A DNA stretch of 64,000 nucleotides from Pythium myriotylum (taxonomy: Eukaryota; Oomycota; Peronosporomycetes; Pythiales; Pythiaceae), in NCBI GenBank assembly GCA_023091665.1, contig JALJCQ010000030.1:2501-66500 (forward strand), in the 5' to 3' direction. Position 1 is the first letter of the stretch, and each line of letters begins with the position of its first letter. Below are positions 1 to 64,000 of this stretch, one piece after another. Both the position numbers and the translations under genes were made by a program. The notes below the pieces were generated by a model, which made no database searches, was not told the origin of the DNA, and was given only the letters and a program-made list of their open reading frames with translations.

Positions 1-12692: not shown

Positions 12693-15379
12693 GTGATGCC
12701 TCAGGGTCTCAAGAACGCACCAGCGACCTTCAACAGGATGGTATCGCACGTGCTGCGGCCGTTCCGCAGCTTCGCGCCGAGCTATTTCGACGACATCTTT
12801 GTCCACAGCAAGGCCGAGGACGGCAGGGCGCCGGAGGATGTTCACACTGAACATCTTCGCCAAGTGTTCGAAGCGATGCGAACACACAAGCTCTACGCGA
12901 ATCTGAAGAAGTGTGTATTCTTCGCACCGGAAATTCCGGTGCTAGGCTGCTATGTGAGCAAGGACGGTGTCCGTTCCGATCCTGAGAAGGTCGCCTCGAT
13001 CTGTGCCTGGCCAGTGCCCAAGGACCAGAAGCAACTCCGGCAGTGGCTGGGGCTCACGAATTATCTGCACAGGTATACGAAGAATTATGCAGCCCTCGTC
13101 CAGCCGCTGTCGCAGCTTCTGCGGAAGGACGTCGAGTGGAAATGGTCCGCTGAGCACCAGCAGGCCTTTGACTCGGTCAAGTCGAGCCTACAAGAAGCGC
13201 CGATCTTGGCGCTCTCCGACTACGATCGACCCTTCCACGTCGTTTGTGACGCGAGTGACTATGCTATCGGCTGCGCCCTCATGCAGTTTGATGTTGAGGG
13301 CCGTGAGCGAGTGATCAGCTACCAGTCACGGCAGCTGAAGACGGCCGAGCGGAATTACCCGGTCCACGACAAGTAACTCCTTGCCATGAAGTACGCACTC
13401 GCCAAGTTCCGAGTGTATCTGCTGGGCGAACAGCAGTTCGCCATCTACACGGATCATGCGTCGTTGCGAACGGCGACGAAGTCTCCGCACCTGTCCCAAC
13501 GGATGGCCCGTTGGCTGTCGTTCTTCGCCGAGTACAACTTTGTTGTACACTACAAGCCGGGAAAGAGCAACATCCTTGCGGATGCGCTCTCACGTCGCCC
13601 GGACTACGACCCGCGCGCGCCGATCGATGAGTCGTCGGCGCCCCAAGAATGTCCAAGGTGCGTTGAGGAAGGCCTCAACGCTTTGATTCACTCCGTGCAG
13701 TCGTCGCTCACCGACGACATTCGCCGAGCCTACTCCTCCGACCCTGTCTGCCAAGAGTTAATTGAGTTCCTATCTCTGACATCTCTGATGGTTCGGAGTC
13801 ACTACTGTTCCGGCTTACACCTCGTGTGCGTGCTCGTGTCCGTCGGTACCAGCTTGCCGACGGTCTCCTCTACTATAGCGTCGATAAGACCGACGCTCCT
13901 CGCGTCGTCGTCCCCAATGACGACGACATTCGACTTCGTCTCATCCACGAGCATCATGATGCGCCCGTCGGAGGTCATTTAGGGCGAGAGAAGACATTTC
14001 TCTCACTTTCGAGGAACTATTACTGGCCTCACCAGTACAAGTGGGTGCGGAAATGGGTCCGCACGTGCGAAGTTTGCCAGCGCGTGAAGCCGTCACCCGC
14101 TCAACAGGCGCCGCTCCGGCCTCTCCCAGTCCCACGTGATGTCTGGGACTCCATCAGCCTCGACTTCGTCTTCGGATTCCCCAAAGACTCGCAAGACCGT
14201 GATGGGATCATGGTCTTTGTGGACCGTCTCTCCAAGATGGTTCACCTCGCGGCAGTGAAGCAAACGATCACAGCAGAAGAGGCCGGCGCTGTGTTTCTCG
14301 ACAGTGTCTTCCGCCTCCACGGCCTCCCGGAGACCATCGTGTCGGATCGAGACCCTCGATTCACCTCCCTCTTCTGGCGATCGCTGTTCAAGCTATTGGA
14401 CACTCGCTTGCAAATGCCGACGGCTGCCCATCCCGAAACCGACGGGCAGACTGAACGCGTTAATCGCGTTCTCGAAGATGTGCTTCGCAGTTACGCCACA
14501 TCATTCCGTGAGTGGAGCGAGTTCTTGCCTCTTGTTGGGTTCGCACTGAATAATTCGGTGCACGTGTCGTCGGGGATGACGCCCTTCTACCTCAACTATG
14601 GCCGTCATCCGCGTACCCCGGCGACGCTCTTTGCCTCACCGGGTCGCTCTCATTCAGGTGTGGGAGGAGCATCGAGATATTCGACGCTGGAAGTGACAAG
14701 TTCTGCTCGAGCATCTGCACCCAACGATGACGCGTCACGTCCCACCCAATCAGGTCGCGTGGATCATCAGCACGAGACCCAAGTTCAAGGTCCTAGCGCC
14801 GGCCAGGTCCACGGTGATGTTTAAGGTTTTGAAAACGTTCAATATTTCGACAGTGAGGAAGTTCAAGCAAACCCAGACCGTGCCCCTGCCCCCGAGTTCG
14901 AGGGCTCCACAGAGAACAACCTTACCGAGAACGGATATGCCGACCACCCGGCCGGCATGGACGTCGACGAAGAGCCCGTGTCTCCGGCCGCCGCTGAAAA
15001 CGGAGATGAAGACATGGACGTAGACCTCAATGCGATCGAAGCGGTGATAGCAGCGGTCCTAACTGCGCGCGAGAACCCGTCGTCCGAGTTCAACTTCGAT
15101 GCATTGCCAGCGCTCTCGACCCTATCGCCGAGAGAAGAGAAGTCGATCAACGACTTCGTCGAAAAGCGACAAGCCATTGTGCGATTTGTGCGAAACTCCG
15201 TCGCGGACGCAGTCGACCGTCAGAAGGAAAACGCTGATTCGAGCGGCCGCTCGAATCGAACCAAGTTCGATGCGGGAGATCGTGTTCTGCTCTCGACGCA
15301 GAATTTACCAGAGCGACTCATCAGTCACTTGGGATCGAACAAGTTGTTGCCAAGGTATATCGGTCCATTTACACGCTAG
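12693..15379 (+). pseudogene. pol: Decayed pol: RT (partial), RNase H, integrase
   Basis: RT resumes at its VMPQGL motif and keeps the catalytic YFDD box. RNase H begins near 13225 with DAS and has the YTDH motif after an in-frame TAA at 13374, where the surrounding frame (VHDK, stop, LLAMKYAL) suggests a GAA to TAA change. The frame shifts near 13770-13826. It then continues as integrase with an HHCC zinc finger (about 13946-14080), catalytic Asp in SLDFVFGFP and SDRDPRF, and catalytic Glu in TDGQTERVNR. A later frame (14957-15379) carries the integrase C-terminal GPF/Y-like end and shifts again near 15375. Function in life would have been reverse transcription and integration in cytoplasmic particles and the nucleus. 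Confidence 0.9.
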
Positions 15380-15393
15380 AACTCCCCAAGAAG

Positions 15394-16356
15394 TTGCGCT
15401 TGCACCCGACCTTCTACGTTGGGCGCCTGAAGCCGTACCTCACTTCTTCGGATCTCGCTGCCGACCTCCGCGACGAGGATTCCCGTCGCCTCCATCACCA
15501 GTCGACGCGTCCGGTGACGCGTTCTTCCGCTGCCTCTTCGGGTCGGACTGTCCCGGCGCCTCTGTTGACGCCCGCTTTTCCGCTTGCGACTCAGCGCGTT
15601 CGAGCCGATCCTCTAATTGCTGAAGGCGTTGACAAAGCCCGGCGTTCTGCCGGGCTTGTTCGTGAAGAAGGTCACGCAGCTCAGCGGGATCAAATTCGCG
15701 ACGCCACCCCCGGAACTCCTCACGGAAGGCTTCGTGAGACTGACGCTGAGCTCGAGCGTCCTGCTCGAGCTGATACATTCGGGTCCCGTGCGACTCTTGC
15801 TCCGTCTCAAGTGTCGCGATCTGATCGACCGCGTCGTCTGCCTTCTGCTGAAGATCTGGCACGAGGAAGTTCTGCAGACGATCAACTCGACGCTCTAAGT
15901 CCGAGTCCTGTGCGCGGTGATCTTGCTGGTACCCGTGGGATTGCTCGCGGGGAGGATCGAGACGACGTCGCCCGTTTCAGTCGAGATCGGCGTAGCGCTG
16001 ATCCCACCGATCGCGAGGAGGATGCGTCGACCCCGGGGCCGCGTGGTGGCCCCACTGCGCGCTTTATTTGTGATGGCCCGCCGCCGCTGATTGATGCCAA
16101 CGGTGATCATCGATGGGTGGTCGACCGTGTTGTTGACCACAATGATCGCTCCGATCCTGAGGCCACGGCGCGTATGCGTCGTGGCGGTACGAAGAAGAAG
16201 AGTGCGATCCCCAAGGCTCGCTTCTATCGCGTTCACTGGCTTGGCTTCCCTGATGACCAGGATACGTGGGAGCACGGGCCGACGCTCGCGCTTGAGATCC
16301 CTGGTCTCATCCGGGAGTACGAGGACCAGCTTGCGGCACGGTCCCAGCAGCTCTAG
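15394..16356 (+). pseudogene. Integrase tail, linker and chromodomain of the chromovirus
   Basis: A 320-codon frame opens with the typical integrase tail HPTFYVGRLKPYL, continues through a long Arg/Ser/Pro-rich linker, and ends in a chromodomain (about 16092-16330) with RVHWLGFPDDQDTWEHG. Chromodomains of this group direct integration to marked chromatin. The frame is offset from the preceding integrase frame by a small indel, so it is a piece of the dead pol gene, not a gene with its own start. The same DNA is also open in one minus-strand frame (see the antisense entry), which may explain why the linker is so long and lacks stops. Confidence 0.8.
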
Positions 16357-17071
16357 CCTGAGCGAGAGCGCGCCCGTAGAGACCGAGCGCACGTCGAAGA
16401 TCTTCTTCATTCTGATGGCGACGATAGTCGGCATCCCACTCCGTCCAAGTCGAGCGCGTGGCCCCGGCCTGCGCGCAAGCACGACAACCCTCCTCGACAT
16501 CGACGTGACACGTTATGCGCCGCGCCTCACACAGACGATAAAGTTCCTCGCGCTGGGCGGTCTCCCAGCGCACGACGGTCGACTCGATCTCGCCTTTTTT
16601 CCATATACGAGCGAAAGCATTCCACGACTATTGCAACGCGGTCGCGACCACGTTCATCGTCTTGCCCCTTGCTTTGCGGTAGCGAACAAACCACTCATGG
16701 ATCTCGTCGGCCGTGAGACTGCGTGGGTTGGCGAAGCGCGAGATGTCGCGATAAGGGACTGGGTACAGCTCCCGGTCCGCGATTCCACCGAGCTGAGGAT
16801 CGAAGAGCGCTGCACGTGGCGGCGCTGCGAAGCTTGTGCCTTGATGTGTGTTGACTTGTTCCAACACTCGCGCCATCGCCTCATCGCTCAACGTCTCAGG
16901 TGCCACGGCCGAAGTCGTCGTGGCTGCCGTTGCTGTCGTCGTGACTTCCGTTGTCGCCGCCGTCGTTGGCGTCGTTGTGCTCGGCGCCACTGTCGATGCT
17001 TGAGTTGTCGTTGTCGTCGGTGCGTCCGCGTTGTCGCGGGCGCCAGCTTGTTGTTGCGACGGTTGAGCCAT
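15440..17071 (-). pseudogene. Antisense coding region, coiled-coil protein, decayed
   Basis: Read on the minus strand from an ATG at 17071, a single frame of about 544 codons runs to a stop at 15440. I find only four internal stops (near 16628, 16307, 16064, 15977). It starts with a Thr/Ala-rich segment and then a globular stretch (LFDPQLGGIADRELYPVPYR). After that come helical segments, a linker overlapping the chromodomain, and a clear heptad coiled coil (DLERRVDRLQNFL and onward). The tail is basic, with PKRQRKN resembling a nuclear signal. The segments look like real protein on both sides of each stop, which is why I call it a former gene. I do not recognise the family. It ends up between chromodomain and 3' LTR, transcribed against the element. 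It could be an accessory antisense gene of this retroelement lineage or a captured gag-like sequence. Confidence 0.6.
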
Positions 17072-17232
17072 CGCGCCTTGACGTCTGGGTGTCTTGGTGC
17101 CGTCCGAAGAAGATTGAAGACTGCGCTGGCCTCCGCCGGCGCTCTCGCCTAACTGCCTGATCCCGGGTGCGCCGGGATCAGCGCGCGCTCCGTGTTCTCG
17201 TCCCTTGAGTTGACTTCCCGTTGGTCGGTTCT

Positions 17233-17247
17233 TGAAGAGGGGGATGA
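17233..17247 (+). other. Polypurine tract of the chromovirus
   Basis: A purine-rich run (TGAAGAGGGGGATGA) lies immediately 5' of the LTR start at 17248. This is the expected primer site for plus-strand synthesis. Confidence 0.75.
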
Positions 17248-17559
17248 TGTAATGGGCCCACAGCCCATTACAAGAGAGTAGGTTCTATAAGAGAGAGTTG
17301 TCCCTCCCGTGTCTCTGATTGGTCAGAGACGCGTGTGTTCTTGTTGCATTTCCATTGGTGGAAATTCTCTGAGATTTCATCCTATCAGAGGGCGACACCG
17401 CATACATAGGTTTTATTAGGGACACCAGAGTAGGTTTAATGAGGTCCTGAGATGCCTGGACCTCTCAATGCAGAGTCTAATTTACCGTCAAGTCAAGAGT
17501 CCAATCTGAGCGTCGGGACGGGGGTCTCGACGCTGTGTAACGGATCTGCGCCCGTTACA
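17248..17559 (+). repeat. 3' LTR, 312 bp, of the truncated chromovirus
   Basis: The LTR begins TGTAATGGGC and ends GCCCGTTACA, an inverted terminal pair with one mismatch and the standard TG...CA ends. A TATA-like TTCTATAAGAG lies near 17281. Both ends are small hairpins: TGTAATGGG/CCCATTACA at 17248-17272, and TGTAACGG/CCGTTACA at 17536-17559. Only one copy is present because the 5' end was lost. Confidence 0.85.
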
Positions 17560-17910
17560 GCACTCCTATAGTGTAAAAAAAAAAAATTGATGTCGGCAAA
17601 AAAAAATTGGACACCCGAAAACTCCAACAGCTCGGGAACGGATTGACATCTCGGGCAGCTGAAAACAGCGTCTTGTAGTCGAAATCGAGCTCTATCCGAC
17701 CGTACCAATAACTCGGATTTTTCCTTTGTGGGTTAAGAAACGTTTTGTTTTGTGTGGTCTCATATTATAGAAGTGAGTATATCCATCCATAAGCTGGGTC
17801 TAATGAATTGCAAAGTGAATCGTGAAATGTATTGCAAATTGAATTGCAAAATGAATTTCAAGAATGATTGCACTCAGAGAAGCAAGTCTGGCATTCCAGA
17901 AGAAGCACGA
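17560..17910. promoter_or_regulatory. Upstream region of the CRN gene
   Basis: No gene is seen. There are two A-runs (about 17575-17586 and 17599-17607). A set of degenerate short repeats built on GAATTGCAAA lies between about 17805 and 17872, just upstream of the CRN ATG. They may be promoter elements or simply a decayed microsatellite. Confidence 0.4.
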
Positions 17911-19849
17911 TGGTGAAGCTGTTCTGCGCGGTGGTTGGAGTCGGGAGCATCTTCTCCGTGCTGGGATCGGTCCCGTGGCGTTCTTCACACTGATCTGAGA
18001 CGACTCGATCTGCGTACGACGACAGGAAGCCTCGCCTACAAGCTTGCTGAACATTGAGCTTAGCGAGACGGTCGACGATCTGAAGAAGAAGATCAAGGAG
18101 GAGAATTCTAACTCAATCGGATGTGATGCCGCGCTGCTGAAGCTGTATCTCGCGCGGGAGGGCGACACGTGGTTGAACTCGCGAGACGCTGAGATCAAGG
18201 CCCTGAAGAAAGGAGAGATTCCGAATGGAATCAAGAGCCTCATGCAAGAGGAACTACTACTAGACGAGACGTGGAGCCTCAACGACGAAAACTATTTTGG
18301 TACAAACTTCGAGCGAGCCAAGGGAGACATTCACGTGCTGGTGGAGTTGCCATCGGCGGAGCTTCCCGCCGACACCGTTTGGATTGAACCGAAGCCTTTG
18401 TTGCCAGACGTGAAAAGGCAGCGCACAGACGCCGTGAATCCTCGTCGTTTGAATGAATTGAATGCATTGCTCGCAATCACGCACACATTTAGCGCTGCTA
18501 AGGAACTCAAGCCTGAAACTTTGCTGGATACCCCGTCGACAATTTTCGGTGCACCATTTTACACGGGCTTGTACGTCCGACAGGAGTATTGGGATATCTA
18601 TGAAATTATGCAGGAACGATTGGCGTCAGATTCAACGCTACGCAGGATTCTTGTGGTTGGCAGCCCGGGGATCGGGAAGTCGGCTTTCGGGGTGTTCTTG
18701 CTACTGCTCTTCATGCTGGAGAAAAAGCATGTCGCCTACCGCCCTCTTGCTCGTCCACAGGTCCATTATTTCACTTGGAGCACGCACGGCTACTCTGTTT
18801 CGGATACCGCACTTGCTGAGATTACATACGAGGGCTTTTTTGACGGGAATGAAGAATACGGAGCATTGGACTTGGATGTCTTCAAACATGCATTTCTGTT
18901 CGCCAGTCCACGCACTAAGAATTACAATGGGTTTTTCAAGGAGAGGTGCTTCAAGGTGTACATGAACCCATGGACCAAAGACGAGTGCCGGAGATTTGCC
19001 AACGCGAAGAAGTTGCAGGACGAAGACGAGTGGTTACGAAGATTCAATCTCGTTGGGGGCAAACCAAGATTCTTGTTTTCATCGACCACAACGTTTGATC
19101 TCATGAAACGTGTGGAGGACGACGTTCCCCACAGCATCGGTGAGCTCAAGGACCAAGTTCGGCTTTTCGAACAAAAGGTATTCGATGATCGAATGAAGCA
19201 CATCATGTTCAGTCTCTATCGTGATGAAACCAATCCCAGTGTGTGTTACTTGGCGTATGCATCTTTGGCGGTCGAGGCGATCATGAATGCGCGTTACAAA
19301 GTTCCTTCCGCCGATAAAATTCGCGCATTATTGCAGACTCCAGCCCCGAATTTGCAGTCGTGGCGAGGCAAAGAAATCGAGAAATTTCTACTGCAAGAAC
19401 TTGCCACCAGCGAGTTTTGTATGAAAGCACTCGAAGGAAGCGGTATCGGAACCGTGACGCGGCATGGTCCATTGAATGCAGCGTCCGAGGTCATTCAAGC
19501 GACATCCGAAATCCAGAATAAACTGGTGCTGTACATCCCACTATCGAAGACTTTTCCAGCAATTGATGGTGTTCTTGTTGTCCCACAAGAACATCGTATC
19601 ATCTACGCCCAATCGACAGTGGCCACAGCACACCCTATCAAGTATCAACTGCTGAACAATGTCTATCAGGATTTGTCGCAGCGCCAAGAGTTTCAAGGCT
19701 ATACACACATCCTTCTCTTCATCGTCTCCGACGAAATCTACGACAGGTTTACTGTTCAATCCTACAAAAATGCGGACGGGAAGAAGGACCGCATAGCGAG
19801 AATTGGTATCGGTGTGACGCAGTATGTTGGAAAGATCAGTCGGCAATAG
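17911..19849 (+). CDS. Crinkler (CRN) effector, NTPase/nuclease-type C-terminus
   Basis: Two exons, 17911-17957 and 18043-19849, joined across an 85-bp GT-AG intron, give 617 residues. The first exon supplies the CRN start MVKLFCAVVG, and the splice gives the usual spacing to the ubiquitin-like domain. LYLAR (residues about 50-54) matches the LxLFLAK element and HVLVELP (about 113-119) matches the motif closing the header region. The C-terminal part has a Walker A loop GSPGIGKS near residue 221. It also has a restriction-endonuclease-like stretch (AIDGVLVV and IIYAQSTV, about 520-540). In CRN families this combination is an NTPase fused to a PD-(D/E)XK-like nuclease acting in the host or cell nucleus. 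A typical signal peptide is not obvious, as is usual for CRNs. Without the intron the frame would start at a TTG. Confidence 0.88.
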
Positions 19850-19882
19850 ATCAAACTCGCACGATATGAGAATCACCTTGGT

Positions 19883-21295
19883 TCACGCTTGCCCTGAGGC
19901 GTAAGATCTCGACTGCCCGAGCTCGATGCGTTTTCGGAGAAGATTTAGGAGAGACGTCCATCCGTCCAACGAAAAGTCAACCACAGCATCGCTTCTAAAA
20001 GAGAAACGTTAGTTGCTTGAGCTCAAGTTGATTCGGTGCCGCGCATCATTGTTCGAGTGACCGACCAATTATGCTGAGACCCGCCTACGGAACACTCGTC
20101 GACTACCTTACCTTTCAGAAGTATACGAAGTATTAGCAATGACACATTCAACGTCGTTGCTTGTTATCCACTCGTAGTTCTTCTTGGTCAAGTACAACTG
20201 CAGCTCATCCGCGTCACACCCGACCGCCCAGAATGGCGCTGACCCCACCCTTTCGTTCAAGGTCACTACCTTCAGTGGCGAACCTCCGCTGTAAACTTGG
20301 CCCAGGCGCCGTAGTCCCCCCCCCCCCCCCCCCCCCCCGGCATATCAGCAATCATCGTTCACACTGATGTAACACAAGTGCATCCTCGGCGGTGACAGTG
20401 CCACACTTGTTTGTTTGTCCAACTCAGTAATATGAAATATGAAGCGTGAATGAGCAACGTACCGTACTTGCATCTGTCGTCATGTGAATGTCTGCTCCAT
20501 TCACGATCAAGTATTGGACCATCTCTCGGTGACGTGTACTAATCGCAACATCCAGAACGCCTCCCTATTACACGAGTTAGACAAAGGTGCATATCTAGAT
20601 TGGCGATCATAATACTGACACGATCTCGAGCGTTAATGTTTACGCCACACTCGACAAGACACTCCACAACCTCAAAATCTTCGTTTAACGCGGCCACGAA
20701 GAGAGCCGTTTGTCCTTGCTGAACACGCGAGTCTTGTCGACATCCAGACAGGTTTTGGCGAGTAGGGGGAATAGCTCACAGGGTCCGCGTGGTAGATATC
20801 AGCACCATGGTCGATCAGGAACTGTACTGCCTCGACAGTCCCCACAGCGGCAGCAACATCAAGAGCAGCGCTTCCCGAGAGAAAGACGTTCGCACTTCGA
20901 CTTTGCCGCTTCGAGCCCCAGCTTCCAGAATGGTGCGTCCATCCTTCATTCACAAAATGACAGAGTCACCAACTTTAGTCACAACTCTCTCGTTCATTCC
21001 TCTGAAAAGAAACGCGCATACGCTCGAGATTGCGCGCCATTGTCGATGAGAAGCTGCATCACCTCGATTTAGCGGCCTCGCATAAAACTGGTTCACCATT
21101 CTGGCACCCCAAGCCACCCCTGAGTAGTGCGACGCATTTCGCCCATCACAGTACTTCCTCACCTCGTCGACAGCATCTACCTTTAATCCTTTCTCGAGAA
21201 AGAAGCACCACCGCTACTTTCCTGCTCATCACGGCCCAATTGAGCATTGTTTTCCCCTACCAACACAATTCAACTGGCTCAACGGGTCGCTCCAT
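19883..21295 (-). pseudogene. Ankyrin-repeat gene, multi-exon, probably decayed
   Basis: Minus-strand blocks read as ankyrin repeats separated by short intron-like gaps: near 20465-20565 (VLDVAISTRHREMVQYLI), 20600-20715 (QTALFVAALNEDFEVVECL), 20775-20872 (ALDVAAAVGTVEAVQFLI) and 21010-21060 (EVMQLLIDNGAQ). A possible first ATG is at 21295 and a possible last exon ends in TGA at 19883. At least two blocks need a one-base shift to join (near 21062 and 21200) and one repeat (about 20890-20940) is cut short. I therefore call it a pseudogene, though unusual splicing could rescue part of it. Ankyrin repeats mediate protein binding; no partner domain is seen. A run of 23 C at 20316-20338 lies within it. 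Confidence 0.6.
20316..20338. repeat. Poly-C run of 23 bases
   Basis: Uninterrupted C homopolymer inside the decayed ankyrin gene. Its length is likely unstable and may be inexact in the assembly. Confidence 0.9.
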
Positions 21296-21319
21296 TTTTG
21301 TGAAAACGACAATACGCAC

Positions 21320-23539
21320 TTAGAAACTATCGCCTAGTGTTGTCAGCTCAGTCGTGCTCTTCCGTCGACGCATGGAGCGAGAAGCTGGAGAGTCAACCGT
21401 TTCGGCGAGTGGTCGGCAGCTTTTCCCCCCATTGTCTTCGTTGCTTGCCGCTAGCCCGTTTTCCTCGACTCGCACACCGTCGGTCTCAACGACTGCTTCA
21501 AGAAAGCTCTTCCCGTTAACCGATCGTGGGGAAGATGCCACCGATGACGGTGGACGGGTCACAGAATCAGATAATGCAGCGGCACCAAAGAAAGACGACG
21601 GTCGCTTTAGGACTCCAGTTGAAGCAGCCACCTCCTGAGCATTCGAAACTGAAGTTACCACCGTCACGGGAGAGAAGTAATTTGCAACGTCCACTTTCAA
21701 GTGGATGACGTTGAAAAAGCCGCGGCGGGTACGGATGATGTCGTTGTCCAAGATCACCCCGAAATCGAAGTAGACAGATGGCGGGATGTAGAGTTCCTTG
21801 TGAGCGACAAGTTCAAGTTCAAACGAGCTGCGGATCAAACAGCTCGCACGCACAGGAATGCGAAGCAACTCTTCGAGCGGAAGGAGATGATAATTGATAG
21901 CGGGGGCCAGTTCAACGTCTCCATCGTCATAATTGAGCAGTGTGTTATGGCGATGTCGTGCCGTGAAGAATACACACTTGATGCCAAGATACACAAATGC
22001 GACCACGACTGCCTCGGCAACAATTGACACCATCGGGGAATAGACGATGCAAAGCACGGTCGAGGATGTACTGAGCAGATAGGCGAGCTCTTCATTGAAG
22101 GTATTGGCGTACGCTGTATGGCCAGGAAAAGACTCGCTGTCCCACAACCGTTGCCTTTCGACTGCGTACTTGTCGCCACTAATCGCGAAGATATGCTTCT
22201 GTTCCATCACTGAGACGGACACGCTGATAATTACCAACTCAAATGTCGTCAGAAAAGTGCGCTTCACCAAGTTATATGCGCGTTTCTCGCTCACGCGCAC
22301 GACGAACCCCCAAATCAAATTGGTCGTGCAATGGACGACCATCCAAACTCGGATGACAGATAGTACGGCGATCACTTTGCTCGATGACTGCTGGCCCCAC
22401 GTCCAAATGATAGAATGGGGCAGCTGGAACTGCCACGACAGTAAGCCGGACAGGAATGTCAACGCGACAATCGGTGGACTGCGGTAGAGCGAGCGATAGA
22501 GGATCGTCCACGAGTACTCGCGCGAGAGACGCGCCATATCATCGGAGTTCTTCGTACCGACCAGTGGCAGCAACAATCGACTTGCTGTCTCTAGTGCACT
22601 GCGGGTGTGAATAACTAGGAGAAAAAGATCGACGATGACGACGAGGATGTATAAGTGCCCAAAGCTGGAAAAGTTGATGTCTGTGTGATGCTCAAGTCGA
22701 TATCGACCGTCGAGGTCCAGCGTCGATACAACGAATGAGCTCTTGCTATTTTGACGGATCACAAATTCGAAGCCCATAATATTGAGCACATCGACTGTAA
22801 GGAAAGACTTGTCGTCGTGGAGATTGTGGAAGCTGGTAGCATGGAGACCCACGAAGGCGACATCGTAGATATTGGGTGAGGCACACCCTACGAGCGTCGG
22901 CGACGGATACTCTCCGATACCCCCGTACTGAACACCTTCGAAGCATACGACGCTGCTGAGAGGAAAACTACCGCCAATTAGTTCAAGCATACCCAGGAGC
23001 TCGTGCTCAGCATTGGAATTGGGCGCCACCATGACCTCAGTCCCGACCACTGGGTGGTCGAGACGGTACCGGTGGAAGAACTCGGTCACGACATTCTCTT
23101 GGCAAATCGGCGGCCGGCGGTGGAGGTACAACAGCTTGCACGCAGCCCACGCGACGGCGTCGACACGCGCGCTTGCCACGAGAAACAGGTCGTTGGCTCG
23201 GAACTGCTTGCCGGGCACGCCCAGGAGGCAGTTGGTCGCGCGCGCGTGGACGAAGAAACCGTCGGCGACATGGAGCGCATCGCATTTCGAGAGCAGCGAT
23301 GGCCAGCCACTACCGAAGTCAACCTCGTCCCCAGGTGCGTAGCTCGAGAGGTTGAGACTGGCGTTGGCTGCGAGCGGGGCCGGGTCAAAAGTGGCCGAGC
23401 CGACCGCGTGGAGTCCGTAGGAAGTGGTCGGGCCGAACCACAGAGTTTTGAGGAGAAGGTCGCGCACGTCGAGCGCTGCAAAGAGCGCGAGCGCCGCGAG
23501 GTGCAGCGCCGGGAGACCCCACGCTTGGAAGCGGCCCAT
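21320..23539 (-). CDS. Large multi-spanning membrane protein, unknown function
   Basis: A single uninterrupted frame of 739 residues. It has an N-terminal hydrophobic helix (about residues 8-28), a long presumably extracytoplasmic segment rich in Cys and aromatic residues, then at least five hydrophobic segments. These include HLYILVVIVDLFLLVIHT, IVALTFLSGLLSW, VIAVLSVIRVWMVV and VVVAFVYLGIKCVFF. A charged Ser-rich tail follows. I recognise no catalytic motif or named family. Similar one-exon membrane proteins are common in oomycete genomes (general knowledge, not checked). Its start lies 117 bp from the divergent TMEM222-like gene, so the two may share a promoter region. Its end abuts the decayed ankyrin gene. 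Confidence 0.8.
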   Translation of the reverse strand: MGRFQAWGLPALHLAALALFAALDVRDLLLKTLWFGPTTSYGLHAVGSATFDPAPLAANASLNLSSYAPGDEVDFGSGWPSLLSKCDALHVADGFFVHARATNCLLGVPGKQFRANDLFLVASARVDAVAWAACKLLYLHRRPPICQENVVTEFFHRYRLDHPVVGTEVMVAPNSNAEHELLGMLELIGGSFPLSSVVCFEGVQYGGIGEYPSPTLVGCASPNIYDVAFVGLHATSFHNLHDDKSFLTVDVLNIMGFEFVIRQNSKSSFVVSTLDLDGRYRLEHHTDINFSSFGHLYILVVIVDLFLLVIHTRSALETASRLLLPLVGTKNSDDMARLSREYSWTILYRSLYRSPPIVALTFLSGLLSWQFQLPHSIIWTWGQQSSSKVIAVLSVIRVWMVVHCTTNLIWGFVVRVSEKRAYNLVKRTFLTTFELVIISVSVSVMEQKHIFAISGDKYAVERQRLWDSESFPGHTAYANTFNEELAYLLSTSSTVLCIVYSPMVSIVAEAVVVAFVYLGIKCVFFTARHRHNTLLNYDDGDVELAPAINYHLLPLEELLRIPVRASCLIRSSFELELVAHKELYIPPSVYFDFGVILDNDIIRTRRGFFNVIHLKVDVANYFSPVTVVTSVSNAQEVAASTGVLKRPSSFFGAAALSDSVTRPPSSVASSPRSVNGKSFLEAVVETDGVRVEENGLAASNEDNGGKSCRPLAETVDSPASRSMRRRKSTTELTTLGDSF

Positions 23540-23656
23540 GGGCGACGCAAGATCCCGAAATGGCGCGTCGTTTCGATGTGATCTCCTGAGTCTGAGCCGA
23601 GCAATGGTTTGGTCTCAGATCGTAAACCTGATCCAAGAGCTCAGTTCAAAAGCATC

Positions 23657-24283
23657 ATGGACGAGACCCACGTCGACATGGCCGACGCGCAGGACGACGC
23701 CCCGCTGCGCGCGCTGCGCACAAACGTCGACGCGGCGGCCAATCGCTTCCCCTTCTGCATCGTCTGGTCGCCGCTGCCGGGACTCACGTGGTTTCTGCCC
23801 TTCATCGGCCACATGGGCATCGCCAACTCGGAAGGGTACGATCGCTTCCTTGCGAGCCGCGCTTCGCCTCTCCGCCTTCCCTTCTGGCTCATCGCATTCT
23901 CACGTTCGTTGGTATGGTGCGTTAGCGTAATGTACGACTTTGCGGGCCCGTACATGATCGGCCGCGAGCACCTGGCGTTCGGCGCGCCGACTCGGTATAT
24001 TCAGTGTAACGTCTCCCCCGAGCAGGCAGCCGAGTGGGACCGCAGCGTCGCACAAGGCTGCGCCATCTATGAGAAACGCATGCACAATATCTGCTGCGAC
24101 AACTGCCACTCGCATGTGGCGACGTGTCTCGAGCACATGGAGTACAAAGGACGCAAGCGCTGGGATATGGTCACGCTGTGCTTCTGGATGTTCTTCTGCG
24201 GTAAATACGTGGACACGGCGGGTTTCCTCAAGTCATGGCTGCCTTCTCTCGTTATCTTCGTTGGTTTATGGTTCATTTTGTGA
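23657..24283 (+). CDS. TMEM222/RTE1 family protein (DUF778)
   Basis: 208 residues. The core matches the TMEM222/RTE1 family: FPFCIVWSPLPGLTWFLPFIGHMGI near the N-terminus, a conserved GPYMIGREHLAFGAPTRYI, the Cys-rich NICCDNCHSHVA, and a C-terminal pair of hydrophobic segments. In plants RTE1 sits in Golgi/ER membranes and supports the ethylene receptor ETR1. In animals TMEM222 is a membrane protein of unclear role. I chose the ATG at 23657 (MDETHVDMADAQ); the frame is open further upstream but only from a TTG, and an overlapping ATG at 23604 is in another frame. It is divergent from the membrane protein gene on the left and convergent with IFT88 on the right. Confidence 0.9.
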   Translation: MDETHVDMADAQDDAPLRALRTNVDAAANRFPFCIVWSPLPGLTWFLPFIGHMGIANSEGYDRFLASRASPLRLPFWLIAFSRSLVWCVSVMYDFAGPYMIGREHLAFGAPTRYIQCNVSPEQAAEWDRSVAQGCAIYEKRMHNICCDNCHSHVATCLEHMEYKGRKRWDMVTLCFWMFFCGKYVDTAGFLKSWLPSLVIFVGLWFIL

Positions 24284-24772
24284 TAGTAACGATACGAGAA
24301 GGCCCGGTGCGGATTCGCATGTATATTTTCAATAACAGGATATTCTTTGACGAGAGTTTTTATGGCAGTTATCGCAGACGTATGCAATCAACCTGTCTAT
24401 GTAGGGGTCAAGTCCAAAACAATGCATGCAAGAAAAGCTCACATTCACGTCGCCGACGTGTTGCATTCACTTGTCGCTCGAACAGCCATCCCAGTGTGAC
24501 CACATCGTCTCACAAGGCTGTTCCTTCATCACTTTTTTTTCACAGCCCCACGTACAGTTGGGAGCAGAAGAACTGGATTGTGCTTACCCTTTGCTGCACA
24601 TTGCAAGATGCTAGTTGCAAGTTCGTTTTCCTCAAGTCACGGTTCCATTTTCCCAGCATTTCGGGTAGTTACGTGACGTCAACGATGGCGAGGCGTGTCT
24701 GTTGAAACTGCACCTCCTATATTTCAAATCCACAGCCTTCTGCTACTCCATTCAGCCTCAATCTTCCGACAG
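24284..24772. other. Intergenic, convergent 3' ends
   Basis: Between the TMEM222-like gene (plus) and the last IFT88 exon (minus). I see no coding signature, repeat or RNA gene here; it should hold both 3' ends. Confidence 0.6.
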
Positions 24773-27674
24773 CTAGTCACCGAGCAAGTTGCCCACATCA
24801 GCATCTCCCCAGTCATCGTCTACAGAAGCCGAGACCCCGGTAAGTATCGTTTAAACGTCGCAATATTTCATCCGGTTTTACTTACCATCGTTCTTGCCAA
24901 CCTTAGAGGGCTGGGCGGGCGGTCGTTGGACTGCCGTCGTCGGTCGCTCATGGATCAACAATGGTTTTGGTGCGGCATATTCATTGTCGTCATCCTCTCG
25001 ACGATTCGAGTTCGCTGACGATCCACGCGGTGGTTCCTGACGACCGGAGTTACTATCCCCACTATACCTTGCGCCGTTATCTCGAGAATATTGCGGTTGT
25101 TGCTGGTAATACTGCTGTTGCTGTTGCTGTGAACCGTACCTTTCATCATTGTCTTCGGACCGCGCAGATGATCCGCCGCTACGTATTGGCGCCTGACTCT
25201 GAAGTTGCGACTGCTGCGACTGCTGCGACTGCATCTTCGTTGCAGCCGCGTGGTCACGTTCGAGTTTGGCGAGTTTGTTCTGGTACTGGTCGCATCTTTG
25301 CCCAAGGTCTTTGCAGATGGCGACGAGATAACGAAGGCACTCGAGGTTCTCTGGGTAGTCCTGGTGGATCTGCTCGTAGAGCACCATGGCTTTCTGGTAA
25401 GCGCCCATGCGGCGGTAGCAACTTGTGACCATGAGTCGCCATTTGACCTCAGTCGGTTGGATCTGCGACGCGCGCTCAAAGAATTGGATGGCCTTTTCGT
25501 AGAGCTCGCTCTTAACATACCAGACGCCGAGCCACGAGATAACGTCAAGGTTGATCGGGAAATACCGATAAGACTCGAGATGAAAGTGGAACGCCTGCGT
25601 TTCGTCGTCGTCTTTATTGAAGATCTGCCCCAGCCGAGCGAAAACGCCAGGGTCCGCGACGTTCTTGCCGCTGTGCTGACCGGTGTTCTTGCTATTGTGT
25701 TTCTCGGGTTTGTCGCCGTTCCCAAAACATGAAATGAGGATGTTGAACCACTTGGCTGCCTGCCGGTAGTTACCCATCATATCGTGAAGATTCGCGATCT
25801 GGTACAGCACCTCTATGTTGCTGGGTACAATGCTGTGAAGCTTCTCGAACGCTTGTAGGGCTTCGTTGAGCACGCCCATCTTAATGTTGACCAGCCCCAG
25901 GTTGTAAATGGCCTCGATGCAGTCAGCCTCAACACCGATGGCCTCGAGAAAAAGCTCTTTGGCGCGCTCGCACTCATTCTTCACGTAAAGACAGTTGCCC
26001 TTGTTGACCAGCGCCTTGGCGTTATATCGCTGGTGGCGCACGGCCATTGAGGCATACTTGTCGGCCTGGGCGATGTCTCCTTCGATGAAATATAGAAAGC
26101 TCAGGTTGGTTGCGGCCATCGCCTTGTGCACGTGGTCTTTCTTCTCAAACGCCTTGAGCACCTCGATGGCCTTCTCAAACTCTTTCTGGCGCAAGAAGCA
26201 GTGCGCTTTGCAGATCTCCATTTCGCTCGCAAGTGACTCGTGGCTCTCCTGCTTGAGCGCATCAATCACCCAGTTGTAGCCCGCTAGCCAGTCTTTCTTG
26301 TCGAGCGCCGGCGCACAGAGCTTGGCTGCGATGAGGATATACTCCATGGCTTTCTTCCTCCTCGCCCGAATCTCGGCCTTTAATCCGTCGGTCTTCAGCG
26401 AGTGGAGGTGCTCGCGTGACGAGTGGTGGCGATCGTCATCGTCATCTCTGGTCGGGTCGCTCTTGGCCAGTTCCTCCTCTTCCTCTTCTTCGGTCATACC
26501 TTCCATGGGGATCGAGATGAGGTTTGTGAAGCCACGTCGCATCTTCTCGTGTTCGCCAATCGCATAATAACAGATGATGAGGTTGAAGCCTGACTGGAAG
26601 TCAGCGTTCCCTTCCATGATATCTTCGAACGTGGCCGACGCGTCCTGGTAGTGGCCCAAACGGATCTGCGCAGCACCAATATTGCGCTTGATCTTGTACC
26701 GAATCTCTTTACTCGTATTCGGGATCTGGTCGAGTGCCATACGGTACATGCGGATCGCGGTCGGATACTGCTGCTGCTCGAAGTAAATATTGCCCATGTT
26801 GACACGCAGGCGCCCGCCATTGGCGTACTGTTTGTTCTTGACAATCGGCGTGTACGCTTGTATGGCTTCTTTCCAGAGTCCATTGAGATGATACGCGTTC
26901 GCGAGGTTGAAAAAGACGGCGTAAGTGAGGTCGACGTTAAGTAGATCAGTCAGCGCGTTGGCTTCGCAGTGTTTAGTGAAAGCTCGTTCTTTACGACCAG
27001 CGTCTTTGGCAAAATGCAGCGCCTCTTCGTACTTGAGCTTCTGAATGGCGTCAGCCGACTGCTCGATGAGCGAGTTTACAGCTCGTTCTAGATCACGAGC
27101 AACTTCTTTGGGTGAGTTCTCGAGCTTTTCGATGAGTGGAGGCGCCGCTCCGGCCTTGCGTGACTCGCCAAGTGGATCGAAGACGCGTTGACCGGACGCA
27201 GTTCGAGGATTTGACTGGAAAATACACAGTAACGTGAAGAGCTGGAGGCGATACCACTTCAAGCCTACGCACCGAGAATCCAGCGCCAGCGACAGACGTC
27301 ATGGGTCGAGCGTCGCTGCCACCCCCGTTCTGAGCTGCAGTGCCCATTCGAGAGGCTGGGGCTTGGCGTCCCATCTGTGATGGCGGTGCGCTGGAGACGA
27401 ACTAATATCAGCTAACTAGCATGATAGAGTAGCAGTAAACACGAGCTCACCGAAATGCTGTGCCCGGGGGATTGTACCCTCCCCGCGACGCTGGCACGCC
27501 TCCCCCCGCGCCGTAGGAGGACGGCTGATAGGCGCTGGTGGACGCTGTCTGGGGTGGCGCCAGGTCGATGCTGTAGTTGAAGCCACCGTAGAGGTCATCG
27601 TCGTCGTCATAGTCGACCATGAGAGCGTTCTTGGACTGCTGGCCATAGCCGCCGCCACCTCCATACGACGGCAT
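24773..27674 (-). CDS. IFT88: IFT88, intraflagellar transport TPR protein, four exons
   Basis: Exons (minus strand): 27674-27451, 27390-27273, 27214-24886, 24819-24773. All introns are GT-AG, 58-66 bp, and keep the frame, giving 905 residues. Family hallmarks are present: an early acidic DDDDDLYGGFNYSIDL, RPMTSVAGAGF, VFDPLGESR, AKDAGRKERAF, DLTYAVFFNLANAY, many TPR motifs, and the late FERASQIQPTEVKWRLMV. The tiny last exon supplies DDDWGDADVGNLLGD, like the acidic end of other IFT88 proteins. Without it the long exon would run on only to a chance stop at 24878. IFT88 is a core IFT-B component needed to build flagella, which fits an organism with motile zoospores. A Gln-rich low-complexity insert lies near the C-terminus. 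Confidence 0.95.
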
Positions 27675-27934
27675 TAGGTCGTGTCGTCGACTGATGCTTC
27701 GAAAATGGACTGGCGCCAAGTCGCCATTGCGTCGTTTCGCATCGAAACGGCGCGTGGAGTTATGACCAATCGAATCGGAAAACGATGCCTTTCGACGAAT
27801 CAATTGTTGTTAAAGTGTAGCCATTATTCCGTGAAGAAAGATCCAACAGATGTTGCTCACAAATCGAGGATGGTTGAACTCGTGCTCAGCAATGCGAGGC
27901 ATGTGATCCACATGTTTGAGGCAAACAGATAGAA

Positions 27935-27952
27935 GCCCCCCCCCCCCCCCCC
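27935..27952. repeat. Poly-C run of about 18 bases
   Basis: C homopolymer in the short gap between the IFT88 promoter side and the stop of the split ankyrin gene. Confidence 0.85.
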
Positions 27953-28503
27953 GCGAGCCAACTCATACTCCTTCTTCTAAAGAGTCGACCCAGGCACGAA
28001 CTTCTCCGTTCCACGACTGGCGCGCTGCGTTGAGCAAGGCTGCCTCGCTTTGAGGGAAATGAGATCGGACCCACTCGAGCGTAGACACGTGGCCTCCTCC
28101 GTAGAAAATAATCGAGATATCGTGTCCCGCATCAAGGCTTAGCTCTTCTCGGTGATGATTTTCAAGATATCTGACGAGTGAGAGATCTCCGGCTGACAGG
28201 GCCTCGACGAGGAGTGAATGAAAAATTGGACTCGTCACACGTCGAATACACTCCCCGATGCAATTTGGGGAGCGTGAAGTATGTGAATCGAGCCACCGAA
28301 GGGCCTCCACAACAGATTCGCTTTCTATAAGAAAGAACCTCGTTGGCTGGCTGAGGAGAACTCGCTTCACGCAGACCGCGCAACTTGTCGAGGAGTTCTC
28401 GCAGATCCACTGAACGGTCTCCACTTGACCTGCAACAGCGGCAGCCATGGCTTCATTGGCATTGGTTTCCGATCGGTATCTGAGGAGATACTTGACGATG
28501 TTG

Positions 28504-28515
28504 AAGTGGCCTCTC
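28504..28515. repeat. Target-site duplication of the LINE, left copy
   Basis: AAGTGGCCTCTC, repeated exactly at 30427-30438 on the far side of the element. Confidence 0.85.
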
Positions 28516-30426
28516 ATCATCATCAATGTGAGGTCTATTGGTTTACTCGTCTAGAAACCTATAGCCGGCGTGAAGCGCCTGGTTAGGATTGAAGTCCTAT
28601 TCTGTAATGCGCAATGTCGCTGCTAAGTAGCGCAGCAATTTGCTTGTGCTCTGGTCGGTGAGTTGGGTGAAGAACTTGACTGCTACGTTCCTCGTCCATG
28701 GCGAGGTTGGCCGCTGCGTCTGCCATTCGGTTGGCTGCTCGCGGATGATGCTTCCAAGTGCGGACGCCGAGGATGTCCGCTAAGCGTCGAGCGACTGCAT
28801 ACGAGCGCTGAAGTCTCCGGTTCTGAGGTGCCTTGTACCTCTTCATTTGCTGGATAATGAGCATACTATCGCCGACCACCTCTAGTGGCGTCCATTGAAA
28901 CTGGGTGGCTGCGGTCAAGCCGGTGACGAGGCCCCTGTACTCTGCTTGGTTATTTGTGGTCGTCCGCGCGGCGTGGGACATTGCTGCTGTGTACACAACC
29001 GTTGCGTGGGTAGCTTCATCGGTAATGCGTGCAATTACTGCTCCTGAGCCCCCAGGCCCAGGGTTTCCGCGTGAGCCGCCGTCGAAGAAAAGAAGGTAGC
29101 GCGTGTCTCCTGGTACCAATGCAAGGTCAGGTAAAGACTCGTCTTGTCTCCACTGCGGATGTCTGAGGATGTCGAGAGCTGCTGCTGTGTGCGGCGTGGC
29201 TGCGCTGTGTGCGGTTCGACGCCATCGTAAGTCACCGAGCGACGCCATTAAACGCGTGTGTAGAAGCCCCCGTATATGCTCCGTATTCCAGATCTGGTCA
29301 GGATGATCGGCTGAGGTCCGCCAGTTCCAAATTATCTGGAGGCTGACGAGGACATGTTGTCTCCAAGCTGCGCGCACCGCTGCGTGCGTGGCGATGACTG
29401 CATCCGGTGACGGCAAAGGCAATCGCTGCATCTCGGGGTGAGTCCAGAGGAGGTCCGGGATAGCTGTTAATCGAAGAGAAAAAATGTCAACTTTGCTTGC
29501 GTCGAGCGTTGGCTTGGCGTCGAACGACCAGAGGTGTGTCCAGTGTTTCAGAAGATTATTCCATACCAGCTGTGCCTTCGGGCACTCCCAAAAGACGTGG
29601 GCGGTGTTCTTTGTGTCTGTGCCGTGGTTGATGCAGTGTGGGCATCCGACCCTTTGTTGAGTCCGGTCCCACAAGCTGAGCCGGTTCCCTTTGAGGCGTG
29701 CCAGTAGGGTTCGTTGCGAATCGATCGCACCTGGCATGGTCGCTATTTCTTTCCAGGTGAGATGGTCCAGCGCATCCGCGATCACTGGGTCCTGCTCCTG
29801 CCAGCAGTTGCGTCGCCCTTCGTGTTCCTTGTCTGATTTGGCCTTGGCGGGGGCGAGCAATAAGGTCTTGGCAGATTGTGAGGTGAGGGCTTGTGCCTCG
29901 CTCCAAATACCTCAAGGCTCGTCCAGCCACGGGTGCCTGTCGAATCGAACGGTTGGATCGCGTAGGTGGCGCCGAGCTATTGCTGATGCTTCACTGGTCG
30001 ACGTTACTCTGCCAATCGGGATGCGGAGATCATCTACAGGGTTCCATTCGAGCTCGAAGGCATCGCCATCCTGTTTTAAGCGCCATATATCCAGGCTCGC
30101 GGGCCGGAGGACCATGTCGTCTGGTTAAGCCGGAGCTTCTAAGATGCCAGGATAGTTGAAGACAAGTGCATCACATAGTTTGCGGAACCCACGAGTAGCT
30201 TTGTCTGGCAAGGGGAAGTGGTCGCGCAATGGTCGAAAACGGACTTGCGTCGTCCCGATCCATTCAAGTTCGAGAACGTCTTTGAAGCGGTCCGAGAGGG
30301 TGCAGAAGTTATTGAAATCATCTTTGCCGGCTGGGCGGCCATTTTCATCGAGCAGGATATCATCAGAACAAGGAGTGCTGCCAAGAAGTGCGTGTGGATC
30401 CAGCCTACCCAATCTGGACGCCTGCA
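28516..30426 (-). mobile_element. 5'-truncated LINE (RNase H-bearing non-LTR retrotransposon)
   Basis: 1911 bp on the minus strand. It is bounded by 12-bp direct repeats and ends 3' with a short (GAT)n tail (28516-28525), as in I/ingi-like LINEs. The coding remnants are the distal part of ORF2: a Cys-His cluster and a ribonuclease H. Endonuclease and reverse transcriptase are absent, consistent with 5' truncation during insertion. At least two in-frame stops (near 29910 and 30123) interrupt the remnant. Confidence 0.88.
28583..29860 (-). pseudogene. LINE ORF2 C-terminal region: zinc cluster and RNase H
   Basis: 425 codons. The first third has the zf-RVT type cluster CPHCINHGTDTKNTAHVFWECP. 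The second half is an RNase H domain with FFDGGSRGNPGPGGSG, NNQAEYRG and the Asp of VVGDSMLI, followed by HHPRAANRMADAAANLA. Together these supply the acidic residues of the active site. The same frame continues upstream through stops to about 30427, so the intact protein was longer. Confidence 0.88.
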
Positions 30427-30438
30427 AAGTGGCCTCTC
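30427..30438. repeat. Target-site duplication of the LINE, right copy
   Basis: AAGTGGCCTCTC, identical to 28504-28515. On the coding strand it encodes the ERGHF junction of the split ankyrin gene. Confidence 0.85.
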
Positions 30439-31728
30439 TCTGCCGCCAGTCCCAGGGTCCTTCCTATGCTCCCGTTGTTTCGGCTCTCGTGCAGAAACCG
30501 AACAATGCCGAAGTGACCATACCTCGCGGCTGTCTCCATGGTCGATGCTTTCAGTCGGTGCGGTTGATTTACGTGGAGCCATTTGATAACGGAAAGAAAC
30601 CCGAGTTGCGCTGGCGTGGAGCTTTCGTCTTCAGTCCCGAAATTCTCTCCCGTCGCAGTGAACCATTCGTACATTTCGAGCGTGTCCTGTTCGCTTGCCA
30701 CTAGACGCAGCGGAAGAGAGGTCTGCGGAGAAATCTCATGTTCTTCATAGAGCCACTTGAGCATATCCACGTGGCCGTAGAGAGCCGCGTATTTGGCTAA
30801 CTGGATACGAGGCGGCACTCCACCTAGACGCTCATCAGCGTAGATATCCGTCCCATCCATAGCTGCGCGATCAAACTGAAGCACTTTTCGACCACCGACT
30901 CGCATTCTCTCCCACCGAAAACGATCGCGAAACGAGTCGCATAGATGACTTGAAACCACCACGTCAACAAGTGGCTCGAGCTCCGGCTGACAACAGCTGT
31001 GCAGGATGTTGAAGATGGTACGGCTTCGGCTAAGCGAGTATCCTCGTTTGACTAGATACTGGAAGGAGCTGATACTTTCAACGGATCCTCTCTCGGTTAT
31101 CCGTCCCAGTATGGCACCAGCGTCTCTCGGGAGGAGGAAATCATTCAGCTCAGCCCACTGGATTAGCGCGACGCTGGACATCATGTGAGTCGTCAATGCA
31201 GGGAGAAGAGTGCCTTTGTCGCAGATAAGCTGAAGATCAATATTTGATAGCCACTGGACGACGCGCACAACGTCCTGTCGGCCAATCGACTTCAAAGCCC
31301 CCCGCACACGAGTGACACAAGCTCCCAAGGCTTTGGGGGCTACATAGACGGTCGTGGCGATTCGCGAGGACCCACTGAACCATATCTAGCGTGCCGAACT
31401 CGAACGCCAACGCGAGTGACCTCACATTGAGAGGCTCTGGGTGTGTTTCGTGGATCTTCTGGACCATTACGAGATCATTGTTCTTGATAGCAGCATGTAT
31501 CGCGAGAGCAAGTTCATGCCGGCGCAAAGGTTGTTCCGCCGCGACAGACTCGTTCACGACGAGCACACGACGAAAGAGTCGTGTAGACCGCGTTGCAGCT
31601 GCAGCCTTGAGGGAGTAAAGTGGCGAGGGGTCGAGAAACGAGGAAATCGACTCCCCAATGTCTGGTATGCCCGATAAAGCTGTCAGCCTCAGCGCACACT
31701 GTACCTGCGTGAGCGGTGGAAGCTTCAT

Positions 31729-31906
31729 GGTGTGGCAGTCTTGAGACTGAAAGAGTAAAACGAGGGCAGTCGTCGACTACCGACTGCTGCAGTCGGTGCC
31801 GTCAACAGATCTGGTTTACCAATGATGACCCGCCAAGTCATTACACTCCAAATGACGTCACTAGCAGTTGAGTCTAAACATGAAGACAATCGATGCGGCC
31901 CGCACC
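31729..31906. other. Short non-coding gap with a small hairpin
   Basis: Holds an 8-bp inverted repeat ACCGACTG/CAGTCGGT with a 3-base spacer near 31782-31800. Nothing else is recognised. Confidence 0.45.
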
Positions 31907-31967
31907 GATATGGAAACCAATGTGGCGATCCCGCATCATGCGGGATCGCCACATTGGTTTCCATATC
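31907..31967. repeat. 61-bp near-perfect palindrome
   Basis: Two perfectly complementary 30-base arms (starting GATATGGAAACC, ending GGTTTCCATATC) around a single central C. It is directly followed by a second palindrome, CTGTCATGACAG (31968-31979), at the point where the dehydrogenase reading frame ends. Confidence 0.95.
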
Positions 31968-32235
31968 CTGTCATGACAGAACGGCACGGGTCACACGTAA
32001 CAATCCAAAGACGTTCGTCTCGAAAATGTCTTGAATGTCTTTGCTTGATGCTTCTTCAATCGCGCCCCCGGCTACAAAACCAGCGTTGTTCACGAGGACA
32101 TCGAGACGGTTATAGATCGCTTGCGGTTGAGCCACCACTGCATTGACAGCTTCATCGGTTGAGGTCACATCAAGGGCGAGAATGTCACACCCGAGAGCCT
32201 TCAGGCCACTCAGTGTTTCGAGATTCCGAGCTGTC
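31968..32235 (-). pseudogene. Short-chain dehydrogenase, middle part (split gene)
   Basis: Minus-strand frame from ARNLETLSGLKALG through the SDR cofactor-site motif LDVTS and the NNAG motif (VLVNNAGFVAGG) to TNVFGLLRVTRAVLS, where it stops at the palindrome. The catalytic YxxxK region is absent. The frame joins perfectly to 39149-39263 when the 6.9-kb retroelement is removed: ATGCGACAG with the CTGTC/GACAG duplication. The family is NAD(P)-dependent oxidoreductases. The gene is dead twice over, by insertion and by loss of its 3' half. Confidence 0.87.
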
Positions 32236-32475
32236 TGTAGTAGGTCCAAGAATCACTAGCACACTGATAGGGAAGCTGGCGGCTTCCTTTGATCCCAAAG
32301 TATATTCTAGACTGACTGAGTATCACACACATAGACACTGTATGTACCTCTACGATGGTACCGTGGCCCCACGGTGCCGATCGTACTGTTCGCCAGCTCA
32401 GCTGCGGGAGCCAGCCCGCTGCACAGTGAGTGGGCAACGTCTTGCCTCGTCCTCGGCCGTCCTCGGCCCACTACA
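32236..32475 (-). repeat. Outer element LTR, 3' copy
   Basis: 240 bp, TG...CA ends with TGTAGT/ACTACA inverted termini. A purine-rich tract on the minus strand (GGAAGGGCAG, 32476-32485) abuts it, marking it as the 3' LTR. Confidence 0.92.
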
Positions 32476-32507
32476 CTGCCCTTCCAAGACTTGACCACTT
32501 TGCTGGG

Positions 32508-33404
32508 TCACTCCATGCGTTCAACGCGCCGTTGGAGTTCCATGTCACCGCTTGTCCCAACGTAGGTCTTAACCATCACTGGTAAATCTCTGTACAGCGA
32601 CGTGAGGGACTCCCATGAGTTCTCGATGGGCTCCAATCCCCGCCACGCCACCAACAGTTCAAAGTCTTCCTTGCTCTTGTTCCATCGGTGCTGCAACAGT
32701 TTCTCCACTGTCAACACGGTGCCCTGTGCCGCAACGTGTTCACGAATCTCCTCCGTGACTTTGGGACTAGAGTCTGCATAGAACTTCAGCCGCGAGCTGT
32801 GCACGTCCGACTCCACACCACTGATTAAGTGCCGGACACGAAAGGAGTTCTCGTCTGCACGTACGACCATGTATGGTCCCACCCATGTGACCAGCAGCGT
32901 GTCGAACCTCTTCTCATCAACCCTCGATCGTAGTACGTAGTCGCCGACATTGAAGTTTGGCTTGACTGAATATCGCTGGTTGCGTTCGTTTCGTTGCATC
33001 TGGGCATTCCTCTGATCGTCCATCGACTTGTGCATAGCACGTGCACTCTCTCGCAAGTCCGTCAGTTTCGACTTGATGTGGTCAGGATGCGCACCGATGT
33101 TGACCAGCTTCTTCTGCCGTGGGTCAATCACGAAGTCAAGTGGGGACGCCGCCGGCAGGACGCAAAACACTTCTACCGGGGCATGTTGCCCGAGTGATGG
33201 CACGGGTGTGTGGTTAAGACTCGCTTGCACCACAGGTACGAACCACGTCCAGTCCTTGATGTCCACCTTGTGCTCAAGGCACAACACACGTAACACCTGC
33301 TTGATGTCTCTATTCACTCGTTCGACTGACCCATTCATCCATGGCGAATATGCAATGGTCAGGTTCTGGTTAGCACCGAGTCGTTGACTGATTTCCTTTA
33401 ACAC
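32508..33404 (-). pseudogene. Outer element integrase core and chromodomain
   Basis: 298 codons. It begins within integrase after the second catalytic Asp (DSGSHFKNE lies just upstream in the same frame after a stop) and contains the catalytic Glu region SPWMNGSVERVNRDIKQ. It continues through the integrase C-terminal domain (FNVGDYVLRSRV) to a chromodomain-like end (FELLVAWRGLEPIENSWE). The preceding segment, 33398-33940, is in another frame, so integrase is broken. Confidence 0.82.
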
Positions 33405-33940
33405 CTCGTTCTTGAAGTGCGACCCACTGTCGCTGATCCATACTCGTGGCGCGCCGTACCTGCTGTGTCAGTCAAGGATCGCCTCGGCTGCCACGGTGCT
33501 AGTTGGCGTCGCGCACGGGACCAGCTCGGTGAAATGAGTCGCGTCATCCTTGAGTACGAGGCATAGTTGCCGTAGGATTTGCCCAAGTGGACAAAATCCC
33601 AGTGGAGGGCCTCATTCCGCTCTTGACTACGGTACGTCTCTCCCCATGGCCGCTGCACCACCTTCCCCCCTTTCACATGCTTGCACAGCAAGCAGTTCGT
33701 TAGGAAAGTGTCCACACGGCGTCGCACGTTGGTGATCAGGAACCTTCGCTGCAGCGCAGTGAGAAGTGCTTCTCGTCCACGATGGCCTTGTGGCCCACAA
33801 TGCGCCACAACAAGGAGCCGATAGATCAGGTCTTCTGCCGTCGGCGGGATCCAGACTCGATCACCCTCGCACAAAAGCCCGTTCTCATCACGTTGCAGTG
33901 ACCGTGGGTGGTCCACACCGACCGCTTTCAGTGCTGACAA
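33398..33940 (-). pseudogene. Outer element integrase N-terminal zinc-finger part
   Basis: Contains the HHCC finger (AHCGPQGHRGREALL ... CLLCKHVKG) and the start of the catalytic core with its first Asp (LHWDFVHLGK). A frameshift after YASY near 33560 and a stop (TGA) near 33466 separate it from the rest of integrase. Confidence 0.82.
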
Positions 33941-33948
33941 GATCGCGT

Positions 33949-35727
33949 CTATTGTTGGCCACTTGAAGTCCTTACCTTGGAGTGGACGAAGTCGCAGACG
34001 TTGATTTGCAGTGGACGAAGTCGCAGACGTTGATTTGCCCCGACTGAAAAGCTGCCGTAGTCGCCAAGGTCCCCTGTCACCTCCCTTCGGCGCTTACGTT
34101 TCACGCGTTTGAGTGCCAAATCGCCATGTCGCACCGTGCCAGCCCAACGCGATATCATTTCAGCCCAGACATTCTTCGTCCCATCGATGTGTTCAATGGA
34201 GTACCGGTACTCCATGAGTTTCATGGACCACCGCAAAAGCTTGCCCCGTACGTGTTTCTTCATCTCCATGGTTGGAGCAAACACGTGGATCAAGTTACGA
34301 TGATCACAGTACAATTTGAAACCCTTGGGTCGCATCAACAGGTACGACAGCTTATCACACGCGACAATGATCGGGTAGGCTTCCTTTTCAATGACGGTCC
34401 AGTTACGCTGTGCACCCGTGAATGATCCACCCATGCACACTAACATCTCGTGCTGCTGCTCTGAGATAGGTAGGTTAACATCCCACTCGACAACCTGGGT
34501 AACGATCACCGCCCACCCGACGTCCGAAGCATCAGCCACCAAACAAGTTTCTGCCCCAGGCTTGGGGAAGGAGAGTGTGGCAGCGTTCGCTAGGCCACGT
34601 TTCACCTCCTCAAACGCATCCTGTTCTGGTCGTGACAGCGTGATCGGTATCTTCGTGGCCGCACGCTTCGTTCGTTTTCTTGCCGTAGCCAACGCTGAGT
34701 CCAACTTGTCCTGGAGTGGTCTCACCAACCGAGCGTAGTCGACGATGGAGTTCCTCATCCAATTCGTCGAGCAGATAAACTGCTGCAGTTCCCCTGCGTT
34801 GCTCGGCATGGGCAAGTCGACTAGCGCCTGAATCCGTGATGGGTCGTGGCGCACTCCACGTCCGTCGATCAAACGCCCACACAACTTGACTGTAGTCTTA
34901 TACACGCACGACTTGAGCGCGCTCAACTTGAAACCAAAGTGGTCAACAAGTGCAAGCAGTTCCTGCAACTTCGATAGGTATGTATCCACGTCTTTGGCAT
35001 AGAGAAGCAAGTCGTCGATCCACACTAACAAATGCTCGTACAAGAGCGACGCAAAACACCGTTCCATAGTCGACTGAAAGTAAAGAGCCGCGTCGGCACA
35101 ACCCTGAGGTACCCGCCTCGGCGTGTAGATCTTGCGATGGGTCATGTAGGAAAGGATCTCCTGCGACTCCTCATCAAGCGGCAACTGCCAATAGCCCTTG
35201 ATGAAGTCAAACAACCCAAAACACACGCACCCCATCACTCGCTCAAGATCCACATGGAGGCTCGGCATCAAGCCAGCCAGAGGTTCGACTTCAGCATTCG
35301 CAGGTTTGTAGTCCGTCGTCTGGCGGTAGTCGCCACCAGACTTCTTTACTGGCAATGCAGGACAAGCCCACCTTGAGTTAGGGTTCTCGTATACCCACCC
35401 CAACTTGACCAACAGGTCGTTAAAGTTTTCCAAGTAACGTTGTAACTCAGGTGAGTACTTGCGTGCCTTCGTCTTGTAGGGCACAGCATTTTTCTTGAGC
35501 CTTACTTTCAACGGTTCTACACGAGCAGGAGGATCGTCACCGAGTTTCACTCTCCAGACATCGTACATGACGACCACGGCTCGCAAACGGTCGAGCTTCT
35601 CAACCGGGAAGCCTTCTTCCACCGCTCGCTGCAGCATGCCTTCGATGGCCGCCTTGATCTCTAAATCGTCTCGTACGCCGGTCACAGCCGGGTCCTCTCT
35701 CGTATCATCATCATCATCGTTCCTCAC
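33949..35727 (-). pseudogene. pol: Outer element reverse transcriptase and RNase H
   Basis: 592 codons. RT is complete by eye: entry motif VEPLKVRLKKNAVPYK, FGLFDFIKGYWQLPL, RRVPQGCADAALYFQ and the catalytic WIDDLLLYAK. RNase H follows, with ETCLVADASDVG and the YCDHRNLIHVF motif. The frame would run on into integrase but is thrown off by a 29-bp tandem duplication at 33981-34038. The frame opens with an Asp run encoded by a GAT repeat, which could be a gag-pol frameshift zone or a slippage site. The first codon available is a GTG. Confidence 0.88.
33981..34038. repeat. 29-bp exact tandem duplication in pol
   Basis: The 29-base unit AGTGGACGAAGTCGCAGACG... occurs at 33981-34009 and 34010-34038. 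As 29 is not divisible by three, it shifts the frame between RNase H and integrase. One copy would leave the frame open. Confidence 0.95.
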
Positions 35728-35811
35728 CCGTATTCTTGCACTGCGATCTAACCGCCTCTTCGTACTCCAATCGCAGGTTCATCCAACGAGTCAAGTTCTC
35801 GTGTGCCACAC

Positions 35812-35983
35812 TGTGACAGAGTCCTTACAATAGACTCTGCCTCTCTACACTATACTGAGCGCGAGATAAATCCAGCATAGCCGGACAAGACTGCTCTTGT
35901 CCGGAGCCCCAACTATAACACGGAGGGATGACCTCAGTAATCCCATACAAACAGTAGGATAAGTTTGGCTAAGAACATCTCGT
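35812..35983 (+). repeat. Inner element 5' LTR
   Basis: 172 bp, matching 38095-38266. It contains a perfect hairpin CCGGACAAGA/TCTTGTCCGG (35881-35904). Confidence 0.9.
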
Positions 35984-38116
35984 TTCTGCCCGGACTTTGC
36001 ACAGTTTGCGGGTCCACTTCATGAGTGTATCAAGGGGAAGAAATCCAGTGAGGCAATCCAACTCTCTGACCATCAACTGGCGTGCTTCGAGCAACTCAAG
36101 CAGCGCCTGTCTTCACCACCTGTTTTGAAACTACCGGACTTCTCGAAGCTTTTCGGAATCCGGATGGATGCGTCCAACTTCGCCATTGGGGGAGTCTTGT
36201 TTCAAAAGGAGGGAGAGCTAGAGTATCCCATCGCATACACAGGACGAAAAATGAAGTCTGCTGAACTCAACTACCCTGTTCGTGAACAAGAACTTCTCGC
36301 GATCATGCACGCGCTAAAGGTGTGGCGTGTGTACCTTCTCGATCATCCATTTGTTGTGGAAACGGATCACAAGAGTATAGAGACGATCTTGACACAGAAG
36401 ACAACGAACAGAAGAGTTGCACGTTGGTTCAACGAACTTGCTGAGTTTCACCCTCAGTTCAAGTGGATTCCAGGACACACGAATCACGTCGCTGACGCGT
36501 TATCCCGGAACCCGGGCTTTGAGCACAAGGCTGCTCAAGTTAGTCTACAAGATCTTCTTGATGCAGCAGCAAGCCGCGAGATTGTAGCAACTATTGAAGC
36601 GAGCCCCGTCTCAGTCAAAGAGTCGGTGAAGAAGCTGTACAAGTCAGATCAACGAACACGAGACATTCTGGAAAAGATGGCTGATGGTGTGCAAGTACCA
36701 AAGCACTCGGTCGTCGACGGACTCCTTTACTATCAAACAATGGAGGACGAACATCCCAGACTTGTGATTCCTGACAACGAAGATCTGAAGAATCGTGTAA
36801 TCTATGAGAATCACGATGTTTTGACCGCTGGTCATCCTGGTTACTACAAGACGTATCTTGCAGTCCAGAAGAAGTACTATTGGCCGCGCATGACCAAGTA
36901 CATCCAGCGTTACGTGAACACTTGTGAGATGTGTCAGCGTAACAAAGCCAGGCAATTTAAACCGCCAGGTCTCCTCAATCCACTCAGTATTCCATCGGGA
37001 AGATGGGTTGAGATTTCCATGGACTTTCTGGTATCCTTACCAAAGACCAAGGAAGATGATGATGCAATCATGGTAATTGTCGATCGTCTGACGAAACGTG
37101 CCAAGTTCATCGCAACTAAGACGACTGCATCAGCGGAGGGCACCGCGAGTCTTTTCATGAAGCACTACGTGAAAGATCATGGTATCCCCAAGACCATTGT
37201 GTCGGATCGTGACTCTAAGTTCACATCCAAGTTTTGGACCTCAGTGGCATCGATCCTGAAGTCTCAGCACAATCTCTCATCAGCGTTCCGTCCCCAAACA
37301 GATGGACAGACAGAACGGACGAATCGTTTCGTCGAGGATTATCTCCGAGGAGTTGTGAATCCAGCACAGAATGACTGGAGTGAATATTTGCACTTAGCAG
37401 AGTTTGCGTATAACCGCAGAGTGCATTCTTCGATCGGTATGTCACCTTTCGAAGCTGATCTTGGCTATGTTCCATACATGCCGGATGATGTTGCAGCTGA
37501 TCCAGAGTTCACTAAGTTGAGCAAGACAGCAAAAGAGTTTCTCTTGCAACAAGAAGTCTTTCTTCGGAAAGCACAAGACGCTATGAGTGAAGCGCAAGAA
37601 CGTATGAAGTCGTACTACGACAGGAACCGCAAGCACCAAGAGTTTGAGATCGGTCAACTCGTATTGCTTGACGGTAAGAATCTGGACATCCGCCACAAGG
37701 GCTTCGCATCGACAAGCAAGTTGGCACCAAGATTCGTTGGACCCTACCCCATCGTGAAGAAACTCCACCATGATTCATACGAGATCGCTATGTCGAAGGA
37801 TCTTCGAATCCATCCTGTATTTCACACTTCACGGTTGAAGCTGTATCAGAAGGACGACAGGCGACATCAGCAAGCTGCTAAGGTTTTACTTGCAGACGGA
37901 ACAGAAGGACAACTGGTCCAAGCAGTCATTGGAGACCGCAGACGTCAAGGTAAACAGCAGTACAAGATCCATTGGCTTGGAGAAACCGTGAGACAAGCCA
38001 CTTGGGAACCCATTGAGAACTTGAAGCAAATTCCAGGGCTGATCGCCGAGTACTGGAGGAACAAGAAGGGAAGTCTTCTCTCGAAGGGAGGTCATGTGAC
38101 AGAGTCCTTACAATAG
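35984..38116 (+). CDS. pol: Inner element RNase H-integrase-chromodomain frame, open
   Basis: About 710 codons without a stop, from the LTR edge to a TAG inside the right LTR. Order: RT connection (FCPDFAQFAGPLHE), RNase H (RMDASNFAIGG, ETDHKSIETIL), HHCC finger (ending CEMCQRNKAR), integrase core with Asp in SMDFLVSLP and SDRDSKF and Glu in TDGQTERTNR, GPYPIV segment, and chromodomain (KIHWLGETVRQATWEP). No start codon belongs to it; the original gag-pol start was removed by the deletion. The integrase residues needed for strand transfer look intact. The first ATG inside the frame is near 36164. Confidence 0.85.
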   Translation, partial: FCPDFAQFAGPLHECIKGKKSSEAIQLSDHQLACFEQLKQRLSSPPVLKLPDFSKLFGIRMDASNFAIGGVLFQKEGELEYPIAYTGRKMKSAELNYPVREQELLAIMHALKVWRVYLLDHPFVVETDHKSIETILTQKTTNRRVARWFNELAEFHPQFKWIPGHTNHVADALSRNPGFEHKAAQVSLQDLLDAAASREIVATIEASPVSVKESVKKLYKSDQRTRDILEKMADGVQVPKHSVVDGLLYYQTMEDEHPRLVIPDNEDLKNRVIYENHDVLTAGHPGYYKTYLAVQKKYYWPRMTKYIQRYVNTCEMCQRNKARQFKPPGLLNPLSIPSGRWVEISMDFLVSLPKTKEDDDAIMVIVDRLTKRAKFIATKTTASAEGTASLFMKHYVKDHGIPKTIVSDRDSKFTSKFWTSVASILKSQHNLSSAFRPQTDGQTERTNRFVEDYLRGVVNPAQNDWSEYLHLAEFAYNRRVHSSIGMSPFEADLGYVPYMPDDVAADPEFTKLSKTAKEFLLQQEVFLRKAQDAMSEAQERMKSYYDRNRKHQEFEIGQLVLLDGKNLDIRHKGFASTSKLAPRFVGPYPIVKKLHHDSYEIAMSKDLRIHPVFHTSRLKLYQKDDRRHQQAAKVLLADGTEGQLVQAVIGDRRRQGKQQYKIHWLGETVRQATWEPIENLKQIPGLIAEYWRNKKGSLLSKGGHVTESLQ

Positions 38117-38266
38117 ACTCTGCCTCTCTACACTATACTGAGCGCGAGATAAATCCAGCATAGCCGGACAAGACTGCTCTTGTCCGGAGCCCCAACTATA
38201 ACACGGAGGGATGACCTCAGTAATCCCATACAAACAGTAGGATAAGTTTGGCTAAGAACATCTCGT
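38095..38266 (+). repeat. Inner element 3' LTR
   Basis: 172 bp, matching 35812-35983, with the same internal hairpin. The pol stop codon (38114-38116) lies inside it. Confidence 0.9.
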
Positions 38267-38453
38267 GTCCTGACTCGTACACGGAGTCTAGACCAAAGAT
38301 CCAGTATAGTTTATTCAAGATTAGTTAGGAGAGACGACGTAAACCATATGGGTGGCTCAGACAGTAAGGCTTGGGAGGTTTGAATCCCGGGCCCATTCAA
38401 TATCACTCCACAACTTGCCATCGAGCAATCAAGTCTAGCCTTCTTCGCCCCAA

Positions 38454-38822
38454 CTAGCCTCGGCTTCGGTCTTCCCCGCTCAGTGTCGCCCCGCTTCTGT
38501 GACACACACGGTCCAACTTGGGCGCTCCAATGGATGTCAGTACGTACTGAGGTACCGTCGGGTGACCGACGACCCGCGGACGCATAGACACCGCCTCTCC
38601 TGCACCACGAGTGGATCGACTTGTCGTTGCTGGTTGCGATGTCGACTGCCCGGTCGTCCCACGGCGGTTCCGCGGGCCGCTGGCAACGTCCTGTGCACTG
38701 GTTGTCGCAGCCGCACCGTTCACATCGGCCAATGTTGGCATCGAGTTGCTTGCCGACGCCTGGTGTGATTGCCGAGGGCGCAACACACGCGACGACGTCG
38801 TTCTTGCCGTCGAGCTAGCCAT
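38454..38822 (-). pseudogene. gag: Outer element gag N-terminal remnant
   Basis: A 122-codon frame starting MASSTARTTSSRVLRPRQ, rich in Ser, Thr, Ala and Arg, as gag N-termini of this group often are. It starts 86 bp inside the 5' LTR and stops early. The rest of gag, with its capsid and zinc knuckle, is not found before the inner element. Assignment rests on position and composition only. Confidence 0.5.
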
Positions 38823-38908
38823 GGTCTAGCGTTCGACGATCTCCTTCGCTTGATCGATCTTCTAGATGAGCCTTGGTAGCTGCACACATCAACCACTAAA
38901 GCTAGCTT

Positions 38909-39148
38909 TGTAGTAGGTCCAAGAATCACTAGCACACTGATAGGGAAGCTGGCGGCTTCCTTCGATCCCAAAGTATATTCTAGACTGACTGAGTATCACA
39001 CACATAGACACTGTATGTACCTCTACGATGGTACCGTGGCCCCACGGTGCCGATCGTACTGTTCGCCAGCTCAGCTGCGGGAGCCAGCCCGCTGCACAGT
39101 GAGTGGGCAACGTCTTGCCTCGTCCTCGGCCGTCCTCGGCCCACTACA
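38909..39148 (-). repeat. Outer element LTR, 5' copy
   Basis: 240 bp, one visible difference from 32236-32475, flanked on the right by the CTGTC duplication. Confidence 0.92.
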
Positions 39149-39263
39149 CTGTCGCAATGACAAAGTCTCCTCGTTTGCGAGCTGCGATCGCGATCTCCCG
39201 ACCGAAGCCGGAGGAGCCACCTGTCACAAACCAGACTTTTGGAGATAGCGTTAGAGTTGCCAT
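39149..39263 (-). pseudogene. Short-chain dehydrogenase, N-terminal part (split gene)
   Basis: Starts MATLTLSPKVWFVTGGSSGF and contains the Rossmann cofactor loop TGGSSGFG, then REIAIAARKRGDFVIAT, ending at the retroelement. The frame stays open further upstream to an ATG at 39335, but 39263 gives the usual SDR start. The rest is at 31968-32235. Confidence 0.87.
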
Positions 39264-39508
39264 TGGGACTGGAGAACGCAAAAGAAAAATCGGTGCTGCC
39301 ACTCTCCAAACTTTCCCGGCACCAAGACGATTCAAGACTCATCGCTGCATCAACAAACTTGGCTCGACGCCTATGCATTGTTTCCCGTTGCCTCTCAGGG
39401 ACCTAATGTTCTCAGCGCGATGATGGCTGCCACGTTCCTGCATGATACATCCCTTCACAGCAAATACAAAATCAATAAACTGCATTCCAATGCTTGCTTA
39501 AGGGCTGC

Positions 39509-40066
39509 TTAGACTGGGTAGATTGTGATAAGATTTGTGCGAGGAGCCAGGCCTGCGACCTTCCCAGCGGCTGTAGTAGCGTTGGCGAGATCTCCCTTGA
39601 ACCAGCACGTGCCCCCGAGGTAGTTGCTCCACGTGTAGCCCTTGCACCCATTGATCGAGAGACACTTGTCAAAGCAGACATTCGTGTCTGTAGTACGGTA
39701 TTCGCCCATGCTGGGTCCATTCCAGTCAGCGTCCTTCCACACGACGTGTAGCGTGGGGCACTCGTTTGTGCGCCGCACGTATCCGCTTGTCGCTCCGTCT
39801 TGGTTTTGGGCGACGAGCGCGCCACCCTTGAGCCAACACGTGCCACCTTGGAAGTTGGTCCACGTAAACGACGTACACAGCGAGTGGTCGGCGCAGATGC
39901 GGAAGCAGTTTAGCCACCAACTGTTGCGCACCGAGCCAAGGTCGTTGCCGACAAGGTTGACCGAGCTAGCGGTCCACGAGCAGACGTCGTATGGCTGGTT
40001 GCTCGCCGAGGAACCGGAGATCGCGAGCGAGGCAGCGAGAACTGGCAACGAGAGTCTTGGCAGCAT
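39509..40066 (-). CDS. Secreted protein with two PAN/Apple domains
   Basis: 185 residues. A signal peptide is clear (MLPRLSLPVLAASLAISGSSA). Two Cys-rich repeats follow, each ending in the signature YTW/FTW-(S/T)N-(Y/F)-x-GGTCW(L/F)K: FTWTNFQGGTCWLKGG and YTWSNYLGGTCWFKG. PAN/Apple domains bind carbohydrate or protein; in oomycetes they occur in cell-wall lectins such as CBEL. No cellulose-binding domain is present here. The start at 40066 was chosen for the signal peptide although the frame is open further upstream. It is one of four paralogues in the window. Confidence 0.88.
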   Translation of the reverse strand: MLPRLSLPVLAASLAISGSSASNQPYDVCSWTASSVNLVGNDLGSVRNSWWLNCFRICADHSLCTSFTWTNFQGGTCWLKGGALVAQNQDGATSGYVRRTNECPTLHVVWKDADWNGPSMGEYRTTDTNVCFDKCLSINGCKGYTWSNYLGGTCWFKGDLANATTAAGKVAGLAPRTNLITIYPV

Positions 40067-40446
40067 GAGTGCACGCGAGCTGGTAAAATGAGGAATGAGA
40101 GCAGGTAGCGGAATAGCCTCCTGCAGTAATTGTGAGACACGGCACAGATGTGCCAATACCTGTCTCTCACTGGATTCGAGATATGGAAAACAAGATGCAT
40201 GATATAATAGCACAAATATCACATGTTGCATGCTGCACATCATGGGCTCAGACTCAAAACTTTCGAGAGGAATTGTTGCGGGGGGGGGGGGGGGGGGGGG
40301 CGAGGATTCTTCGAGCCAAGGACTGATGTATTAATATTTTACAGTTGCAAACTTTTTAGAGTTTGCAACTGCTTGCAATCATAAAAGATTGCGAGACTGC
40401 TTGAACCAATCTATCTTGGGCTTCCGCGCATTACTAACATGGTCTT
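40067..40446. other. Intergenic with poly-G run and two stem-loops
   Basis: A run of 21 G lies at 40280-40300. A perfect 12-bp stem CAGTTGCAAACT/AGTTTGCAACTG with a 6-base loop is at 40342-40371, and a second stem GCAATC/GATTGC at 40375-40392. Both stems are just 3' of the next PAN gene's stop on the minus strand and may mark its 3' end. Confidence 0.6.
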
Positions 40447-41040
40447 CTAAACGGTCATGGGGATCCCACGGACGGCCATAGCCGAGTTCTTGCCAGAGGC
40501 AGGAACCATTTGGTCCCAGCCACTCTTGATGCAGCATGTCCCGCCGTTGAAGTCGCTCCACGTGTAGCCCCGGCAGCCAGCATACTCGAGACACTGCTTG
40601 TAGCAGTCTTGAATGTTCTTCCCGGGGTCGTTACCAATATCCCCCGAAGGGGAGACGAAGTCGGTGTTGGGCCACACAACACTCACAATGTCGCAGTCGC
40701 TTGACTTGCCGACGTAGAAGCTCATTGCTCCCGCCTGTTTCTGGGCGGACATGTCGCCTCTCTTCAGCCAGCACGTGCCGAATGCGTGGTCAGTCCACGT
40801 GACGGATTCGCATCGTGGGTGCTCGGCGCAGATTCGCATGCATTGAAGCCAGTGGTCGGCTTGTTCAGTTGCGAAGCCCCCACCGATAAAGTTTGTCTCG
40901 CTCAGTCCGTACACGCAGACGTGAAGTGGCTGGTCATCAGCGATCAAACCACGGGCGGCAGAGGCGTTGGTGGACGGTGTCGCATCGCTGGTCGTTCCCA
41001 AAGTGGCAAATATAATCGAAATCAATGCTATCGCTTCCAT
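40447..41040 (-). CDS. Secreted protein with two PAN/Apple domains
   Basis: 197 residues. The start at 41040 gives a signal peptide (MEAIALISIIFATLGTTSDA); upstream codons in the frame do not. Two PAN/Apple-like repeats end in VTWTDHAFGTCWLKRG and YTWSDFNGGTCCIKSG. In the second, the usual Trp of GGTCW is Cys, a departure from its paralogues. Likely an extracellular or wall-bound lectin-like protein. Confidence 0.86.
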   Translation of the reverse strand: MEAIALISIIFATLGTTSDATPSTNASAARGLIADDQPLHVCVYGLSETNFIGGGFATEQADHWLQCMRICAEHPRCESVTWTDHAFGTCWLKRGDMSAQKQAGAMSFYVGKSSDCDIVSVVWPNTDFVSPSGDIGNDPGKNIQDCYKQCLEYAGCRGYTWSDFNGGTCCIKSGWDQMVPASGKNSAMAVRGIPMTV

Positions 41041-41423
41041 CGGGTAGTTCTCTGCACGTGGTTCAAGCAAGAACAGAAGTGGCGAATCCATCAACATCGA
41101 CCTGGCCGTGAACGAGACCGACTTCAATCCATCTCACTGGATTCATCGAGGAAATCCTTCTCAGGATGAGATATAACAGACACAGCGTTGATGTCAACAG
41201 AGATGAGTTCAATACGACAGATGGACACTGTACAATCCTTCCCAAATCGTTACTTCAGTATGTAATACAGCCGCTAGTGAATCCAGATCAACCTTGCTGT
41301 TGTGAACAATCGCATCACCCCATGTCCAGACAAACTCGAAATGTATTGAATCAACAGACTACTTGCCTCCAGGTGTGGAGATCGACAGTTCAAAGCCACC
41401 GTTCAAAGCGACGAGTTCGGTCC
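41041..41423. other. Intergenic, nothing recognised
   Basis: Upstream of the second PAN gene and downstream of the coiled-coil gene. No coding signature or repeat seen. Confidence 0.5.
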
Positions 41424-42281
41424 TTAGGGGGCAAGTAACAACTGACGGAAGTCATCAAGACACTCGAGCATGAACGACTCGTCCATCTCACTCGCGATCT
41501 CCACGTCTTGTTCCGTGCGGACGTACTTCTCTCGCAGGACCTTCAGATGCACACGGACATCTTGGAGTCGCGTAAGTTCACGACCAATCGCCTTGGTCTT
41601 GCGGTCACAATCGTCGACCACATTTTGTGATCGAGTAGCTTGTTCTTGTAGACTTGCGATCTTCCAATGTGACTCCTGGATCTGCCGCTGCGTCTCATTC
41701 GCCTGGTCACGCAGCCGAGCCACGTCAGCTTGAGTGCGATTGAGTCGATCCTCGGCGGCCTCCAAGTCTCTCTCAACAGCGGAGATGATGCCATCGATCT
41801 GAGAGTAAAAAGGGATCGCACGCTTGGCGTCGCCAGTGACGATGGCGCTGATGATACCGTGAAACGGGATCAGATCTTCGACCGCATTGCTGCGGCGTTG
41901 TTGCTCCTCCTGGATGCGACGGCGGTGGCCTTCGATTTCATTGTTCTCGCGGTTGATGTCGGCTTCGAGGTCATGGATCCGAGACTCCTGAGCTCGCAAC
42001 TCAGCCTCGCAGTTGGCTTTCTCTCGATTCTCCGATGCCAACTCGGCCGTCGCACGAGCGTGCTCGACCGCTGCAGCCTCGAGGTCAGCCTTTTGGCGCG
42101 CCAACTCGACTTCGAGCGCATCACATTGGCGCTCGTTGCTCTGGAGCAGAATCGCTAACGTGTCGATAGCATGACCGCAGAACTTCTGGAGATCGTCCAT
42201 CTTGCTGAGCTCTTCGGTCCTCTCGGACAGGAACTGCTGGTCTGCGTTTGCGCTTGCGGAGATGACATCGGTGGTCGACAT
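41424..42281 (-). CDS. Coiled-coil protein with central apolar segment
   Basis: 285 residues from the ATG at 42281 (MSTTDVISASANADQQ); an upstream extension begins only at a TTG. Almost all of it is long amphipathic helix (heptads rich in E, R, Q, A). The exception is a central apolar stretch of about 35 residues (LIPFHGIISAIVTGD, IPFYSQIDGIISAV), after which the coiled coil resumes and mirrors the first half. No signal peptide. The helix-apolar-helix plan resembles alpha-helical membrane-active proteins, but I recognise no family motif. It is transcribed away from the larger coiled-coil gene at 43732, which has the same plan. Confidence 0.75.
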   Translation of the reverse strand: MSTTDVISASANADQQFLSERTEELSKMDDLQKFCGHAIDTLAILLQSNERQCDALEVELARQKADLEAAAVEHARATAELASENREKANCEAELRAQESRIHDLEADINRENNEIEGHRRRIQEEQQRRSNAVEDLIPFHGIISAIVTGDAKRAIPFYSQIDGIISAVERDLEAAEDRLNRTQADVARLRDQANETQRQIQESHWKIASLQEQATRSQNVVDDCDRKTKAIGRELTRLQDVRVHLKVLREKYVRTEQDVEIASEMDESFMLECLDDFRQLLLAP

Positions 42282-43731
42282 GCTTGGAGGATGGCTTCTT
42301 GTGAGTGTATGCTCGCTGCTCGGCAAATTGTGCAGTGATTGTCCTGGGGCGGCTCGATGCGGACGGCAGGAAGTAGGGAATCCCTAGTATCCCTACTAGG
42401 GGTAGATAGCTCGGATCATCAATTGCACAGCAGGAACTGTCGACGCCATGATCGTTCCCAACTCATAGGTGTACTAGATTGCTTTGCTGGCGTTACTGGT
42501 GATGCAGTTGAGATGGGTGAGAGCTACCTCGTCTTGGCGTGTTCATCGAGAATGAACGCGAGGAAGAGCATCGGCAAACTGTCGCATATGATAGCTGTTT
42601 TGGGCAGAAAGGAGCGATGGAATATTCCGTACCGATCACTTGCTTGCTTCCGCCACCAATGCGAATGGCCATCTTCTGGCTTCAAGACTGAGTTCAACCC
42701 ACACAAAAAATGTCATCTCAGCTGCTCCAGAGAGACGTAACAGTCAACGAAACTAAACATCTATCTGCTCACATGATCTGTGGAGCTCGTCCAAGTCGTC
42801 ACTCGCTCGTGGGTGCAACACAGAAGGAACAGAAGGATAGGTTTCTTTATCACTGGTGCTGGAGGGTGCTTGCTGCTGTTTGGTCGGATGAGACTTTTGT
42901 TGAATGATGCTATCCTGTTCAACTGTCTCACACCGTGAGAACCGCGATGAATCGCAGTTTAGTGCTACCGTATAGTCAACACGAGCGAGTCTCTTGATCC
43001 ACCCACCCAGTACTACCATACTATCATATAGTACAGTACTCAGTACGCTACGCCAGGTGTGTTGCGCGGAGAGTGCAAAGGGGGTCATCCACACTTGCTA
43101 GCGAGTGCCGAGCCCATCAACCCACTAAGGCACAGGTGAACCCCAAGGGTTCAAAACTATGACAGTGGGAGCAATCTCATCCGCGACAAAATACTAGATA
43201 GCTGCGGAGTCGATCGGATCGATGGGAACGTCTGTTAAACATTTGTCCACAGAACCTCTGCATCGATACCGTACGAAATCATTGTAGGTTCACTGCAAGA
43301 CTAGAGGGGGTTCACTTCAAGATCCTTCATGACATAGACGGGGCGTTGGGATTCGTTGGGTACATAACCAAGCCACACGAGTTCAGATCAGAACCTACTG
43401 TGCTGTGCTGGTCAAGGCCAGGAGACGACATAATCTGCTATCGATTTCGAATACATACTCGCAAAATGCGCCACTTCTGCGGTCGTGAACTTCAAGTAGA
43501 TCTCGAGGTCTGTGAGTGTCTCTACCCACTGGAAACTCACCGACAGACTTGCAAAGTGGGGGCACCTCCTTTGTTTGGCAAACCAAAAAACCTTCCCAAT
43601 GTGGTGCTAGAGCGCGTCGCTCATTCGGCAGCGAGCTTGTCTCGCCAGTGTCATTCCCGATTTTGCTTTCAACAGCAAACAACAACGCAGCCCCAGCGCA
43701 ACCAAACAACCTCTCCCCAGCCACCCAAGCC
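42282..43731. other. 1.45-kb gap between divergent coiled-coil genes
   Basis: No convincing gene. It has a short inverted repeat CCCTAGTA/TACTAGGG near 42384-42405. The rest is presumably the two promoters and 5' leaders. Confidence 0.5.
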
Positions 43732-45315
43732 ATGGACGCCAACCAGCCCGTTCTCGCGATCGCCAACTACGGCGACTTCGAAGCCGATGTACTCACTGTG
43801 CTCAACACCAACCAAGACGTCATGACCCACGTCGTGAGCCAAGAGGCCCGCTACAAGGCCATCAATGTCGCCGAGAGCATGAAGAAGCTCGCGACAGTCG
43901 GCGAGCTCCTGGGCGTGGCCTACATGGGCTCCAAAGGGTTCAAGTGCAACGTCCACGTGACGACGCTCATGGCCGACTACCAGACGCTTGGCAAGGACTC
44001 GCAGATCGCGTGCCAGCAGTTCCTCATGGCATCGATGCAGGCGCTCAAGTACCATCGCATGGCGCTGCAGCTCATCCAGAAGATGAAGCCTGGCAACGCA
44101 CTCAAGATCCTGGGCATGATCTCCAAGATCGCCGAGGAGATGAGCGTGATCGCTGGGTCGCTCGCCACCCGAGCTGAGAACATGTGCAAACTCGCCAAGG
44201 ACGCGCTGGTGGCTGCGTCGAACGACAACGTTATCTCCACTGAGCGTAAGCAGCAGATCCAGAGGCAGATCGCAGATCTCGAGGCACAGGCAGCCAGGTA
44301 CAAGAAGACGGCGGAGGATCTGGCGTCGACCATCGGAGAAGCGCGTGAAAAAGAGAATGAAGCCGCGCGCCAAGCCGACCAGGCGCGCAAGGACGCGTTC
44401 GCCATCGCTCTGGTCGGCACGATCCTCGGTCCCATCAAGGATGTCGCCAAGAGCGTGGCAGGCGGCTTCCTTCCCACGGGAGCATTGGCTGCTGCCGGTG
44501 GATCTGGCAGCAAGGACAAGAAGACGCCCGCGGCTGCACCCACCATCCCTGCACCGCAAGCACCACCCGTGGACTCTCCCGAGTACACCAAGCTAACGGC
44601 GCAGATCACGGAGAAGAGGGGCCTGCTGGCCAAGACTCAGGCGACATTGGCCAGCGAGAAAGACGACAAGGCCAAGATCAACTTAAAGGGCGAAATCGCC
44701 CAGATCCAGGCAGAGATCCAAAACCTCGAAGAGAACCGACAGCAGTACGCCAGCGCATCGGTCACAACGAAGCTACAGAACATGAAGAAGAATGAAGCGG
44801 ACAGTGCTGCTGAGCGAGAGGCCCAGTTCCACGCTGAACGTGTCCGGCTCCAAGAACAAGATCGACAGGTCAAGGCCGACCTCGCCGAGTCGCTCGAGAA
44901 ACTCAAGAGCACGGGCGTCGAAGGCGACCAACTCGACAAGGCGCTCCAGTCACTCGACGTGGCCATCAAGGCACTCGGACAGATCAAGACCGTCTTTGAA
45001 AACACGCGCATCTACTGGATCGCCGTGCGTGACCACTGCGCCGAGCTTGCGCGGGAGGGCAACAACATGAAGGACCTCACGGACGAAGGCCTCGAGGACC
45101 TGTTCGCCGAAGCCATCACCAACTCGTGGTACTCGTGGCTCGCGCTCGCCAAGACCAATTACAATGCCACAATCGCGATGCAGGCTGTCATGGGCAAGGT
45201 GGACGGTGTGATGAACGATCTGCCGACGACAAGCGAGATCAAGCAACGACTGGAGGGTACGATCTCCAAGTTGGAGAAGGAACTGATGCTCGATGACAAG
45301 GCGAGTGCTCCGTGA
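43732..45315 (+). CDS. Long coiled-coil protein with apolar hairpin
   Basis: 527 residues; ATG at 43732 (MDANQPVLAIANYGDFE). An N-terminal helical region (to about residue 160) is followed by coiled coil, then an apolar, Gly/Ala-rich hairpin (AIALVGTILGPIKDVAKSVA, continuing FLPTGALAAAGG, about residues 222-262). A Pro/Ala linker, a second long coiled coil and a C-terminal helical domain with WYSWLALAKTNYNATIAMQA follow. There is no signal peptide. The fold plan is like alpha-helical pore formers of the ClyA/HBL/XaxAB type, but this is shape only; no sequence match is claimed. A structural or membrane-remodelling role is equally possible. Its partner by layout is the divergent gene ending at 41424. 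Confidence 0.8.
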   Translation: MDANQPVLAIANYGDFEADVLTVLNTNQDVMTHVVSQEARYKAINVAESMKKLATVGELLGVAYMGSKGFKCNVHVTTLMADYQTLGKDSQIACQQFLMASMQALKYHRMALQLIQKMKPGNALKILGMISKIAEEMSVIAGSLATRAENMCKLAKDALVAASNDNVISTERKQQIQRQIADLEAQAARYKKTAEDLASTIGEAREKENEAARQADQARKDAFAIALVGTILGPIKDVAKSVAGGFLPTGALAAAGGSGSKDKKTPAAAPTIPAPQAPPVDSPEYTKLTAQITEKRGLLAKTQATLASEKDDKAKINLKGEIAQIQAEIQNLEENRQQYASASVTTKLQNMKKNEADSAAEREAQFHAERVRLQEQDRQVKADLAESLEKLKSTGVEGDQLDKALQSLDVAIKALGQIKTVFENTRIYWIAVRDHCAELAREGNNMKDLTDEGLEDLFAEAITNSWYSWLALAKTNYNATIAMQAVMGKVDGVMNDLPTTSEIKQRLEGTISKLEKELMLDDKASAP

Positions 45316-45666
45316 TCAGCGCCTCGTGCCTAGTGGATTTGCTTGCGCATGGGTCAGAGTCCCTTGTCACTTGAGAGGAACGAACTCGTCTCTGTGTCTC
45401 TCGGGTCGTCCTGCATGTTTCAACTTGCCTCATGGTCGCTAATACAAGGGGCTGGGTAATAAACATTAGTTTTCACTCTTGTAACTAGCTCCGTCACAGT
45501 GCTCTTGTTTCTCTTCGTTGGGGCCACAACTGTGACGCTACAGCCACACTTGACCAGAGTGTGGATACCCTCGAAGACAGGGCTTGGGGAAACGTATTGG
45601 CATCAGGGCGTTGGTAGTATTGTATGATACCGCTACAAAAAATAATTGCCTGGCCCGAATCTCTCT
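45316..45666. other. Intergenic, convergent 3' ends
   Basis: Between the coiled-coil gene and the RBR ligase gene. Nothing recognised. Confidence 0.5.
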
Positions 45667-46641
45667 TCACATCGCGCTTCCTTCTGCCGCTGGATTCCAT
45701 CGTGGCCACTCCGAGATGTCACGGCGGAACCAGCCGCAGCGAGGACAAGCGTTGTTGACGACGGCGGCTCCCACGCGCCTTCCGTTGTGGGTCACGAGGT
45801 TGCTGCAGTGGCTATGCTCGATCGGACCGAAGCCGCAAGCTCCGCACTGGTAGACCCGAGACTCGGGCCCATACATCGCCAAGAATTGCTCCGGGAAGAG
45901 TTCATTCTCGTGCTGCAGCCTGCTATTGATATGTTGCTCGCAGGTGAAGCCTTCGTGCCACTCGCGAGTGTTGCATCGCACGCAACGGCCTGTGCCGCAT
46001 AGAGGACAGACGAAATGCGGTTCACTCGGTGGCAACGCGGCGGCTCCGTGACAGCCAGGACGCAAACACGAGAAGAGCCCTGGCTCGCTTCGGATCGCGA
46101 GGCGCAGACTTGTCGAGAAGTATCGGCGGCGCTCGTCTCCTGTGAGAATCTGGACGAAGTCGCCCTCGGCGAGCAGAGTGTTACACGCGTCATGGGGGCA
46201 AGGGGGTGTGACGTCGTCGCGGTCGAGACGACTCGTGATGTACTTGCGCATACAAGCGCGGCAATAGCTGTGGTTGCAATGTGCAATCCGGAACATCGCA
46301 TCGCTCGGCAGCATGTCCATGCAAATGTCGCACGTTTCCATTCGTCGAGGTGGACGTGCGCAATCCGCGCCGATGTCGCACGCTACGATTCGTCGAGGTG
46401 GACGTGCGCGAGCTGGAGAATCCAAAGCTGTAAACGGCGGAGTCTGGATTTGTGTTGTGGCGTTTCTCCGAAGCAGCCGCCTCCCCAAGGCTGAGAAGAA
46501 GTGGCGAGTGCGACGAGGGATGTCACGCCAGAGATCCAACCACCAGCAGACGTAGGCGACGCAGCAAAGGAACCAGGCAGAGCAGGCGGGGATGAGAAAC
46601 CAGTACTTGACCGGACCGTCACTAGTGTTGTATTGGAACAT
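45667..46641 (-). CDS. Membrane-anchored RBR (RING-IBR-RING) ubiquitin ligase
   Basis: 324 residues. An N-terminal membrane segment lies at about residues 13-38 (YWFLIPACSAWFLCCVAYV). RING1 spans about 104-155 (CDICMDML ... CNHSYCRAC ... CPHDAC), IBR about 192-237 (CLRPGCHG ... CPLCGTGRCVRC ... CEQH), and RING2 about 266-302 (CGACGFGPIEHSHC ... CPRCGW). Cys279 is in the place of the catalytic cysteine that takes ubiquitin from E2 in this class. A short internal duplication in front of RING1 repeats ARPPRR plus CDI (DNA near 46335-46408). Likely an E3 ligase at an internal membrane. It is divergent from the PAN gene at 47123. Confidence 0.88.
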   Translation of the reverse strand: MFQYNTSDGPVKYWFLIPACSAWFLCCVAYVCWWLDLWRDIPRRTRHFFSALGRRLLRRNATTQIQTPPFTALDSPARARPPRRIVACDIGADCARPPRRMETCDICMDMLPSDAMFRIAHCNHSYCRACMRKYITSRLDRDDVTPPCPHDACNTLLAEGDFVQILTGDERRRYFSTSLRLAIRSEPGLFSCLRPGCHGAAALPPSEPHFVCPLCGTGRCVRCNTREWHEGFTCEQHINSRLQHENELFPEQFLAMYGPESRVYQCGACGFGPIEHSHCSNLVTHNGRRVGAAVVNNACPRCGWFRRDISEWPRWNPAAEGSAM

Positions 46642-47122
46642 CGAGACGATCGTTTGCTTGTTTAGTTGCGTGCCGTTTGTGGAATGAGGGACGAATGACC
46701 AGGACGTTGACGACGAAGATGAGTGAACCCACTAATTCCTCAGTTGATGGGTGCAATAATGATGCGTGTCCACGTGTCACTTTCCCGGGGGTCCCAGGAA
46801 TGAGTTGGATCGATACCGTTTTCCTTACATGATTACCGTAAATGGAAAAGGCAGACCAAGTGGACTTGAACTTGACCATCTCTCGCTGGCAATCTGAGAA
46901 CGAGCTCACTCTCCGGACTCCGCATCTGGAATGTCGTCCATGGAGCGTCCAGATATCTCAACGAGGTCGGGCCATCCAGTCGTTCATATCACGAGTCACT
47001 ACAGTAGATCTATCAACTGAGCTTCGCGGTTGGTCTCTCTTTCCTTCGTGTGTGAACCGAGACCTTCGTGCGAACCGACATCTTCATAAACCAATTTGCC
47101 TCGACTTGTCGCCAGCTGCAAC
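46642..47122. other. Divergent promoter region
   Basis: 480 bp between the RBR gene and a PAN gene. No repeats or genes seen. Confidence 0.5.
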
Positions 47123-47719
47123 ATGAACTTACTCTCTTCTATCGTCGCGGCTACGCTTCTCGCTGCTGGTTGCACGGCTGCATCAGCTGAAGGTCTCGCT
47201 GCGAACACGACTCGCAACTTGGCGTTTGCCCGTCGAACTTGCGTCTACGGTCTCATGAGCTACAACTTTGTGGGCGGCGACGTCGCTAACACGAATGGAA
47301 ACTCGGGGTCTTGCACCCAAGCGTGTCTCCAGCACCCGCTCTGTACTGCTCACACGTGGTCCGACTACAACGGCGGCACGTGCTGGCTGAAGAACCCTGC
47401 TGAGTACATTGCGACGTATGAGGAAGGCTCCATCAGTACCTTCGTGCGAAGCTTGTACGTCGACTCGTGTCCCCCTATTCGAATTATTTGGCAGAACAGA
47501 GACTTCCAAGGCGATGACATCGCGAACGCGAAAGGGAGCGACGTTGTCGACTGCTACGCTCAGTGTCGCGGGATCAGCGGATGCTGGGCATACACATGGA
47601 GCAACTACAACGGCGGATGGTGCTGGTTCAAGAACGCCAACGCTCTGAAGCTGGCCAAAACGGTGTATGCGGCGGGGAAGAACTCGGGTATCATCGCGCA
47701 AACGAAGGAAGTCGCTTGA
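47123..47719 (+). CDS. Secreted protein with two PAN/Apple domains
   Basis: 198 residues. Signal peptide MNLLSSIVAATLLAAGCTAA; the ATG at 47123 is chosen over one 27 bases upstream for that reason. Two repeats: TCVYGLMSYNFVGGD ... TWSDYNGGTCWLKNP and IIWQNRDFQGDDIA ... YTWSNYNGGWCWFKN. It is most like the gene at 49325 (shared EEGSISTFVRS/EEGSISTYIQQ and DFxGDD segments). The two, with their neighbouring kinase copies, look like a duplicated block. Confidence 0.88.
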   Translation: MNLLSSIVAATLLAAGCTAASAEGLAANTTRNLAFARRTCVYGLMSYNFVGGDVANTNGNSGSCTQACLQHPLCTAHTWSDYNGGTCWLKNPAEYIATYEEGSISTFVRSLYVDSCPPIRIIWQNRDFQGDDIANAKGSDVVDCYAQCRGISGCWAYTWSNYNGGWCWFKNANALKLAKTVYAAGKNSGIIAQTKEVA

Positions 47720-47867
47720 GCGGAAGGACGGGATTCGAGTTCTAGAGCTGAGAAAATGGCTTCACCAACATAATAACCACATATCCATTTTTTGAACTAG
47801 TTCACGACCGAGATCAGGCAGCTCTTCCTATGGTCCAACTGGAAGTCTTCCCTCACAAATCCTCTGC

Positions 47868-48830
47868 TCAAGGAGTCAATATCCTTGTACTAAAAACAGA
47901 ACGGAGGTAGTATGGAATATTCCCACTCACCGCCCCGCAAACGGGCATCACAACAGAGTACACATCCGAATAAAACATTGGCTTCGTCTTGAACCACTCA
48001 GAATCCCGCCAACAAATCGCACTAGTAGTGGTATTGTCCACCGTCGTTCCTCTGCCGTCGTCTATCACCAACATGTTGTTGAGCTTGAGGTCCCCGTGGC
48101 CCATGCGTGGCCCAATGCAGCCTGGTATAGAAGCCGCCATCTCTCGTCCGGATAACTCACGAGTTAACTCACCATGTCGCCATTCTTCGCAAAATTGCAC
48201 ACGACGAATGGCGGCTCGCTTGCGTGACAGGTGCCGATCTGACCACACGCGGATGCGATAGCGTGAGCCCGATCTCCACCTCACTACCGACTGTGACGAT
48301 ATCATCGTCTCGTAGAACCCATTAGTCAACATCGGCTCGCAGTGCTTTGTCGTAATCTGCCGTGGAAATATCAATGATGGACTTCGAATCCGAATCGTTC
48401 GACTGCTGGGATACTTCCAGGATGCTGACCAGCCCGCGAACACCTTCACCATAATCACAAACCTCACTATGCAGCGCCTCGAGCAATCCCGTGAGTCTCT
48501 CTGCATCAACCATTCCTGTCGCGACCATCGCGTCCAACTAATACTGTATCGCTCTATCAATCAAATCACTCTCCCGATCTTCACCGCAAACTGCTTGATG
48601 AGCTTCTCGCCTGGCATCTTCAGAAGACGCTTCTGGTCGATCGCCGTCTTCAGCAAGTCCCGCATGACGCTGACCCATCAGCATACATGTATTCGCCTCG
48701 TGGACCTGGGTTCCGCCATTTGCATCGCAGCACCGATGATCATTCCAGCGGCGCCAGCAGCGGGAAGCGTCGACGCGATTGGCTCAGTCATCGGAAGAAG
48801 GTGGACCGGCACAGTGGGAGGATCTTGAGC
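47868..48830 (-). pseudogene. Decayed copy of the giant-kinase N-terminal region
   Basis: Minus-strand fragments match the first part of the 49973 gene in order. A piece near 48600-48680 resembles its TAIDDKRPLTMPHEKL region. VDAERLTGLLEALHSE (about 48490) matches its VDAERLAAEIQALHGG, and GHGDLKLNNMLVIDDG (about 48060-48105) matches its kinase loop HGDLKLNNILVMEDG. FKTKPMFYSDVYS (about 47950-47990) is a further match. The matches fall in different frames with stops between, and the ATP-binding part is unreadable. It is a non-functional duplicate in inverted orientation. Confidence 0.8.
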
Positions 48831-49324
48831 TCATCTCGTGCTGATGAGCTCATCACCGCACATTCTACCTGAGGTATTGATATAAGGCGATGTTCGAGGA
48901 GCCAAAATTTGTGTTCGATGGCGGTTGCTCGCTTCGATTGCTGCTGCCTCGACGTGCATTGACTGCCAGTCATGGACGTGTGCCTCGTCTCCAGGAATAG
49001 GTGGCACGCATGGTCACCAACGAAGATCCTCTGTCTCGATATCGGAACCTGCGACGATTACTGTTTAGTCACTGGCACTGACCCACGAGTGACTAGTACG
49101 GTAACGCATTCAACGTGAAGCTGCGACTATCCGCCAGCAACTCAGATGCTGTCAAAGCTTCAAATCGCATCGTTCCTCCACGAGCAGTTGCCAGTCAAGC
49201 TCGTTCCCTCCTCGGGCTTCTCCCCACCACCAGGGCAGCTTCCTCGCCTCCACTCGTGGTGACTGCTCTACGGCGATGGCCTCCAGTCAGCCACTTTCCA
49301 AATCGCCCTCAAGCAAACCACGCC
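48831..49324. other. Intergenic, nothing recognised
   Basis: Upstream region of the fourth PAN gene. No coding signature beyond the open frame leading into it. Confidence 0.45.
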
Positions 49325-49930
49325 ATGCAAGTCCTCGTCACCACCGCCGCTCTTCTCTCATCGCTGGTGCTTTCCTCAGTGGCGCAGCACGACCCTCTCT
49401 CGTCATCCAACGGAACTGAGCCGCGCCGTCTCGCTTTCGCACTGCGAACGTGCACCTACGGCTTCAGCAGCTTCAACTTCGTCGGTGGTGACATCGAGAA
49501 CGTGCAAGGCTCGGTGAGTCGCTGTGGCCCGGTGTGTCGCCAGATTCCGACCTGCACTGCGTACACCTGGACCGACTACAACGGCGGCACGTGCTGGCTC
49601 AAGCGACCTGCCGAGTACCAGCTCAGCTACGAGGAAGGCTCGATTAGCACGTACATCCAGCAGCACTACGCTGACTCATGCCCGATCATCCGTATCAACT
49701 GGCGGGATCGCGACTTTGAAGGCGACGACCTCTCCAACGCGAGAGGAACCGACGCCGTCGACTGCTACGGCCAGTGCCGCACACTGAAAGGCTGCTGGGC
49801 TTTCACGTGGAGCAACTACAATGGTGGCACGTGCTGGTTCAAGAACGCCAACGCGCTTCGGCTCGCCAAGACTGCCTACGCTCCGGGCAAGCACTCAGGC
49901 ATTCTCGCACAGACGAATGAGATTCCCTGA
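49325..49930 (+). CDS. Secreted protein with two PAN/Apple domains
   Basis: 201 residues. Signal peptide MQVLVTTAALLSSLVLSSVA; the frame is open upstream to 49115 but that part has no signal-like start. Two PAN/Apple repeats end in YTWTDYNGGTCWLKRP and FTWSNYNGGTCWFKN. Its stop lies only 42 bp before the first ATG of the giant kinase gene on the same strand, an unusually tight spacing. It is a paralogue of 47123-47719. Confidence 0.88.
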   Translation: MQVLVTTAALLSSLVLSSVAQHDPLSSSNGTEPRRLAFALRTCTYGFSSFNFVGGDIENVQGSVSRCGPVCRQIPTCTAYTWTDYNGGTCWLKRPAEYQLSYEEGSISTYIQQHYADSCPIIRINWRDRDFEGDDLSNARGTDAVDCYGQCRTLKGCWAFTWSNYNGGTCWFKNANALRLAKTAYAPGKHSGILAQTNEIP

Positions 49931-49972
49931 GAAGCCTCTTGTTTCAGTACTGACTCTCCCCAAATTGATATC

Positions 49973-52900
49973 ATGAACCCAATGGGCTCTCACGCTCTTC
50001 CATCTCACTTCTCGTCTTCTTGCCGCCTGATCATGCGAGTTGATGACTACGTTGTTGGCGCTACGGGGCTAAGCTTCGCCGCTACACTCAACGATGCCAC
50101 GCGACTCGCACGCCATGAGCATGAGGTCCACGAGGCTTCGCTGGTGCTGGTCCCACTGGTGCGCCGGTTCCGCGCCACGCGAGACTCGCTGCAGACCGCT
50201 ATCGACGACAAGCGTCCTCTCACCATGCCCCACGAGAAGCTCGTCGAGCAGTTCGCAGTGGAGATCGAGAAACTGATCCGACTGGTCAAGAAACAGAAGA
50301 ACGCGACGCTCGCGACCAGAGTCGTTGATGCAGAGAGGCTCGCGGCCGAGATCCAGGCTCTACATGGCGGCATGGGCGATAATGGAACCTGCACGAGCGG
50401 TCTGAGTCATATCCACAGCTCGATCGGCGAGCAGGATGACGAAGCGTGGCGCAGAGACGTCGACACCGCTATATCCGACTACAAGCAGGCACTGCGCGAG
50501 GCCGTCGACACGTGTCTCCCCGACATGGAGCGCGATCCGGCGATGGTTCGTGAGGCTCTCATCTTACTGGAGCATGAGAAGAAACGTGGTCTCTTGTCAA
50601 CCCTAGGCGAGCACCTGTGGGGTCGCATACGAACGCTCGCGCCGGCAGACGTGATCGAGGTGCCTGCGTGGTTCATCTCGGAGAGCGATATCGTCTTCAC
50701 GAGCCGAGTCTTTGACCGTGGAGGCTTCGCAACCATCCACCACGCGACGTGGGACGGCTCCACCGTCGTAACCAAAGTTCTACGAGATGCTGATATGGCC
50801 ACGTTCGCTCATGAGGTGGAGATCGGGTTCAAGCTATCGCATCCGCATGTGGTCAAGATCTACGGTGCCTGCCACACGAGCGAGCCGCCGTTCATCGTGT
50901 GCGAGTTTGCGAAGAACGGCAACATGGGGAATTACTTGGTGAGCCACCCGGACGAGAAATGGAGGCTGCTGTACGAGGCTGCGCTGGGTCTGCGCTTCCT
51001 TCATCGGAACAAGATCGTCCACGGAGACCTCAAGCTCAACAATATTTTGGTGATGGAAGACGGGAAGGCCAAGATTGCCAACTTTGGGTTGAGTCGACGG
51101 AAAGAGACGAGCAAGGCGACGACGCTGGCAGACAATACGAGTACCGGTGCGATTCGTTGGCGAGCACCCGAGTGTTTCAAGACGAAACCCACGTTCCAGT
51201 CGGACGTGTACTCTTTTGGGATGTGTATGTACGAAGCGGTGAGTGGGAAGGTTCCATACGAGGATATTGACTCCTTGGGATCTGTGGAGAAGTTGATTCG
51301 TGAAGGGGAGCTTCCGACGTGGCCGGCGGATAATGTCGCGAGTAGTGCGCAGCGGCTTTTTCAACAGATGTCGCGACTGGAGAAGGAAGATCGTATTGAT
51401 TTGGAGAGTGCGATCATTGAATTGAAGATACTCGCAGATGAAGAACTACAGCTGAAGTGTTCCTTTCTACCGTCTACTATCGAGGATGGAAATGTCGGTG
51501 GTGTGGGGGACTCGTCTTTCATATTGGATTCTGAATCACGCGCGGTTAGAAGCAAACTCGATACTGGTTCAGTCGATGGCAGTGCTGCAAACAACGATTA
51601 TGAAGGAATTGCTGTTGTATCAGATACGAATCCTGAGTTTGAAGAAACTCGAAAGGCTTTTGTCCTTCATCTCATTCAGGTGCTAGTGACCGGATCTGAG
51701 AATGAAAAGGTCCAGGCAGCATTCCAGCTCGCCAACATCGCGGCCAATTCAAATGACGCACGACAGACATTTGTAGACGCTGGTGCGATTTCACCGCTCG
51801 TTCAACTACTCACGACAGGACCCGACGCACAGAAGCTTCAAGCGTCAATTTGTCTCGGCAACATAGCAGCCGGGTCGCTTGAACGAACTACGATGATCAT
51901 AGCAGCGGGTGCGCTTGATCCATTGCTCGAATACCTAGGTAGCGGCTCCGATAGGGGCAAAGCATATGCCGCGTCAACAATTGCCAACCTCGCAGGAACT
52001 TCACCGGAAATCTGTGCCGCCATCGTGGACGCGGGTGGGATCTTGTTGCTGCACCGATTGCTTGATAGCGGAGTTGATGGAGGTAAATTGAACGCGGTGA
52101 TTGCGCTAAGCCAGCTGACAACCTACTCCCCCGAGCGTGTGGCCAGCACCGGCGTGATCCACTCGCTGGTCGACTTTCTGGCGACCGCTTCCGACCAAGA
52201 ATCGTATAATGTGTCTGTCATTCTGGGAAATCTTGCTGCGAACTCTCCGGAGCGAAGTGCACAAATAGCAAAAGCGGGTGGCATTGCTGCTCTTACTCGG
52301 GTGCTCGAAACCGCAACCCCGGCCACAGAGACGAGTCTCGCAGGGACACTGTGCAATCTTGCTGCTTGCTCGGAGGAACGGAGTTTGGAGATGGTCCGGG
52401 TTGGTGTCGTTGAACTCCTTCTTGGTTTGATCGACAGAGGCACAGAGGAAGGCCAGGCGAACGCCGCAGGGGCACTCGCAAACATCACTAGCAGCTCTCC
52501 AAAGTGTGCGGCTGCTGTCAAAGAGGCGGGTGGAGTCGCTCCACTTCTGCGCTTGATGAACGTCGGAACGTCAGGGGGTCGAGTAATCGCAATGCAAGCA
52601 CTCGGTCCTTTGCTCGAGTCTTCCGTGCGCCCAGCACCTGAGAGCGAAAAAGTGATGGCAACAACGAGGATTTCCGATTATGTTATCGACGTGACCGTCA
52701 AGGACGAAAGAACAGTGCGCAAGGTACTCGAGCACGTTGGCACGCTTGTCCAAGAGCTCAAAGTTGGGACTGCAACCTTCAAAAAGACATACGAGGATCT
52801 CACACTACTTCTCACCGAGCTGGAGAGTGTTCAGAAGCGCAACGGCAAAATTGCCGTCGCAACCGTGAACAAGTACGTGTACACGCTCGAAGAGTACTGG

Positions 52901-55900
52901 CGGCGCCTACAGGCGTACAGGGAAATGAACATCGTCGAGCGCATCCTCAACCACCGCAAGCTGCGCGCGACCATCGAGTCGGTGAACGTGAGCGTCGACC
53001 AGCTCTTCCAGGTGGTCGGGCTCGCAACCACGGGCGTGCTCATGGACTGGCGCAAACAGTACGAAAAAGATATGATCGAACAGCAGCAAGCGATGGAACA
53101 GGTCACCCGGAACGCGGTAAAGATGCTGGCCGAGCTGCAGGGCATCCACGAGCAGAAGGACGCCATCGTGCTGCTCAAGGATGCTATAGACAAGATGCGC
53201 CTCGGCGAGTCTGATCTTGCGCCCGAGTCCCAAGCCGCCGTCAAGAACGCCTTCGGCACCATCATTCGGACATCCAACATCGCAGTTCCTGATGTACCGA
53301 AGTGGTTCATTCAGGAGGCCGACATCACATTCAACGAGCGGCCTTTCGGCCGAGGCGCATTTGGCGCCGTTCACCGCGGCACGCTGAAGGACCACACGAA
53401 AGTCGTGATCAAGATGCTGCTGCCGGGCGAGACCGGTCTCGATGCGCAGCTCCAGAAGGCATTTCTGCACGAAGTGGATCTATGGAACACGTTCAACCAC
53501 CCGCACGTGGTGCGAATGCTCGGGGCGTGCCATGTTTCCAAGCGTCCTTATATCGTTTGCGAGGACGCAACGAACAGGAACATGGCCGACTATCTCGATC
53601 GATCTCCAGAAAACAGGAAGCATATATGGAGGCTCCTCTACGAAGCTGTTCAGGGTATTGCGTACCTGCACAGCAAAAACATCGTCCACGGAGATTTAAA
53701 ACTCAACAACATCCTTGTAAGCGCCGATGGCAGGGCGCTGGTTACGGATTTCGGTCTTTCACGGATCAAGAACGAGTCGAAATCCAAGTCCATGACGGCG
53801 CGAAAGGACGGTCAAATGGTCGAAGGCGGTCTGCGATGGCGCGCTCCAGAGCTGGAAAGGTTCCTTGCGCAGCCAGCGTCCGACGTGTTTTCATTTGGGA
53901 TGTGCATTCTAGAGGCTTTTCTTGGCGAGCCCGCATACGCATATCTGGATGATGACAGCGTGAGAAATAAATTCTCGAATGGAGAGCTTCCAGCACGACC
54001 CGAGTCCATGTCCTATGATGCATGGGAGCTTGTGCGGAAGATGGCAGTTCCGGATCCAAGGGATCGTATCGAGCTGGCTGACGTGATAACTAGACTCCAG
54101 GAGTTTTGCGATCTCGAACTCCAGGAGCGTCTTAGCAGTACGTTGTTGCGTGACAAGTGTTTCGTGGATCTGCCTGCCGTCACTCCAGGTTTGGTCACTG
54201 TTGCTAAGATAGCGCTGACACATGACACGCCCAGTGAGAAAGATCTCGACGACAGCCAGGATGTGACAAGAAATGTTGACGCTAACGTTAGCAACGAGCC
54301 CCCTTTGTCGAACCATTCACCCCATCCCAGAGATACTAATCTGCGTTTACTAGACGAGGCAAAGGGCGCAGTTCCAGCTGAAGTTGCCATGCCACCCCAG
54401 CATGCTTGGTCTCGAAGGTATTGGTTCGATGAAATAGTGTCTTGTTCCGAGAGCGAGAAAGGGGAAATCATACGGCAGCTTCGTGACCTTGTTCAAGAAC
54501 ATCCAGCAACGGTTGAAGAGATCGATTGTGTCGGATGCATGGAGATGCTCTTCGAACAAAGCAATCTTGACAGCCTGACCTCACAAAATCAGGTGTGTTC
54601 ATCATCACTGGTAAGCGGATTCTGAACGTCAGCTAATGCGTGTACATCGGAAGGCACTCCTGTTCTGGGCTGTTTACGCTGGCAGTGTCAACCAAATCTC
54701 TGATCTCCTCGCTCAAGGTGCTCCAGTCAATGGAGTGAACAAGGTTCGATTCGATATATCGCATCGACATAATTGTCTCTGCCCGACTTGCTCGATCTGC
54801 TTGGTATATAGAACCTCGAGACCCCGCTTCATATCGCGTGCAAACATGGCGATGAAGGCAAGGTTGCAATTCTTATCCAGAACGGTGCCATCACAGGCAG
54901 GCTGAACAAGGTGCGATGACATTTGGGAATGCTGTTTTTGCAATACTTGCAGGAGACTAATCAGAGCACAAAACTCTTGGTGGTATGTGTAGGATTTCCT
55001 CACACCCCTTCACGTATTGATTTTAAGGCACTTGAAGTGCAACCAGCGTGAGGAAGCAACCGAGTTCTGGAAGTGCCTGAGCATTCTGATATCCCATGGA
55101 GCTGTATGGGACGAAACCTGTGACGAGATACTGGCTCAAGGGAGTCACAATTTACCAATCATGCGAGCAGACGCTTCATCTGATGGTGCAGCATTGAGCA
55201 CAACAAGGGCTTACAAATCGCTCGTGGCTGCAGTAGGTTCTCTTCGCCAGCGCGGGTGGCTACGGTCATCTGCGGTTGTACCGATTGATGTGATGCATGA
55301 TGACCCGCTCTCTGTGATAGCATACACTGCTGACCTCATGGCCTCAAGCCCTCTTCACACAACAGTTTACCACAGAGTCTGCGTTCTCGGGGCAAATTGT
55401 ACTTCGAGTATCTTGGAGTTGTTTGGGGAAACTCAAGTTGATACAGGCTGTAACGATGCCTTGATTCGTCGAGTCAACTGGAGCTTCGAAGGGGCTCCAT
55501 TGCCTGAGCAGATCGAACGTGAGATACCTCTATGTCGAACTCACGATGTCACCTTTTGGGAGTTTCCTGATGGAGAAGAGTTCAACGTGGTCACCTCACT
55601 TCTACTTCCTCAGCGTTCTTTGTTCATTGTTACAGTGGACGTCGAGGCATTTTCGCAGCAATTGACAGCTTGCAGCTCCGCACCTTGCTCGTGCGGAGCG
55701 ACTCCTTCAAAGTCAGAGCTTACCACTGAGAGTTCTGTTAATGCTGGTGCCCCAGGCAATAACGACCGTGTGAACGAGCAAGAGTTGGTAGAGAAGTTCG
55801 TGCTTCGGTGGATCCGCCTCGTTGTTGCCAGCCAACCCGATTCAAACATCGTTTTGGTTCTCATGAACGCGGAACGAATCGTAGAAAGTCACAGTGACCT

Positions 55901-58900
55901 AATTGCCAAGCTGATGTCGGAAGTGGCTGAGTTCAAGACACACTACGAAAAGGCAATCGAGCGAGATTTGAAGCTCGTCGCGTCAAGTGTTCAGCCTGTT
56001 TGCAATGAGCATGACGATATCGAGTTGCGTCTTGATCACCTACAACAACTGAAGAACAAGGTAAATCAGATTTCATTGGAACCAATACTTGTATCAGCAA
56101 CCGATAGCCAGCTCGATGTGTGGAAGCAAATCATACTTTCGAAATCAACAGGAATCCAGCTTTCTAATTCGACCAAGCGAGTTCTTAACAGCATTCGAGA
56201 GCAGGAGCGAAACGACAAATTTAACGTTGGGGTATTCACAAAGTTCGACATACTTCTCACTGAGCTTGAGAAGAGGTTTCACGATTTTGATTCGAGTTTG
56301 TATCCGTCAATCATTCGGGATCTTCATGAATTGGGCGAAGTTCTCGACCTTCGTATTAAGGGCGAAAAGCACGGTGATGTGGTGACAAACTCCCTCCTAT
56401 TTGCAGATCTTGGCTACTCAATGGTCCAGTGCTCACGAGAATCATATCGAGTTGGAGATGATCTGCTTGATAGTAATGAAGCATGGGCAAGACTTGACTA
56501 TCAGTCGAAGCAATCGGTCAAGTCAATTTTTAGGCGAACTTTGGTAGCGTTTCCTCTCACAGACGCAAAAGCGGTGTCGCAAGAAGCCAATCCGAACCTG
56601 AAACAAAGCCTTTTTGTTCCATCTGCGTGGACACCCTCTACGGAGCATCATCAATCGGAGCACGAAGATGCTCCAATTATCTATACGTACATTATTGGAA
56701 TCTTTCCGCCATCGACATTTGTGAGAGAGCTTGCTGTTGCTCTACATTCGGATTCGTTGTCGCTCTACCCGACTGTTCATCCTGATCGAATCGAGATGAA
56801 CCTTCACGAGTCAATCTTTCGACTCACTTTTCTCGCTGATTGCGAAGGCTTTGCTGTTCAACTGAGAGCGGTCAACGTGGATTCGAAGACGCTAAACTCT
56901 GATGAGCAAAGCGATAAGTACAGATCAGCAGTCCACTCAAGGCAGACAATCCGTTTGCTCATGCATGCAGCTGTTCAAGCAGTGATGCACAAATTCCACG
57001 GTCTGTGGAAACTCGAGAAGGCGGGATGGATTCCATTAGACTGGGCTATTCATGAAGTCATTGGCAAGATCCCACGTGATAAGATGCTCGGAGTTCAAGA
57101 GAAGCTTCTTGTACGGAGTATTTGTATACTGGGCTCGAGTCGTGCGGGAAAGACGACTCTGGTCAAGTCTCTCGTTTCCAATACCCCGTCCCTTGTGCAT
57201 TCTGACGAGCGTACGGTTGGAGTAGATATCACTTCGGCTTGCTTCTTAAAAAGTGACTCGTCTGGGTTTGCCACAGAGCGATACTTTGTCTCCTTTTACG
57301 ACTTCGCCGGCAACGATGATCTCCAGTCGCTCCAAGAAATGTTCTTCTCTGACCGATCACTATTTATTCTTTGTATCGATCTTCACGCGTATACAGTCGC
57401 ATACGAACAAGTACGATTCCGCTTTGACGACGACAGCATTGCGACGGTCAAGATGAAGGAGTTGGTTAAGAGGAAAGTGCTCCGGTGGATCCACATGATC
57501 TTTGACAAAGTGGTGAATGGGAAGTGCATAATAGTTTGCACCAAGCGAGACAAATTCAAGGGCGCCACAGCTCGCCTGGAACGCATGGAAGCTGAGTTGA
57601 GAACGACTATCAACAGGTGCTTTGATGATGTCATTGGGGAGTATAAAACTCGCATCCAAAACGTACTTCTTGAGGCTGACAAGAGGCACTCTCAGCCAGA
57701 TGCGACAAGTTTTTTTATTCCCTGGAAACTGAGAAAGGAGGATCCAGCTCGTCGTCTCCGAAGACAATTGGAGCATATCGTTGATCAACAACGAAAGATA
57801 GAACGTGCTGAATGGCTCGCTCTGAGTTGTGCGACAACACGTGGAGTGATTGATGCGCAGCGAAAAATCGAAAGTCACGCTGGCCGCGAATGCCGCCATA
57901 TCATGATGCCACCTACATATGCGCGAGCATTGATGCTCATCGACTCGTGGAGACGAAACCCTGCGATGATCACTAAGGGATCCTCTCACAGACAGCGTTG
58001 TGACCATCCGTTGATCGTGCCAAGGGACTGTCTGGCGCATCAGCTAGCTCTCATCCAGACAGGGAACGGACGCGAAGTTCTAAAGTTGCTGAAAGAAACA
58101 AGTATCATCGTCACGTTCGAAAATCTGGGAGTCCACGACGTGGAACCAGATATGTTCATTTTGGATCCCCAGGTGGTTGTGGAGACCTTTCGCCAAGTTG
58201 TAATTCGCAAGATCAAGTCTGAGCTGCTTGAACATGATCAGTTCATCAAGCTCCCGCTGCCGTATTGGGGCTTCCAAATGCTCCAGCCGAGTCGGAAGAT
58301 TGCTTGGAAGCGAGCACTTCAGTACTTTCGCGTCGCACACCCCGTCGGCGAATCCATCGATGTGACATGTAACCTACTGGTGCCAAGTTACTGGCCCAAA
58401 CTACCCTATTACTACAGTCAAGTCCCAATTATCGAGCAAGGTCAACTTCCTCGCCACGTTGTATGGGCCTACGCGTCGGAGAATATTCAATTGGAGCAGT
58501 CATCATCAGCGAAGACCCTGCTAAGAAAACTTTTCCACGAGTTTGCGATCAAGAGCTACTCAACTCACCAGCGTCTTGTACAAGAGGAAGTGATTACACA
58601 CCGGCGACCATTCGTTGGCCAGTCAGGCGATGTGAAATTTATGTGCCAGGTTCGCCTGACAACGTGGGGTGACAACAATAATCCTGCTATTACGGTTGAA
58701 GCTGTTGGAGGTGATAGCCGAGGAATCGGTTGGCATTTCTTCGAGGACGCTTGCTCAACGTTGAACGACCTTCTTCGCGACCAGGGGCACACAATTACTT
58801 GTTACGCTGAAGTTGATCCAAGGCCGCGATGTTGGCAAGCCACAGGCGTACCTCTTCAATCCCTACGCGTGAAGGACGTGGTTGCTCAGCTCTCCAGACG

Positions 58901-58985
58901 CGATGTCAACTCAGGTCGAGCCTCGCATCTTGAGACCACGGAGGAGAGCTGGCTGCCACCTAGCCTTGGTTGGTGGAAGCTGTAG
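49973..58985 (+). CDS. Giant pseudokinase-ARM-kinase-ankyrin-double ROC protein
   Basis: Four exons, 49973-54592, 54654-54743, 54812-54910, 54993-58985, with GT-AG introns of 61, 68 and 82 bp, all phase 0, give about 2933 residues (2913 if the ATG at 50033 is used). Order: helical adaptor; TKL kinase 1 (about 239-489) with HGDLKLNN but NFG in place of DFG and a degraded glycine loop; ARM repeats (about 576-882); a second adaptor; kinase 2 (about 1118-1379) with GRGAFGAV, VIK, HGDLKLNN and DFG intact. Then come ankyrin repeats (about 1541-1612), a ROC-like domain with degenerate P-loop (about 1731), and a ROC domain with GSSRAGKTT (about 2312), DFAG and TKRD, followed by a COR-like region. The two adaptor-kinase halves are internal duplicates (VPAWFISESDIVF versus VPKWFIQEADITF). 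Likely a cytoplasmic signalling scaffold; ligand and substrate unknown. Separate genes remain possible if the first intron is not used. Confidence 0.8.
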
Positions 58986-59600
58986 GGTTGCGGATCATTG
59001 CCTCTGATACATGTTGAACTTCAATGTACGAGCTCAGGCGCCCACTCTGTGACTGCGACAACAAGTTAATTGAGACGAGATATTGTATTCTTCTCCCAAC
59101 GCGAAATTATCGTTGCTGGTCACCGTGAGTGTACACTGTGCTTCGCGTCAGCATGAGGGAGCGTCTGTGGTGCACTCAATTCGTTTTTTCCGTTGAACCT
59201 ATTCGGCATTTGGATTACAGATATGGATCCGGTTGATCACGTCTTCAATGGAGTCGGGATTTTTTTGGTACTCATGCACTTCCAGACTAGCCACCAGGAC
59301 CAGAATGGACCGACGAAACCCAGCAACTTAGCGCCCCCGTCTCTCGCCTCGAGCAAGAGCCACGCGCGTCGCCGCCAAGCGCGCCATCCACCGCGTCGCT
59401 GGCGTTCGCGCCACTAGATCACGTCGAGATTCTATCGCAGCTTGAGCATGATGCGCCAGATCTTCGAAAACCAGGCCACGACACTCCAGAACCAGTCCGC
59501 CGAGCAATTCACCACGCTCCAGAAACACATTCCACCGAGATGACTAATCTCGAGCGTCAGCACCGAGACGCCATGATTCAGCAGACGCGCGAGCACATCG
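58986..59600. other. Intergenic with coding-like debris
   Basis: Short helical fragments (for example near 59435-59540, IFENQATTLQNQSAEQFTTL) suggest eroded coding sequence, but no gene can be assembled. Confidence 0.4.
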
Positions 59601-59860
59601 AGAATGCAAGCGCTGTCGAGGGTTGACTCAAGCGACGCGTGGGTCAGAAGTTCCCGGCGACGAGGCTGACGAGCAAGAAAATGGTGTAGCCTTCCGACCG
59701 CGGAGCGGTCATCGCAGGCGTGTCCAGCGAGTGATGGTGACGCAGAAGTTTCCGTGAAGCCTCACTCACAGGAAACGCATGCAGTTGGAATGAGAGGATT
59801 CATCACCGATCATATCCAGGCCGCCATCAGACAGGGCCGGACGCAAAAATTCTCGAGCTG
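59601..59860 (+). pseudogene. Decayed ROCO-like fragment, direct-repeat copy 1
   Basis: About 260 bp nearly repeated at 62451-62723. Its end (ATCCAGGCCGCCATCAGACA, GGGCCGGACGC, CTCGAGCTG) corresponds to the LIQTGNGREVLKLL region of the giant gene's COR-like part near 58050. Frame broken. Confidence 0.65.
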
Positions 59861-60266
59861 TTGAAAGAGAGATGCATCTCATGGATTGCGAAACTATCTC
59901 CATGTGCGATACTTTAGACGGAGAAGACGTCTCTTGTAATGGGTACTCTGCACGAGTGTGGATCAGATGCTCATTTATTTTAATAGCGTTCACAATACTG
60001 GGACCAAATGCAAACTTCTAATGCGAACAGATCTGCACAGAGCGATGTCGGCCGGTCGTTTGCATCTCATGAACACCTTCTGAAGACCACCCGAGGGTCC
60101 GGTGAGCGCTATTAGTCGAATCGCAACCCACTCACCAAGCATGAAAAGCAGTCGAACAGCTCCCAAGTGTGTAAGTGGAGTGAGGTTCTTTCAGGTGTGT
60201 AAAGTCTTTTGAGTTCGACTAATGAAGAGTTTATTTAGTTACTTGGAGAGACTCGAACAACCCCTC
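59861..60266. other. Intergenic, nothing recognised
   Basis: Between the decayed fragment and the 3' end of the NTPase/nuclease-type gene. Confidence 0.45.
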
Positions 60267-62196
60267 CTACGGAATCAAAGTACACACGAACTGGGGGATC
60301 TTCGTCATCTGGGCCGCGTAGCGAGCGTCACGAGCAGGCTGTCCATTCTTCGCCCATGCTCTCACCGCGCTGTTCCACCATCGGTCCTTCATCTGGTCTG
60401 GAGTTGGGCGCTTCGTGATCGCAGCCAACAGTTGACTGACGGTTTTGATCGAGTATGTCTTCCCGAGATTCTCAGCAGTGACCTTTCCAATGCCGTCCAC
60501 TTGAGTGAGTGGCTCATCGCCATTTGGCCCGGTACGAATGAGTTGTTGGCGCATGCATGAGGTCTCAATCTCCTGCGGGACAACGAAAACAAGCGCCGCG
60601 CGGCTCGGGTCCTCGGCGATCCTCTCGAGCATGCCGAGCTTGGAAAGCACGTGGATGAGTCCCGACGCGTTCACTGGGTGTTCTTTTGCGACAGTCACCT
60701 GGAAAAACACGATCTCGTGCTTTCTGCTCAGTTCCACACTCGCAGACGCTGCTGCGTCTCTCGTGGGGATGTAGAAAGAATCGATTGACTCCCAGTTGGC
60801 CGCCTTCGGGTGGTGATACGGCCCTCGCTTCGCAGTTGAAGTCGTCAGAGTGTGCTCTGTGTACACGTCGACAGGATCACTGCGTTCGATAGTGAGTTCA
60901 TGTGAACTTCCATCAGCAGACACAGCACGCAATCGAAGCGTGCAGCCACGGCCCAGACGTTCGTGCACATGGAGCTGCAACACCTTTTTCCAAACCGGAG
61001 CGGCTTCTTCGACCCTTTGAAGTAGATGAAGTAACTCTGCCTTGGCGTGACCGTGCTCCCTCAACATATTCGCTGTCAATTTTTCGATGACATACGGGGA
61101 TGCGAGTGTCCAATCATATACCACGCAGGTAGGATCTGGCATGTAGTACAGGAGTTTGGTCCGGATATGCGAATACTCCTTGTCATAAGGTAGCTTTTGC
61201 AAATCGACAACGCTTGAGATTGTAGCGGTAGCGCGGTTCAACTGGAAGTGAGCGTCGGCAACAGCTCTCGGGTAAAGACTGAAGCACTGTCTTGCGACCC
61301 CGCCGAACACATCGAATCTCTCCGTGATGATGTCGTTGGTTAAACGTCTTGCTTCTTCGTCTATCATCAAGCTGGCCGTTTCTTCATCCGCCGAGCGTCT
61401 AGATTCGTCGTCCAGTGCTTCTGATTTGCAATCCATGTTCTCATTATTCAGCCGACTCGCCTTGTTCTCGTTCATACGAGCAGCCGATGTTCCGTTGATC
61501 AATCGCATATCTAGCGCCAGTGCGGCCTCATGCAACTCGGTCAGCGTCCAGATGGGCATGTAGTAAGTGCACTCGTGCTTTTCAGCCGACCTCAGCCACG
61601 CTTCGTTTGGGCACGTGAACACCACACTCTGAGCTTCTGCCGGCCTGAAGTCAGGGGTTCCGTCGCAAAGGAACAAGACCTCTTCTCTTGCCGCTCTCGC
61701 CAAGGCCACAGCGTCGTCAATAATGCTGTCCACGCCAGATCTACGCGCGTAGCGTTTTGGCTCCGTGTTGCCCTTGAATATCACGAGCTCGCTCATTTTC
61801 TCTTTCTCGAAGTTCATGGTGAAGATCCATGTGTCCGGGAACTCGACTCGATATCGGCTCAAGAAGTACGAATAGAAAACCGACTTGCTGATGCCTATGA
61901 ATCGAAAAAATAAACCCAATGCCATCAGCACCGATAGTAACGCAGCATTCTCTCGCTCAGCTGAGTTGGATCATACCTGGAGTTCCGGTCATCGTCACGC
62001 ACCTCTCGTTTTCCATTCGTAGAAGGTGCTTCACGATCCCATAGTATTTGTCGTAGCATTCGCGCACGTAGTAGTATTTACCGATTTTGTATGTGTACAC
62101 CATCGGCACGGGCGGCATCAGGAGAACGTGGTCCTCGGGATTCCAGTAGCTCTCGGGATTCTCGAGTGGTGCATGGCGGTCACCAATGGCCACCAT
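60267..62196 (-). CDS. P-loop NTPase / REase-like protein with HhH, CRN-C-terminus type
   Basis: Two exons, 62196-61977 and 61894-60267, over an 82-bp GT-AG intron that rebuilds the Walker A loop as GTPGISKS; 615 residues. N-terminal VYTYKIGKYYYVRECYDKYY precedes the loop, as in RHS/CRN-type NTPases. The C-terminal part has WESIDSFYIP and EIVFFQVTVAKEHPVN, the Asp and QxT pattern of the restriction-endonuclease-like domain in those proteins. A helix-hairpin-helix follows (LTQVDGIGKVTAENLGKTYS), a DNA-binding motif. There is no CRN header domain and no signal peptide. A plausible DNA- or chromatin-acting protein; an upstream exon cannot be excluded because the frame is open above 62196. It shares the plan of the CRN at 17911 but differs throughout. 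Confidence 0.8.
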
Positions 62197-62450
62197 GTCA
62201 TTCGTGCGGGCAATCTTCTGGGGAGGAGCTCATTACCTTTGTTGCTTCTTTTGTAGAATGCTAGGCATGGTTAGATCGACCGTTGTGTGAGAGCATTCAG
62301 GCGAAGGGAAGGGAGATGTTGATGTTTGAGGTGTGATGGACGTGCTTGAGGCAGTAGATCATTCTCTTACTAGCGACGAGAACGCCCATACACGTCACCG
62401 CCTCCTAAATTTTGTGTCAAGCCATGAGGGCACGGACTATGCTTGCAGAC

Positions 62451-62963
62451 CAGAATGCAAGTGCTGTCCCAGGTTGACGCCAAGCGACGCGCGGGTCAGA
62501 AGTTCCCGGCGACGAGACCGACGAGCAAGACGCCAGAGAGGATGGTGTTGCCTTCCGACCGCGGAGCGGTCAGCGCAGGCGCGTCCGGCGAGTGACGGCG
62601 ACGCAGAAGTCTTCCGTGAAGCCTCACTCACAGGAAACGAATGCAGTTGAAATGAGAGGCTTCATCACCGATCATATCCAGGTTGCCATCAGACAGGGCC
62701 GGACGCGAAGAATTCTCGAGCTGAAGCAGGTGCCGGTACTATATGATTGCTACGTTCGAAAACTTTGGAGTCCACGACGTGGAGCCGAATATATTCATTT
62801 CGGACCTTCAGGTCGTTGTGGAGACTTTTTTTCCCGAGTTGTCATTTGCAAGATCAAATCTGAGCTGCTCGAACATGATCAGTTCATTTTGATGAACGTT
62901 TGGGAACCCCAGTCGAGTCGAAAGATTGCGTGGAGGCGCACTCATCAGCCTTTTGCAGTCTAG
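62451..62963 (+). pseudogene. Decayed ROCO COR-region copy with direct repeat 2
   Basis: 62451-62723 repeats 59601-59860. From 62720 the sequence follows the giant gene's 58090-58320 with many changes. Matches include TTCGAAAA...GGAGTCCACGACGTGGA, AAGATCAA(A/G)TCTGAGCTGCT and GAACATGATCAGTTCAT. Frames shift repeatedly and stops occur, so it is a dead paralogue fragment. Confidence 0.75.
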
Positions 62964-63130
62964 GACTTGCCCAAGGCCGACACTCGCCGAAACTGTTCAA
63001 CCCTTCTTGAACGCAGTTCATGTCACGATGAGCTTTCCAGAAATGCTGTGTTACATAGTGCTGTTGTCTGTATGCTGTTTTTAGATTCACGCAGTGGGTG
63101 AACTTTCCAAATCGAAGAGAACGAGTTTTA

Positions 63131-64000
63131 ATGGGGCTGTTCAAACGCGGGCATCGCATTGCTGAAAGCGGTAGTGCAGTGGTCGAGAGCCCAGAGAACG
63201 CGACAAGAGCTAAACCGTCAGATACAAAAGGGGCCGAAGACCTTGGACTCTTCGGCGCTGACAGCGACGAGAGCGACGATGATGCAACGATCGACAGATA
63301 CGCAAACGGCGCCGGCCAGCGTGAGAGCGACGGTGGAGGAGATGATGGTGCTGAACAAGAGAGCAAGAAAGTGTCGGTTCTGCTGGCCAAGATGACACCA
63401 GAGGAGCTGTTCAAGCGGTACGACACAGACGGCTCCGGCAATATCTCGGTCGCCGAGTTCCTTGCGATGTTGCCCGATTTGGGCATCAAGATGTCACAGG
63501 CCAAGGCGATCCGCATCTTCAAAAAGTGCGACACGGACGGTACTGGAGAGATCGATCTGAACGAGTTCAAGATGGCCATGTTCGCTGTGGATCCGGTCTC
63601 GGGTAACACGCTCGGGTTCGCCCCGTCGCAGTTGCTGGCCCCACGCGATGCCTTCGAGCTGTTTGACGAAGACGGCACAGGCAAGATCGACGAGCTGGAG
63701 TTTGCGGTGAGGTCGTTTCGAGTCTTAGGTACATGGAGACAATGACTGAGGTATGAAACGCTGTTGATCAGGACGTGCTCGAGTACTTCGGGATGGACGT
63801 GAGCGACGCCAAGCAAGAGGCACTGTTCAAGAAGTACGACAAGGATAAGAGTGGCTACATCGATTACAAAGAGTTCCGATCGATGTGGATTCGCCTGTCA
63901 AACGTGCGCGAGGAACTGGAGAAGCGCGGCATCGAAGTACCCAAGTACGCTACGCCCTGGAAGCTTCAAAGTATGCTCGAGGCGATTCTGGACGAGGAAG
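63131..64000 (+). CDS. EF-hand calcium-binding protein, cut by window end
   Basis: Exon 1 63131-63706 and exon 2 from 63772 (65-bp GT-AG intron, phase 0), open at the window edge. After an acidic low-complexity N-terminus (DSDESDDD), EF-hand loops are DTDGSGNISVAEF, DTDGTGEIDLNEF, DEDGTGKIDELEF and, in exon 2, DKDKSGYIDYKEF. All four have Asp/Asn/Ser/Glu in the calcium-coordinating places. The ATG at 63131 (MGLFKRGHR) is preferred; an in-frame codon at 63098 also opens the frame. The length beyond the window is unknown, so a calmodulin-like sensor or a larger enzyme with EF-hands are both possible. Confidence 0.88.

What the first reader, a model, noticed from the sequence alone, without database searches (positions are those of the whole stretch)
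49973..58985. One gene may join pseudokinase, ARM, kinase, ankyrin and double ROC GTPase
Three phase-0 GT-AG introns of typical local size connect the kinase frame to two ankyrin exons and then to a 1330-residue tandem-ROC frame, with no reading-frame repair needed. The first kinase has NFG for DFG while the second is intact, a regulator-plus-catalyst layout like JAK, here with GTPase domains (one with a dead-looking P-loop, one canonical). Pairing an inactive and an active kinase with an inactive and an active ROC in one chain is, to my knowledge, not a described architecture. Seen: frames, splice sites, motifs. Inferred: single transcript and regulation.
Basis: partly seen in the sequence, partly recalled or inferred. 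Interest (0 to 1): 0.85.

Follow-up and report, generated by a model that had tools for sequence, protein, structure and literature searches.

The report
Oomycete giant kinase–ROCO GTPase fusion
One oomycete gene probably makes a 2,900-residue signalling protein that joins a dead and a live kinase to a dead and a live ROCO GTPase, and sister genes in the same genome share the kinase-before-GTPase order that a review had described as specific to animals.

Summary
The exons are real. Four exons (49973-54592, 54654-54743, 54812-54910, 54993-58985) read as 2,933 aa: helical region, pseudokinase (NFG), ARM repeats, MLKL_N-like bundle, kinase (DFG), ANK repeats, pseudo-ROC, COR, ROC, COR.

Introns 2 and 3 are firm: the spliced ANK region scores 1.4e-16, and a paralogue has the same 99-bp ANK exon. 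Intron 1, the only bridge between the kinase and ROCO halves, is inferred. Some phase-consistent joint arises in 500 of 500 shuffles, and an ATG at 54636 permits a two-gene model. The support is paralogues: one 1,121-aa frame carries kinase plus Roc; 4 of 24 other ROC loci examined have a same-strand kinase upstream; one of these splices fully in frame into ROC-COR-ROC-COR.

Dead-ROC/live-ROC recurs in 5 of 7 long ROC frames aligned. Dead/live kinase does not. The order matches DAPK1, called metazoan only in PMC6337361. New variant of the ROCO family; no expression data; mechanism inferred.

The parts
49973..58985 (+). Whole gene, four exons, 2,933 residues; the real start may be the second ATG at 50033
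   Evidence: Spliced translation without inner stop; start codon choice is inference
49973..50677 (+). N1: N-terminal helical region before K1; not detectably related to N2
   Evidence: No Pfam match there; BLASTP to N2 E 0.21
50705..51409 (+). K1: kinase domain with NFG for DFG (51080-51088); lysine and HGDLKLNN kept
   Evidence: PF07714 stretch 245-479; alignment to K2, 44% identity
51665..52660 (+). Armadillo repeats
   Evidence: PF00514 1.7e-22, 4 stretches; limits approximate
52670..53299 (+). N2: MLKL_N-like helical bundle before K2
   Evidence: PF22215 E 0.046 and 0.0051, below its cut-off in the window; 5 of 6 aligned segments from 4 proteins match, best 1.1e-6
53339..54085 (+). K2: kinase with intact K, HGDLKLNN and DFG (53747-53755)
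   Evidence: PF00069 stretch 1123-1371; motifs by eye
54086..54592 (+). Linker to the end of exon 1
   Evidence: No Pfam match; no BLAST hit to the C4 ARM frames
54593..54653 (+). Intron 1, the only bridge between the halves; alternative donor 54611; contains ATG 54636 in frame with exon 2
   Evidence: Sequence, ATG, shuffles
54654..54743 (+). Exon 2, ankyrin repeat
   Evidence: Spliced Ank_2 1.4e-16
54812..54910 (+). Exon 3, ankyrin repeat, 33 codons as in paralogue C4
54993..58985 (+). Exon 4: end of ANK, ROC1, COR1, ROC2, COR2
55374..56150 (+). ROC1, degenerate in all three G motifs looked at (GANCTSSI at 55389-55412)
56151..57113 (+). COR1, COR-like region
   Evidence: Profile match to COR2 98.5%, E 1.6e-15; not found by BLASTP (E 0.14)
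57114..57680 (+). ROC2, intact Roc (GSSRAGKT at 57132-57155, DFAG, TKRD)
   Evidence: PF08477 2.5e-13; PDB matches to LRRK2 and bacterial Roc, best E 0.00018
57780..58982 (+). COR2, COR-like region
   Evidence: No COR match in the window; in paralogue L034 COR-A E 0.0016, 18.8 bits against a cut-off of 35.3

Best explanation
One oomycete gene encodes a ROCO-type signalling protein of about 2,930 residues, one of several kinase-before-ROCO genes in this genome. Shown by sequence: domain order, degenerate motifs, and paralogues with kinase upstream of ROC in one frame or spliced in frame. Inferred: ARM and ANK repeats bind a ligand or partner; the two ROC-COR units form an internal (cis) version of the ROCO dimer in which ROC1 no longer binds nucleotide and only supports or senses ROC2; the GTP state of ROC2 is passed through COR to K2, as reported for DAPK1; K1 regulates K2; the MLKL_N-like bundle before K2 is re-positioned when the switch fires. 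My odds: single gene 0.8; ROC2 nucleotide controls K2 0.5; cis dimer 0.35; bundle as membrane or cell-death effector 0.2.
For: In-frame four-exon model. ANK exons confirmed by spliced Pfam score and by a paralogue with matching exon limits (alignment score 138, best of 500 shuffles 50). Kinase and Roc in one 1,121-aa frame at C14. C24b: kinase-ARM exon joins ANK-ROC-COR-ROC-COR through two canonical introns, open from the upstream stop to the final stop. 4 of 24 other ROC loci have a same-strand kinase 0.2-5.3 kb upstream. The two-gene model leaves 10 bases between stop 54625 and ATG 54636. A recalled oomycete start-site motif (initiator type) was found near 49953 and 50005 with at most 3 mismatches but not in 54301-54700 (weak). 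ROC1 dead and ROC2 live in 5 of 7 aligned frames. DAPK1: GTP on Roc acts on the kinase, and ROCO proteins dimerise through COR (PMC6337361, passages).
Against: No RNA evidence. Intron 1 is not confirmed by homology in any paralogue; exon structures at C24a, C24b and C14 differ from the window. 20 of 24 ROC loci have no such kinase, and the long ROC frames C17a and C12 stand without one, so an ANK-ROC-ROC gene can exist alone. In C4 one stop codon separates the kinase frame from the ARM-ANK frame. No fused relative was found in public proteins, with a word-based search of limited reach. COR domains are weak by Pfam. Both structure models were too poor to use (pLDDT 48 and 35).
Confidence: 0.7

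Rival explanations
1. Two adjacent genes: a tandem-kinase gene ending at 54625 and an ANK-ROC-COR-ROC-COR gene starting at ATG 54636, possibly acting in one complex.
For: In-frame ATG at 54636. Long ROC frames without an upstream kinase exist (C17a, C12). Frame connection alone is expected by chance. The composition differs between the kinase domains (GC3 0.64-0.75) and the ROCO half (mostly 0.46-0.56), though the linker at the end of exon 1 (0.50) resembles the ROCO half.
Against: Only 10 bases would separate stop and start, with the promoter inside the first gene. C14 is a single-frame kinase-Roc gene and C24b splices kinase-ARM in frame to ROC-ROC.
Confidence: 0.2
2. One gene, but the 'dead' domains are merely decaying: K1 and ROC1 have no regulatory role, and only K2 and ROC2 work.
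For: Decayed copies of both halves lie next to the gene, so this locus tolerates decay. The NFG change is not shared by C4, whose first kinase has DFG.
Against: Degenerate ROC1 recurs in five paralogous frames that remain open over the whole length. K1 keeps its lysine and HGDLKLNN. Several oomycete multi-kinase proteins also have a kinase domain without HRD/DFG motifs ahead of an intact one.
Confidence: 0.3
3. A scaffold: nucleotide and phosphotransfer are minor, and the protein mainly assembles partners through ARM, ANK and COR.
For: Kinases next to ROC are degenerate in C24a and C24b, so fusions without an active kinase persist.
Against: K2 and ROC2 keep the catalytic motifs.
Confidence: 0.15

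Closest known systems
DAPK1 (metazoan death-associated protein kinase, third ROCO group)
   Same: Kinase before Roc-COR, no LRR (PMC6337361, passages); ankyrin repeats between them (recalled)
   Different: DAPK1 has a calmodulin-dependent kinase, one Roc-COR and a death domain; here TKL-like kinases, two ROC-COR units with the first dead, ARM repeats, and no death domain among the Pfam matches
LRRK1/LRRK2
   Same: ROCO plus a TKL-type kinase with ARM and ANK repeats; ROC2 matches LRRK2 Roc
   Different: LRRK kinase follows COR, with LRR and WD40; here the kinases precede ROC-COR and neither LRR nor WD40 was found
Oomycete multi-kinase TKL proteins (P0004 Lagenidium, P0008 Phytophthora rubi; kinase-ARM PITG_10645)
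   Same: MLKL_N-like bundle, tandem kinases, ARM repeats (PMC3019232, passages)
   Different: None of the 13 best hits lists Roc
ANK-ROCO proteins of oomycetes (PMC11378527, passages)
   Same: ANK repeats before ROC-COR in oomycetes
   Different: That paper gives at most four ROCO copies per SAR species such as oomycetes; a tandem dead/live ROC-COR is not mentioned in the passages seen
MLKL
   Same: MLKL_N-like bundle directly before a kinase domain (weak)
   Different: MLKL's own kinase domain is the dead one (recalled); here the bundle with the MLKL_N match precedes the intact kinase

Membership tests
ROCO (Roc-COR) proteins | Roc GTPase domain | tested here: met
   ROC2 PF08477 2.5e-13, 50.7 bits over cut-off 27
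ROCO (Roc-COR) proteins | COR domain after Roc | tested here: inconclusive
   No COR match in the window; COR-A E 0.0016 below cut-off in paralogue L034; repeats behind both ROCs match each other by profile but not by BLASTP
DAPK group | Kinase before Roc-COR, no LRR | tested here: met
   Domain order in the spliced model; depends on intron 1
DAPK group | Death domain | tested here: not met
   No death domain among Pfam matches up to E 1
DAPK group | Calmodulin-dependent kinase type | tested here: inconclusive
   PF07714 is the best Pfam family and B-Raf, BTK and designed ARM chains the best PDB matches; no kinase tree was made
LRRK | LRR, kinase after COR, WD40 | tested here: not met
   Kinases precede ROC; no LRR or WD40 match
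MLKL | N-terminal four-helix bundle and brace | tested here: inconclusive
   Weak MLKL_N match, 5 of 6 segments; model pLDDT 48
JAK-like pseudokinase-kinase pair | Dead kinase controlling a live one in cis | not testable with these tools
   Only NFG then DFG is seen
Oomycete TKL kinases | Closest kinase relatives are oomycete TKL-type proteins | tested here: met
Single transcription unit | Spliced RNA joining exons 1 and 2 | not testable with these tools
   No RNA data at hand

The most novel reading that the evidence does not exclude
A ROCO protein that carries its own dimer: a dead Roc-COR fused to a live Roc-COR in one chain, a pseudo-GTPase/GTPase pair kept across a gene family, which gates N-terminally fused MLKL_N-kinase modules. 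It would be a non-metazoan 'kinase before Roc-COR' class that arose independently of DAPK, possibly a cell-death or self/non-self switch in an oomycete whose ROC-bearing genes number in the dozens.
Probability: 0.3. Interest if true: 0.82.

Novelty: new variant of a known kind. Interest (0 to 1): 0.6.

Why it matters
How ROCO proteins switch, and what dimerisation does for them, is debated and bears on LRRK2 and Parkinson's disease. A natural protein in which one half of the ROCO pair is dead and tethered in cis would let the roles of the two halves be told apart. It also puts the kinase-before-Roc-COR order outside animals, against the grouping in the 2019 review (PMC6337361), and points to far more ROC-bearing genes in an oomycete than the at most four per species reported in PMC11378527.

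Tried and rejected
Frame continuity as proof of one gene: rejected, 500 of 500 shuffles give a usable joint.

Homology of the post-K2 linker to the ARM region of C4: suspected by eye, no BLAST hit, dropped.

N1 as a second MLKL_N-like bundle: no Pfam match, BLASTP to N2 E 0.21; not claimed.

COR1-COR2 kinship by plain BLASTP: E 0.14, shuffle z 0.9; only the five-sequence profiles show it.

Relatives of the ROCO half in public proteins: one search gave only three ankyrins, none; the search needs shared 5-residue words, so absence is weak. The kinase-part search gave 84 proteins of 1,613 aa or more; none of the 13 best lists PF08477, nor does any visible list among the other 71, but several of those lists are cut in the display.

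PDB search with the ROCO profile A1 showed only ankyrin and DARPin chains in the 60 rows listed of 596; uninformative for ROC.

Structure prediction: two jobs, mean pLDDT 48 and 35; no fold search was run on them.

Genome-wide paralogue count by protein query: not obtained, since genome search answered only once. The 24 other loci examined were chosen by me from the 101 matches.

The species could not be named.

Full report
What is there. Exon 1 (49973-54592), exon 2 (54654-54743), exon 3 (54812-54910) and exon 4 (54993-58985) are joined by three GT-AG introns of 61, 68 and 82 nt, all phase 0, giving 2,933 residues. Pfam finds two kinases, ARM repeats and one Roc. ROC1 is not seen by Pfam but is a degenerate copy of ROC2: BLASTP E 5e-7 and profile comparison 99.0%, E 2.5e-18. 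The regions behind the two ROCs match each other by profile (98.5%, E 1.6e-15), though not by BLASTP (E 0.14). I read them as COR: in paralogue L034 the COR-A model matches at E 0.0016, below its cut-off; in the window it does not match. So exon 4 is best read as ANK end-ROC-COR-ROC-COR. Before K2 lies a helical region that matches MLKL_N weakly in the window (E 0.0051, below cut-off), while 5 of 6 aligned bundle-kinase segments from four proteins match, best 1.1e-6.

One gene or two. Introns 2 and 3 are secure. The spliced ankyrin stretch scores 1.4e-16; exon 2 alone scores 0.05 and exon 4 alone has no ankyrin match. Paralogue C4 (L034) can be read with an ANK exon of the same 33 codons followed by the same exon start (alignment score 138, best of 500 shuffles 50). 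Intron 1 carries the whole claim. That some joint keeps the frame means nothing: all 500 shuffles offer one. A two-gene model exists, with the stop of the exon-1 frame at 54625 and an in-frame ATG at 54636.

The case for one gene comes from the same genome, 58.7 Mb in 55 contigs. I examined 24 other ROC loci chosen, with 3.4 to 16.6 kb held upstream of the ROC match. 4 of the 24 have a kinase on the same strand within 8 kb upstream, at 0.2 to 5.3 kb. At C14 kinase and Roc share one uninterrupted 1,121-aa frame. At C24b a kinase-ARM exon runs through two canonical introns into ANK-ROC-COR-ROC-COR, open over 2,912 codons, about 2,808 from its likely ATG, with RyR domains in front. At C24a a shorter kinase exon ends in the same GAG|GTACGA donor and leads on through two canonical introns; its last joint to the ROC exon has many candidate sites and is uncertain. 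At C4 two kinase frames lie upstream, but a stop separates the first from the second, and one stop codon separates the second from the ARM-ANK frame that leads to the ROCs. I do not count C4 as a proven fusion. The other 20 of the 24 have no such kinase, among them the long ROC frames C17a and C12, so ROC-ROC can also stand alone.

What is conserved. ROC1 lacks the P-loop in the window, C4, C24a, C24b and C17a while ROC2 keeps GxxxxGK[ST]. In C12 ROC1 is dead and ROC2 has GRS for GKS. In C17b the ROC1 region is hardly recognisable. That makes 5 of 7 aligned long frames with the dead/live pair. The kinase pair is different: both C4 kinases have intact motifs, C24a has HGN for HGD, C24b has no DFG, C14 is intact.

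Relatives elsewhere. They are multi-kinase proteins, some with MLKL_N, ARM, ANK or TPR; none of these 13 lists Roc. Searches with the ROCO half found no ROCO relative, but that tool needs shared 5-residue words. Papers, all seen as passages only: PMC3019232 describes three dual-kinase proteins, 19 inactive TKLs, a kinase with ARM repeats and a RyR-bearing kinase in P. infestans. PMC11378527 reports ANK before ROCO in oomycetes, at most four ROCO copies per SAR species such as oomycetes, and N-terminal kinase domains in different organisms. PMC6337361 says DAPK1 is the only group with the kinase before RocCOR and is metazoan only. Searches for ROCO with pseudoGTPase (0 papers), oomycete with ROCO and kinase (9 papers), tandem or double ROC phrases (33 papers, 20 listed) and wider ones (148 papers, 20 listed, 12 listed, 12 listed) showed no title or abstract start that describes a tandem dead/live ROC-COR. 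Most of those papers I saw only as listings.

How it may work. ROCO proteins dimerise through COR, and in DAPK1 GTP on Roc acts on the kinase (PMC6337361, passages). With two ROC-COR units in one chain, the first without nucleotide-binding motifs, the simplest reading is an internal, asymmetric dimer: ROC1-COR1 as fixed partner, ROC2 as switch, the signal passed to K2. ARM and ANK would take the input. K1 keeps the lysine and the catalytic loop but has NFG, so it is likely catalytically weak and regulatory. The MLKL_N-like bundle invites a cell-death reading, which I rate at 0.2. All of this is inference; neither structure model helped.

Surroundings. A decayed inverted copy of N1-K1 (47910-48676, 68-73% DNA identity) sits upstream beside a duplicate of the PAN-domain gene, and a decayed COR2 piece (62743-62960) lies downstream. 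Composition is mosaic: GC3 is 0.64-0.75 in the N and kinase parts and 0.46-0.56 in the ARM repeats, linker, ROCs and CORs, which fits assembly from separate modules.

Verdict. A real and unusual member of the ROCO kind, very probably one gene. The order is DAPK-like without being a DAPK (no death domain found, doubled ROC-COR). The recurring dead/live ROC pair is the most interesting part.

Noticed in passing
47910-48676 (-): Decayed, frame-broken, inverted copy of N1-K1 (68-73% DNA identity), no Pfam match left
   Followed up: partly
62743-62960 (+): Decayed piece matching COR2 residues 2641-2717 in two frames, E 2.7e-16
   Followed up: partly
47090-47719 (+) and 49097-49930 (+): Two PAN-domain frames, 71% alike over 480 nt, one beside K1 and one beside the decayed K1 copy
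   Followed up: partly
Own genome G000, contig C12 about 3.6-4.14 Mb and elsewhere: 101 Roc-profile matches, 43 of them in open frames of 550 aa or more (42 frames, my count; some may be other GTPases), many clustered on C12; far above the four or fewer ROCO copies reported per SAR species
   Followed up: partly
L016 7130-9499 (+), continuing in L015 (locus C24b): RyR domains, degenerate kinase, ARM, ANK, ROC, COR, ROC, COR in one spliced frame
   Followed up: partly
L034 1315-4734 (+) (locus C4): Kinase frame followed in the same frame by an ARM-ANK frame behind a single stop codon; both C4 kinases are followed by a zinc-ribbon-like motif
   Followed up: partly
L013 1319-6049 (+) (locus C24a): Repeated DUF5763 / primase-type zinc-finger-like segment at the start of the ROC frame
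   Followed up: no
60267-61970 (-): 567-aa frame with only a weak helix-hairpin-helix match (E 0.0054)
   Followed up: no
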